64,000 bases of DNA from assembly GCA_018873225.1 (NCBI GenBank), contig JAEILZ010000007.1:1736001-1800000 (forward strand). The letters run 5' to 3'. The notes under the pieces were generated by a model. The model had not been told where the DNA came from. It saw only the letters and a program-made list of their open reading frames with translations, and did not search any database. The stretch comes from [Phialemoniopsis] sp. UDSM-2020 (taxonomy: Eukaryota > Ascomycota > Sordariomycetes > Thyridiales > Thyridiaceae). This document shows, piece by piece, positions 1 through 64,000 of this stretch; position 1 is the first letter of the stretch; each line of letters begins with the position of its first letter. Made by a program: the position numbers and the translations under genes.

Positions 1-368
1 CTTGCCAGGTGTCGCTCTGGTGTCTGTCAGGTCCCGCAGCTCGAGGACGGGTCGAATCCAGTCTAGGAGCTGAAAGAGCTCCTTCTGGTTGCCCATCATT
101 CCCGTAGGAGCCTATATTGCAGTTTTGGTATGGTAAGCCTGGGATCGGGCGAGGTCAATCTTGTAGCTGTACCTACAGGAGCACAGTTTGCCTTGGAGCT
201 GTGGTCGCCACGGCATTCATCACAGTGCAAAGCACAGCCTGTGTAGAAGCATTTCTCAACCAAGCGGACGGGGTGCTTGGGATCGAGCTCTGCTTCGTCA
301 TGACGGATGCAGGCAACACACTTCATCATGAAAAGCGGCTGAGACTCGGAGTCTATTGGGTAAGGCAT
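1..368 (-). CDS. Cys-rich protein, paralogue of the gene at 877-1556 (3' end cut by window edge)
   Basis: Partial gene with exons 368..177 and 111..1, continuing past the left edge. The intron 176..112 (donor GTAGGT, acceptor ATATAG) falls between codons. The first exon has an ordered Cys set, C17-x2-C20, C40, C45, C49-x2-C52 and C62, which suggests zinc binding, although I recognise no named domain. The ATG at 368 is preferred over upstream ATGs because it puts the first CxxC at nearly the same distance from the start as in the neighbouring gene. That gene has the same 19-residue gap from the first CxxC to the next Cys, the same CDxC motif, an intron at the same place and phase, and a matching second exon (GMMGNQ-EL here, GLIGNQ-EL there). 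Homology of the pair is therefore seen directly. Function is unknown. Confidence 0.7.
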
Positions 369-876
369 GATGATGGTTGCAAGACTGTTCGTTATGTGGA
401 GGTTGCTGAGGATTGCTTTGTACTGGTGATGTTTGGCGTGGTGTGTTTGCGATGAAGAAGGATGAAGCCTGCTTGGGCCTGAACGAAAGGAGTGGTAGGT
501 AACAAACCTGCCAAAGTTTTGAGAGGAGTTGTTTAAATAGTGAGGGGAGGATGCGAACACGTTCTCAAGCTAGCTTCCCTCAACTGGACATCAGATTCAA
601 TGCAACATGGGCTAATTATTCAACTCCTGAGAGATAGCTGAGTATGCGTACCAGTCTAATAAATGATTCTTGGTCGGTTAGTATATATTACAACCACATG
701 ATAGTGCAAAAAGTGGCCAATGCTCAAAGGATTCTGCTTGAGCTTATGCTTGGGTTTCATCTTTCCTTTTTATCATCACTCTCAATTCCAACTTGACTAC
801 TGGTATCAGACAACTTGTTTCCTTTTGACTGTAACCAACCTCATCCCTACCTTGTGTTGTTTCACTCTTATTCATC
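369..876. promoter_or_regulatory. Intergenic region between two divergent paralogues
   Basis: About 500 bp separate the two divergent start codons and must hold both promoters. No recognisable gene, and no element that I can name with support. Confidence 0.4.
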
Positions 877-1556
877 ATGACGTGCAACTCTACTTCTTAC
901 CAGAGTCTCTCAGAACCTGAGGAGATGTACTGTTTGCCATGTCTGACCGAGACTAAGAGCTCGCTGGTGAGCTTCAAACTCTTCAAAGGCCTGGATCTTT
1001 GCAAGTTTGCTCCTGGCTCGACCAGCTGCGATCAGTGCTCTCCCGAAGAGACAGCTGAGACAACTTCAAAGTGCCGTTTTGTGAGCAAACATCAGAACAC
1101 TTTGGCCTGTCAACAAAACTAACACCAGAGCTTGCAAGGTCTCTCTTGGTCTGATTGGCAATCAATACGAACTGTGTATCCTGTTTGCCTGGGCACGCAA
1201 ACTTCGACTTATGGCAGGTGAAGACAACGACGATTCTTCCGACAAGTTCACCAACGGCCAGCAACTGGTTGAAAGCTTCGCTTATGCGATTCGACTTCAT
1301 CAAGAGGAACGTGGCTCTCGTATCGGCCATGCCCAGCAGAGCGTAAGTTAGAAAAGGGGCTGAATTACGTTGTGAAACATCGTTGTAACCCTTGGTTTAG
1401 GCTCTCCGGGGAGATTATGAATGGTATTGTGCCAGTCAGCGCCTAGGCCAGGTAAATAACCACTAGTTTTGTCTATAGTTGACTCTCTTCTAACCGGTCT
1501 CTTCGCAGGGATACAAACACCGCATGGCACCTGGTGATAAGGGTTTCGACGTCTAG
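877..1556 (+). CDS. Cys-rich protein, second paralogue, possibly truncated by an in-frame TAG
   Basis: Exons 877..1080, 1139..1342, 1401..1451 and 1509..1556 give 168 residues. The introns have good donors (GTGAGC, GTAAGT, GTAAAT), and the first holds a CTAAC branch-site match. Residues C19-x2-C22, C42, C51-x2-C54 and C66 match the Cys pattern of the divergent gene at 1-368; exon 2 begins with a matching VSLGLIGNQYEL stretch. The frame meets TAG at 1554-1556, but the same frame stays open for 49 more codons to another TAG at 1701-1703, with protein-like composition. Either the protein ends at 1556, or this is a recent nonsense change, or intron 3 uses the CTAG acceptor at 1556 and skips 16 codons. 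Function is unknown. Confidence 0.7.
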
Positions 1557-1949
1557 GAGACGGCGAAGCTCACCTTCATGAGCCATGTTCGCGAGATGTA
1601 TTGGTATTCATCGGCCGGTCTTGAGCATCCGGACAAGTTCAACAAGCTGCTTCTTGCCGATCCTCTGACCACTGAGACGGATGAAGCACAAGATGACGAG
1701 TAGACAGGCGAGGGATCTTGGCGAGATGGAGAGGCGTATTTATCACAAAGGCTCTTGCTTTGTACTTATGGAAGGGCACCCTTGAGCGATAGTAGACTTG
1801 GGGACAAGTCAACAGCTTTGTATTTGTAGCATTTCTTGCTTGTCTGGGAGCGTGCCAATTGCTATTGAAGCCGAGTAGCCGTCATAATAACACAGGGATG
1901 GCTTCAAGTCATATCGACTTTCATAGTCTCGTCGAGACATTCAAAATCA

Positions 1950-3562
1950 TCAGGCCAGTTCGCACTCAATGACATTCTCCACAGACGACTGCGCACACCT
2001 CCAGAACTTGACAATCTTGAGCTTCAGCCCACTGCCCTCAATCAAGTGCCGCCAGTTGTCCTCGGTGCGCTCCAGAGCCGACAGCTGCGTCATCATGAGG
2101 ATGTCCCCGGCCGTCGCCTCCCAGTGCGCCCCCGTCCGCGGGATCACGCACTCAAAGATGAGCAGTTTGCTGTAGCCCGGTTTCATCGCGTCCGCCAGGC
2201 GTTCCAGGATCGTCCGGCAAACGTCGTCGGGCCAGTCGTGCAGGATCGAGTGCATGAAGTAGGCACGCGCACCCTTGACCGGCTGCTCTGTCAAAAAGTC
2301 GTGGTCCATGAGCTGGATCGAAGGGTCGATGCCCTTGACGTCGGCGATTACGACGGGGAGGTCCTGCAGGATCAATTTCTGTAAGGGGGGTGGTTAGCGT
2401 GAGTGCATCAGGACGTGCTGTGTGTCTTTTCTTGGGCTCTTAGAGTGGATGTTACTGACTCCGGGATGGTTCGGGTAGAACTTCTTGAACTCGTCAATGT
2501 CGTGTCCGAGACCGCCGGCGACGTCCACCACGAGCGGAGCATCGGGAGAGGTGTCGGCTCCAGGGAACAGCTCTTGCTCGACCGGGTAGAGCAAGTGGTG
2601 CATCCACGGAAGGCGACCTTGCCTGTAGCCGCCCACTATCACAGCACCAAGGGTTGTCAGTGGCTGTTGAGCCAGTTTTATAGATCATCCAAGAACGGTT
2701 ATTGGGCACTGACTATGGTGGTTTGTCTGAGGGCCCAGACCGACGGAGCGGAGGTACTCAAAGCAATTCGGCAGGTCAGTCTTGTAAGACGCGTGCATCG
2801 ACGTATGAGCGGCATCAACGGGATTCTGATACTTGGTCTCGCGGAGGAACTTGTGAAACTCGATGGGGCTTCGGCCGATTCCGCCGAGCCTGGTGTAAAG
2901 TGGCATACGTTAATCCGGGACGAAAGATCTTTCAAAATGAAGGGCGTCTTGACTCACAGAGCAAGGTATCCATCCCCGATCACCTCGAGGCTTAGCGACT
3001 TAGTGAAGTTCCTGAGCTTGTACTCGTCCTGTGCTACCTCTTCGAGATGGCCCATAGCACAAACATGACGCATCAGACGACCTGGATAGAAAGGTATCAA
3101 GCGGTAAGTATGAGGGCTTCCATTTTCTTTGGTAGAGACAGGTCACCAACCGAGAAGCACGGCGTCCATGCCTAGGGGGCCGGCAAGATCTTTCACCTTC
3201 TGGGGGCTTTCGGCGCCGTTCTTGACCATGAGCTTCCAAAGTCCGACATCGACACCCGTGATCAGAGCGGCGTTAAGTCCAGGCTACATGACGATGACAT
3301 CAAGTCTTAGCCATACGATTCAGGGGGTGGGGTCTTGAGGCTGATGGACACGTACGTCAGCCCACGTGTGCTGCACCATCTGCTCACGGGGTGTCAGGAG
3401 AGACTGCAGGAGTTCCCGCGTCTTGTTCACCAGCTTATGCCGAGTCTCCTCGTCGCCATCGCTCAGACCCTTGTGCAAGGCATTGACGTCTTCGATCAAC
3501 CCCGGCACGGCAGCTGGGTTGCTCGCCCGTGTTGCGAGTGAGAGGTCGACAGCCTGCGACAT
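1950..3562 (-). CDS. SAM-dependent O-methyltransferase, family 2 (sterigmatocystin/COMT type)
   Basis: Six exons (3562..3356, 3283..3151, 3081..2958, 2889..2714, 2635..2460, 2378..1950) give an intact 414-residue protein. It would move a methyl group from S-adenosylmethionine to a hydroxyl of a small molecule in the cytosol. Visible family features are the substrate-pocket motif NHHMGGYRQGR (its Met codon is split by intron 4), the SAM-binding motif DVAGGLGHD, and the catalytic His319 in SILHDWPDD. Length is normal for the fungal family (about 400-430). Fungal relatives act mostly in aromatic polyketide or other secondary metabolism, but no polyketide or peptide synthase is in the window, so the substrate cannot be inferred. 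The nearest gene is a membrane protein 1.6 kb away. Confidence 0.87.
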
Positions 3563-5158
3563 GTTTGTTCCGTTTCGTTTTGCGGCTGTAATATCGGTGT
3601 TACGGGATCTAATATAAGTACCCTGATATGGACAGCTGTGTAATCCCGAATGGACCAGATTGGGAAGGGCCTGGGGGGAGGTGACGGCATGTTCGCTTTA
3701 TGCGTGCAACTGTGAGTAGGCGGCCGGCGGTCTGGGCAGGACGTGGTTCGGGATCTGAGGATGCCCCATATTCAGGGACCCCGGTACTCGGTATCCTCCT
3801 GTCTTGAAACGATGTTACCAACAAGCCAAAATCTTCCTCTTTTGGGTACTGATTCGACATCCCCTCTCCTGGGATATCAGATAGGTTTCCACCATCACCC
3901 CATGCCCCACAAGGCGGACTGCAAGGAGCAGGAGACCTTGTACAAGCACAATACTTTACCTGCTCAGTCCCATGGACAAGGTTATCGAACACTCATTCAT
4001 GAAACAACACAAGTCACTAATTCTAGGAAGGGAAGAAGTCGGGTTATCGCTGCTGAACGTGAAATCGCCGACGTCGAATGATCTTGTCAACTCGCCCTTG
4101 ACAAAAAGTCGTGCAGGAACGTGGCCTCCCCACTCTCTCTTGAAACTGTCCCGGAGACGGTGACAACATGGCTGGCCTCCGCGGGTCGGCACGCACACCG
4201 GAACGCCGGAAAGTGGGGCAAGAGTGGACATCTCTCGTCACGGATACGATCATATCATTCGAGTCTCCAACCAACACACACGACCAACAGCATGCAAGCA
4301 GGGGTGTCTACGTACTCAACGGCATATCACCATAATCGGCAGATGTTGATGGTTTTGGAAGCGGATCCTTGCAAGATACCCGGTATTGGCGGTACAAGTA
4401 CTTACCGTATGTAGACAATGAACGAGGAAAAGAGGGTCGTTCGGGAGCAATTCAAGGTCATGTTAATGGCAAATCCCGAGAACGGAATTGTCCAGACTGC
4501 CGAGCATGCCTGTGGCATAGCAAGACAGTATGGATAATTTGCCCACGAATCTCATGCATTTAGATGCTGGCTAGCATTTCCATCTCCGTGTTGCTTAAGG
4601 GAGTTTGCCAAACCGACACATCCAATATACAAAACTTACGCCTGCTCCCTCTAAGCGCCTTTTTCTCCAACGGCACCTGATCATACATACGAGTGATGAA
4701 GATCCAGCCCTGCAGATATGATATGTCATAAAGCGCTTGAGGACCCAATCTCCTTTGAAAAATATGCTTTGCTTCAGGGCTTCTCGCTACCCAGTCTTGC
4801 CTATCTGGCGGAATACTCTTCCGCCGTCCACAAACTACTGGCCTTGCTATCCGACAGAGAGGATACAGAGAATATTGAGGTCTAGGTAGGATTGGATCGA
4901 CAAACCCGGAAATACACACGAAGTGAAGCATGGAGATAAATCAAGTGGGTTGCTGGACAGTTGCCGGTGGCTGGCTCAGGGGTCCCTGGCCATCGCCGTC
5001 TCTTGTAAAGTCACACCTTTGCCCCTGGAAGGACCGGCTCTGGTGAGAGACGGCACCGTATTTAAGAGAGCTACTAGACTGCTTATCTTCTTCGATATCT
5101 TTGCGTCGTATCACAGGTCTTCAGCCCTTTGTGTCTTCACCAATGCTCGCCCGCCAAG
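3563..5158. other. Intergenic, no gene seen
   Basis: About 1.6 kb between the start codons of the divergent O-methyltransferase and membrane-protein genes. It holds only short overlapping open frames on both strands, with no coherent splice pattern or recognisable motif. Promoters of both genes must lie here. Confidence 0.5.
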
Positions 5159-6669
5159 ATGGTCGACGACAAAGGGCCTATGATCATTGCGGTCTGCTGG
5201 ATCTTCACGGGCCTTTCCATTAGCTTCGTCGCAGCTCGACTGTACTGCAGAACTATCGTACATCACAGATTCTTTAGCGATGATTACTTGGTCATTTTCT
5301 CCTGCGTATGTATAACCCGATGCCTACGTGCTCAGGTCGTTCTTTATACACGATGATTCAGTCAATGCTGGAGTTCGCTTTGCTGATTCTTCTCGCCTCA
5401 AACTCCAGATCTGTGCCGTACTTTCAAACATCCTGGTGACGATGTCGGTATACTGGGGGAACGGCAAACACTTTGACGTACTCGACCTGAACCAGAAGCA
5501 GAACACGATCAAATGGATGATGGCGGCCTACGTCCCGGGAATAGAAACGCTAGGGTTCCCAAAGCTCGCGGTCATCTCCCTTCTCGTTCGGCTCCTCAAT
5601 CCCAGCCGGCTTCACAAAGTGGTGTTGTGGACCATGGGTGGTCTTTGTTGTCTATCTCTGACTGCCATGGTAACGACCCTGATCCTGCAGTGTACACCGC
5701 CCCATGCCCTCTGGACTCTGACGATGCCTCACAATTGTCTGCACCCGAACGTGCTTATAGGGTTGGCCTTTTGGGCGAGCAGTAAGTCTGCAATTTCCTG
5801 CCAAAGTGGTGCAAGCGAACGCTGACCAAGCGCGCGGCGTGCCAAAAAGCATCCTCAGCATTCCTCGACTTTTACCTGGCCATATATCCAGGTATCATCC
5901 TTTGGCAACTGCAGATGCCCTATCAGAAGAAGATTGCCCTCAGCTTGGCTCTCGGCATGGGCCTTGTGTAAGTCTCGATCGCTCCGCTGGCTGTCCCTGC
6001 GCTGTCTGACTCTAACGTGACTAGTTCTGGGGCTGTCGGTATCGTGAAGGCCACTGGTGTACCGACTCTTGCCAGTCAAGATGTCAGCTGTAAGTTGTCA
6101 TACAGACCCAAGATTCCCGAAGCTGACGACGAGAGCTGACCGAGATCACTAAGATGACCTCTGTGACCCGCTGTACTGGACCTCGTGAGTGACCCTCGTC
6201 GATCTAACCTGCCACATATCCAGTCACTAATCATGTTCTCTGGCAATAAAGCATCGAAGGCAACCTCATCATCATCGCAGCCTGCATCCCGCTCCTCCAG
6301 CCCATGCTCGAGAAGATAAGAGGCCACACCATCTGGAGCTCGAAGAAGAACACCGCCGGGCCCAGCCGCCAGTACGAAGACTTCAGCAAGCAGAGCGCCT
6401 CCATGCAGCCCGACGCCCTGGAGCTGCAGAGCAAGCCGAGGAAGAAGCGCGACGCGTACGGGTTCACCATGAACGCCAAGGACGACAGCGAGGAGAGCAT
6501 CATCGGCCCGCACAACGCGGACAAGCACTCCACGACGGCGACGTCGAGCAAGCGCAGCGGCGAGATGCGCCACGACGACGGCATCCTGAAGACGAACACC
6601 GTTTCCATCACGTACAACCAGGGCGAGGAGGGGCCGACCTCGGCGGCGACCAGGTGGGCAGCTATATGA
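5159..6669 (+). CDS. Seven-helix fungal rhodopsin-like integral membrane protein (SAT4/PTH11-like)
   Basis: Six exons (5159..5305, 5409..5781, 5850..5967, 6025..6089, 6154..6184, 6252..6669) give 383 residues. The first about 270 residues are a run of hydrophobic segments typical of the Ascomycete 'Rhodopsin' domain family: an N-terminal helix, a Tyr-Trp-Gly-Asn-Gly-Lys-His-Phe loop after the second or third helix, a Trp-Gln-Leu-Gln segment, and the WTSIEGNLIIIAACIP motif opening the last helix. The C-terminal about 110 residues are a hydrophilic, charged cytoplasmic tail. There is no N-terminal CFEM domain. Members are candidate plasma-membrane sensors (some PTH11-like proteins act in host sensing), but most have no assigned role. 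The 31-nt fifth exon rests on frame closure and should be checked against RNA. Confidence 0.8.
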
Positions 6670-9600
6670 GATGCATAAGCCTGGTGAGCGGAAGAGGATT
6701 TCAGGGCCTGACCGGGTCAACGGCGTTCAGAGATGTACGAAGGGAGACGTGTTCTTATATGTAGTATCTACGTTTGTACCAGTAGTTTAACCGCACGATT
6801 CGCAGCGCGACGCTTTCGATAACACCCCGGCTCGCCCGATGGTAGACTGTCTGCTCAAAGCAATCTATGACTGACCATGCCCCAAGTAGGTGTCAGAAAG
6901 GTTTACGGGGTTTGACTAATCTTTACCCAAGTTACTAACAGACTGAAGGGTCCATATACGCTTGGGTAAAGGGTGATACTGGGTGATCATTTAAGAGTTG
7001 AGGTGCATCGAGAAGGATAACCGTCAACTAATCTGTCAACCACTTGGCTGTTTAGTAGCGTAATAAGGCCAGACATGGGAAGCAATGGCAAACACTAGTC
7101 GAAGAGACCGAGATCAGAGTATTGTAAATACTAAGTAGATTTGGTTCTGACGTCAGTGAAAACATGGTTCCTCCTCTCTTGCTCGCAATGTGCCTTGAAG
7201 GAGACATGCACCAGTACTCTCGATTACTCGACTGGGGACTATCTTGATGTTATAGAAGTATCGCTACCTCCTGGAAAGGTGGAACTTGATAGTAATGGTT
7301 CCAGAAAGCTTGGCAGAGGATATATCGAGTTACGCTGGCAGTTGGCAGTATTGATATGCAATTCATGGTCTCCCACTCGAGGCTGCGGGATGGTCCATGT
7401 CATAACATATTCCCAAGATACTCTGGATGTCGGAAGCGATCTGCCAAACCGGTGACGAGCATGCTAAGAGTGTTTCATGGGAGGCAAGCATTGTAGTTCG
7501 AGGTGAGACAGTCTGCAGCGAACCTTACGGGTGTGTTGTGTAGTGACTGCTTCTTAGCCAATGCAATGCTTGTGTTGAGCCTTACTAATTTTGTCTGCCC
7601 AGAGAGAGCATTTGATCTACGTAGTCTGACCATGCTGCAAAACATAGTCGTAGGCACGGTAGGCTACCGCGTTATTCAGGTAAAAACCCCCCAAACCTGC
7701 ATGATTTTCTCCGTATTCGCATCCCACACGCCCCAACATCGCTTCTGTTCCCCAGAGCATCCTTTACCAGAGTAGGCAAGAGTGCGGACGGAGTTGTCCC
7801 GAGGTTGCGGAATGGTGTGGTCGGAAATTCTGGCAGACTGGGGCACGGCAGGCTGGCAGCTGTGGTTCAAGGGTCCTGGACCCTGAAAAAGGCATAGACT
7901 GGAGTGTGTGCGAACCTCTGCTGGAAGGATTCGTCTCAAGCTGCAGCTAGTCGCAGACCAGCAGAGGTCGAACAAGTTACGATGCACGCCGACAGACTGG
8001 GATCATAGGCATCGGGCACCGCTCCGAACATTTTATTCAAATTTAAGCGCCGTTTTGTCGAGACTAATCCTCTGCAAAAAATGGTGCTATGTTGGGCCTG
8101 GTCTTCACGATGGGGCACCCAAGGTGGTCACTTGAGCAGTGGAATTTCTTTAGCATCCATCCGCCAACCCCACAATCAGGGTCCTCTCGCCGGAACAAAA
8201 TCGCCGCCAGCGTTTTCATTTGCATTCAATCCTTCTTCGACGAAAGGGACCACTTGGTCTAATTGATTCTAGTGGGCTTCTGGCGGTAAGTGATTTCCAG
8301 AGCTGGAAGCGCCGACTTCGCATCTGCTTCTCTCTTGTCCTTCCTTGTTGCTACCTGTCGATGCAGTCCAACGTCCCCCCCAGATCTGGCCTTGTGACCA
8401 CGTACATGCAGGGTCCTGTTCACAGGGTCTGTCCACGGCATAAAGTAGATGTAGGTAGAACCAAAGCATGGGGGTCTTTGCGCACGAAGACACAATTTCT
8501 CCTCGCCTGGAGCGGTTGGTAATGCAGCACTGTTGGGCGTGCGGCGAGTTGCGGCAGGCGGGGGAAGCGGAGGGCAAATCCCGTGCCGTGTCTGTGTGTG
8601 CCAAATGGTAAGCCCCAGGTTTCATCGAGCGACACTTCGCTTGGGGGAGGGTTCGAGGGAATTGGTCGATCGCGAGGCAATTCTGTTCTTTCGCTATCGA
8701 TCAGCTCTTCCTGAGAGGAACCCGGTGAGGCTCTACCTCTGTGGCAATATTTGCCAGATGTGTCAAATCAAACCGAGCAGCCTTCCGCCGTGCTCCTCTG
8801 TCCCTTACTTCTGCCGGTCCACTTGACAGCACCCGAAAGGGTAAAGAAGAGCAGTCGTGGCTTGCGATTTTCCAATGGAAGAGAACGGGAGAACCCTTGC
8901 TGGAATCGCAGGGACTGGCATGGCGGCGATGGGGACAGCCCCGTTGTTTGCCCATCCCCTGGGCGGAATGCGCCAATCATGCCAATCTTGCGGCAACTTA
9001 TCGATCCCAAAAGGATGGCATTTGACTGGTCAGCGGGCCGTTCCCTGCTGCGAATCCCTTTTTGTCCCTCAATGCTCCCTTGGCACCCAAGCCAGAAAAG
9101 CAATGTGCATCAGAGTTGTTTCGTCAAAGACAGGTTGTTAGCACCGTCTGTCCCCCTGCCGAAGTGTCGAGAAAGAACTGCTCAGGTTGCGAGTCAAGTC
9201 TCGGTCCGACACAACAGAATGAAAGCTGTCTTGATCGTATGTAATTTCCCGTATGCTGTTTGGCCGAGTTGCGGCCCAGTGTTCGCCTGTCGGTACGGCT
9301 ACCGTGCGGCGACCGTACGCGCGTGTCGGTGAGACATTTCCAATTCACCCAAGCCGGGACGATCCATTCATAGGATGCCCCAGTTTTTGGCCCGGGTACG
9401 AACGAAGACACGCAAAACACATCCCCTGGGGGTGTGTGTACACATCTTCGCCGAAGAAATACCCGTCCCATGGAAGCTCATGGACTTGATGGCCACGGGA
9501 ATAAAAACTATTAATCTTGCTCGCAGTGAACCACCGCAAGCCAAAACACTCACATGAGCGGCCCGTCCCCATCTGTCCGATTCTAGTATGCCAGCTAGTC

Positions 9601-10504
9601 CAGCCTAGAACTTTGTGAAGGCGTCCGTTATTTTGAGGCTAACACAATGGGCAAGGGGAAGAGTAGCAGGGGAAAGAGAAGCTTCGGAAAGGCGGGTATG
9701 GCATGCGTTGGCAGTCGGTAAAACAGCGGGATTCTCTCACAGGCTGGCTCTGCCCTGCCCTGGCACGCCCGGCCTTGCGGGCACCCTCAAGGGGAGCTAA
9801 ATCGAGCCTAAAAGGCCCCCCACACGCATACCATTTCGAGAATGGTACCTAAAGTGACGGGTCAGACTCGGTATCCCTCCCGCCCTCAGGCTTGGTTATG
9901 CGCCTGACACGCCTGGCACACTGGCTCCGAGGTACCTTTTTCTCTAGTGGAGGTGTGGTCGCGTGTCAGCACCTGCAGCATTGTACCCAGGTCAGCCAGC
10001 ACCACCCTGCAGGCCAGTCAGCAGGGAGCAGGAGTGACTCGAGTGAGCCAGCAGCAATTCGCTGGTACCTCCCAGCCAGCACACCCCCCCAGTTTTGTGA
10101 CCCAGTCATCGCTGGCGGACCTGCTTCCCAGCTTTCCCCCTTCCATGCTTGAATCCCCAATTTCCAAAAGTCCCACGGCAGAGCGACAACTCAACCCCAG
10201 ACTTGGTCCTGTACACATCAATTCACTGCATCCCAAAACAATCCGACGAACAAAACAATCCCACGACAACTTGCACCAGAGAACCGACCTGTAATAGCAG
10301 CTACGAAGAAGCACTCATGCGCCAATCTGCGACACCGCCAGCCCGACCCCTACCACATTCGGCCGCACCACGGCTTCAATAAAGCCAATCCCATCTTGGC
10401 CCGCATATAACGTCACTGTCGATGCTGCCCCCGCAGCTTCCACGCCCTCGCCCTCACGCTCACGCCCTCTCGCTCGCACCTTCCACCCCGTCACTGCATT
10501 CGAC
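6670..10504. other. Long intergenic region, no recognisable gene
   Basis: About 3.8 kb with only short open frames. The best one (7141-7455) starts with TTG and resembles no family I know. The last about 600 bp before 10505 are rich in short CAG/CCAG- and CCC-type motifs and probably form the promoter and 5' UTR of the 687-residue gene downstream. Confidence 0.5.
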
Positions 10505-12568
10505 ATGACGAGGCTACCTTCTGATTCGCTCCTGCCCAACGGCGGCGCACTTGGTGACAGCGACACCATGCGCCTGTCCTTTTCGGGTCTCAGCGGCGAG
10601 TCCTCAACCTCGGTCATCTCCCCTCTGGCTCTACCACGAGGTGCTCACGGCTACTTCGACTACCAAACCGCTTCATCCAACGGTTCGCGCGACAGACTCA
10701 CATCACCGGCTCCCCAAAGTAACGCCTCAGTCCCTGGATCGAACTCTAATGCGAGGAGAGACGTCCACTCTCCCCTCTCGTCTGGAGGCCGCGCGCTTCC
10801 CCAAGCCGACCCGCCAATGTTCCTCTCTCCCCATATAACACCGACATCCACCCAGATGCACCATCAGATGCAACAAGAGAAACGACGTCAGCAGAGATCA
10901 GCAAGTCTATCGCCCACCAGGAGAGCTGCTTCTGTCGGTAGTCACGGCACGGGCAGGACCAGGTCTGCCATAGGCTCCCCTTCCAATATGCCCTATGCCA
11001 TGCTCCCTCTAGATGGGGCTGTGAATGGCGTGCGTAGTCCGCAGTCCATCAACATCGGTCCGGCGTATGGCTATGGAGGACCCAGCTTCACGGGCCGCTC
11101 TGTTTCGGCAGACGGCTCCAATGTTCAGGCTTATCTAGCCATCATCCAACAGCTCAAGCAGCAAAACAAGATCATCAGGGAAGCTTGGGAGAACGAGCGC
11201 AAGTATCTAGAGGCCAACCGCGCTCGTGCCGAGGAGGTCTACAGGGAGGAGAGAGCCATCATGGAGACCGAACGCACCGAATGGGACCTCGAGCGCGTTA
11301 TGCTCCTGGAGAGGATCCGCGTCCTCGAGGGACGTTCGTCATCTGTCGACTCGCTCAGGTTTTCACGTCCGGAGAGGATAGACGAGGAACCCTCGATGCT
11401 CATGCTCGACAACCCCCGTAACGACAGCAACGATGCCTCGCCGGAAAGCATACTCGGGTCTGAGGCATCCTTTGCCAAGGGACAGATCCTGAATGGCGAC
11501 GCTTTCAACTACTTTGCCGCGCAGGCCGGCATCCCTCACTCATACCAGGTTCACCCAGCAGAGCTCCCCTCGGGCCAGAGCCTCACCCGTCTGCCACCTG
11601 CGTCTGCTCCTTTCGTTGCGCTTCCTCACCAACCACAACCCGACTTCCTGGCCGACGACGAGCCAACTGAAGTACTCCTCGATGCCCATGGCGCCCCCAT
11701 CCCGTCGGTAGATGTGCAAGAGATCCACCCGGAGCTTGAAGGCATCCCCATCAAAGCAAAGGCCATCAAGAAGCCGACATTCACCGATGGCGATACCTCG
11801 GCATCGGACTCGAAGACGTCGTCCAAATCATCATCCGGAGGGCCCTCCCCGCCATCCGATCCGGAGCGTCCTGTCCTACTCACCAAGATCTCCTCCAAAG
11901 AACAGACACTCCAAGTATTAGCTGCTGCAGAGGATAGGCGACTGACGATGCACGCCGGCCACACGCCGAATCATTCGCTATCTGTCGTTCCCTCCACGCA
12001 GGCAACCGCTGTCACCACGGCTTCGAGCAGCGGAGAGAACACGCCCACGATCCAGCTGGCTGCTGATGGGCTGATGCTTGCTGATGCAGTTGCAGAGGAG
12101 GCGGTTACCAAGATGCGGCCAGAGATGCCATCGGAACCCCAGCATACCGAGGTTGGCGCGGATCTTGATCACCCTGAGCCGCTCCTTGAGCCATCCGAGG
12201 GCGACGTCGAGCTGAAGGGGCCTCTGATGATCAGGAATATCCCTGCTCGGGATGAAGTCTTCTTCCGAAGGTTGTCAGAAAAGCTTGAGGATGTCGTCCA
12301 GAATGACGAGGCGCCCACAGTTCTACAAGAACCAGTGGTCGCAGCAGTAGTCTCGGGAGCGCCGCCAGCTGAACTAACCGCCGAACCTGTTGTGATCAGC
12401 GGCAATGACGGCGCTACGGACACTGAGAAGACGAAGGAACGGTCAAGCTCGACAGGCTCAAAGGGATCCAAGACCGGCGACGATGACACGAAGGATATCC
12501 CCCTGAAACTCAAAATGAGCAACAACTTTGGTGCTCCCTTCGGAGCCGTAAGACCGACCGTCTTCTAA
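10505..12568 (+). CDS. Uncharacterised Ser/Pro-rich coiled-coil protein (687 aa)
   Basis: A single uninterrupted frame of 687 residues. Residues 1-200 are low-complexity and Ser/Pro/Arg-rich, including a basic stretch with SLSPTRRAAS. Residues about 203-280 form a strongly predicted charged coiled coil (from NVQAYLAIIQQLKQQN through repeated Glu/Arg heptads). The rest is acidic and Ser/Glu-rich, probably disordered. No transmembrane segment, signal peptide or catalytic motif is visible. The single long exon and the ordinary coding character argue for a real gene. I do not recognise the family; a scaffold or regulatory role is only suggested by the coiled coil flanked by disorder. Confidence 0.85.
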   Translation: MTRLPSDSLLPNGGALGDSDTMRLSFSGLSGESSTSVISPLALPRGAHGYFDYQTASSNGSRDRLTSPAPQSNASVPGSNSNARRDVHSPLSSGGRALPQADPPMFLSPHITPTSTQMHHQMQQEKRRQQRSASLSPTRRAASVGSHGTGRTRSAIGSPSNMPYAMLPLDGAVNGVRSPQSINIGPAYGYGGPSFTGRSVSADGSNVQAYLAIIQQLKQQNKIIREAWENERKYLEANRARAEEVYREERAIMETERTEWDLERVMLLERIRVLEGRSSSVDSLRFSRPERIDEEPSMLMLDNPRNDSNDASPESILGSEASFAKGQILNGDAFNYFAAQAGIPHSYQVHPAELPSGQSLTRLPPASAPFVALPHQPQPDFLADDEPTEVLLDAHGAPIPSVDVQEIHPELEGIPIKAKAIKKPTFTDGDTSASDSKTSSKSSSGGPSPPSDPERPVLLTKISSKEQTLQVLAAAEDRRLTMHAGHTPNHSLSVVPSTQATAVTTASSSGENTPTIQLAADGLMLADAVAEEAVTKMRPEMPSEPQHTEVGADLDHPEPLLEPSEGDVELKGPLMIRNIPARDEVFFRRLSEKLEDVVQNDEAPTVLQEPVVAAVVSGAPPAELTAEPVVISGNDGATDTEKTKERSSSTGSKGSKTGDDDTKDIPLKLKMSNNFGAPFGAVRPTVF

Positions 12569-13509
12569 AAAAGCACACATACCACATTTCTCACCACAAC
12601 AACCCCCTTTCCCCCCTAGCTGGGCCCGAACCATACCGGGTTCAGTACTCCTTACGACTCCTTTGTACATATGCACCCATCTTATCCTCGACCCCTCAAC
12701 CTGATATGACACCGTCACGACACAACCATCACACAATGTTTTTCTTGATTCATTTTCCACAGCTCCCAAGATTTATCACTTATACCCCCAACACAGTTAG
12801 ACATGGTCACTTTACCTTTTTTTTTCTTTTACACTTTCCAAGCACTAAATGTGCTCAAGAGCCTGCGGAGGGCTGTCTGGGTTTGAAGGCATTGACTGGG
12901 TTTGCAAAGCACAAAAATTCGGGAACATAGCGATACGGATTGGCATTGGCGGACTTTCAACTCTTTCTACACATTCTGTTCACTCTCTCGGGAGAGTGAG
13001 GTGTTGTCTCTAGAACACGATGATGCGGACCCCCAGATCACCGGGGTCCAAAAACGTTGTCTGAGAGAGCGGAGGACACACGAGAGAAGACGTGATAGAA
13101 CACAAAAGCAGTAGGAACAGAAGAGAAAGAGACAACGAATGGCATTCATTTGCAACAAGGAGTGGTCTTCCCTTACCTGTTGCATACCCCCTTTTCTCAT
13201 CTTCAAGAGAAACAACACAAAATACAAAGGCTTTCAAGATATCCAGAACGAACTGCTCAGATCAAGGATGGTGAAGTTGTGACTTTATTTCATGGCCCAA
13301 AGGCATGTTTATTCTGCCCGGCACCAGGTTTCCATGTGTTGTGCCCAATCCCAATTTCCATCCTGCCTGATCCTGAACGCCGAATGCTAGCTGATACGAG
13401 TGCTTCCCATGCAGCGCAATCCAATGTGTTAAGTTACTTGTTTGTTGCCCGATTCATGACGCCGTGATTGTTCTCATTACTGATTCTCTATTTCCTTGCC
13501 CATTTGTTC
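12569..13509. other. Tail-to-tail intergenic region
   Basis: About 940 bp between the convergent ends of the 687-residue gene and the SMP-domain gene. It should contain both 3' UTRs. T-rich runs occur around 12820-12840. No gene seen. Confidence 0.5.
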
Positions 13510-16500
13510 TCACGAGGCCTTTACGGCGGCTGCTTGCACGGCCGGCTGCTCTGCTGCTTCCTCCGCTTCGGCGTCATCCTGCTCCATCCACGCCGATATG
13601 TCATCATCGTCATCGTTCTCAGCACCCTCCACAGGAGCAGCTTTTGCCTCGCCAAGGGGCGTAAGCCCGCCACCACTGCTCCCGCTCCCATTCACCACCT
13701 CGTCGCTGTCGACCTCGCGGACCGGCAGCAGCGCAGGCGACATCTCCTCCGCCTGGAGCATGCTGTCGTCGCCGTTCTCAGCCACGTCCTCCAAGCCCTC
13801 GGGCCAGTGCTGCTGCGCCTCGGCGTCCTCGCCCGACGGCGTCGTGGGTTCCGAGTCGAGCGGCGCTTCGACGACAAGCATGTTATCCCCGCCATCGGCG
13901 TCGCTTTCTTGTACGTGCCGCCGCGTCGGAAGCGGAGGCGGGACGGGTCTGCGCTCAATTTTATTGTGTTTGTCATGATGTTGGTCACCGCCCTGCTGGT
14001 GCAGCGAGGACCCAGAGGTCGACGGCGAGGGCACGGCTTTACGCCTTGGCGGGACGGGGATGGGCGTGACCTTGTTCCGGCGCTTGTCTGGCATAGGCAG
14101 CGGTGTGCCGGGCGGGGGCAGGGGTCTGCCACCGCCCATGGGCTTGGAGAGGTCAAGCTTTCCATTCTCATCAACTTCATGGTCGCCCGCCTCACCGTGC
14201 CTCTCATCATTGCCACCACCACGACGCTGCAGCGCGTTGATGCCGCCGATGCCCCACCGCTTCGCTGTAGCGGCGGCATTACTCATCGCTGCGAGCGTGT
14301 TGCTCCGCTTCGGCGACGACGGGTCTGTGTTATTGTGATGGTTGCCCCCGGGCGAAGAGGTGTGCACCGAATTGTGAGACGGCTCGCGCCGGAGGAAGAA
14401 GCCTCGGCTCTTGGTCGAGCTCTTCGTCGACACGGGCGAGTTGGGCTGATCTTCTAGGATGGAGCTTCCGGTCGACGACTGAGTGTTGCGCCGCGCTTGA
14501 GACTTTGGCGTCTGGTTGTGATCGCTGTGCTCTGCCTCGATGGCTTCTTTCGGGGAAGCGGAAGAGAAGCTGGAGGGATGCGATCCTGCGGTCGGACCAG
14601 TAGATTGGTCTTCTGCGCCCGCCATCTGAGACTGCACCTTTGCGGACAAGTTGCTCATTGCGCTCACAGCAGGGCTCTCATTTGGCGGCGTGGTAGACGG
14701 CTTGAAGACGTCTGCGTGGGCCGCATCCGTGGCTGCAGTGGGCGCAGAGGTATTGGCGAACGAACCTGCCCTGCCCTGCCTTCCTAGAGAGATCGGCTTA
14801 ATATTCTCCAGGCTGAGGGCTGAAGTGGCAGCTTTCGACACTGGTGAGCCTTTCCCGTTTAACCTCCTGCCAAACAGACCCGTAGTTCCGCTGGTTTCGA
14901 CGATGGGCACACTATTACTCTTCTCCACAGGCGGCAGGTCGGGTGAGGGTAGTCCTCCTTCTTCGTAGCGGTCGACATCCTCAACATCACCGCTTTGAGC
15001 TGCCGAGTTCTCGACATTGACCGGGTTAGCCACCGCATCGTCGCCAACCCAGATGCCGCCTCGCCAGTTCTTGTGCGCCGTGTCGAAGAACGGAATGTCG
15101 TCCCAGAACGGCAATACAAGAGTCTCCGCAAGGACCTCCTTGATCCTGTTCTCAATCTGCCGAAGAATGACTGTGTAGGTGATCTGTCTGGAGCTGATGA
15201 TGGGCTCCACCGTCATTTCCATCTTGGGCATATGCTGGAAGGAGAACCAGATACGATTACTCGGTGGTGGCTTGATCTTGAAGAAGACGTGTCCTTCCAG
15301 CTTTCGCAGCACCACGGCCAAAACAAGATTGACCTCGCGGGCCTTAAAGCGGGACCCGAGATCAATGCGAGCAGTGGCAGCAACTTCAATGCGGAAGTTA
15401 CCCGTGTACTTGACGTCAGACTCGACGCAGCACTCTCCTTCCACCGTCAAGTCCTTGAGCCGCGGATTCGTAAAATATGGCGCTGATTCGCCAGTGTCGA
15501 TGTTCTGGATAGTGATGTTGGACAGGAAACTCGGCCGTTTGACGCGTGATATCTTCTTGGTGAGCTTCGCTCGGATGAAGGCCTCCACATCGGCAGTCTT
15601 GTACACGCCAAGAAACATCCTGCCAATCATGGCATTCAGCCATCGCGTCTGCAGGTGCTCCTCGGAAGAGTGCAGCTTTTGCACCAATGATATGATGTTC
15701 TTGACCTCAAACTGGACCGGTGTTGGCGCAGCATTCTCTCCGCTGAATGTTTGTTCTTGGTTTCGAAGTAGTGCGAAATAGAAGTCTTCTTTGGCGGAGC
15801 AATTTTCCGAGAACAGGTAGAACGGCTTAGATATCTGGCTGTCGGGGGCCAACTCCGATCCTTCCGGCTTCCTCGACAGACATATGGCATTTCTCTTGAT
15901 CCAAAGCTCGCCTTCGGGTGTTTTATCGCCGCCGGAATATACGCTTATATCATGATGCGCTAGTGAAATAACATGTCGGACTTCGAGTTGTTCGTCATCG
16001 TCGAAAAGCATGAGGTGGCCGTGTCTGGAAGCCCATTAGTACGTTTGTCAATAGAGGAGAGGGTACTGAGCGAAGCTCACCTTAACACGACGTAGAAGAC
16101 ATTTCCAGCCTTCTTTGGCCGCTGACTCGTATTGCTATTGGAATCTAGGGGGCCCGGTGCTTGCTTCCGGTCAAAGAGGCTTCGATACATAGTCTGGTAA
16201 ACACTCTGGCTGGGCGCGGCGACCGTGGCCGCCCCGACGGGCGTCGCTCGTTCGATAGGCTTTGCATTGATTCCCATGGGCGTATATTCTCTACATACGG
16301 CGAAGTAGCCGGCGGCAACATCGGGCTCGTGGGGTGTGACTCGGGGTTTCGCCTCCTCCTTCAGCAGCTTGCGTGCAGCCTGGATCGTGTCGACATCGTC
16401 ACCCGGCTGAACAATGTCGTCCGGCGCGGGCGTGACGGCCTCCTTTGTAGGTGTAACATCTTCTCGGTACGGGAACGTGAGGTATGCATGGAGAAACACG

Positions 16501-16574
16501 GCAACAAGTGCCAAGGGAAGAAAGGTAATGCCTCCGAAGAGGTAGACGAAGAGGAAGTATGACCAGCTAGCCAT
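13510..16574 (-). CDS. NVJ2: NVJ2/TEX2-like protein with SMP lipid-transfer domain
   Basis: Two exons (16574..16081, 16024..13510) give 1002 residues. Order of parts: an N-terminal membrane anchor (about residues 5-32, very hydrophobic); a short linker; a PH-like region from about residue 110 to 270, interrupted by the only intron; an SMP domain at about 285-480, with FEVKNIISLVQKLHSSEEH, WLNAMIGRMFLGVYKT and LVLPFWDDIPFFD typical of TEX2/Nvj2 proteins; then about 500 residues of Ser/Pro/Gly-rich disordered tail ending in Glu/Asp-rich and Ala-rich runs. Yeast Nvj2 sits in the ER membrane at ER-vacuole and ER-Golgi contacts and moves ceramide out of the ER; the same role is inferred here. The family assignment is fairly secure; the symbol is by homology. 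Confidence 0.82.
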
Positions 16575-19500
16575 AGCTCCAGCTCGCTGGGAGCTTTGTC
16601 AGCGGCTCAGCAAGAGGCTTTCAGCGGAATACATGGACACAGAACGAGAGGTGCGAGGCAAGGGACTGTGTCAATTCCGAGTCTAGGTGAAGTCTGGTGG
16701 TTCATGAGCAAATAGGTGGCCGGAAGGAAGATGAGGTTGGCCGAGGGCTGGTTGGCGGTACACCGTGGCGGTATCAGCCGCGATAATGGGCAATCACGAC
16801 GTCAGCCACAGGCGTGCTGCCTCCGCACCCATGTCATTGGTCCACTGGTTCGTCGGCTTATCGCGATAAGCGGGAACCAAAATTGGAAGCCACATAGGGT
16901 GTGGAGAATCACGAGCCACATCAAGCTGTGGCTTCCGTCCGGATCTTGCATCAAGCAGCAGTCCTGACCTCTGGTCTCGATCCTTTTCTATTTCAAGTTG
17001 ATTAGGGCAGAAAGATTCGTACCTTATACCGAAAAAGGGTTATTGATCCGTCTCACAGATAAGCCTTCTTCGTCTTGTCACTGCCAGACGCTTTGGCTTG
17101 GCATCACAGCCCACCAGAACAGCGTGACCATGGTATCGTGCCTCAGATAAAGGTGCATAGGAAACAGCGCCTCAGCAAAAATAACATGATCGAGAAAGCT
17201 ATAATTCCTCCTGAAGAGAAAAGAGCATATGCTCATTGGGGTCAACAATGTTCCCAGGACCAGCCCATTCGGACGGCAATATACCCGATCAGGTTATAAT
17301 CCTCACGCACGTCGTCAGAGCAAGGACATGCACAAATCAGGTTTGGTCGAAGCCCCCAATGTTTGCAGCCAACGTCCGTCTGAGATGCAGGTTCCGGGCC
17401 AAGAGAAGCGCAATATGCACGGAGCTCGGACCTGTCTTCCTCTCACAGCCCGTAAAGTGGCCCACCTGTACGCCCCGGCTTTCCCGTCAACACCCCCGCG
17501 GTCCAATCAAGCCGGGCCGTGCAGCATGTCAGAATGTTGATCTGTCACGCGCCCCCCAACTACTGTCCCGAGGCTCTGGTCGGCCCTGTCGGACGTGTGG
17601 TCTTGTGAACACTTCTTCTCTTGCGGGAATTTCTCGTGTTGAAATCGCTTGCTTCGGCACGATATGGTCCTGAGTGGGATGCCAAGAGCTTGTTTGTTAG
17701 TTGGGGGTCCTGTCCAAAGTGGAACCTCACACTCGGGAAGGAGGGGTTGAAGCTGCATAACTGGAAAGCCGGTATGCAGGCGGGCTGCTCTTGGAAAACC
17801 GGACAGGCGCTTGTGAGAGATCAAACGGGTGGTTTGTGGCGTGATGAGTTGACACTGATCGCCATGGGAGGTTGTGACTATGTCAAGCTACTCCATCGAC
17901 GATGCGCTGTGAGGTATCATCCCGATCAACCCTTGTCATAGTATCCTCAGTTAATGCAGCGAAGGCAAGTCGGAATGAAAGACGTGATGCTTTGCACAGA
18001 ATGTTTATGACATTTCAGGCTATCAATTAGGTTGTGAAGCTGCTTCTGTATTACATCCACTAGGTGCAAGATGTTGAGCATCAAAGGGACACAAACGCCG
18101 CTCGGCCCATAGAAGGGCAGATGATACCAAATTACATTGAGGCCAAATTACATCTTCTACCATGGTTCCTCCCCGAAACATAGGAAATATTGAATAGCGA
18201 GACCGGCTAACATAGAGTTCTTGAATGCGAGCAGAACTTTAGTGCTCATGGTCCACTGAATGGCGACATTGTCGACGACGGCGCACTATATCGGAAGTAA
18301 ACTCCGATGAAGTGATGTCTGTGCTAGCAAGTGCATGGGGTGCCCGAGGTATAGCATGACGCTGACGTCTCTCTGCATGCTGTCTGGACTTGACTCCAGA
18401 TTGTCTTGGAGGATCGACGTCCGAGCCATCTCGTCCTAAGGCCTGCCTCGTTGATCAGCATCCGAAAGTAGTCTATTCTGGCATCATGACCTGAACTGGT
18501 CTGGCAGGACGATACTCACCATACAGCTTGGGCATGGCTGACGATTGACATAATTCCAATTACCACAGTTGTACATGTATACATAGATACACGGGTATTT
18601 GTAGAAACCACCACTTCCGCTCATTGTGAATAGACAGCTGGGGATTGTCGTATATAAGGAATAGGGATCGTGAAAGCAAAATCGCCTTTCAAATACGGCC
18701 TCAGGCGATTATGCACACAAGAGAAAACGAATGACAAGAAATGTGTGTGTGGAACAAGTCGTCCTGGAGTCTCGCTCGGAGGCTGCTGACCACAGGGTTT
18801 ATATTACCGTCGATTTGGATACAACGGAGGTCTGGGCAAACACATGAGGACTGTTCAGCTACCATCGTATCCTGCATCAAGGACATGGTTTCTCGATTTG
18901 GCCAGTCGGCAGTCATCATTCTAGTCCCGGATATTCATGAGCCCGTTACACCTGTCAACTTGCATCGTCTTGCATGTGCTTGTAGTCAAATCAAGGCCGA
19001 CTTGTCAGTTTCGTCAAATATGATCTCGGAGGCCTAGTGGTGATCGGATTCTTCCGCGTGTGGCAGGATGGGGGAGGCCGTGCCGCATCCACGGCGAATC
19101 ACACGTCACAGGCATCATCCCAGATGTGTGCGTGTAATGGTGTGGATGTGTGTGTGTGTGTGTGTGTTTTCACCACTCTGCGGCCGTATATTTCAAGGAC
19201 AATTGACCAAGCTGCATGCAGCACTTGGATGAAGTGGGAAAGCGTCGCGAAAACTCCAGGGCCAATCCTACGAGAAGGTTGACCTTAGCACACAGATTTA
19301 AGATCCAAGATGGAATCCCTGTAATGCACTGCAGGTATGGTGGCCCAAAACGGATTGCTGCATGTTCTGTCGCCTTTGCTCACCACGCATCAGAAGCAAT
19401 GTGCCCCTCCACTGCGACGGTTTGAGGACACTCAGCATATTCTTTGGCTGAAAATGCACCTTCTCATCCGTATTGATCCTTTCAGTATGATTGAGGCAGC

Positions 19501-20394
19501 CTGACTTGCTTATTTCTACACAGCGACGAGGAGTATCGTCATCGTGACCTTTCTGGCTACCGTATCCGGGCTATGTGACCCGGGTTTTGAAGCTACAACG
19601 GCAGTGGACACATGAGTCCAGAGTGCAGCGTGCATATAGCGGCTTGCATGCGCTCAGCACATCGATTGTAGAGAGTTTCAGAGACACCCAGGAATCGGCG
19701 CATCTGGCCACTCAAGTGCCGCTGGAGATCGGCGTTTACTGGGGTTGCAGAAGGCAGGTTGCTTGCCAGCGTAGAGACGCGGTAGACACGATTGCGCCGT
19801 TCAAATGCAGAGCCGGACGATTAATCAAGAGGAAAAAGCAAAGAGCGTGCGCTGCAAGCCTCATTGAATGCCTCGGACGCTGTTGCAGGCCCGCAGCTTC
19901 CCTGCGTGTTCCGAATAAATAGGTTTCCTGCTGTGATGTTGGCTTCAAGAGCAAGGAGCGGGCGATGCCGAGCCGAGCAAGAGACACCGACAATCGGCGC
20001 AGGTGCGCTGGCACCTGAGTTTCGTCGTTGACTGCATTATGTCCTGAATCGTGAGATCACTCCCCATTCGCATGGTTATCGACGCAGAATACATCACCTG
20101 CTGTCTGGGCGAAGGCCCAAGACGAACGACAACCAATGGGTCGCCTTCCGTTTACAGGGGACGAACTGGACCATGTCACCGTCACCAAGTAGACTGCAGA
20201 ACACACACTGAGAAACAAAAACACTTTGTAGTTTGGACATTGCCATTGGTCTTTTTATTTCCCTAGGAGCATTCTCGCCTCATCCATGCCGTACCATGCG
20301 AGAAATCTTTGCCCGATCCGTGCGTAAAAATGCCATGCAAAGAGAAACCAAGCAACCGCATCCGCCAATAACCCCAAGCCGAAAGCAAATCCTT
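16575..20394. other. Long gene-poor region
   Basis: About 3.8 kb between the NVJ2-like and eL21 genes. Open frames are short, overlap on both strands and show no domain. It holds a TG microsatellite at 19147-19167. No transposase, reverse transcriptase or terminal repeat is visible. It may contain a non-coding transcript or the long upstream region of the NVJ2-like gene, but nothing in the sequence proves either. Confidence 0.45.
19147..19167. repeat. (TG)10 dinucleotide microsatellite
   Basis: Uninterrupted alternating TG run ending in a T tract, within gene-poor DNA. Likely length-polymorphic. Confidence 0.9.
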
Positions 20395-21088
20395 TTAGAT
20401 GGTGGTCTCGTAGGCGACCGGGGCGACGGTCAGGGGCTTGTTGTCCTTCGTCGAGATGGTCCTGGCCTCCCTGGGGGCAGCGGGGAGCCTCTTCAGCTGC
20501 AGGTGCTTGCCCTCGGCCTGCGCCTTCTTCTTCAGCTCGGCGTTCTCCTTGACACGGCGCAGGAAGCCCTCGCGGGATCGGGAGGGGGAGATGTGCTCTA
20601 TCCGGAGGTTGACGCGCTTCTCGATGTATCGGTGCTTGACCTTCTTGTAGATGATGACACCGACGGCCGACTTGGTGACGTTGTAGACGACACCGGTCTT
20701 GCCGTGGTAGACCTTGTGAGGCATACTGTAAAACGGCACTGTTAGCCACCTCTTGTTCCCTTTTCGCCTGCTTCTCGGCCCGCCTGTCTTCAATGTGTTC
20801 CCATGCTCTCGCAGGTTTCTTCCATCGAAATCGAACCGAGTCGCCGGGATGATGTTGCTTACCCCTTCTGAACAGCACCGTTCGCCTTGATATCAACGAT
20901 GTCGCCAACCCTGCCCTGCTGTTAGCTTTCCGTGGTCTCCCTTCTGTCGGCCTTGGAACCGCGGATCGTCTCGAGAAAACCTACTTGTACTGTCGGAGGT
21001 AGGTAGACAGCTTGATCATACCCTTCTGACGGAAGTTCCGAGAGAAGGCATAGCGAGTGCCTGCGCGAAGACCGGCCGGGTGACCCAT
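20395..21088 (-). CDS. RPL21: 60S ribosomal protein eL21 (L21)
   Basis: Exons 21088..20985, 20910..20863 and 20725..20395 give 160 residues, the same length as yeast L21. Visible landmarks are the N-terminal GLRAGTRYAFSR region, VGDIVDIKANGAVQKGMPHK spread over exons 2 and 3, YHGKTGVVYNV, and RVNLRIEHISPSRSREGF near the C-terminal third. A component of the large cytosolic ribosomal subunit. The start at 21088 gives the family's MGHPAG-like N-terminus. Two short introns near the 5' end are common in fungal ribosomal protein genes. The divergent neighbour is another ribosomal protein gene (uS4) 343 bp away. Confidence 0.98.
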
Positions 21089-21431
21089 TGTGACGGTGTT
21101 GCTGGGGTATCGTTGACGGGTTGGTGATGATTGCTGGTCGTCGGCTCAATCGTGAAGTTCGTCGAGATCAAAAGTTCTCACAAACTAGTTGTGTGGTCCA
21201 CTGTTTGGGTGAGGGCAGGGCGACGTTTCCGCATCAGGACTAGTGCCACGTGAATTTCGCCAAAATTCGAAAAATCTAGGGTAAAAGCCCACAAGCCCCC
21301 AAATCTTCACTAGCTCGGCAAAACCCTGGGCAAACTCGAATTTCCAATATCCGGCCCACGATTTTTCGCGGCTTGAGACTTCTTGTCACGAACACACACG
21401 CCCAACTCGTCATCAACCAAGTCAAGACAAG
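21089..21431. promoter_or_regulatory. Shared divergent promoter of eL21 and uS4 genes
   Basis: 343 bp between the start codons of two oppositely transcribed ribosomal protein genes, one from each subunit. Co-regulation from a common promoter is the natural reading. A pyrimidine/purine-rich stretch with the palindrome CACGTG at about 21248 lies inside; whether it is bound by a ribosomal-gene regulator is unknown. Confidence 0.5.
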
Positions 21432-22246
21432 ATGGTCAGTACCGCATCGCACGGCGATTGCACCCTCAAAACACCAACAAGCAATGACAATCAACTAACT
21501 GTAACTTCCAGGCTCCCCTCTCCTACTCGAAGACGGCCAAGGTGCCGCGTCGCCCTTTCGAGGCCGCTCGCCTGTTCGTATATACCCTCACCGGCCACTG
21601 AGCAGCAGCTTGCCTCTGCTTACGTCGATGAGACCAATGGACTGACATTTGGGATATTTCAGGGACTCTGAGCTGAAGCTCGTTGGTGAATACGGTCTGA
21701 GGAACAAGCGTGAGGTCTGGCGTGTCCAGCTCACTCTGTCCAAGATTCGTCGTGCTGCCCGGTATGTTGGACATAAAACACCTGCGAACGTGGGCGAACT
21801 AATCACAAAGACCTCTATGCTAACGGCTTTGCAGTCAGCTTCTTACCCTCGACGAGAAGGACCCCAAGCGTCTCTTCGAAGGCAATGCCCTGATTCGCCG
21901 TCTCGTGCGTGTCGGTGTCCTCGACGAGTCCCGCATGAAGCTCGATTACGTCCTGGCCCTCAAGGTCGAGGATTTCCTCGAGCGCCGCCTGCAGACCTGC
22001 GTCTACAAGCTCGGTCTTGCCAAGTCCATCCACCACGCCCGTGTCCTGATCCGCCAGCGCCACATCCGCGTCGGCAAGCAGATCGTCAACGTCCCCTCGT
22101 TCATCGTCCGTCTCGACTCCCAGAAGCACATTGACTTCGCCCTGACCTCGCCCTTTGGTGGCGGCCGCCCTGGCCGTGTCCGCAGAAAGAAGGCCAAGGC
22201 CGCCGAGTCCAAGGAGGACGGCGAGGAGGAGGAGGATGAGGAGTAG
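21432..22246 (+). CDS. RPS9: 40S ribosomal protein uS4 (S9 in yeast nomenclature)
   Basis: Exons 21432..21434, 21512..21573, 21663..21761 and 21835..22246 give 191 residues. The first coding exon is only the ATG, followed at once by GTCAGT. The protein reads [27 protein letters not shown] at the start, then the S4 RNA-binding core ([40 protein letters not shown]) and an acidic Glu/Asp tail. It binds 18S rRNA early in small-subunit assembly and helps shape the decoding region. Length and sequence are normal for fungi. The unusual point is the start-codon-only exon, required because no other in-frame ATG fits the conserved N-terminus. Confidence 0.98.
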
Positions 22247-22601
22247 AGGTCGCATCACATGCGAGGTTAGGGTCTCAGGCAAGACTGCTCCATGGATGAG
22301 CCTTGCCGTGGTGGAGAAAAATGGAGTCTACATCGCTTATGACGGCGTTTGGCCTTTGGGGGATGGACTGCATCAACGGTTCGAGCAAAATGCTCGCAAT
22401 GAAAATTTACAAGTTGACCAAAAAGTAATCGATCATGGCCTTGCGGTGATTTGCATCTTTTCTCACCTTACATACTCCCATCCCTGTATCACAGTTGTGC
22501 AATGAAAAGACTCAAGCGGCATGGGTCCGTATATGAATTCCTATACGTCGTGCGAATAGATCATTGGTATCATGCTTCTGAAATTATCCTCAATGACCTA
22601 G
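22247..22601. other. Tail-to-tail intergenic region
   Basis: 355 bp between the convergent uS4 and SLU7 genes; presumed 3' UTRs. No gene seen. Confidence 0.5.
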
Positions 22602-24041
22602 CTAATGTACAAGCTCATCCTTCCCAAGGAACTTTGCCATGGGGTCATCCGCTGCAGCTCTTTTTCTGCGATAGTCGTCCATCTCTTTCTCAGACACACC
22701 ACCCATCATCTCTTCCACTGTCCGCTTCTTGGCAGTCGATTCCGAAGCCTTGTCTTCTACCTGCTCCTCGGGCTCCGCCTCTGGCGCAGTCTCCGGCTCC
22801 TCCTCCTCAGCCAGGCTCACACCGGCTCTTTGCCGCTCACTCGCCTCCCATGCCTGTTTGCCTTCCTCGCCAGTGCAGTAGCTATTCTTGATAAAAGAGT
22901 GGCAGCATGCGTAGCCCCACTTGAAATGTGACCACCAGCTGCCAAAGACAGAGGTGTGGTTGTTTGGGTAGACATCTTCGGGATACTTTGATCTGGCGAT
23001 GGTTGTCGGGGCGCCCTTAATCAGACCTGCTTCGTCATATTCGACGTACTGTTCTGATTCCGTAATCATCTCCCTCAGTGCAGCAGGCGCCTCCTTGGTG
23101 CTGCCGCCATACCTCTCCAGCAGCATCTTCTCATGCTCTGATCGCTTCTTTTCTGCCTCGTCTTTCTCCTTCTTGCGATAGAACTCTCCAGCCGTGGGGT
23201 TGGCTTGCAAATGTTGACTCGTGTCGCCAGTCTGTTCCTGTGTTTCCCATGCGTACTTCTGTGCCTTTTCAAACTCTGCTGCCTCGCCTGACGCCCTCAG
23301 GAATCCTTCCTCTGCGAATAATTGCGCGGCCTTGTCGGCTGTTGCGCCAGAGTTGATCATTGATCGTGTCTTGGGATCGTACGCGGCGGACTCCAGATCC
23401 AGGTTCAGCAAATACTTGGCTGTGTCTTCTCGTATTCGAAGCTGCCGCGTAGACGTAGGCTGGTGCTTGCTCATATCCGACTCCTCGGCGTAGTGGTCCC
23501 CGTCCTCGAGCTCCCGCCCTTCCTCGGCGGCCTTTTGCGCCTGCGCCTGCCTGCGCAGCTCCTCCATCTGGTTGTAGTCCTCGACGACGGCGGTGTACTC
23601 CTTGGCGTCGAAGCCGTTCCAGCGGTCGCGCTTGGCGTCCCAGCCGAGCTGCAGGTCCTGCACGACCTCGTCGGCCTGGATGTCCTTGCCCGTCCAGCGC
23701 GCGCCTTTCGCGCGGGGCCGGCTCAGGCAGTCCTTGGCCTTGTGCGTCATGGCGCCGCAGTTCTCGCACGCGCCCTTGCGGTACTTTGTCGCGGCCGGGC
23801 CGGCCTTGCGCCCGCGCTCGTACCATGCCGTCTGCGCGAGCGAGTCGGTCTTTTGCTTCTGCAGGCGCTGATGCTCGAGGTAGTCGGTCGAGGAGGCGCC
23901 TTCTTCGCCGGCGTAGAAGGGCCGCTTGCTGATGAAGGACGGGATGTAGACGTTCTCTTCCTTGGACGCAGCGGTGGCTGCTGCTCCCCCGGTCGGACGG
24001 CCGCCCGTCGGCCTCTTTGGGGGTGGTGGTGGAGGAGGCAT
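22602..24041 (-). CDS. SLU7: Pre-mRNA-splicing factor SLU7
   Basis: Single exon, 479 residues from the ATG at 24041. An upstream in-frame ATG would add 27 residues unlike the family, so the Met before the Pro run is preferred. Seen: a proline run at the N-terminus, the family motif [14 protein letters not shown] at about 32-45, and a CCHC zinc knuckle C92-x2-C95-x4-H100-x4-C105. The middle has [11 protein letters not shown], and the Slu7 core continues to [21 protein letters not shown]. The C-terminus is Glu-rich then basic. SLU7 acts in the second catalytic step of splicing, helping select and hold the 3' splice site in the spliceosome. Another splicing factor gene (CWC24) lies 8 kb away, which is probably coincidence. 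Confidence 0.96.
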
Positions 24042-24524
24042 GGCTGCTGTTGGAGAGTCTCGAGATGAGCTCAAAAGCCTTTGTGGTGAAGGAAAAGACT
24101 TAAGCAACAGGCAAAATATCACCCGGCCAGGATAGTTGGCAAAAAGGGTGGGAGAGAAAGCCTTTGCCGAGAAGTGAGTGCGGTTTCTCAGCAGTCAGCA
24201 GTATCGCGAGTCAATGGGCCTAGCCAATAGGTGTGGTTGTGGTCTGGTTGCTGGTGGCGTTGGGTGGAAGTTTCTTATCTTATCGCACGTGTTTTGGTGA
24301 CATACCAGGGTGTACCGAGTTACTGCTTGTTTAAGTCGGCGCATCACTACGCGTTGATGCCTGCATCCAGACGTGAAGGGAGGCAGTGAATGATGAAAAC
24401 TCACAAAATGTGATTCGTTTCTCGTTGCTTACCTCTTGGCCTTTCTCATTCTGCTTCTTGGTGCTCATTCTTAACATGAAATCACCTTTGCGCAACTTGC
24501 TCCCACCTTGACTGGGGAGACGTC
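24042..24524. promoter_or_regulatory. Divergent promoter region, SLU7/REV3
   Basis: 483 bp between the start codons of SLU7 (minus) and REV3 (plus). No gene or nameable element seen. Confidence 0.4.
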
Positions 24525-27500
24525 ATGGACGCTTTCCGCGTGCGCCTCAACTGCATCGACCACTACCAGGCTATTCCCACCAGGTTCGATCCCAGGCTTC
24601 GCAAAGATGTTCATCCATCTCAACTTGCAAGAGAACCCCGAGTTCCGGTCATTCGAGTATTTGGATCGACAGAGACCGGCCAGAAAGTTTGCGCCCATAT
24701 ACACGGCGCATTGCCGTATCTCTTTGTCGAATACGCTGGTAGTCTAGCTCCCGCGGCCGGTAAGTGAGGAGATATCCCTTGTTCACTGAACGCAATGTGT
24801 TTAACGAAGTTTACAGTGGGCGCATACATCTACCGCCTTCATCTGTCAATTGACCATGCCCTTGCTGTCAGTTATCGACGGGATACCAATGGGCGCGATG
24901 CGCCAAAGTATGTGGCCAGGATCACCCTGGTCAAAGGCGTTCCATTCTACGGCTTCCACGTTGGCTATCGCTTCTTCCTCAAGATATACATGCTTAGCCC
25001 CATTGTCATGACTCGGCTGGCCGACCTTCTCCAGCAGGGCATGATCATGAGCCGCAAGTTCCAGCCATATGAAGCCCATCTGCAATACCTGCTGCAATTC
25101 ATGACTGACTACAACTTGTACGGTTGTGACTACATCAACACGAGCAAGGTTTCTTTTCGCGCACCGGTACCGCAACATGGAGACGATGAGGACTTTCCTC
25201 ACCTATGGCATAGCCAGACCATCCACCATAAGCAGATTACCGACGATCTGAGCTTACCGCGCGTGAGCCATTGTTCGATAGAGGTGGACATCTGCGTCCA
25301 AGACATCACCAATCGGAAGGCTATCGAAGAACGCCGAATACACCATGACTTCATCGAGCGGCTATCACCACTTCCGCCTGACGTTAAGCTTGTTCACAGC
25401 ATGGCTGGTCTATGGAGGGATGAGACCAAGCGTCGAAAGAGGCAGATGCGGAATGCGGACCCTGGAAGCAGCCCATTCCCGCCCGAGGTGCTGGTGTCCA
25501 TGTCCGCCGACCCTCGTGACTCGCAGCCTCCCGGCTGGCTACACGAAGACGAGCATCGAGCAGAGATTGCTGATCTCATAGAGCAAGAACGACTCAAGAA
25601 TGGTGCTGAGGAACTGACCTTTGAGGAGTATGTGGCGCCAATTCCCTCTGAACCGCACGTCAAAACTGTTCTAGAGGCTGTTGAGGACCTGTATCCCGAG
25701 AACCTGGCTGCCGCCCTGGGAGAAGGCCCAGCTGTCGCTGATGCGACCGACCTCAATCCTGCAAGTAGTATCATTGTTGATGATAAAGCCATCCTAGCCA
25801 GCATGGAGGACGAAGACGATGGCCTATACCCAGACGACTCGGAAACGGAATTGATGCAAGAGCTGGAAGAGCAGCTCGCTGAACAGGTTGAGCAGGTCGA
25901 CCAGAACCAGAGCATCAAAGAGGAGGTGCTATCCATGGCAGATCAGCGAAGCGAGCTACCTCGTACTGTCAACGGACTGTCACGGTTCTTGGAAGTCCCC
26001 GCTGTCCAGAAGCATACACTGGCCTCAAACGGATCTGCCCAGCCGCCCAAGGAACAGACCCGGCCTGAGAATACATATCCTTTACCGGAGAGTATTGCAG
26101 GATTTGTGGGCGTTTGTAGGAGCGGCATGGTAACGGGAAAGGCGCCGGATGTTCCCATTACAAACGAATTAGTTCTTGCTGCAAAGACAGAAGGCCTAGT
26201 GAGCAGACTTCAACATGGAGTGACCGCACCTCGCCGAGAGGGAACGAAGTTGAAACGCTCAGCTTCGCATCTTGACGGTATGACCACAAAGCGGCAAAGG
26301 CTCCTGCAACCTCTGCCCGAGAGCGAACCCAGTGCTTCGGCGCCGGTGGAAGTACATCAAGAGGCACCTCCTATTGTTGATGGAGCACGAGGACAACAAC
26401 CTGTCCCTTCTCAGACCTCGCAGACTAAAACACCTAAGAAACCGAGAAGTTCCATGAAAAAGTCAACCGCATCATCACTGAGATTTTCCGTTGTCAAAGA
26501 CCCGCAAGATCCTAGCACAACGCTGCGCCTTAGTCAAATGAGCAATTCTCAAAGAAGCGAAGATGACGCGCTTAAGAAGCATGTCTCTTTCGACACCACC
26601 ACAGCGACAGAGGAGGCTCAAACATCTTCCGGAACCGAAGAGAAAACACCTGTTCTTCCGTCTAGCCCAGCTTTTCGCAGTGTACACCAGGCTTCATCTG
26701 TGCTGACCATTACCGATTCGGACACCATTAAGCACGTTCACCACATGATAGGTCTTCCACCCTCTTGGGACGAGGTCTGCAATACTTTGCAGGCTGAAGG
26801 CGTGCCTGACTCTATCTACCAGGACGCATTCTACAGCCTAGAGAAGGATGTACCACCAAGGATGAGAGAGTACGCTGGGCGGCAGTTCAGACTCGAAGGT
26901 AATACCCTGCCATTCTTGCCTGAATTCGACGCCAGCGGTCAGTCTCTAGCGTCAGCTGGTATCAAGGTCGAAGTATTTCCAAACAAGGCAAAGAGGAACC
27001 AGGAACATGCCACACGACGCCAGCAATGCACGATTCGAAGCTGGGAGATAGCTGAACCCCCGCCAACCTTCGACGAAGTCGAACAGTGGTGGCGAGAAAA
27101 AGAAGCAAAGGCAAAGTCCAAGAGAGCGACCGGTTCCAAGCCGCTGGCAGCTACGCAAGGCCCGCGACCTTGGCTATCCCAGATAGAAGGGCCGACGCCC
27201 AAGAATAAGCATGGGTTCAAGTACTCACCTCGACGAAAGTCTACTAGCGTCCAGCACGAGACACAGTACATGAGCACGATGAGTCTAGAGGTCCATGTCA
27301 ATACGCGGGGAAAGCTTGTGCCTAACCCGGAAGAGGATGAAGTCCAATGCATTTTCTGGTGTGTCAAATCCGATGAACATTCCTCTGACAGTAGCCAATC
27401 ACCGGATCAATGCCTATCAGGCATGATTGTATTGTCAGAGGATGGGCTCATGGCACAGCGAATGCGCCGCGAGACGTCTGTTGAGGTGCTGGAAGAATCT

Positions 27501-29810
27501 TCAGAGCTCGACGTCATGGTCCGGATGGTCGAGATTGTGCGAACACACGATCCGGACATTTTGACTGGCTATGAAGTTCATGGGAGTTCATGGGGCTATT
27601 TGATCGAGAGGGCAAGGTTCAAGTACGACTACAACCTTTGTGACGAATTCTCACGCATGAAAACTCAGTCTCACGGCCGTTTTGGCAAAGAAGCAGACCG
27701 ATGGGGGTTCAATACGACTTCTACAATTCGGGTTACAGGACGACATATGATCAACATTTGGCGAGCCATGAGGGGCGAACTCAATCTATTACAATATACG
27801 ATGGAGAATGTGGTGTGGCACCTGCTACATCGCCGTATCCCTCACTATCCCTGGCAATCACTCACGGGATGGTACACGAGTGGCAAACCGCGGGATCTCA
27901 GCAAGGTTGTGCGATATTACCACAACAGGAGCCGTATCGACATTGAAATTCTAGACGGCAACGAGCTGATTGCACGGACGAGTGAGCAAGCTCGGTTGCT
28001 CGGGGTTGACTTCTTCTCCGTGTTTTCACGTGGTTCGCAGTTCAAAGTCGAGTCAATCATGTTCAGGATTGCCAAACCTGAGAACTTCCTGTTGGTCTCT
28101 CCAAGTAGGAAACAAGTTGGCGGACAGAATGCCCTTGAGTGCCTCCCACTCGTCATGGAGCCACAGAGCGCTTTCTACAACAGCCCTCTCCTCGTTCTGG
28201 ACTTTCAGAGTCTTTACCCCAGCGTCATGATTGCATACAATCTGTGCTATTCGACGTTTCTGGGACGCATTACCAACTGGCGTGGCATGAACAAGATGGG
28301 CTTCACCGAGTATAAGCGTCGGCAAGGTCTGCTTGAACTGCTGAAGGACTACATCAACATTGCTCCCAACGGAATGATGTATGTCAAGGCGGAGATTCGC
28401 AAGTCGCTGTTGGCGAAGATGCTCACCGAGATTTTGGAGACGAGAGTCATGGTCAAGAGCGGAATGAAGCAAGACAAAGACGACAAGACACTTCAACAAC
28501 TGCTAAACAACAGACAGCTTGCCCTCAAGCTTCTGGCGAACGTCACGTATGGCTACACGTCCGCGTCGTTCTCCGGGCGAATGCCGTGTTCTGAGATCGC
28601 AGACAGCATTGTGCAGACGGGTCGTGAAACCCTGGAGAGGGCGATTGCTTACATTCACTCCGTCGAGAAGTGGGGTGCAGAAGTTGTGTATGGAGATACT
28701 GACAGTTTGTTTGTCTATCTGAAAGGCCGGACGCGAGATCAGGCGTTCGACATTGGTAACGAGATCGCCAAGGCCATCAGCGACATGAACCCTCGCCCTG
28801 TGAAGCTCAAATTTGAGAAAGTCTACCATCCGTGCGTCTTGCTAGCCAAGAAACGCTATGTTGGCTACAAGTACGAGAGCAAGGACCAGGTCAAGCCTGA
28901 ATTTGATGCCAAGGGAATCGAGACTGTCCGACGCGACGGCACTCCGGCCGAGCAAAAGATTGAGGAGAAGGCTCTCAGGATGCTGTTCGAGACAGCCGAT
29001 CTCAGCCAAATCAAGGACTATTTCCAGAGACAATGCCGCAAAATCATGAGAGGGGATGTCTCCATCCAAGACTTTAGCTTTGCCAAGGAAGTCAAGCTCG
29101 GCAGCTACAGCGAGAGGGGCTTACCGCCTCCCGGCGCCATGATCGCCACGAAACGCATGCTCGAGGACGCCCGCGCCGAGCCGCAGTACGGCGAACGCGT
29201 GCCCTACGTCGTCATTACCGGTGCGCCGGGGGCAAGGCTGATCGACCGCTGCGTCGCGCCCGAGGACCTGCTCGAGAACCCGCACTACAATCTCGACGCC
29301 GAGTACTACATCTCCAAGAACCTCATCCCGCCCCTCGAGCGCATCTTTAACCTCGTCGGCGCCAACGTCCGCCAGTGGTACGACGAGATGCCCAAGATCC
29401 AGCGCGTGCGGCGCGTGGCGCCCGGTGCAGGGAGTGGGGCGCTGGCGAAGAGCCGCAAGGCGACGCTCGAGTCGTACCTGCGGGCCGCGAGCTGTGTGGT
29501 GTGCGGTGTCAAGATGAAGGGCGACAAGGACTCGTCGATCTGCGGGCGGTGCCGCCGCGCCGCGCCCGCTAGTCTGGTTGCGCTCGAGTCGAGGCTCGCG
29601 CACGAGCAGCGGCGGTACGTCGACGTGATGAAGGCGTGTCAGAGCTGTGCGGGGGCGGCGCCGCTTGACGAGGTGCCGTGTGACAGCAAGGACTGCCCCG
29701 TGTTCTACACACGCATGAAGCAGGCGGCCAAGTTGAGGACGGAGAGGGGTATCACGGAGCCGGCAATCCAGCAACTTGTCAATGCCAGGAGGAGGGATCT
29801 GGAGTGGTAG
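24525..29810 (+). CDS. REV3: DNA polymerase zeta catalytic subunit REV3
   Basis: Exons 24525..24759 and 24817..29810 give 1742 residues. Translesion B-family polymerase that extends from mismatched or damaged primer ends in the nucleus with Rev7, Pol31 and Pol32. Order: N-terminal B-family region with the HVGYRFFLKIYMLSP segment; a long divergent linker (about residues 250-900) rich in Ser/Lys/Glu; a degenerate exonuclease-like region; then polymerase motifs: DFQSLYPSVMIAYN (region II, about residue 1206), LLANVTYGYTSASFSGRMP (region III) and YGDTDSLFVYL (region I, two catalytic Asp). The C-terminus has two Cys motifs: CVVC...CGRC at about 1637, and CQSC...CDSKDC at about 1686. The latter is the Fe-S-type site that recruits the accessory subunits. 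All key motifs are intact. Length is normal for filamentous fungi. Confidence 0.97.
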
Positions 29811-30153
29811 GATATAAAGTGTTGCATTATTGTATTTGATTGTGTGTGCATTGCAAGGCATATTGAGCGTGGCGTTGGATGGATATCTGGGCAACTACAG
29901 GCAACGGTGTGCGGCACAGGCAATTGTGTACGGCAAGCAATTAGGTAGCATGGAACCAATTAACATAATGATGTCTTTCGCATATGTGATTTGCGTTGTC
30001 TTTGAGTGAAAGCGCAGAGCTGGATGATATCTACAGAACGCCATAACGACTTGAGCCTCCCTTGTCCATGATTCATGTCCCTTCTCGTCCCTCGTAAAGT
30101 ATTAAAGCCAAAGCCAAGTCCGTACTCCAAATTTGCGGTGATAAGATGCGCGC
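29811..30153. other. Tail-to-tail intergenic region
   Basis: 343 bp between the convergent REV3 and ATG3 genes; presumed 3' UTRs. No gene seen. Confidence 0.5.
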
Positions 30154-31387
30154 TTAGACGCTCATAGTGAAGTCGTGCTCGATGCCGGGCGTGACGCTGG
30201 CAATGAACTGTATGTTTTGTTAGCCTTGTCCCTCGCAGCATGTCGGAGAGAAGAGCACGAACCTTGAGGAACACGACGAGATATTGGTCGACCCGGATGG
30301 CGACCTCGTTCTCATCCTCCTCGGGCTGCTCCACCTCCTCCCAGTCGTTGTCGCCACCGCTGCCGGCAGCGGTCTTATCCGCCGGAGCCGCCTCGGCAGA
30401 CTCTTTAGCGGCACTCGACACATCGAGCTTGTTGATCTCGTCCACGAGGCCTTCCATGCCTTGGTTGCTGACGGCCGCGGCGCTGCCGCCGGCCTGGCGG
30501 ATGCGCTCGCGGCGCAGCTTGAGGGCGGCGTCGGCGCGGTCGAGCAGCGTCTTCATGACGGGGGCGTGCTTGCAGGGGTGGACGCTGGCCATCTTGACGC
30601 TGTGCGAGAAGAAGGGGAAGTCCTCGAGCGTGACCGTCTTGTCCTTGTAGTCGCCGACGATGTCCTCCATCATGAGGTGCGGCGGCAGGGGTTCGCCCGT
30701 GGGGGCGTAGCCGGACATGTAGAGGCGCGGGGTGCGGTAGTAGGGCGAGTACATGATGTAGAGGGTGTATGTGCGGCGGCCGCTGGCGCAAAGGGGGGAG
30801 ATGTTAGCTTTTGAGTGTTCGGTTGAGAGGTGGTAGGGGATTGCGGTGACTTACCCGGACTTGCCGTCGCCTTCCGTATCTCGGATGATCGCCTCGTCAT
30901 CGTCTTCGTCCTCCATGTCGGGAATGTCGTCCTCCTCTAGCGCCTCCTGCTCACCGACGTTGCCGGCGTCGTCCACCGTCCGGATCTGCCGCGCCTTGAG
31001 CGCCTGCGAGCTCGCCAGCCCGCCCGTCCTCAGCCAGCCTTCCTCGTCGTCGTCTTTGCTGCTGCTGCCCTTGTTCTTGAAGTCCTCGCCGTCGTGCACG
31101 AGCGCCTCCTCGTGGCCCGCGTCGCCGGCAAAGTTGTCGTCGAGCCGCCGGTGGCAGGGGACGTTGCGCGTGACGAGGAACTGCTTGCCGGGCGGGAGGT
31201 AGTCGACGCGCTTGGCGGGGGTGTCGGCGTCGGCCCAGGACCAGGTCGGGAACTTGAAGACGATGTACTCGCCGGCGGCGAGGAACTCCTCGGGCGTGAT
31301 CTGGCCGGTCTTGCGGAAGGTGGACTTGTGGGTGACGGGCGTGTACTTGTCCCGGAGGGTGTTGACTGTCGAGTAGAGGAGATTCAT
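30154..31387 (-). CDS. ATG3: Autophagy E2-like conjugating enzyme ATG3
   Basis: Exons 31387..30855, 30782..30263 and 30207..30154 give 368 residues. ATG3 transfers the ubiquitin-like Atg8 from Atg7 to phosphatidylethanolamine on the growing autophagosome membrane. Landmarks: N-terminal amphipathic start [18 protein letters not shown] and [24 protein letters not shown]; an acidic flexible region (about 110-175); then the catalytic Cys248 in [18 protein letters not shown]; and the C-terminal [19 protein letters not shown], whose last 17 residues are on a separate small exon. An extra acidic insert (about 270-330, Asp/Glu-rich) follows the catalytic site. All expected active-site features are present. 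Confidence 0.97.
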
Positions 31388-31796
31388 CTTGGTTCTTTCT
31401 GGTCTGCAGCTCGGGTCGGTGTATGCTGTGGGATGGAGTGTCTTGTAGGTTGGGTGATCTGGCGATGTTGCGTTTGTCTGAAATTTGCCTCTGGTCGAGG
31501 AGTTACTGAGGTGTACGAAGGTATGTTAGGTGATAAGGACAAATGACGAAGCAGAGGTGGTCTACGGATCACATGGCGGGGTGCAGCTGCTACCTGGATG
31601 GGAGGGGCGTTGCCTGCTCTTATCTTATCATCCACGACGTACTGTCAGTCACGGAAAGAGTGACCTTCATCTTGGTGGAGAACACACTAACATACAAGTA
31701 TCTTACAAAACACTTGCTTGCACGTATTCACAGCATAAAGCCCATGTGATGCGTCCAGAATGTTTCGACATTTGGTTTTGAAATATATGTCTAGTC
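31388..31796. promoter_or_regulatory. Intergenic region upstream of ATG3
   Basis: 409 bp between the ATG3 start and the CWC24 stop (both minus strand); holds the ATG3 promoter and the CWC24 3' UTR. No gene seen. Confidence 0.4.
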
Positions 31797-32869
31797 TTAC
31801 TCCTCCTCTTCCTCGCTAACCTCTTCGCCAGCATCAATAGCTGCCTGTCGCATTTTTGCAGCCTTCTCCCTCTTCCTGTCCAGTAGCTTTTGTAGCTTCT
31901 TTGCCGAGTTGAAAACACCGTTGGTACCAGCGCCACAGGCAGCGCAGGTCGGGTCCTTCCTATAACGCTTGAGAGCGCAAGGCTCGCAGAAGTAGTGACC
32001 ACATCTCGTGATAACCGGCGCTTTGTATGATTCTCGACAGATAATACAAGCGAAGGGGATGTTCTCGAGCATGGCCCACTCCTCGTCATCCTCGTCGTCG
32101 TCTTTGGCGACCTTGCTCTTATCCGCGCTTGCTACGATCGTCCCCTTCACGCTTTTCCCTTTCGTAACCTCTTCCCACTCCTTGTCTAGTTGCCAGCCTT
32201 GCTTGTAATCGCTTCTATCATGAACGAACTTACAATTGTCCCCGAAGCCACACTGGGGTTAGGGTTAGGGTCAGCGAATGCCTTCATTGGGACAGTAACG
32301 GACAACAAAAAGGATTGAAAACTTACGAATCCGCTCGTTTTAAAGTCTTTGCAAACGTCCGGGGTGTAGTCCGTTATGGTTATTGTTCGAATATTGGACG
32401 CAGCCTTGACTGGGCCGACGGTTCGATTGGGCGCATCGGGATTCCTTTGGATGAAGGATGTTTGGTTCGCAAGACCCTTGTATGAACCTTCTGCCATAGT
32501 CCTAGTTGTGCCGAGCAAACTCTTTGCCGACATCGCGCCCTTGGCATCCTCGTCGTACCAGTCGACTCTCTTGGTGGCGTCGTTGGAGTCGGTGATGGGA
32601 ACGTTGCGGTCCGCTTTGAAGACAGTGGCAGATTGGTCTCTCGAAGCCGGCGCAGTGGACTTGGAGCTTGCGACGACAGCGCCCGTGTTCTTCTTCCTCC
32701 GTTTCACCCTCTGCCCAGTCTCATCTTCCGAAGAGCTGTAGTCGTCGCTGTCGCTGTTTACTGGTGGCGGAGTGGCGGGTCTCTTGCGAATGTTGGCCTT
32801 GGCCTTTGCGCCTCGCTTCTTGAACAGGGCCACCGGGGCGGCTGTGGCAGCTGCAGCGTCGTCCGCCAT
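31797..32869 (-). CDS. CWC24: Pre-mRNA-splicing factor CWC24 (RNF113 family; CCCH plus RING)
   Basis: Exons 32869..32327 and 32252..31797 give 332 residues. The first half is basic and Ser-rich (VALFKKRGAKAKANIRKRP, typical of RNF113/Cwc24). A CCCH zinc finger spans the intron: C173-x8-C182-x5-C188-x3-H192. A C3HC4 RING follows at about 250-287 (CIIC...CGHYFCEPC...CAAC). The C-terminus is Lys-rich then Glu-rich. Cwc24 joins the activated spliceosome and protects the 5' splice site-U6 interaction before step one; RING ligase activity is plausible but not shown by sequence. The intron holds a short telomere-like repeat (separate entry). Confidence 0.96.
32255..32270. repeat. Telomere-like (TTAGGG)2 tract inside the CWC24 intron
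   Basis: GGGGTTAGGGTTAGGG on the plus strand, i.e. CCCTAACCCTAACCCC in the transcript, directly before the 3' splice site AG. In the pre-mRNA it supplies CTAAC-type branch-point matches and a pyrimidine-rich tract, so it may be retained for splicing rather than being a telomere relic. Confidence 0.85.
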
Positions 32870-34724
32870 TGTTGATCGACAAAGTTGTGTTATACGGCGC
32901 TTCGAGTCGAGTATTGCAGCTCAGTGTCGAGATGGAGGTCGAGATGTTGGATGTACGGGAGATGTTTGTTATCTTATCGGCGATACATGCAGGGGCTAAG
33001 AATTTCAGGGTTGGAGTTCCAGAATGTCTGTTCCTGAGCTGACAAACGAAGTGGAGAAGATTCTAGTACTCGCAGATGAAACTAGCTGTTGATTGGCTCA
33101 GAATGGCGGGTAGGGACATGCGTCCTGATTGGTGGGTCTCCCCTTGGTCGTGAAATTGGCCAAAATCATGCGCAGGCAGAAACGCGCTTCTCACCCACTA
33201 TTGTTTTGATGCGAGCGGGGCACAAAACTATCGAGCTTGATGTGCTCCAGGTCCAGCTTGTACGTCGTCATACACGGCAGCTGGTTGGGCAGATCTGGTG
33301 CATAAAGTTCAGACGATGCCGTTTTGTTTGGGATAAACGTCGCAGGCCCGGCCCTCCAGTTGCGGCCCTCGGCGTGCCGCCTCTCGAGCTATCGCCAGTG
33401 ACTACATAGGTGGCTTGAATAGACTGACTGATTCCATATGGTGCAAAGAAACGGAGTACTCCGGAGGTGAGCAGTTCTCAGTTAGCAGGGTACAAGATGG
33501 TGATCGCGTAGATCTGTTAGGCCGAGCCCATGTAAACAAGCTGTTTTGCTGTGATGTTTACGGTACCCATCTAAAATTAGGTACTTATCACGACCCATCA
33601 ACCGCGACCGGGACCCTGGTAACATTCTAATCTCGTCGAGTCTTTTGATGGGAACAGAGATCACGGTCTGCTACCGACCGACTTTTCTCCCTCTCCTCTC
33701 TCTGCAGCTCACGATTTGACTGTCTAGGTATCTCCTTTTCGTACTCGCCCTTTCTTTCTCCTCTGTGGGACTTGAGAGAGTGTGTGTATGTTGTGAGACC
33801 AGACAGCTCCCAGCAGTCCATAGCTTTCCGCGCTGCTGGGTTCTCTTCAAAGCCATTTCGCCGTTTCGTTTGTTCGAATTCGACGGGAGCGACACGTCCT
33901 CGACTTCTTCTCTCTTTATTTTGCCGTCCTTCACAGTTCTTGTTTTCTTTTTTCACTGCTAGTCCCTCATTTGCCCTCTTGAAATACCAACCTTGCGTGT
34001 AATCGTTTCTTTTTTCGACCATTCTAGCCTTTCGATTTTAATTTTGAGTACGGAGACTCAGGCCCAGAAATAAGGACTGGAGGAATTAACAAAATCACCC
34101 GCCATCAAGACCATTCGAGGAAAACCACGCGTCAATTCGACTTATCATTGGGGGAAAGCTAGGTGATTAAGCTGTATCAACAAAAAGAGTGGTGTTAGCC
34201 AGTCGAAGTCGCCCGCCTTTTAGCACCACCAACCAGGACGGACCAGACCAGACCAGACCAGAGAAGCGTGGCCCGTTGCGTGCGCGCGTACTTTTTTAAA
34301 GTTACCTCACTCCTACGCCCACGACCACCACGGCCGCGGCCACTAGCGACACAACACCCGCCGGACCACAACAGGACCTCTTTCTCACATTCCAGTCTGC
34401 TCAGCGACTCAAACAAAAGTCGGTCCAGACGCGGCACTTGACTTCAGCCAGCGATCCGCCACCTTTTGTTGCTGTTGGCTTCCCTTTGTCTTGGCCGTCT
34501 TTTGCTTTTTGCTCAGCGGGAGCGACTTTCACATTGAGCAGCCGGCTCTGCTGCTTTTTTGTCACACCTTTTGAACCGCCGGTCATCCCTTGATAACCCC
34601 CAGTCGAAATTGTATCGTGACGCCGCGACAAGACAATTGGGAGACGTTCCCCCCACGATTGTGGATGGTTGCACTGCTGTCCTGATCGTGTGAGGAGCTC
34701 TTTCTCTCCTACACCTCCGCGACA
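32870..34724. promoter_or_regulatory. Long divergent promoter and 5' leader, CWC24/NUM1-like
   Basis: 1.85 kb between two divergent genes. From about 33680 to 34700 the plus strand is pyrimidine-rich and dotted with CTTT/TCTC tracts, as in long 5' UTRs of filamentous fungi, so the NUM1-like transcript probably starts well upstream of its ATG. A GACCA pentamer repeat lies at 34237-34262. No convincing gene. Confidence 0.5.
34237..34262. repeat. GACCA pentanucleotide repeat
   Basis: About four to five tandem GACCA units in the presumed 5' leader of the NUM1-like gene. Confidence 0.8.
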
Positions 34725-37700
34725 ATGGCGACAGCGTTCGCCTCCGACCTGGCCCCTAGGGGTCGCGGGTCGGAAGATGCAAGCGATCCTTTTGTGTCCC
34801 AGAATTCGGGCCCAAATCACCACCGCTACTCCAATTTCGACAGCCAGATGTTCGCTCTGAGCACCGGCTCGGCCGACCAGGCCAAACGTGCCCTCGAGGC
34901 TCACTTGGCCGAGACCGACCGTCGCATGGAGGAGGCAGGCAAGCTAGGAACCGCCTTGGTTCAACAGCGCAAGGAGCTCGAGGAGAGGCTACGGGAGGTG
35001 GAGAAGCTGCAGTCCGAAGAGGAGCTCACTCCAGACCTCAAGCAGAAGCTCGTTGAGATTGAGAAGGATTACAATGAGGTGGCTCGAGAGAGCGCGAGGG
35101 CTTTTCTGCCCAAGCAGCGAGTACCGAGCAATGAAGCCGCCGGCTCCCCCTTTGCACCTCAAGGCAAAGGTGGTCGAGTAAGTAACCTTATTCTAGCTAC
35201 TCGGCATTAAGGATAGATTGTACTAATCTTGAGGCAGCGGTCTGTCAGCCCTTCCAAGTTCGAGGCCCACGCGACCGGATCCCCAACGAAGCTCAGCGTC
35301 CCCAATCGGAAGATACGCAACCAGCCTACGAATCGTGTACACGACATCGAGTTCGCTGCCGAGATCAGCACATCGTTGATCTCTCAGGTTCGAAATTTGC
35401 AGACCCTACTCACGGAGAGGGAGGAAGAACTACGAGACATCAAGGTGGAGAAGTCCAAACTCGAGATCGAGGCTGAGGGATTTGAGCAGCGTCTCAAGAC
35501 GCTTGATGAGAGCGAGCATCGCTACAAGGACGAGAACTGGAACCTCGAAACTCAGATTCACGAGCTCATTGCCTCGCAAAAGGAGTCCGCTGATCGGGAA
35601 AAGAAGCTGACGTCTGCTCTTACTGCCCTCCAGGCGGAGAAGAACGCAACGCAACGCGACTTGGACGAGATTAAGATGAACCATGCCAAGCTCAGCGATG
35701 AGCATGCAGCTATTGTCAAGAGTCACGACATTGAGTTGGGCACGGCTAAGCGCAACATCGCCATGGCAGAGAGCGAAAGGGCTGCAATGCAGCGGAAGAT
35801 CGAGGATCTGACCAGCCAGAACTCGGAGCTGGCCAAGGCCTTCTCTCTGCAACGAGGCCGCACCCTAGACCGAGACCAGACCTCTGGATTGAGCGACGAG
35901 GACTTTGAGACCGCTGCTGACAACATCACGCCCGAACACTCGCCTCCGCCGTCTCCCGTGAAGGGTACTCCTCGGCACTCAATGCTTGAGTCCGAGACTC
36001 TGAAGACCTCCCTCCACCACGCTCAGCGAACCATCCAGAGCCTGCGAACAAACGTCCACCGCGAGAAGACCGAGAAGCTGGAGCTCAAGCGAATGCTCCA
36101 GGAGGCTCGTGACGAGCTTGAGAAGGCACGAGGCGATCCCTCTTCAAACCGCCGCAGCCGCAAGGTTGACTCGAGAGAGTTCAAGAAACCCCTTCGATCC
36201 AGTCAACTCGGCGGTGCCCGATCCAGCCGGACAGAGCTCTACCTCGACGATCCGGAATGGGAAGAGAATGGAGAAGCAAGCCCGTCGCGGTCACCTCTTC
36301 GCGCTTCTGTGTCTCGAGGCTCTGACCTTGCCGACGTGGGCGAATCCACCGACCACTTCGAGACTGCCAACGAGACAAGCGATGCTGCGTTTGAGACTGC
36401 TCATGAGCGTGGAACGGAGACTGAGGATTTCCACACCGGTGCCGAGGAGTTTTCTGATGACGACGATGCCGCCACGGAAACCGAAAGCCCCTCAAGAGGA
36501 TTTGGCCGTATCAAGCGGCCTCCCGTTCTCCCGCTCAACCAGCCTGGCAATCGCTACTCGTTCCTTAGCACGGCTTCTACGTCAAACGATGAGGAGGAGT
36601 ACAGCTTCCAATCCGAGGCGAAAACGCCCACTGCTCCTGCGCCCCAAAAGATGCGTCTTCGTGTCAGCCGCGGCGCCCTCGCTCGGCGATCCCGCCAAGC
36701 CAGCGAAGAACCGACCTATCAGAGCAGTCCCATCAGCTTGGCCAACAGTAGTGCTGCCGGCACGCCCCAGGCCCCTGGACAGAGTCTGTTTGCGGAGCTT
36801 GGAGACTTTGAAGGTAGCGACGAAGAATCCTTCCAGGCGACCCCCAGCCGCCGGAGCATCCGCTCAGTCACTCCTGGGTCGACTTTCCGGGGCCGAACAG
36901 CATCGCCGCCGCCCCAGGTTCCCGCCCTGCCTCGCGTCGTTATGGTGGATAGTGCTATGATGACAGAGCCTGTTGAGATTCAGTCTGTACAAGACCGACC
37001 TCTGTCAATGGTCTCAAACGCAGCTGTGGGTACCGATGCCTCGACACAGTGGCTTGATGTCATGTCTGCCAGAGATGGCGAACGCTCGCGGCCATTGTCG
37101 ATGCTCTCGTACAGTGACGCCAGTGCCCAGCACGATCCCGACATGGAGGAGAAGCTCGCACAATTCCCCGCACCACCTACCTCGCCGCCAAGCTCGCAGT
37201 CCAGGCTAGGCATGATGCCTACACCGATCTTGCCACCTCCTCAATCTTTGGGCATCTCGACGATACAGAGCGAACATGTCGAGCCGATACGGGAACGTGA
37301 GGTTGAGCCTCCTGCACCTGCAACTCTGGCTCTGTCAGGCATTACTTTCGAGCATGTTGAGCCTCTTGCTGAGCCAGAGGTTCCTCCTCCCGTTCTTGGT
37401 CTTTCCTCGATTCAGGGAGAGCACATTGAGCCCATCTCAGAGCCTGAGGTGCCACCACCAGCACCTCCTGTTCTGTCCCTCTCGACCATCTCAGGAGAGT
37501 ACGTCGAGCCGATTGCCGAACCTGAGCCTCCCCTGCCCGTACCGCCAACGCTTGCGTTTACGCCAATCCAGACAGAGCACGTTGAGCCCAGGGCAGAGCC
37601 AGAAATCCCTCTCCCGACCCTCTCCTTGTCGACTATCCAGGGCGAGCATGTTGAGCCGATCGCAGAGCCGGAGACGCCCAAGTCGGTTGTCCCCGTTCCC

Positions 37701-40092
37701 ATCCCTGCTGTGGCGCCTAAGGAGGTACCCGAGCCACCGACTCTGTCTTTCACCTCGATTCACGCCGAGTCTCTCGAGCCTGTCGCTGAGCCGCCTGTGG
37801 AGGTCGCGGCCCCACCCGCACTGACATACACTTCGATCAAGACGGAGCATGTCGAGCCCAGATCGGAGCCGGAAATCCCCATCCCGCCTCCGCCTGCGCT
37901 GTCTTGGTCAGCCATCCACGCCGAAAATGTGGAGCCGCGCGCAGAAGTGCCGCCCGCCTTGTCCCAGTCAACAATCTATGCGCACGATATCGCACCTATT
38001 GCTGAGCCTGACCGCACAGTTCCTGCACCCCAGCTCGCATTAGCCGCGATGCAGTCAATTGAGACTACGCCCGTAGAAATGCCCGAACCTACACGGCCTG
38101 ACCCTTCGCTTGACTACTCAACGATCCAGTGGGTTGGAACCGAGCCCATTGAGCCGCGCAGCCCCAGGAGGAACGGCTTCATCATCCCTCGTGATGTTGA
38201 TTCACCACAAGACGCTCGCCCCAAGACTCCGAGCAATGCCTTGTTCGGATCGCCACTCGCCCGAGGCAAGGGCAAGACGCCCTCTACTCCCATCATCGCC
38301 GAAGATGAGACCCGCCAATCTCCCAGTGACACCCCGCTGTCGGAGACACCAGAATCTCAGCGCCCCTTCAAGGAGATCTCTACCAATGCCTTCGTCAAAC
38401 CGGCCCGCAAGCACACTGTGCCTACTGCTGATCAGGGTGCTCAGACTTCTCTGACCTCTGAGCAGCTCGACGCACTTCTCATGGCCGGTTCGAAGCCAGA
38501 GAAGGTGTTTGGCCATCAGCGAATGGAATCTCTCGGCTCCAGCATGGGTACCCCTGGCGCTCATCGTCGCAAAGCCTCACAAGAGAGCTTCAACAGTGTC
38601 ATCCGGCACAAGGTCAAGGCGGACGATGTTGACAGCGAGATCAGTGTCGAAGCGGCAGCTTTGCGCCGGCCCGGCAGTTCCTCCAGCGTTAAGACCGCAC
38701 CGCCTGCCGAGCTGCCTCCACTGCCTCCCAATCACCGGGAAGTCATCGAAGCTGCACGCACTGGGTCCGCAAACGGTCCTTCTGCACCGGGAAGCATGGG
38801 CCCACCCCTGTTCCCCGCCTCGGCATACAACAAGAACCCATACCGGCCACGGACTCCAAGCATCCAGAAGCCCATGTCCCCTGTCTCTGGTCGCGGCACG
38901 CCGACGCCCCGAGCCAACCGTGGGAACTCTGCTCACGGCACCGCCGAGGTCCAATCGCCTTCACGAACTACAGCGAGAAGCCGGCGGTCTTCCGTGTCAT
39001 CATTTGTTTCTGAGCTCGACAACAGGTTCAACTTGCACCCCGGCATGGACCCTGCTAGTTTCTACGGGTCCAACACCGACCCTCGCATGATTCAAGCCAT
39101 CACACAGACGATGATTGGCGAGAACCTATGGAAGTACACCCGCAAGGCCGGTCGCGGCGACATGTCAGACTACAGACATCAGCGATACTTCTGGATCCAC
39201 CCCTACACTCGTACGCTGTACTGGAGCGAGCATGACCCCTTCACCAGCCCCGGCGAGAAGGCCAAGAGCGTGCCCATCGAGGCTGTGCGGGTTGTCACCG
39301 ATGACAACCCCAACCCGCCAGGCCTGCATAGGAAGAGTCTGGTGATCATCTCGAGGGGCCGGACAATCAAGATGACGTGCCACACCAGCCAACGACACGA
39401 GACATGGTTCAACGCTCTGTCGTATCTCTTGCAACGCAACAACGAGGAGGGCCAGAACGACGCAGAGGAGGTCGCTGGCGGCATCACGAGGGAGGATGTC
39501 GAGGAGTTCAACCCGTCTTATGGTCGGAAACCTGCCACTGGCACTCGCCCGAGGATAGTAGCTCCATCGCTGTCTTCGTACAACTCGAGAACTACCCGCA
39601 ACGAGTCGCCAGCCTTTGACATGTCAATGAACGTGCCGACCCTGACACCCACCCACAAGAAGTCGGCGTCGGAGCGCCCATCCATGGGCACTCTGGGCAG
39701 GCTCAGCGGCGTGTGGCGGTCTGGTGGCAAGATCTCTGGCACCTTCAACAGTCTGAGAGGGCGGCGTGGGAGCACGCAGAACAACAGTCAGATCTACGAG
39801 GCCAGCGAGGCATTTGACAGCGCCGAGGACCTGAGGCAGATCTACGAACAGCAGGACAGGGAGTCGGACAGGCTAGAGAACGTCAGAGCCTGCTGTGACG
39901 GTGAGTTTCACAATCTCCACGATAGAGATACAGGAATGATAACTGACAAATGCTTCAGGCAAACACGATGTCGGCACGCTGGGCCACTCTCACAAGCTTG
40001 GCCGCCACACCCACAACCACTCCCACTCCCACTCCCACGGTGGTCCCTCGACGGCATCTACGCCGGCGGGCACCACTAGGTCAAGAGCCTAA
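34725..40092 (+). CDS. apsA: NUM1/ApsA-like cortical anchor protein with PH domain
   Basis: Exons 34725..35177, 35238..39900 and 39959..40092 give 1749 residues. NUM1 (yeast) and ApsA (Aspergillus) sit at the plasma-membrane cortex, anchor dynein and mitochondria, and position nuclei. Order: N-terminal coiled coil (about 55-135 and 170-380, long Glu/Lys/Leu heptads) corresponding to the NUM1 coiled-coil region; an acidic Ser-rich linker with repeated ETA-type motifs (about 480-560); a tandem repeat array (about 820-1125) built on a TIQGEHVEPIAEPE-like unit; disordered Pro/Ser-rich region; and a C-terminal PH domain (about 1443-1555, ENLWKYTRK...YFWIHPYTRTLYW...WFNALSYLL) that binds phosphoinositides. 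A final exon adds a His-rich tail. The start is the first ATG after the long leader. Confidence 0.92.
37247..38163 (+). repeat. Imperfect protein-coding tandem repeat (about 12 units) in the NUM1-like gene
   Basis: About twelve units of roughly 20-40 codons share the consensus [ST]-I-x2-E-H-V-E-P-x-A-E-P-E followed by a Pro-rich spacer. Units at the right end are degenerate (TIYAHDIAPIAEP, TIQWVGTEPIEP). NUM1 and ApsA also carry internal repeats, though of different unit sequence. Confidence 0.9.
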
Positions 40093-40972
40093 GGAGCTCT
40101 TTCGCCTTGAGCCGTGATCAACATTACGCGGAACGATATTTCTCCACTGCCAAGATACATAACCAACTTGCAGTTGTCATTGCACACTGCATCACCTACA
40201 TTCATTTCAAGTCGATCACTACAACACCCATACTTCACCAAAACCAGCATTTTTCTTTACAGAGTTGCAAGCACTCGGTGCAGCACACAGCACAGCCTAC
40301 CCGGCATATCTCACGACGTTGATGTCTATTTCCTACATACTGTCCTCTATTTGTTAATTTCTGTCGAACTCTGCCTTTTGCGTACGATGCGGCACGGCTT
40401 CCGAGAGCCACCAAACCCCTATCAACCTTGAAAACGAAAAACCCATCTTCGGAACAAAAATATTGGCCCTGATTCCCTGATTGTCATTTAGCGAAAACCT
40501 CCCATAGAGCAACTCTAGCAAGGAATTGTGTTATCTGGCGCATCAAGAAGCAGAATGGTTATATGGGAGAGGTATTCATGGATCTCGTCTACATGGCAAA
40601 GCCCTAATACTCATCATCAAACCCCATCTCTCCCTGGTCATTTACGGACCGGTGTGTCATCTCTAGATCTTGTTGCGAGACAGCTCCTCTATATCAAAGG
40701 CTATCTTTGCGTGTTGTTTTGTTGGTAGGAAATACGGGCGCCAATGGTAAGGGGAAAGGGTAAAGAGGGATCAAACTCAGGGTTCAGCTTAGTGCTTCGG
40801 GACCTCAGCAAAAGGTTTTTGTTTGTCTTTGTTTTTATTGTTGTGTTCTCATTCTCTGTTCTTCGTTGTCGTCGACGATTGAATGAATATACCAAATTGC
40901 AAAAGTCCTGCGCACGAATGCTACACGTGAAGCTGCTCCAAGAAAGCGAGGTGTTCTCGATCAAAGTATGCA
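40093..40972. other. Tail-to-tail intergenic region
   Basis: 880 bp between the convergent NUM1-like and molybdopterin oxidoreductase genes. A T/G-rich stretch lies at about 40810-40870. No gene seen; presumed 3' UTRs. Confidence 0.5.
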
Positions 40973-43900
40973 TCATCGCTTCTCATCACCGTCCTTCCCC
41001 CTTGACGTCCCCATGCTTCCACCATCTTCCTTGGGCACCGGCACCAGCAGCGTCTGCGGACTCCTGACCTTGATCTGCTGGTCCGCCCATGCCTGCATCC
41101 GTTGCACCGTCGACTGCGCAAAGGTTACGGCCTCGGTGAACTCCTTGTCCCACAGCGCCTGGCTCGTCGGCTGCAGCGACACGAGCGACCCCTCGATGTG
41201 CGCCAGGTACACGTGCAGCCCCTGCAGCGTCTCGAGCACCTCGTAGGGGGTCTCCTTGTCGTCCTGTGCCGGGAACAGCGCCTCGCGCAGGACGTGCGCG
41301 CGGTGCCGCCCGCGCTGCGTGTTCTCGCCGTACCGCTCGACGTGCGGCGCGAGCCGCGAGCGCATCTCGCCCGCCAGGCGGCGCATCGAGGTCAGGCCCG
41401 CGCGGATCTCGCGGTCGTGCACGACGCTGGGGATCAGGTCGGCGTAGATGGCGAGGAGCTGCACGGCCGTCTCGTACGTCTCGCCGAGCCAGAGCTCGAG
41501 GCGGCGCTCGCGGCCGCGGAGTTCGGCCTCGGACGTCGTGGCCGCGGCGTCCTTGCGCGAGGCCCTTTCCACCGCGGCGGATTGTTGCTCGCGGATGCGT
41601 GGGGAGTCTCTTGCTGTTGAGGGTGGGATCTTTTCGATCTTGATGGCGCCGGATTTGAATGTTGGCTGCTTGGATATCGGGTCCCATTGGCCTTGGGAGA
41701 GCTATGTCAGTCTTGTCATGATCAGAAGTCAGGGGTAGTGACGCGGGAGTACCGTACCGATGGTGAGCTCGTTGGCGGCTCGGGCTCGCCCGTCCTTGGA
41801 GTCAAAATATCCAAAATGGAATGGGATAAACGCCTGCCCCTTCTCAATACGCCCGACACGGACCTTGACCTCGACCGCGCCTCGTCGAGACTTGACGGCT
41901 ACCCATTCGCCATCGACGACCCTGTTCTCTTCGGCGTCCTGCTCCGAGATCCGTATCTCCGGGTCCGGGCACGCCTTTTGCAGCTGGGTCCTGCCTGTCT
42001 TGGTGCGCGTGTGGAAGTGGTGCGCCTTGCGGCCCGTGGACAGCCGGATGGGGTACTCGTCGTCTGGCTCCTCCACCGGCGGCACGTAGTGGCACCGCTT
42101 CAGGATGGCTCGCCCCGCCGGGTCCATGTCCCGGTACTCGCTCCTTGAGTAGGGCGCGCCGGTCTCGAGGTCGTGGCCGAAGCTCTCGCAGGCGTCGATG
42201 TCGGTGAAGAACAGGCGGTTCTCAAACAGCCTCTCGGCCCCGTTCGGATAGAGCTCGTTGCAGGGCCACTGGATCCCCGAGCCGCCCGTCAGCTTCTCGT
42301 ACGTGAGCCCGGTGTAGTCGCACGGCCTGCCGGCCGAGATCTTCTTCCACGCCTCAAAGACCTCCTCGGGCCGCGACCACGGCAGGAGCGCCTCGCCGTC
42401 CTTGTCCCTGAAGCCCATGAGGCGGGAGTAGTGCAGGAAGATGTTGAGGTCGGACCGGGCCTCCCCGGGGGGATCGACGGCCTTGTGCGAGAGGTGCACG
42501 GTGCGGTCGGCGTTGGTGAAACAGCCCGTCTTCTCGCCCCACTGCGCGGCGGGCAGGACCACGTCGGCGACGGCGGCCGTCTCGGTCATGTAGATGTCCT
42601 GGCAGACGACGAAGAGGTCGTCGCGCGTGAGCAGGCCGCGCACGCGCGGCAGGTCCGGCAGGCTGACGAGGGGGTTCGTCCCCGAGACCCAGAACATGCG
42701 GATCGAGCCGGCCTGCATGTAGCTCAGCATGTTTTCTATGTGCGTGGGCTCGTTCCAGTGCGGCACGCGGACGGGGTCGATGTTCCACAGGCGCGCGAGC
42801 TCGGCCATGTGCGCCGGGTTCTGGTGGTTGCGGAATCCGGGGAACTCGCCGTCGCAGCCGGCCTCGCGGTTGTTCTGCGCCGTGGGCTGCCCGTTCATCT
42901 GCAAGACGCCGCTGCCGGGCCTGCCGATCAGGCCGCGCAGGAGGTTGATGTTGTTGATCTGGCAAGCGCTCGCCGTGGCCTGGTTGGACTGGTAGACGCC
43001 CTGCAGGGCGGTGGAAAGCAGGGACTCGGCGGTGCCGATGACGCGGGCGGCCTCCCCGAGCCTGTGCGCCGGCACGCCGGTGATCTCCTCGACCCTGTCG
43101 GGCGGGTACGCCTCGACGGTGGCCCGGAGCTCGTCCAGCCCGATGACGTGCTGGGAGACAAAGTCGTCGTTGACATAGCCGTGCTTGAAGAGCAGGTGCT
43201 GGATGCCGTTGAGGAGGGCGAGGTTTGTGCCGATCTTGGGAGCTAGGTGGACCGTGGCTCTGCTCGCAGTCGCGGAGACCCTCGGGTCAACAACGATGAG
43301 CTGCGGAGGATTGGGTCCGTCCAGCCGGTCGAGGATGCGCGACCACAGGACTGTCTGAGTGGCAGCTACGTTGTGCCCTACCATGAAGAGGCAGTCCGTG
43401 TAGTCGACGTCGGCGTAGGATCCCGGCTGGCCGTCCGAGCCAAAGGACTCGCGCATCGACGCCGCAGCAGTGGCGGTACACAACCGCGTATTGCCGTCCC
43501 TTGCAGAGTCGTGTCAGTCTAATCCCCTGCAAACACTTCCTGTAGTGGACGGGACGACTCACATGTGCAGCGTGTGTAACCCTGCCTTGCCGATCAGGGC
43601 GAGGGCGTAGTACTCCTCCAGGAAAAGCTGCCCGCTCGTGTAGAAGGCGATAGCATGGTTCGTCAGGTGAGTTGACAGCTCCTTTGACTTGGAAGCGATG
43701 AGGCCCATGGCCTCATCCCAGGAGGCCCTTTCCAGTTTCCCATTCCGTCTGATCATGGGATACTTCAGCCTGTCCTTGTGATGAATGGCTTTCCATCTGG
43801 GGTACCTCGAAGTGTAAGTATGGTGTTGTTGTAGGACATCGGCACGTTTCTCTGGGGTTTCACAGAGAGGTCTGTGCCGTACGCAACAATGATGTGCTCA

Positions 43901-44247
43901 CCCGTGCAGGCCCTTTGGTCCCAGACGACCTTTATTAACTCGGTCAGTCGCACGACCCCTGACGCCAACTACCTTGCCGTCCTTGACGCCGATATCTAGA
44001 CCACAGCCATTGCTGTTTTACAAAGGCCAAAGAGGTTAACTGTCAATGCGGTGACACAGCGCTCAACAAGGACGGAGTGTGATGATTACCTGCAGAGTAC
44101 ACAGGCGCTTTGCACCCACTTGTCTGGTTCCTCGTCGCATGCCTTGTCCACCCTCGTCGGCCACTCGTGCTTATACGGAGTACGCTCACCCCAGATGTCT
44201 TCAATGGAGTTCCGGCTCTGGATGGCGGGCGCTCCACAAAGTTCCAT
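40973..44247 (-). CDS. Bacterial-type NasA-like molybdopterin oxidoreductase (predicted bis-MGD enzyme)
   Basis: Exons 44247..44090, 44012..43902, 43796..43563, 43499..41758 and 41691..40973 give 987 residues. It belongs to the DMSO-reductase superfamily and is most like assimilatory nitrate reductase/formate dehydrogenase alpha subunits of bacteria; it is not the eukaryotic sulfite-oxidase-type nitrate reductase. Seen: an N-terminal Fe-S segment C49-x2-C52-x3-C56, but Gly84 where a fourth Cys is expected (GRLGPKGL); GNTRLC175TATAA, whose Cys aligns with the Mo ligand of NasA; central molybdopterin-binding regions (FWVSGTNPL, VADVVLPAAQWGEKTGCFTN); a C-terminal dinucleotide-binding domain (about 640-770, ending ANELTIGQWDPISKQPTFKS). 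Then a helical extension of about 200 residues of unknown role. No heme, flavin or [2Fe-2S] domain, so a separate electron partner is needed. No targeting signal, so probably cytosolic. Substrate uncertain: nitrate is favoured. Exon 4 is very GC-rich. Likely acquired by transfer. Confidence 0.92.
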
Positions 44248-44937
44248 GGTTCTGGCAGTTCACTTGCACGCATCAAATTCGGAGCAGGTAGGATGATAAA
44301 AAAGGAGGATATCTTGGCATCCCATTGGCCTCAAATGGAGCTGAACATGATGGGCCCTTTCTCTTACTGCACCTACCAAGCCCCATCCCATCCCAGTCTA
44401 CCAACAGCGCTATACCTGACCATCATGGCCAACACCTATGGGTGCCAGCTTCCTGGTTCGGTATATCCTAAGGGCTCCGGGCTTTGATGGGATGTAAAAA
44501 GACCCACATCGGCCCTTCCGCGGGGTCGGTCCCAATGCGACGCCAGATCCGGCATCAAATGAACCATCCATGACGCTGCTATTACGGAGGTAGTAGGGCC
44601 AAGTTTTGCGGCTCGTGCAAGCCGTGTTAGTATTTTATGGACATCCCCCCACCTTGCCCACAGGACCGGTGGGTTTGCTCCGTCAAACAGGGAACTACGA
44701 TTCCAAATCCGGAACCTTGACTTCATCGCGAGTAATTGAATGTTCATAATCATATTGGCCATGGCATAGCAGTAGTGGAGCCTAGCATTCTCTTAGGATA
44801 TCCTTGGGTAACAAAAGGCCGTACTAGCGGTATCATATTAGCCAGACCGGTCCCACCTCCTCTGACTCTTGTATAAGTGTGATCGTAGTAGTGATAATTC
44901 TCTGTATACAGACACTCAATGGCAAGGTAAATAAACA
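44248..44937. promoter_or_regulatory. Shared divergent promoter of the NasA-like and MoeA-like genes, with two GATA sites
   Basis: 690 bp between divergent start codons. Two TGATAA sites (44294-44299 and 44892-44897) fit the HGATAR consensus of the nitrogen regulator AreA/NIT2, one near each gene start. I saw no CTCCGHGG site for the nitrate regulator NirA. Such short motifs arise by chance, so the regulatory reading is tentative. Confidence 0.4.
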
Positions 44938-46284
44938 ATGGGGACCCCATACAACACAGCTCTGGAGGACATCATCCGCTCGGCCAAAGACGCCCAGCAA
45001 TGCCGAGCCCGGCGCGGTGCCGACGCCTATACCGAATGCGTTCCGCTCGACGAAGCGGTAGGCCGTGTCGCGGCTGCCGACCTTCTAAGCCCCCTGTCGA
45101 CTCCAGAGCATGACACCTCGGCGATGGATGGCTATGCCATCCGCTCAATAGCCACCACCAGGGCGTCGGCGAGACAGCCCGTGGTGTTCCACATCATGGG
45201 CACCATCGCGGCCGGAGACGTGCCAGAATTCAACACGGACAAACTGGAGGAAGGCGTGGAGCCGTGCGTGGAGCTCATGACCGGCGCAAGATTCCCACCC
45301 ATCACGAATGGTATTGACTTTGACGCCTGCGTCAAGGCTGAGGACACCCAGCCCGTGCAGGACTCGAAGCGGCCCATGAGCGCCGGTGCGTACATGATGG
45401 TCACCAAGCCCGTGTTGCCGAACGCCAACCGTCGGCCTGCGGGACGTGATATCGCAAAGGGACAGGCCATAGTCCAAGCTGGCGAGCTCATCCAGCTGAG
45501 CCACATTCTGCCGCTTGCGTCTGTAGGCATCGAGACTGTGGTCGTCCAGAAGAAATTGCGAGTCGGGATCTGGTCGACGGGCAAAGAGCTCATCTCCGGC
45601 AAGAGCGGTGTGAGGGACGTGAACGGGCCGTATCTGATAGCTGCTTGTAGGGACATGGGCATTGACGCGAGATATCTCGGCACAATCGACGACAAGCCTG
45701 GACTCTTGAGGCGAGATATCAAGCTTCATGCGGATTCTGGCCAATTCGACCTGCTCATCACCACAGGGGCTGTGTCGGTCGGCAAATTCGACTTTGTGAG
45801 AGAAGCGATAGTGCATGTGGGAGGCTCGGTCGTCTTCCATGGTTTGGCAATACGCCCAGGTCACCCGGTGTTATTCGGACAACTGCCCTCCGATGGAGCC
45901 AGCACTCCGTTCTTCGGCCTCCCCGGCAATCCTGGTGCAGCAGCGGCATGCTTTCGCTTCCTCGTGGTGCCATATATACGCCAGTTGCAAGGAAGACCTC
46001 CAGAGGAACCCTTCGCCGCCAGGATAGTCAATGGCAAACCAGCCAGCGATCCCAAAGAGATGAGACCAGTCGTTCCACAACGGCAGGCTCGTGATTTCTT
46101 CCGATTAGGCGTTGTAGAGACAACAGCCGCTGGAGAGAATCTGGTGGAGTTGAGGAAGGAGCAGAGCCCAGCAAAATTGGGTCCATTCATCCAAGCAAAC
46201 TGCTGGGTGCATATCAGCGAGGGCAGCGAGGCACGAGACGGCGAGGACGTCCATTGCTATCACATTTCCCCGGACCAGCCTTAG
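44938..46284 (+). CDS. MoeA-like molybdopterin molybdenumtransferase (single domain)
   Basis: Single exon, 448 residues. MoeA-type enzymes insert molybdate into adenylylated molybdopterin. Seen: DTSAMDGYAI (59-68), the MoeA signature; IWSTGKELI (211-219); TTGAVSVGKFDFV (275-287), usually GGVSVG; LAIRPGHPVLFG (303-314); FFGLPGNPGAAAACF (325-339); then domain IV to the C-terminus. Fungi normally carry this activity as one half of a gephyrin/CnxE-type fusion with a MogA domain. This protein has no MogA domain and no intron, which is more like a bacterial MoeA. It is divergent from the NasA-like gene and its stop lies 25 bp from the stop of the MobA-like gene. An extra copy dedicated to the neighbouring enzyme is the best inference. 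Confidence 0.94.
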   Translation: MGTPYNTALEDIIRSAKDAQQCRARRGADAYTECVPLDEAVGRVAAADLLSPLSTPEHDTSAMDGYAIRSIATTRASARQPVVFHIMGTIAAGDVPEFNTDKLEEGVEPCVELMTGARFPPITNGIDFDACVKAEDTQPVQDSKRPMSAGAYMMVTKPVLPNANRRPAGRDIAKGQAIVQAGELIQLSHILPLASVGIETVVVQKKLRVGIWSTGKELISGKSGVRDVNGPYLIAACRDMGIDARYLGTIDDKPGLLRRDIKLHADSGQFDLLITTGAVSVGKFDFVREAIVHVGGSVVFHGLAIRPGHPVLFGQLPSDGASTPFFGLPGNPGAAAACFRFLVVPYIRQLQGRPPEEPFAARIVNGKPASDPKEMRPVVPQRQARDFFRLGVVETTAAGENLVELRKEQSPAKLGPFIQANCWVHISEGSEARDGEDVHCYHISPDQP

Positions 46285-46309
46285 GATTCTGGCCGTTAGC
46301 AGTGATACC

Positions 46310-46969
46310 TCACGCTGTCATCGAGCGAGCCTGCGATCCGAGCGTCTCCATGACTCTGTCCCAGTCAGACTTGGTGTCTGCGTCCCACAACCACCACTCA
46401 CATCCTTCGGGAGGGCTTATCAAGTTTCCCTCCAGTTGTCGAAAGGTGAAGCTGGGACCGCGTCGGCCTCTTTCCACATTATCGGCTAACACGTTGAGAG
46501 CTTCCGGGTCCCAGATCCCCAGAAGGGGCTCACAAAAGCCTTGTTCGTTGCAGAAACAGGTCACTGGCGGTTCGTAGGCGTCGACTAACTGGTGTAGTGC
46601 GTCCTGTGGAAGGAGAGGATAGTCGCAAGCCATCACGAGCCACGCGGCCTCTGGGTCTATTTTGTGTGCTGCTAGAAGTCCAGCAGAGGGACCTAAAGAT
46701 TCCCCGTGTTCGTCGTAGATTATCTCGAGATAGCCGTCTGTGTTCTCTGATCTGACAGCCTTGTCTAATAGCTCGTCTGTTGGCGAGGAAGGGGCAAGAG
46801 ATATGTGAACCGTGGAGATGGGAGGAAAGGCACCGCGAAGGAGATCTATCTGACGTTGATACAGTGGCTGTCCATCCGGCATGGAGAGAAGATGTTTAGG
46901 CGTGCCCATTCGTGTTGATCTGCCGCCGGCGAGGAGTAGCAGCTTGACCGTTGGATCCGAAGAAGTCAT
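46310..46969 (-). CDS. MobA-like molybdenum cofactor guanylyltransferase
   Basis: 219 residues from the ATG at 46969. An upstream in-frame ATG at 47101 would add 44 residues but moves the nucleotide-binding loop far from the N-terminus. Seen: LLLLAGGRSTRMGTPKHLL (10-28) with the LAGG-x3-RMG-x2-K nucleotidyltransferase loop; GPSAGLLAA (93-101); VMACDYPLLP (112-121) with the metal-binding Asp; EPLLGIWDPEAL (147-158). These four, in this order, are the MobA layout. MobA joins GMP to molybdopterin to make the dinucleotide used by DMSO-reductase-family enzymes, and I know of no general need for it in fungi. A cytidylyltransferase (MocA-like) or another NTP-transferase role is possible, but a bis-MGD-type oxidoreductase next door favours MobA. 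Convergent with the MoeA-like gene. Confidence 0.86.
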   Translation of the reverse strand: MTSSDPTVKLLLLAGGRSTRMGTPKHLLSMPDGQPLYQRQIDLLRGAFPPISTVHISLAPSSPTDELLDKAVRSENTDGYLEIIYDEHGESLGPSAGLLAAHKIDPEAAWLVMACDYPLLPQDALHQLVDAYEPPVTCFCNEQGFCEPLLGIWDPEALNVLADNVERGRRGPSFTFRQLEGNLISPPEGCEWWLWDADTKSDWDRVMETLGSQARSMTA

Positions 46970-47602
46970 AGCGCAGTAGACTTCATCCGCAGTTGAGAGC
47001 GGCCAGTGGAGCGATGGGAAAGTCTTAGCTTTGGAGCAGCCGAGGAGAATTGACGTTCTGGTCCAAATGGAAGCTAGCATACGAGAGGGAAGCGGCTGCA
47101 CCCATGTTCATGGGCAAATCACCCATGTTGTTTGTACGTTATGAGATCGCCGCGCGGGCTTCCCCATTTTCTTCAATCCATGTGCGTGCACGGGAGCAAG
47201 AGCACCTCACTTTCCACTGCCGGATGTCCCACTAATGAGCTCGAGTTTAGTGGGTTATGACGGTTCCCGGATGTGCCTGGGATGTGGCTCTGGCAGCAGT
47301 TCAGCGGGCCCACTCCAGCGGCCAACGTCATTCTTACAACACTAACTTACCGGCCGAGCCAAGCTTTTCAAGGGTACGGTACAGACATGACCCGACTTTC
47401 CCGCCAGACCGGCCACGGAAGGGCGCTAAACATGAGCACCATGTTAGGGGCTGACAGACACGACTCATACATTGTGCTATTTCGGGCCATGCAACTACGG
47501 GTGTGTCTGTCTTGATGGTTTCTTTTTTCCTAACCTTCGGTATGCCTACTTTGTTTTTTTTGTCGGGGGGACTTAAGGCACTCTTTGCTTCTTGTATCTA
47601 CA
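46970..47602. promoter_or_regulatory. Divergent promoter region, MobA-like/TDT transporter
   Basis: 633 bp between divergent start codons, presumably holding both promoters. T-rich tract at 47520-47565 just before the transporter gene. No gene seen. Confidence 0.4.
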
Positions 47603-48905
47603 ATGGCGTCTCCCGGGCGCAAGAACCAGGTCTGCGGGTCCCGGCCCCGGCGCCGCCCTTCCTCCCCGTTCCGGCTTGCCCTCCGCAACTTCACGTCCCA
47701 ATGGTTTCTTCTCCCCCAGGGCACCGGCATCATATCTGTGATTCTGCACCAGCTCGACTACCAATTTCACGGGCTGTACATTATATCTTACATCTTTTGG
47801 GTCATCAACATCATCCTCTTCTTCTCATTTCTGGGTCTGTACATCACTCGCATTGTCCTCTTCCCGGACCACGTCGCCAACGCGCTACGCTACCAGAATA
47901 GCGAGATCGACTGCCTGGCGTCCATATCCATAGCGTTCACCTCCATCCTGCAGATGATGGCGATAGTGTGCACCGGCGGGTGGGGGAAGGGTTGGGGCCT
48001 CGCCGCCTACATTCTGTGGTGGCTCAATGCCGCGCTCGCCGTCATTGCCGCAGTCGGGATTCCCTTCGTGTACATCCGTGTCTATCCCATGGGCATCTCG
48101 AAACTCTCCCCGCCGGCGCAGCTGCCGCTCATCGCGACCCTCACAGCTGCCGCTGGCTGCGGCACGATGTGCCAGTACGCCGACATCAGCCCGCAGCTGC
48201 AGGTCCCCGCCATCATTTTCAGCTATCTCCTCGTCGGTGCCTCACTTCCCCTGGCATTCAGTCTCGACAGTCTCTTCTGGACGAGGCTCTTGGAAGGCTC
48301 CTTCCCCGCACCCAAGATGACGTACCAGGACATGATCCTCTGCGGGCCTTGGGGCCAAGGGAGCTTTGCACTGCAGGGGCTCGGCCAGGCAGTGACCAAG
48401 GGTGCTTTTGCAGAGTATGCAGCCGGTGTGTTCATTACGAGCCAGGCGGCGCCTGTGGTCGGCTTTGGGAGTATGTTCGCCGGACTGCTCTCGTGGGGAT
48501 TCGGCACGTTCTGGTGGTTGTTTGCCATTGGGAGCATCCTACACGCTGCGTCTGATCATTGGCGTCCGCAACGGCTTGCATTCGGGCTGGTGACTTGGTC
48601 CTTGGTGTTTCCATGGGTGAGTCTTTCTTTGATAACTGGCGGCTTGGATTTGGTGACAAAAAAGCTGATAAATTTGTCAGGGTGTGTACACGAATGCTGC
48701 AGTAATGCTCGGAAAGCTGTTGGACTCACGGGCATTCAAGGTCTGGTCGACCGTCCTTGCCCTCGTGCTTGTCATCATTTGGCTTTGCAACATCTTCTAC
48801 ACGGTCAAGGGCGTGCTTAATGGTTCTCTGCTAGGGCTGGAACATGGTTGGAAGAGGGCAAAGTACGGCGATGAAGAGGCAGAGAACGGAGAAGTAGAGC
48901 ACTGA
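47603..48905 (+). CDS. TDT/SLAC1-family anion transporter (TehA/Mae1/Ssu1-like)
   Basis: Exons 47603..48616 and 48681..48905 give 412 residues with about ten hydrophobic helices after a basic N-terminus (residues 1-28). Family landmarks: FTSQWFLLPQGTGIISVILHQL at the first helix (the usual PxGTG), helix-loop repeats, LSWGFGTFWWLFAIGSILHA in the late helices and WSLVFPWGVYTNAAVMLGK at the penultimate helix. The C-terminus is acidic. Relatives export sulfite (Ssu1), import malate (Mae1) or conduct nitrate and chloride (plant SLAC1), so the substrate cannot be read from the family. Beside a NasA-like enzyme, nitrate or nitrite is an attractive but unproven cargo. The start is the first ATG; TTG upstream is ignored. 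Confidence 0.87.
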
Positions 48906-48990
48906 CAGCTCGATACCGCATATAGAGAGTGCGAACAAGTTTCATTTAGGCTGGAGCCTTGACAGTCTGGATGGGTTCAATGAGAGAAAA

Positions 48991-49723
48991 TCAATCCTTT
49001 GGAAACTTTCGAAACGCATCCATCAGCTTGTCAAGCGGCGCCGCCATCAGTCCGGCCACTGTCTCAAAAGGCGGCTTGTCGGGGGCAGATGGGTGGCTCC
49101 GAGTCGGAACAAACATCTTGGTCCGCTCAAAGCTTTTGGCGAGGTTCTCCGAATCCTCCGCGGAAAGGCTCTTCTCAAGTGCGGGCAAGTCGTTCTCCTC
49201 TTCCTCCTTGATGTGTTCTTTCAGATCAGAGTATAGAGCTTTGAGGGCGGTAACGAACTCGGCATCCTGTGTACCCATCCCCTGAAACTTGTGCAGCTCA
49301 ATCTTGACCTGAGTAAAACGCTGTTAGCAACTTAGGAGGACATCACAATCCGATTATTGACGAGCATTACTATACCTTTTGATGGTCGTTGCGGTCTTTG
49401 TCCGCGAACTGCTTCCCATTTGGCACACTCTTCTCCAGAACCGGGTAGACAACAATTTCCTCGCCCACTGAGTGGCGGGCAAGCTCCCACACAAACAGAT
49501 TCTGGTATCTCTCCTGCTCCTCTTTGTCTGTGGAGTTGATGATACGATTGTAGTAATCCCCTAGCTCCCTGTGGTCATGCTTGATGACGTCTGAGATGGT
49601 GGGAGCCATCGTGGTCGGAGTAGATGAGAATCGACGATGCGAAATAAGCAATGGTGCTCTGTGGAAGGATGCTTGGCTCACCCTCGGGAGAGTAATACGT
49701 ATAGTAGCAGGGAGACTGAACAT
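48991..49723 (-). CDS. Hemerythrin-like HHE cation-binding protein, probably mitochondrial
   Basis: Exons 49723..49376 and 49308..48991 give 221 residues; an upstream ATG at 49786 would add 21. The N-terminus (MFSLPATIRITLPRVSQ, then HRRFSSTPTT) is basic and Ser-rich with an RRF-SS cleavage-like site, suggesting mitochondrial import; an ATG just after it (MAPTISDV) could give a cytosolic form. The hemerythrin domain shows VIKHDHRELGDYY, ARHSVGEEIVVYPVLE, DRNDHQKVKIELHK and KEHIKEEEENDLP: the His and Glu residues that bind a di-iron or other metal pair. Such proteins bind O2, NO or iron, or sense oxidants. Tail-to-tail with the transporter (85 bp). A role in handling NO from nitrate metabolism is only a guess. 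Confidence 0.9.
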
Positions 49724-49786
49724 GGTGAAGGGACGTGATATGAGGTGAAGGCGTAGCGGCGGGAGGAGAGTGATAGTCATCCACAA

Positions 49787-50644
49787 TGTCTTTTATCTTC
49801 ATAAGGACTCCGAGACAGCGTTCTAGGTTGTATGGCAAACAATCAAACCAATCACAGCTACTCTATTGAAAATAAACTGCGAGAACTTGCGGTGATAATG
49901 ACGTCTGGTGTTACTGAGCTTCGAAGGGGCTGCATCATGTAGACTCTAAAAATCTTGCCCTTACGGCAAGCACATACCATCAATAGGGACGAATGAAATC
50001 ACTAGCGGAGAGAATCTCCGGATTGATATAGGATTTGGCTTTTTGAAGAAAACAAAAAAGAAAAACGCAGGAACAAACGACTGAGGATGCTCATGCCCGC
50101 AGCCGCAAACGCAGGGGTGCTCCAATTATTCCGTCATCGTGACAGCCGTTACGAATGGGGGCCCGCCCGAAGAACGAAATATTTCAGATCTGCGCGTCAT
50201 CATGTAAGATGCAAATAATGCCCACATGTCTAAAGAAGTAAAGGACTCAATTCTATACGAAGATACAGAAAGACCCCGACTGACAGTTTCGAGAGGCGCG
50301 AGTTCTTGGTGAGGGAGCAATACCTATGGTGATCGGGTGGCTGCCGGGAAAGGTTCCGGAAGGTGCCTGACCGGCCCCACACCAGCTTACCCCGGATTCT
50401 GGAGCTTCTGGTCCGGGGCAGCTCTGCGTACCACAGGGAGATCAGCACACATCGTGACCACAGACAGGGTCACTCTCGCGTCAATGAAATAGACTCTGAA
50501 AACAATAACCGCAATCGTATATATGATGCAGGTGGCGTAGGCACCTAAGCCATATACATGTCCTTCATTAAAAATCCTCGGCATCGTCACAATCTCAGAT
50601 GATTAGCAACCTCCGGACGTCTACCTCATTTTGTCCTCAACACA
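49787..50644. promoter_or_regulatory. Divergent intergenic region, hemerythrin/NmrA-like
   Basis: About 860 bp, relatively AT-rich in places (A-run at 50050-50065), between divergent genes. Only short open frames; no gene seen. Confidence 0.4.
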
Positions 50645-51824
50645 ATGTCTCGCAAGCTCGCCGTGACCGCCGTCGACGGCCAGACAGGTTTCCTCATCGC
50701 CGAGCTCCTGCTCACCGATGAATCCTTCTCCTCCAAGATATCCTCGCTCGTGGGAATCGCCTTGCATCCGGACTCGGAGCGCGCGAAAGAGCTCACGGGT
50801 CTTGGTGCAGCGAGCATCGCCGCTCATATTCCCGGCAACGTCGAGGGTCTGGCCTCGGAGCTCAAGAAGGCCGGCTGCGATACGATTTGTCTTGTCCCGC
50901 CTGCACACGCCGACAAGATGACACTGTGCGAGGAGATGGTCACCGCCGCGAAAAAGGCCGGTGTGCAGAACGTGTGCATGATCAGCTCAGCTGGGTGCGA
51001 CTATGCGGATCCGAAAAAACAACCTCGCTTGAGGGAGTTCATCGACTTGGAAAGGCTGGTATTGGCCACCAAAGGGGATCCAGATGTCGATCTAGGACAT
51101 TCTCCTTGTGTCATCCGGTGAGCTTCTTTGTAATATTCCCTAGGGGAATTGTTTGGAGACTGGTCTCTCGTGGCACAGCGCCGGCTTCTACGCCGAAAAC
51201 CTCCTGCTCTACGCCCCGCAGGCACAAAAGGATGGCGTGCTGCCGCTACCTATCGGCCAGAATCACAAATTTGCTCCCGTTGCCCTTGGTGTAAGTAGCT
51301 CTACATGATGCCACGGTACTATTCTTGGCAGATTCAACGCTGATCTTGACGTGCCACGACAGGACGTCGCCCAAGTCGCGGCCCATGTTTTGACAGGTCA
51401 AGGCGATCATGGCTTTGACGATCGGCACCGAGGGCAGATGATGGTCGTCACGGGACCCATGCTCTGCGCAGGCGAAGAGCTCGCAAATGCAGCATCTCAA
51501 GCTCTCGGTGTACAGATGAAGTTTGAGGATATATCCGAGTATGTCTATTCGCTTTAATGTCCCATATTGGAATTACTAAGGATGCTAACCTAATTGCTTG
51601 TATATAGAAAAGATGCCAAGTCCGTCCTCAAGAGCCAGTCTGATAGCGACGAGTCGGAGAAAGAATACTTACTAGAGTACTACAGCCTTGTGCGCGAAGG
51701 GAAGACCAACTATATCTCGACGACCGCATTTCACGACGTGACTGGTCGTCACCCGACTGAACCGGTCGAGTTTTTCAAGATGTACAAAGGAGAGATGCAC
51801 CCGCAAAAAAGGCAAAAGACATGA
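50645..51824 (+). CDS. NmrA-like NAD(P)-binding atypical short-chain dehydrogenase
   Basis: Exons 50645..51117, 51179..51290, 51363..51538 and 51608..51824 give 325 residues. The N-terminus KLAVTAVDGQTGFLIAELLL is a variant of the Rossmann GxxGxxG loop (here DGQTG), with a following acidic/basic strand region. CDTICLVPPAH and NVCMISSAGCDYADP fit the NmrA/HSCARG layout. A C-terminal helical region ends in a basic PQKRQKT. There is no YxxxK catalytic pair, as expected for this atypical group, which often senses redox state rather than catalysing. Aspergillus NmrA represses the GATA factor AreA; this protein is shorter and too diverged to be called its orthologue. Its place beside a nitrogen-type molybdoenzyme cluster is suggestive only. 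Confidence 0.86.
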
Positions 51825-52884
51825 TTATGAAGGGGATCAATGGTATGGGAACTTTGGATTTTTACATGATATGAAGTGGCAGAGTAATTTACCTATTTGT
51901 GGTCCTGCTCTATAGTGAACACTACCAGCACTGCTCAATTAGGTATCGTAGTTATGTAAGTAGTCATAGACAAATGTTTTTCTCTTGAGGATTTATCAGT
52001 TGTTTCTTGATGGCAGCCTAAAGGCTTCGAAACAAGGCACACTTATACAAGACCGTCGATCCAGCCTTCTAATTTAATGGACAGGGGAACTAAAGTATCG
52101 CTAAGCATATGACAGTGAAGAAAGAAGCTTTGAGGCAGGCAGCAATGGAAATGGGCATGCCACCCGACTCGGACTCCTCCCTGCACTTCGAATTTCGTCT
52201 CTCAGAAATATTTATCGAGCACTATAACATGCCACCGAACGGCGGGCTTGTTACACAATTGTTGTTTCACTCGTCAGCGTTTCTACCCTGCCTGAATGTG
52301 AATGGATATTGTGATACGATATTCAAACTTAATGTCCTTTCTTCCCGTCTCGAATGTGGTAGCCTGACGTTTTCCAGGGGTTTTATGTCGTGGTTGATGG
52401 TGAAGGCCAGGGGTGCACGTGATGCCTGTGATGCGCCGTTTAGGCACCTCCATTTCCCATGTGGTATGTGGAACCGCCCCACCAAAAGCCAACAGCTGGC
52501 GATCGGTTGCCGACAGCCTCCGACGTGGCTGAGTCGGCCAGACGCAAGCTTCCCACCATCAGTTGGAGCTTGCTGCCTTCATCGCCCAATCCAGTCCAAC
52601 ACACTGTGATTCTGTGGTCCATTTAAAAACTGATGTCGAGGCTGACGACGCCGCGACACTGTGAATCCTTGGCAAAAGTGGTGGTGATATTTTGCGCATT
52701 CGTCTTCTAAAAGGTTCTGCTTTCCTCCGGGTTTCGTTGCCGTGCGCAATCAAGCTTCCCCCAAAGCATCCTAGGTCGAGCTCCGTTTCTGACGTCGCCA
52801 GCCCCCTGTCTTCTGTACCTCGACTATTGACGCCCATCGCACTCCCCATCCTCACAAGTCGCCTTTGTGCGCGCAAACAACAAC
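51825..52884. other. Intergenic region, no gene seen
   Basis: About 1.06 kb between the NmrA-like gene and SLA2. A plus-strand open frame at 52109-52609 lacks any domain, and overlapping frames exist on the other strand. The final about 200 bp are pyrimidine-rich as expected of the SLA2 leader. Confidence 0.5.
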
Positions 52885-55800
52885 ATGGCGACCGCAGGCC
52901 ACGCAAAGTCAGTACCGATTAAAGAGTTGTCGCAGGATTGCCATACTAACTCGGGAGTGCTGCCCTAGGTCCGACAAGGAGCTGTCCATAAACATCCAGA
53001 AAGCGACAAATGCCGAAGAGACGGCACCCAAGCGCAAGCATGTGCGCAGCTGCATCGTCTACACATGGGACAACAAGTCCTCCCAGGCCTTCTGGGCCGG
53101 GATGAAAGTGTAAGCTTCCCATCTTCTTGTGTGCTCCCGCCCGGTCTAACATGCTGCCTGCGCAGCCAACCGATCCTCGCCGACGAGGTTCAGACCTACA
53201 AGGCCCTCATCACGATCCACAAGGTGCTCCAGGAAGGCCACCCGATCTCATTGAAGGAGGCCATGGCCAACCGTGGCTGGATCGACAGCTTGAACCGTGG
53301 CATGGGCGGCGAGGGCATGCGCGGATACGGACCCCTCATCAAGGAATACGTCTACTACCTACTCGCGAAGCTCTCCTTCCACCAACAACACCCCGAGTTC
53401 AACGGAACCTTCGAGTACGAGGAGTATGTCAGTCTGAAGGTCATCAACGACCCCAACGAGGGCTACGAGGCCATCACCGACCTCATGACCCTGCAAGACA
53501 AGATCGACCAGTTCCAGAAGCTGATCTTCTCACACTTCCGCCATTCCGGAAACAATGAGTGCAGGATATCCTCGCTCGTGCCCTTGGTCCAGGAGAGCTA
53601 TGGCATCTACAAGTTCATTACGAGCATGTTGCGCGCCATGCACTCGAGTGAGTCTGTTCCTTCCCTTTACGGACTTGACCTTTGCTAACGTACAACAGCG
53701 ACCGGTGACGACGAAGCCCTCGAGCCCCTCCGGGGACGGTACGACGCGCAGCACTACCGACTAGTCAAGTTCTACTACGAATGCTCAAACCTGCGATACC
53801 TCACGAGCTTGATCACTATTCCGAAACTGCCCCAAGACCCTCCCAACCTGCTCGCCGAAGACGAAAGCGCGCCGGCTCTCCCGGCCCGCCCGAAGCAAGA
53901 AATCGAGCGCGCCCCATCGCCCGCACGTGCGCCCAAGAATGAGGAACCGGACGAGATCTCGGAGTTCTGGAAGGGAGAGCTCGATAGGCAGAATCGCGAA
54001 TACGAGGAGCAACAGCGTGTGTTGGAGGAGCGCCAGCAGGCCCAGATCCGTGCTCAGCAGGAGGCTGCCATGCAAGCTCAGCGCGACTTTGAAGACCAAC
54101 AACGAAGGCTTGCTGAGCAGCAACAAAGAGAACAGGAGGCTCTAATGGCTCAGCAGTCGCAGTGGCAGACTCAGGGCAGGCTGGCCGAGTTGGAGCGGGA
54201 GAACCTGAATGCCCGAGCGCAGTACGAGCGGGACCAGCTGATGCTGCAGCAATATGACCAGAGGGTCAAGGCCCTTGAAGGTGAGCTGGCACAGATTCAG
54301 AACAACTTCGGTCAGCAGATGGGCAGCAAGGATGATCAGATCCGGGCTCTGCAAGAGCAGGTCAACACCTGGCGGAGCAAATATGAGAATCTGGCCAAGC
54401 TGTACTCGCAGCTGCGCCACGAGCATCTGGACCTTCTCCAAAAGTTCAAGACTGTTCAGCTCAAGGCGGCATCCGCGCAGGAGGCCATCGACAAGCGGGA
54501 GAAGCTCGAGCGCGAGATCAAGACCAAGAACCTGGAGCTTGCCGATATGATCCGCGAGCGAGACAGGGCTCTCCACGACAAGGACAGGGTCAATGGCAGC
54601 AACAAGGACGAGGTTGAGAAGCTGAAGCGCGAGTTGCGCATGGCCTTGGACCGTGCTGATAACCTCGAGCGCAGCAAGGGCAACGAGTTGTCGACCATGC
54701 TGGCCAAGTACAACCGCGAGATGGCTGACCTGGAGGAGGCCCTGCGCAATAAGTCGCGTGCGCTTGAAGACTCCCAGTCCAAGCTGCGCGACGGAAGCTC
54801 AGACCTCGAGCAGCTGCTCCGCGAGAAGGAAGAAGAGCTCGAGGTTTACAAGGCCGGCATGGACCAGACCCTCATCGAGCTCAACGAGCTCAAGCAGAAC
54901 CAAGGCGTCTCGGACTCTGCTCTTGATGGCCAGATCGATGCACTGATCCTGTCCAACCTGGATAAGATCAATGAGATCATCGACTCTGTCCTCCAGTCTG
55001 GTGTCCAGCGTGTCGACGACGCACTGTACGAGCTGGACTCTTCTATGCAAGCAGGTAACCAGAACGCTTCGCCCACGTATGTGCTGTCGCAGATCGAAAA
55101 GGCGTCGGCTAGTGCTATGGAGTTTGCAACTGCGTTCAACAACTTCATCGCCGATGGCCCCAACGCCACGCACGCAGATGTGATCAAGGCCGTCAACGTG
55201 TGCTCTGGGGCCATGGCCGATGTTTGCACCAACACCAAAGGTCTCACAAGGCTCGCCACGGACGACAAGAAGACCGATTCGCTCATGAACGGGGCGCGAC
55301 AGTCCGCGCAGTCCACCCTCAAGTTCTTCCGCGGCCTGCAGAGCTTCCGCTTGGAAGGCATGGACCCGATCCAGAAGACGGATGTTGTTATCAACAGCAA
55401 CAATGATGTGCAGATCAACCTGCAGAAGCTCAACAAGCTTGTCGAGACGTTTGCTCCAGGCTTCGGCAAGCTGGCTGGCAAGGGTGACCTGGGTGATATT
55501 GTCGACCAAGAGCTAAGCAAGGCCGCCGATGCCATCGCCGCCGCCGCGGCTCGTCTGGCCAAGCTGAGGAACAAGCCTCGGGATGGTTACTCAACCTACG
55601 AGCTCAAGGTGCACGACTCGATTCTGGACGCCGCCACTGCCATCACCAACGCGATCACACAGCTCATCAAGGCCGCCACGGTCACACAGCAGGAGATCGT
55701 ACAGGCCGGACGTGGCTCGTCCTCACGCACTGCCTTCTACAAGAAGAACAACAGGTGGACCGAAGGTCTCATCTCGGCCGCCAAGGCTGTGGCATCGTCG

Positions 55801-56263
55801 ACCAACACGCTCATCGAGACGGCCGACGGTGTTATTTCTGGCCGCAACAACCTGGAGCAGCTTATCGTGGCGTCGAACGATGTGGCCGCATCGACGGCTC
55901 AGCTGGTGGCCGCCAGTCGTGTCAAGGCCGGCTTCATGAGCAAGAACCAGGAGTCGTTGGAGCAGGCGAGCAAGGCTGTGGGTGCGGCCTGCCGGTCGCT
56001 CGTCAGGCAGGTTCAGGGATTGCTCAAAGAGCGCATGGGAGAGGAAGAGCAGGTGGACTATTCGAAGCTCGGGGCGCACGAGTTCAAGGTGCGGGAGATG
56101 GAGCAGCAGGTAAGTCGGATGTGTCTCTCTTATCAGTACTACAATGGATGGCTAACCTATTGTGCGTGTTATCTAGGTCGAGATCCTTCAGCTCGAGAAC
56201 GCCCTGTCGGCGGCACGGTCCAGGCTGGGAGAGATGCGCAAGATCTCGTACCAGGAAGAGTAG
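52885..56263 (+). CDS. SLA2: Endocytic adaptor SLA2/END4 (ANTH plus talin-HIP1R I/LWEQ)
   Basis: Exons 52885..52907, 52969..53109, 53166..53647, 53699..56109 and 56177..56263 give 1047 residues, normal for the family. Order: ANTH domain (about 10-290; KELSINIQKATNAEE, CIVYTWDNKSSQAFW) binding PI(4,5)P2; a Pro-rich linker; long Gln/Glu-rich coiled coil (about 340-620); and the C-terminal I/LWEQ actin-binding module (about 780-1047; LEQASKAVGAACRSLV, then EMEQQVEILQLENALSAARSRLGEMRK across the last intron). It links the clathrin coat to actin in endocytosis. In Sordariomycetes SLA2 classically flanks the mating-type locus, which is borne out here. The first exon is 23 nt. Confidence 0.98.
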
Positions 56264-58444
56264 AGCTACGGGGGTGGGTGTGGTTCACATGCGTGGCGTG
56301 CTATTTTGACCTCATATTAGATAGCCTTTTGTTCTGTGAGATAGCATTCGTTGGAAGAATTGGCGGGCAATCGCAAAAATGTTCAGTCGTCTTTGGGTCT
56401 GTGACTCTTGCTCATCCACGTCGACCCATTCCCATTGATCTCGTCTGTCCCGCTTCCTCACGCCATGTATGATCATGCGCCCTGTCTAGTACCGAGCCTG
56501 CCTTAGTCGTCTCGTTTGGGAAGGACAATACACGCCACTTCCATGTGGTCCAGCCGGCGGTCTTGCCCCCTCCTCTTTGACAGTCAATCCAAGGCAACAA
56601 CGGTCCTTCGGATGCGAAGCTGGCTGGATGTGGAAAGAGCCGACCGGCCGCTTGGTACTGCGCTTACCCGTGCCTGCATTTTGCCGCCCCCTTGACGTGG
56701 CAGCACGCACAGGCGTCTTGCTTCCTGCCATTGCACGGACGGTGCAGATTGCACAGCACAAATGAAACGCATCTCCTCATCCAATCTTCCTACAAATTAA
56801 CCGCGAAATGCGCGCGCTACCAATCTATTCTGCTCTCTTCCTCTTCCTTTTCTGCATCTTTGTTTCGACCCCAAACCACCCAAGCCAGCCTGGGGGTTGT
56901 CAGCCACGGCCCGACCAGTGCAGCCACATTTTCGGCAATGCGCCTGTTTGGACAGCCCGTCACAGCAGCTGCATATGGCCGCATCATGCCCCTCGCGTCT
57001 TCAGGCCAATCGCCGATGCAATCACCGCCAAGCTGCAGCTGGACTAATGTACTGGCCTTTCTCTGACCAGACTGCATCGGGTCAGGGATCTGCTTCCCAC
57101 CGGCCGTCGCACCTCCCATGTCTTGGAGCAGCAGGTCTTAGCCCTGACCGCTGTCCCGGGAATCTGTCACCTCTGCGCAGGGACTGGGCGAAGCCCCTCC
57201 TTGCCGACACATTGCTTTTTCCCTATGCAATGTCGTCAGAAACGTCCGCTTCTAGACACCGGTCTGCTGGGTTTGTGGGACCACGAGACCCGTGGCTGGC
57301 AACCCGCTAGCTAATTCCTTCTCTGGTGTTTTGCACACCGCGCCCTTCTTGACGTCGAGGGGCGGTCATTCCCAGGCCCGGACCCTGGTCATGGGCTTGC
57401 CAGGGTTGGATTGACCTGGCCTGGCGCTCTCATTCTCACACCCGACTGGTCGTTCCAGGCTATTTTGATCTACGAGCAGCTGACTAGGTGTGTTGGATGT
57501 GGCCGGTAAGGCAGCGTCCCAATTTCTCTGCAAGACGCCCATTTTCGATGCCCCGATGAGGTTGAACGCCGCGATGCGTCATGTAGGTCTGAACTTTGTT
57601 GAGCCTTGGCAGCAGCTTTCAATTGAAATGCCGTCCCTTTCCCATCTTACGAGCCTGCAAATTGCCTGGCAGGAAACCTGATGCACTGAAAGATTGGCCC
57701 GGCAATCTTTGTGACCTGTCACTTGTCACGGTTCTCTTGGTGCCACCCAGTCAGCCCTCACTCGTGTTCGTACGACGCCCAGTCTGGAGACGTTCCTCCG
57801 CTGCTTTTCGGTGACACAGTGGTACCGGCATCCTGGTTCCCAGCAAACACACTACGACACCACTGCCGATCGCACAGACCTTGGTTGCTGGAACCAACAG
57901 CACCCCTCCGATATTATCTAAGACCGGGGGAGGTGTGGCGGGAAGCCGCTACATTGGCCGTCATTTTTACCACTGCCTGCAGGGTCGACAGAATCGGGGG
58001 GCAACACCTACTCAGGGAATGTTTGATCCCTTTTCTGCTCCCAAGGCCGAAACGCTCTGTGACGCTGGGAAGAAACTCTGCACCGACGCCACGGAAAGGC
58101 CCCCTCACTGCGCTGGTGGGTGCAACCATTGGGCTAGGAGCACCTGCAAAGCGGACGATATTATTCAAATCCGTCCGGAGTGGTAATTGCACCGCTTATA
58201 ACACCCGTGGTTTGTCCCCCAGAAGGATGTTTGCTTCTTTCCTTACGTCCCCTACCCACGAGAGCCGTGGTCATCTCACGCACAAATCTACCCATCCTCG
58301 GAACCAGCAGAAAAAAAGAGTTCAGCTGCTATTCTGGACCACGTTCCACACAACCACGTTTTTCATGAATCTGGCCGCGGACCCTAAATCCTCTTACTTT
58401 TAAGATTTTGTTCGGTTCAACGCCGAACCGTCTCGCCAGGCGCC
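56264..58444. other. Intergenic region between SLA2 and the MAT side
   Basis: About 2.2 kb with only short conflicting open frames on both strands. No domain, tRNA-like fold or transposon signature seen. Confidence 0.5.
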
Positions 58445-59105
58445 ATGCCACAAAAGTTGGAGACCAACAACCAGGCCCCAACGCAGGAAACGATAGAGGC
58501 AGAGTTAAGCACGGCCACCATGGAGGCTCTGGACTACGACGAACTCTATTGCGACGAACAGCTCGCCGAGAACGCGCACGCGCTAGAGGAGGCACGCCGC
58601 CTGTGGATGGAGAAGAAGGCAAAGTCAAAGGAGCGCAAGCCTCGAGTCTATCGAGAGTTCAGACAGCGACGTCGCCCAAACTCATGAGGACGCACCAAAA
58701 GCAGAGACGACTATTTCGACAGAGACGCTTGCCACACCCAGGAACAGCCTTTCAGGCTGCCCAGACACACAGCCAGTGCCACCCACCAAGGTGAACGATG
58801 AGGTCATTTGTCCTACTTCACCTGGCTCGCCGTGGCTGTTTATTCGCCAAATGTGTCAATTATTTCGCGTGAGTAAGCCCTTCAATCGAAAATCTGGGCA
58901 GGGTGCTGTCCAGATTGAGGATTCAGCCCTGGGCAATCCTGCAATCGCACACAGGCAGCTGACCAGGGAGCAGGCGTCACACGGGGCCGCGCCAAGACCC
59001 GGCCATCGGCAGGGTCCGATGACCAGCGCCCACAGACTGCCAATTGACCCAAAGGTCGATAGCTTGCGACACATGTTTAAGCCACAAAGCAAGACAGTCG
59101 CTTAA
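58445..59105 (+). pseudogene. Possible small gene with a frame break
   Basis: Frame one runs from ATG 58445 to TGA 58685-58687 (80 codons; acidic start, then basic RRLWMEKKAKSKERK). A second frame, open from about 58620 to TAA 59103-59105, has protein-like composition (SIESSDSDVAQTHEDAPK, later SPGSPWLFIRQMCQLFRV). The two could be parts of one gene, but I found no intron of reasonable size and matching phase joining them. Options are a frameshifted relic, an unusual intron, or two chance frames. No family recognised; no function assigned. Confidence 0.3.
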
Positions 59106-60934
59106 GCTGAGTCGCCACTGGGGTTTCTTGCATACGAAATGACTTGTTCAGGGCCTAGGCCATAAGGTCCTGAAGCCGCAGGGCTTCAAAGGGTAGCTGA
59201 GAGGAGCAAGCGAAATGATGAAAGGCACCTAGTGCACCTCAATTGATTTCAATACCGAACCTGCATCCGTGACCTGTCGCTTTTCATGTCTGCGAGTGTC
59301 TTGTGACGACTGGGAAATTGAATTACGGCCAAGTTCAGCTGCGATGGCGACGTCCAGTTAAGCTTCGATGCGCTGGTGGAGTGCAATGAGACGTAGCGCA
59401 GCGCTAATGGGGATCAATCTGGGAAAGACTGGGTCTGGCTAACAGGGTAAACCTCTAGATCCCACTAAATCTGGTGGAGATTATGAGTATCTTTTGGTTC
59501 TGATCCCAGCTCCACACGGAGCAGCTCGAGCGCTCGTTTAGCCGCAGCCCGGCCCGCTGCTTGACGCAGTCCCACCTTCCGGTGATCCTTCAAGATCCGT
59601 ATCTTCGGGTTGCTCTATACGACTATTATCATATGCAAACCCACAGCTGAGAGAAGCAATGGGATAGGTATCTCAATGATGAAGCCTAGGGAGAATATTT
59701 TGGGCAGTGAAACAAAGAATTGGCGAGTCAGGAAGATGACCCATGTTTGTGCCCAAATGTCTCTGCTCGCTTCGACTATGCAAACGAGCGTTTGCCCGGA
59801 TCCGGCGTAGCTCGGCGATGCTGCCGTGTTTGCTTGCCAAAGCAACAGCACTCTGCACTCCACCCCAGCAGCGAACGCTAAGCATGGACATGCTGCTGGC
59901 TGACCGCACCGAAGTGATTACAGGGCCTGTGGCCATTTCGCTTGCTTGACTTGCCTTTCCCTCGCCCGTTGCCCCTCCAAGTCCCCTCGCTGCTCTGCTG
60001 CCCCTCCAGCAGCACACACGCGTCTGCCCCCTCCGCCCCAACCTCCCCCTATTTACCATCATCAACAACACCGCGTCTTCCAAAAAAAAAACATGACTAC
60101 CCCAGTCTAGTCCTATTCCAGCAGAATAAAAACGTGACTTGAGCCCTGGCCCTAGAACCCTTCTCGCTTCCGAGAATAAGCGAGGTACAAGCGAGCTCGA
60201 CGGGAGGTACTTAGGGCTCGGGACAGACGGTACCTGCCTCGAGACGGTAGGGACTCTGCAAACTGAGGTCGACGGAGGGTGTGTGGGTCCGTATCTTCGG
60301 CCGCCGTTATTTGTGCCCCGGGGCATGTCACACTCCCACCACCCATCCCCTTTCAGGCCCTGGGCTATGCTTCCCGTGTGCGTGAATCTGTATCATGACT
60401 TGCGTTTCCCCTTTGACCCCCGGACCCCTGATTGCTTTTAGACTTTGGCAAGGGGAGGGACTAGCTTGCCGCCACCAGGACCTGGTCATTCGGAACCCCT
60501 TCCCACTTTGATGTGTATTTGTCCTGTGTGCCGCTTGGCGATGTTCGTAGGCTTTCTTGCTATATGTGATCGGCGTCCTGGCTTCCGGCGAACAGGTGGA
60601 TCTCGATGCCAGAGTGGCGGTTCGTTAGTGCCGTAGACCAATGTTAATGACTCTTTGCCCCCCTGGTGCTATGCTTTCGTCCCTTTCCTTTGAAGCCTGT
60701 TGCTTGGACTGGTATATGTGTCCTGCTGCCACCCCGTGTTCTTTGTCTGGTCTGTCCGTACAAAAGGATGAAGAGGACAGTTTCTTCACTTTCTGGATCT
60801 CGCCCTTGAGGTGGGCGATTAGTTTTCTGCTCTTTGGTGTCTCGACAACACGCAACGTTACGGATAGCTCGATGCTCCTGGTTACGGGACGAAGCTGGGA
60901 CGCATGAGCACGGCATTTCTAAGACTCCCTGAGT
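59106..60934. other. Intergenic region, no gene seen
   Basis: About 1.8 kb. An A-run at about 60082-60091 and C/T-rich stretches; open frames on both strands overlap and lack domains. Confidence 0.5.
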
Positions 60935-61360
60935 TTGTTATCCGGCGTGGTCAACACGTTGAGGTCAACCGACATTTGGATCTTGTTAGTAGTATTGCAT
61001 AAAGCACCGTCCGACCATTGGATGATGTTATTATGCCACAATGCGAACGGCGAAGCTCTAGCAAGCATCGACTTTGTCGAACACGCAAACAGCCAAAGAT
61101 ATTTGGACATTCTTGAGTCTTCTAACAGGAGTCTCCACGAAAAGTGGCGTCTTCCAATAACTATGACTATAGGAGATTTTGCCTCTGTTCTGCTGATTAT
61201 GATGACCGTTTGCAACAAGTCCAGATTCGACAAGTCTCTCTCGGCCCATCTCAGCAGTGACATCGTTAACTCCGTCGCTATATCAGAACTCAAAGACGCT
61301 GCAACCCCTTTCTCAAAACACGTACGCCGAGGTATGCTCGTTCAAATTTCCCCTGAATGA
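60935..61360 (+). CDS. Hypothetical ORF (141 aa), doubtful
   Basis: One continuous frame of 141 residues starting at an ATG, in DNA visibly less GC-rich than the flank to its left. The segment WILLVVLHKAPSDHWMMLLCHN has a hydrophobic strand-then-HW pattern, loosely like the catalytic His region of Ulp1-type (C48) peptidases, but no following Asp/Gln/Cys layout is visible, so this is weak. The minus strand over the same DNA has a comparable 124-codon frame, so strand choice is uncertain. Could be a gene relic at the edge of the mating-type idiomorph. Confidence 0.3.
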   Translation: MLSGVVNTLRSTDIWILLVVLHKAPSDHWMMLLCHNANGEALASIDFVEHANSQRYLDILESSNRSLHEKWRLPITMTIGDFASVLLIMMTVCNKSRFDKSLSAHLSSDIVNSVAISELKDAATPFSKHVRRGMLVQISPE

Positions 61361-61453
61361 ATTGCATCATCCTCTCAGTCAGATCCTGAACTCAACGCGC
61401 GTGCATTGGAGGTAAACGGTCGTTGTCCCGAGGGCTTCTGCTCGGCTCTTCAC

Positions 61454-62868
61454 TCAAAATCCCAAAGTCTCAGTCTGCTGGATTTCCATAGGCAAATTGC
61501 ATGGAAAACCATCCAGAGAATAGACCTTCTCTTCACCAGAAGACCTGTACATTCTTAGCAAGAAGACAACAATATTGCGAGGTATGTGAAACTTACCTTC
61601 CTCCTCCCATCCGATTGTCTGGTCGGTTACAGGCTCGAAGTGTGACCAGTCGACGAAAGACTCGCTGACTCCGAGAAGCTGCCGAGCAAACATAGCAATG
61701 TCCAGCGGAATGGTATAGTCGTGCCTATATTCATATCGATGAAATTTTGCGTACCGAGCATCGATACCGGATACGTTTCTCTCGATCATCCTGTGAAACA
61801 ACATTAGCAAGGCTGTTGTTACCGGAGCAGGCAAAACAGAAGTTTGAAGAAGAGAACATAGACTCACTCAAAAACAAGTCCTCGAGTGGCGGATTTGAGA
61901 AGTTGCGGCCACCATGGGTATGGCTTTTCCTTGCCCCAGAGGAGAAAAGTGGTATGTCGCATACAATCCATCCACTCCTGACCAAGAGCCTGATACTTCG
62001 GGATCATCTGCTCTAAGCGTCCCACAGAGTGGAAATCAGCGATCTTCCATGGAGGAACCTCGACCGTATATTTGAAGGGGCCAATGGAAATTTCCTCGCT
62101 CTGGAAATCAAACGACTCCGTCTCAGAGTGAAGTCTGAGAGGATATCCTGTCGGGTTCTTGACCAAGGCATACTTTCGAGCTCGATGCTCCATGTCTTCG
62201 TTTATAACCCTCACAGCCTTCTCGAGGTTACCCTGGAAAGGCTCACGGAACACTGCGCTCTCGATGCTGTGTGCATGTTCCAGGATTTCGGTTTGGTATT
62301 GGCGCTTGATTCCCGAGGATGTGGTAAGAGGGCGTTTGAACCGAAGAGTCTTGCCAACTTCGTACTGCAGTGCATTGCGAATTGCCCGAACCAGATCCTT
62401 GTCGTCGCGAATCTCCCCAAAGACTTTGAGAAGTTGCTCAACCTCTTGTGGATGAGAGAGTCGATAATGCTGCGCGGTGGGATGTTCCTTCACCTTGGTA
62501 CGTGTAGCTTCTCTCAATGACTCTCTGTCTTCAGGCGGAAACGGGAGGACCGGTTGAGTGTTGAGATCGAGATGATGCGCGAGAACCCTCGTATCTAGAG
62601 CGTATTCGTTGATGCGCTGATCCGGAACACGATGGCTATCCTGAAGAGGTTTCCAGACTGTAAGATCAAAATCACTCTGTGATCCGAGTGACTCTGAATC
62701 ACCCAGAGGGTCATTTGGGACAGATTCTGGAGCGAGTGACTGCTCACTCTTGAAATCCTCGTGGAAATACTCAAGCAGATATGCGAGAATGTGTGAAATG
62801 GAAAGAGTGTCGTTGAGTTGTGCAATTTCCTGTCCAACTTGGACGCGTCGACGATATCTGGCCTCCAT
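61454..62868 (-). CDS. Unknown 445-residue protein, candidate MAT1-2 idiomorph gene
   Basis: Exons 62868..61868 and 61790..61454 give 445 residues. The intron 61867..61791 has donor GTGAGT, a GCTAAT branch-like site and acceptor TTTCACAG, and splits a Glu codon cleanly, so the gene model is good. The protein is hydrophilic with many Glu, Arg and His, and has no signal peptide, membrane segment, HMG or alpha-box domain. The second half has aromatic-rich stretches (EVPPWKIADFHSVGRLEQMIPKYQ; KPYPWWPQLL). I do not recognise the family. It is transcribed divergently from MAT1-2-1, 517 bp apart, between SLA2 and the HMG gene: the position where additional MAT1-2 genes of unknown function (for example MAT1-2-9 or MAT1-2-12 of Nectriaceae) have been described. 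Membership of the idiomorph is inferred from position only. Confidence 0.75.
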
Positions 62869-63385
62869 TTTGAAGGTTTGGAGTTGTCGAGAAGTTGGAT
62901 AGGAAATACAGGAGAGAGGTGAGGCTGGATTATATACAGAGCCGGAGGATTGTAAAAACGCAGCAGAGCCTCCTTTCTTGCCACACTCTCAGATTCTATT
63001 CACCTTGCAATGAGTGACCGTACAGCTCAGTGAAGTCTCTTTGTCCATCAATAAGTACCTCTGTATCTCCCACAATAAATTATTTTCACGGGCCTATTTT
63101 AAATCCCACAGTGGCCGCTCTCATCTCGAACCTCGCTGCCCTCGGCAACCCCCACTTCTTCCCAACACTCACTATAAATTCCCTTTCCTCCTCCCATCCC
63201 CCCCCTCACTTTCTATCAACACACAACTTTTTCGAAAGTCAAATCTGAGCACCTCAAACTCGGATTTTCCTTTCGAAATCCCCTCCCTTTAAACTTGAGC
63301 ACCTCAAACTCGAGTTTGTCATTCTCCTTCCCTTTCCACTCTCAATTCTCGCACCTGATCAACCGATCCCATCGACAACATCACG
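62869..63385. promoter_or_regulatory. Divergent promoter of MAT1-2-1 and the neighbouring unknown gene
   Basis: 517 bp between divergent ATGs. The half near MAT1-2-1 is pyrimidine-rich (63180-63360), typical of a fungal transcript leader, and carries a 17-bp direct repeat (separate entry). Confidence 0.5.
63246..63312. repeat. 17-bp direct repeat upstream of MAT1-2-1
   Basis: TGAGCACCTCAAACTCG occurs at 63246-63262 and again at 63296-63312, exactly 50 bp apart, 74-140 bp before the MAT1-2-1 ATG. Copies are identical. Could be a regulator site in the leader or promoter, or a small duplication. Confidence 0.9.
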
Positions 63386-64000
63386 ATGTCTGCTCCGGTC
63401 CTCTTCACCGTCTCTCTCGGCGGTGGAAACACCATCCAGACCTACGTTCCCGTTCAGGTTCTCCAGGGCCTCTGGGACCAGCTCGAGACCCAGGTCAATC
63501 ACTTCAACGACGTCATCTCCATTCCTGGTCACTTCGTGGCCTCGCTTGACCACGGTGCTCAGCATTACATTCTTCACAAATACGAGTAAGTTCACAATCA
63601 TCTCAGATTCTACCACCTCGAAACTGATCAAATTATTTGCAGGCAGAAGACCGGCAAAGAGCCTCTGTTCGTTCGCGACGGTTCTCACGTCGCTCGCTAC
63701 TACATCGGTCCCGAGAACAAGTTCGACCGTGCTTGCATTATTCCCCAGGAGAAGGGAACCCTGGACATCTTCATGCCTTCTGGCCCAGGTCTCAACGGCA
63801 AGACCGACACCTCTTCCCCGGCTGCTGATGTCACCGGATGTGAGGATGTCGAGCCTAAGCCGGCCAAGATCCCTCGCCCCCCCAACGCCTACATCCTCTA
63901 TCGCAAGGACAATCACGGTCTGGTCAAGAAGATGTATCCTGACATCCACAACAACGAGATTTGTAAGTCCAATATAAGATACAATTACAAAACAACGCTG
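63386..64000 (+). CDS. MAT1-2-1: Mating-type HMG-box transcription factor MAT1-2-1 (3' end cut by window)
   Basis: Exons 63386..63585 and 63643..63962, then an intron starting GTAAGT at 63963 that runs past the window. The 173 residues seen comprise an N-terminal conserved region (MSAPVLFTVSLGG, LQGLWDQLETQVNHF) and the first part of the MATA-HMG box from about residue 142 (KIPRPPNAYILYRKD, then the basic loop and DIHNNEIS). The second intron interrupts the Ser codon after NNEI, the position conserved in MAT1-2-1 genes of Pezizomycotina and a strong identifier. The protein binds DNA in the minor groove and controls mating identity and pheromone genes in MAT1-2 strains. No alpha-box gene is in the window, consistent with (but not proving) heterothallism. 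Confidence 0.97.

What the first reader, a model, noticed from the sequence alone, without database searches (positions are those of the whole stretch)
40973..46969. A bacterial-style bis-MGD molybdoenzyme module (NasA-like, MoeA-like, MobA-like) in a fungal chromosome
Three adjacent genes encode a DMSO-reductase-family oxidoreductase with an Fe-S segment, a free-standing MoeA and a MobA-like guanylyltransferase. Known eukaryotic molybdoenzymes (nitrate reductase, sulfite oxidase, xanthine dehydrogenase, mARC) use mono-pterin Moco, so an enzyme predicted to need the dinucleotide, next to the gene predicted to make it, forms a coherent portable unit. The introns in the NasA-like gene show it is domesticated, not contamination. 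Flanking genes are ordinary fungal ones.
Basis: partly seen in the sequence, partly recalled or inferred. Interest (0 to 1): 0.92.

Follow-up and report, generated by a model that had tools for sequence, protein, structure and literature searches.

The report
Fungal bis-MGD molybdoenzyme with cofactor genes
A fungal chromosome carries a bacterial-type molybdenum enzyme next to two genes predicted to finish its two-pterin cofactor, a form described as found only in prokaryotes; the enzyme looks old and shared by many fungi rather than a recent stray import.

Summary
Three genes lie in 6 kb: a DMSO-reductase-family enzyme ("NAS", 987 aa, five exons), a free-standing MoeA (448 aa) and a MobA-like guanylyltransferase (219 aa). 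NAS is the only true DMSO-reductase-family gene found in the genome, MobA its only NTP_transf_3 gene found, and MoeA is distinct from the genome's MogA-MoeA fusion. Two or all three are neighbours in seven other ascomycetes. NAS is a distinct subfamily below every curated cut-off, closest to Desulfovibrio NapA, with a nitrate-reductase-like Mo-Cys site and without the formate-dehydrogenase residues. The fourth Fe-S cysteine is Gly in 62 of 62 sequences, and a ferritin-like four-helix domain is appended. Best reading: a cytosolic oxyanion (probably nitrate) reductase using bis-MGD made by its own MoeA/MobA branch. Cofactor, substrate and electron donor are inferred, not shown. A review read in passages says dinucleotide Moco was found only in prokaryotes.

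The parts
40973..44247 (-). NAS: DMSO-reductase-family molybdoenzyme, five exons, 987 aa; catalytic part about residues 1-769, C-terminal ferritin-like domain about 800-966
   Evidence: gene model; Pfam; NCBIfam; PDB sequence hits; AF2 of orthologue P0001; Foldseek
44938..46284 (+). free-standing MoeA (molybdopterin molybdotransferase), intronless, 448 aa, no MogA domain
   Evidence: tree; active-site positions
46310..46969 (-). MobA-like molybdenum cofactor guanylyltransferase, intronless, 219 aa; only NTP_transf_3 gene found in the genome
   Evidence: tree
44248..44937 (.). 690-base divergent intergenic region between NAS and MoeA (candidate shared promoter; inference)
   Evidence: coordinates
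47603..48905 (+). SLAC1/TDT-family anion channel gene beside MobA (one intron near the 3' end, exact splice sites not settled); possible fourth member
   Evidence: PF03595 E=3e-61; C-terminal exon; SLAC1-type genes also lie near NAS in 8 of 80 bacterial loci

Best explanation
This is a eukaryotic bis-MGD branch: one molybdoenzyme plus its two dedicated cofactor genes. The fungus makes ordinary Moco with its own pathway (fused MogA-MoeA on C7). The second, bacterial-type MoeA is proposed to load Mo into pterin destined for MobA, which joins GMP to give bis-MGD. NAS would bind bis-MGD through a cysteine ligand in the cytosol, pass electrons through a three-cysteine Fe-S cluster, and reduce a small oxyanion, most probably nitrate. 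Its ferritin-like C-terminal domain would serve docking, maturation or electron delivery, and the SLAC1 channel next door may move the anion substrate or product. Shown here: gene structures, adjacency in other fungi, single fungal clades for the sampled proteins, conserved motifs, ferritin-like fold prediction. Inferred: cofactor identity, substrate, electron donor, localisation, channel role. The confidence given is for the enzyme-plus-cofactor-branch claim; for nitrate alone I would say a little under one half.
For: Dinucleotide-binding domain PF01568 and domain PF00384. An AF2 model of orthologue P0001 (pLDDT 89.4) matches Desulfovibrio NapA, TM 0.92 by target length, E 3.6e-57. Mo-Cys in 61 of 62 rows (one gap), the three Fe-S Cys in 61-62 of 62, and TNP, DPR, TGR and HTR.K nearly invariant (their roles recalled). 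NAS, MoeA and MobA carry consecutive tags in Thermocarpiscus (6062/6061/6060); NAS+MoeA consecutive or near in Corynascus sepedonium, Fusarium lateritium, F. coffeatum and Verticillium longisporum; NAS+MobA in Helicocarpus and Trapelia; in Monosporascus GIB2 NAS and MoeA are joined in one gene model, P0026. MobA is the sole NTP_transf_3 gene found. The Asp, Thr and Glu of the MoeA motif positions are kept in 16 of 16 fungal rows. Nitrate leaning: NapA is the best PDB match; the FDH residues are replaced, Thr after the Mo-Cys in 61 of 62 rows and Asn at the FDH Arg site in 62 of 62; nearby bacterial genes include HPP (12 of 80 loci) and SLAC1 (8 of 80), and FNT plus HPP in Deinococcus.
Against: No biochemistry. 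The best NCBIfam model by score is formate dehydrogenase alpha (492 bits, cut-off 666), above NasC (406, cut-off 1100). The genome already has two nitrate-reductase-like SO-family genes (L087, L089), so NAS is not needed for ordinary nitrate assimilation. A review says fungi use their assimilatory enzymes in dissimilatory nitrate reduction (PMC4686598), and a metaproteome with 15 fungi found none of their detected proteins in nitrogen reduction (PMC11653725). Of 115 neighbouring bacterial proteins scanned (of 135 nearest; HPP, SLAC1 and the small helical protein taken out beforehand), no nitrate or nitrite enzyme family is among the 25 commonest. No MobB, FdhD or NarJ-type gene or dedicated electron donor was recognised among the cluster genes examined. 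MoeA and MobA relatives lie near NAS in only 1 of 80 bacterial loci. MoeA has a fungus-specific Lys-to-His change (RPGHP, 16 of 16) of unknown effect, and its domain IV (PF03454) was not matched. MobA-like is below the MobA equivalog cut-off.
Confidence: 0.72

Rival explanations
1. Same bis-MGD module, but the substrate is not nitrate: another oxyanion or S-/N-oxide (chlorate, selenate, arsenite and the like), used for detoxification or redox balance rather than nitrogen metabolism.
For: Two ordinary NR-like genes already present; NAS is below all curated nitrate reductase cut-offs shown; bacterial neighbourhoods are mixed; three-Cys Fe-S segment as in AioA arsenite oxidase (recalled).
Against: NapA is the best sequence and fold match; GQP..RE motif and Mo-Cys kept; AioA matches much more weakly (E 1e-17) and, from memory, lacks a protein Mo ligand.
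Confidence: 0.3
2. It is a formate dehydrogenase or CO2 reductase.
For: TIGR01591 Fdh-alpha gives the highest NCBIfam score (492 bits); FdhF (7qv7) is close behind NapA in the PDB profile search; FdhD near NAS-HPP in Halomonas KO116 and in 2 of 115 neighbours scanned.
Against: The residue after the Mo ligand is Thr, not His, in 61 of 62 rows (Lys in one) and the FDH Arg is Asn in 62 of 62 (FDH roles recalled); in Halomonas a separate fdhF lies in the same stretch and can explain FdhD.
Confidence: 0.12
3. The MobA-like protein is a different nucleotidyltransferase (for example MocA-like or non-Moco) and NAS uses mono-pterin Moco or is catalytically dead.
For: MobA-like is only 60 bits against TIGR02665 (cut-off 151.85); the best-scoring bacterial relatives are MobA-MoaD fusions rather than ordinary MobA.
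Against: The MobA model outscores the MocA model (60 against 24 bits); linked to the DMSO-reductase-family gene in other fungi; PF01568 is a dinucleotide-binding domain; catalytic motifs nearly invariant.
Confidence: 0.08
4. One reading: a portable unit spread among scattered fungi by recent bacterial transfers.
For: All three have bacterial relatives; fungal MoeA groups with the two MoeAs of a deltaproteobacterial MAG in which one copy and a MobA lie within about 8 kb of NAS; Trichoderma groups with Coniochaeta, not Fusarium, in NAS and MobA.
Against: One fungal clade for NAS (33 of 33 fungal rows), broadly following the species tree; one clade each for sampled MoeA and MobA; only 1 of 80 bacterial loci has a MoeA relative near NAS.
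Confidence: 0.07

Closest known systems
Periplasmic nitrate reductase NapA of Desulfovibrio desulfuricans (2nap/2v45)
   Same: Best sequence and fold match over residues 38-769; Mo-Cys; bis-MGD architecture; similar catalytic chain length
   Different: NAS lacks the fourth Fe-S Cys, has no obvious export signal by eye, carries a ferritin-like C-terminal domain, and is 335 bits against the NapA cut-off of 904
Assimilatory nitrate reductases NasC / NarB
   Same: Fe4S4, molybdopterin and dinucleotide-binding domains in one chain; GQP..RE motif (resemblance recalled)
   Different: 406 bits against a cut-off of 1100 for NasC; the NarB-like row L100 (37% to P0105; label recalled) was set as outgroup and joins the other outgroup rows; fourth Cys absent
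Bacterial 'nitrate reductase' subfamily, in part beside HPP/SLAC1 genes (Massilia, Halomonas, Deinococcus, Hymenobacter, Arthrobacter)
   Same: Orthologues, 49-63% identity over the best segment in the 80 loci kept, same three-Cys segment, same C-terminal domain fused or as a separate downstream protein
   Different: MoeA and MobA usually not linked; no introns
Fungal CnxE / gephyrin (MogA-MoeA fusion)
   Same: MoeA_N and MoCF_biosynth domains
   Different: Window MoeA is free-standing and groups with MoeAs of a deltaproteobacterial MAG, away from the genome's own CnxE
Bacterioferritin / YciE-YciF / rubrerythrin (ferritin superfamily)
   Different: No Foldseek match at E 0.001 or below; diiron ligand motifs look degenerate by eye

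Membership tests
DMSO reductase (bis-MGD molybdoenzyme) family | PF00384 plus PF01568 domains above cut-off | tested here: met
   195 and 86.5 bits against cut-offs 24 and 26.8
DMSO reductase (bis-MGD molybdoenzyme) family | Two MGD bound to one Mo | not testable with these tools
   needs the purified protein
DMSO reductase (bis-MGD molybdoenzyme) family | Protein ligand to Mo (Cys/Ser/Sec/Asp) | tested here: met
   Cys aligned with the NapA Mo-Cys, 61 of 62 rows, one gap
NapA/NasA/NarB nitrate reductases | Score above a curated equivalog cut-off | tested here: not met
   NapA 335/904, NasC 406/1100, NasA_Halo 348/1000
NapA/NasA/NarB nitrate reductases | CxxCxxxC...C 4Fe-4S motif | tested here: not met
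   fourth position Gly in 62 of 62
NapA/NasA/NarB nitrate reductases | Nitrate reduction | not testable with these tools
   no assay
Formate dehydrogenase alpha (TIGR01591) | Score above cut-off | tested here: not met
   492 of 666 bits
Formate dehydrogenase alpha (TIGR01591) | His after the Mo ligand and active-site Arg (recalled) | tested here: not met
   Thr 61 of 62 and Lys 1; Asn 62 of 62
MoeA | MoeA_N and MoCF_biosynth domains, active-site acidic and Thr positions | tested here: met
MoeA | Domain IV (PF03454) | tested here: inconclusive
   no Pfam match, but alignment to E. coli MoeA continues to residue 427
MobA guanylyltransferase | PF12804 above cut-off | tested here: met
   91.6 against 27 bits
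MobA guanylyltransferase | TIGR02665 equivalog cut-off | tested here: not met
   60 against 151.85 bits
MobA guanylyltransferase | GMP transfer to pterin | not testable with these tools
   no assay
Ferritin superfamily (C-terminal domain) | four-helix ferritin-like fold | tested here: met
Ferritin superfamily (C-terminal domain) | diiron ligands | tested here: inconclusive
   ExxH motifs not seen by eye in A4; no structure-based ligand mapping done

The most novel reading that the evidence does not exclude
Fungi hold an ancient, nuclear-encoded bis-MGD branch: a cytosolic DMSO-reductase-family nitrate reductase of a new architecture (three-Cys Fe-S centre, ferritin-like domain) with its own MoeA and MobA, the enzyme conserved from chytrids to ascomycetes. 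It would break the rule that dinucleotide molybdenum cofactors and this enzyme family are prokaryotic only, and would offer a genetic candidate for the poorly characterised dissimilatory nitrate reductase of denitrifying fungi such as Fusarium.
Probability: 0.45. Interest if true: 0.93.

Novelty: new variant of a known kind. Interest (0 to 1): 0.84.

Why it matters
Passages read here state that dinucleotide Moco forms were found only in prokaryotes and that MobAB has no counterpart in plants, fungi and humans (PMC9370521), that eukaryotes have only members of the SO, XO and mARC families (PMC6147048; its eukaryote search for molybdoproteins used human SO, XO and mARC proteins), and that fungal MoeA is either fused or lost (PMC11733289). 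This locus, if it works as predicted, conflicts with all three. It would add a molybdoenzyme class and a cofactor branch to eukaryotes and makes a candidate for fungal dissimilatory nitrate reductase testable (PMC4686598, calls those enzymes less well characterised).

Tried and rejected
Contamination: rejected (four GT-AG introns that restore one open frame, fungal flanks, fungal orthologues at up to 75% identity). Formate dehydrogenase: weighed and downgraded on active-site residues, although TIGR01591 is the top NCBIfam score. Complex I subunit: the other PF00384 gene found is the NuoG/NDUFS1 type (L001). MoeA as a duplicate of the fungal CnxE: rejected by the tree (which left out 1 of 18 bacterial rows, L138, for length; a first build, used some wrong reading frames and was replaced; there fungal MoeA still grouped, at 70/0 support). 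MobA tree: in the first build fungi were not one clade, because a very long bacterial row (L169) joined the window row and only 12% of bootstrap trees had one fungal clade; the second dropped 7 of 11 ordinary bacterial rows (L143, L145, L147, L151, L153, L154, L169), kept 4 and added one Trichoderma row. M. smegmatis NR paper (PMC7816997, passages): no link to this subfamily established. Viral contigs scan with MobA found no relative. Pfam tally of bacterial neighbours gave no clear theme. A P450 family search of the genome was not useful. A paper search for locus tags found nothing. A family not listed by VIA-align is not excluded.

Limits: the protein searches list only the best 120 of 7877, 246 and 4666 hits, so presence and absence across fungi is not mapped and non-fungal eukaryotes are not excluded. 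Only the best 80 of 555 bacterial loci were kept, and some are cut short. The NAS tree used 32 hand-picked named fungi plus the window, 40 bacterial-locus rows (one filed as an archaeal MAG), quick search, SH-aLRT only; the base among bacteria and fungi is unresolved, so the donor is unknown. Five of the ten unnamed rows fell in the fungal clade and five among bacteria. HPP and SLAC1 counts rest on BLAST clusters with one member each checked by Pfam. NAS was recognised as an ORF in 71 of 80 loci. Diiron-ligand loss was judged by eye.
Full report
What is there. The finding's span 40973-46969 holds exactly three genes. NAS is on the minus strand in five exons with four GT-AG introns and encodes 987 aa. 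MoeA is on the plus strand, intronless, 448 aa, its start 690 bases from the NAS start in divergent orientation. MobA is on the minus strand, 219 aa, its end 25 bases from the MoeA end. Pfam confirms each. The window lies in a 44.2 Mb, 11-contig genome; the flanks hold ordinary eukaryotic genes where Pfam names them.

The genome around it. Two PF00384 genes were found: NAS and a complex I NuoG-type gene. PF12804 hits only the window's MobA. PF00994 hits the window's MoeA and a fused MogA-MoeA on C7 with a His-rich linker. The five sulfite-oxidase-family matches appear to be four genes; of the three scanned, two have FAD_binding_6 nearby and look like nitrate reductases and one looks like a sulfite oxidase; the fourth was not scanned. 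So ordinary eukaryotic Moco enzymes are present and NAS is extra. These searches run exon by exon in six frames and give lower bounds.

Linkage in other fungi. From the names in the three protein searches two or all three genes have neighbouring tags in 7 species: Thermocarpiscus VTK56DRAFT_6062/6061/6060 (all three); NAS+MoeA in Corynascus sepedonium (6390/6392), Fusarium lateritium (002322/002321), F. coffeatum (10029/10028) and Verticillium longisporum (006324/006323); NAS+MobA in Helicocarpus (03243/03242) and Trapelia (005159/005161). In Monosporascus GIB2 one gene model joins NAS and MoeA (P0026); they must lie on the same strand there, whereas here they diverge, so the order was rearranged but the linkage kept. 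Only the best 120 hits per search are listed, so this is a floor, not a survey; species without linkage were not counted.

History. The NAS tree (88 rows: the window and 32 named fungi, 40 bacterial-locus rows, 10 unnamed, 5 outgroup) puts all 33 fungal rows, with 5 unnamed rows, in one clade (SH-aLRT 100). Inside, chytrid and basidiomycete rows branch early, Saitoella is sister to Pezizomycotina (94), and most classes group. That is one old acquisition followed mainly by vertical descent. The base of the subfamily is unresolved, so no donor can be named. MoeA: 16 of 16 fungal free-standing rows (the window and 15 named, all Pezizomycotina) form a clade (100/100) that groups with the two MoeAs of a deltaproteobacterial MAG (100/99), not with the genome's CnxE; in that MAG one MoeA and a MobA lie within about 8 kb of NAS. 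In a wider look 56 of 191 genomes of that phylum had a MoeA match, the best at 36-40% identity, so the MoeA type is not tied to NAS. MobA: 18 of 18 fungal rows form a clade (99/98; not so in the first build). By score its nearest bacterial relatives in hand are MobA-MoaD fusions (77-84 bits) against 17 bits for the MobA beside NAS in that MAG, but in the tree the latter, on a long branch, shares an unresolved fork with fungi and fusions. Whether the three genes came from one source is open. Trichoderma pairs with Coniochaeta in NAS (100) and MobA (99/97), with different Coniochaeta species in the two trees, which suggests cluster movement between fungi; in the MoeA tree the only Trichoderma row, T. 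barbatum, does not pair with Coniochaeta.

The enzyme. NAS best matches Desulfovibrio NapA by sequence (E 6.8e-111; 4.6e-154 as a profile) and by fold (TM 0.92 by target length, using an AF2 model of the Thermocarpiscus orthologue P0001, pLDDT 89.4). It passes none of the NCBIfam cut-offs shown; the highest score is formate dehydrogenase alpha at 492 of 666 bits. In 62 aligned sequences the Mo-Cys is present in 61 (one gap), the next residue is Thr in 61 and Lys in one, the FDH Arg position is Asn in 62, the three Fe-S cysteines are kept in 61-62, and the fourth cysteine is Gly in 62 of 62, with the following Lys kept. The roles of these residues in NapA and FdhH are recalled. A 3Fe-4S cluster or a cluster with a non-Cys ligand is therefore likely.

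Cofactor branch. In 16 of 16 fungal MoeA rows the Asp of SAMDG, the Thr of MTG, the Glu of the STGxE segment and the two later Asp positions are kept (surrounding letters vary: STG in 14 of 16, for example), but all 16 have RPGHP where 7 of 8 bacterial rows and CnxE have Lys and one has Arg. MobA-like scores 60 bits with the MobA model TIGR02665 and 24 with the MocA model. With NAS beside them, the simplest reading is a dedicated route from Mo-pterin to bis-MGD. No MobB or maturation chaperone was recognised among the cluster genes.

Function. Bacterial neighbours give a modest hint of small anions: HPP-type membrane proteins in 12 of 80 loci (one about 4 kb away, one upstream), SLAC1-type channels in 8 of 80, all Bacteroidota by title, and FNT plus HPP in Deinococcus. 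HPP proteins as nitrite transporters are recalled. The fungal cluster itself has a SLAC1 gene next to MobA (PF03595 3e-61) and then a hemerythrin-domain gene; whether other fungi keep these is not tested. Against this, the commonest families in 115 bacterial neighbours show no nitrogen theme, the genome has ordinary nitrate reductases, and PMC4686598 says fungi use assimilatory enzymes in dissimilatory mode. I put nitrate at a little under one half, another oxyanion or oxide next, formate low.

Literature. Passages read: PMC9370521 (dinucleotide forms only in prokaryotes; MobAB without counterpart in plants, fungi, humans), PMC6147048 (three families only in eukaryotes; searched with human SO, XO and mARC), PMC11733289 (fungal MoeA fused or lost), PMC4686598 (fungal dissimilatory nitrate reductases less characterised). 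[quoted passage not shown] the passages I saw name no eukaryotic member. PMC7816997, PMC7969357, PMC10889981 and PMC11653725: passages, nothing on this gene. The listings of searches showed no paper describing a fungal bis-MGD enzyme or MobA; the library lacks most subscription papers. Public records already label the fungal proteins 'nitrate reductase' or '4Fe-4S Mo/W bis-MGD-type', so the genes are annotated though apparently unstudied.

Verdict. Observation confirmed; interpretation partly supported. A new variant of a known enzyme family with a strong and testable claim about eukaryotic cofactor chemistry.

Noticed in passing
window 48991-49792 (-): Hemerythrin HHE-domain gene after the SLAC1 gene (PF01814), with an N-terminus that by eye looks like a mitochondrial presequence; a hemerythrin gene also lies just upstream of NAS in bacterial locus L003.
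   Followed up: partly
window 40973-46969: Third-position GC differs strongly among the three genes: NAS 0.856, MoeA 0.667, MobA 0.566; the NAS bin 42001-44000 is the most GC-rich of the 2-kb bins of the window.
   Followed up: no
P0005, P0035, P0121, P0122, P0142: Trichoderma groups with Coniochaeta rather than Fusarium in NAS and MobA trees, suggesting transfer of the cluster between fungi.
   Followed up: partly
P0226-P0240: Bacterial proteins with MobA followed by MoaD in one chain are the best-scoring bacterial relatives of fungal MobA in the listed hits.
   Followed up: partly
L009, JAAZOW010000297.1: A contig filed under a Methanomicrobiales MAG carries a NAS gene close to an unnamed metagenome row P0117 and may be a binning error.
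   Followed up: no
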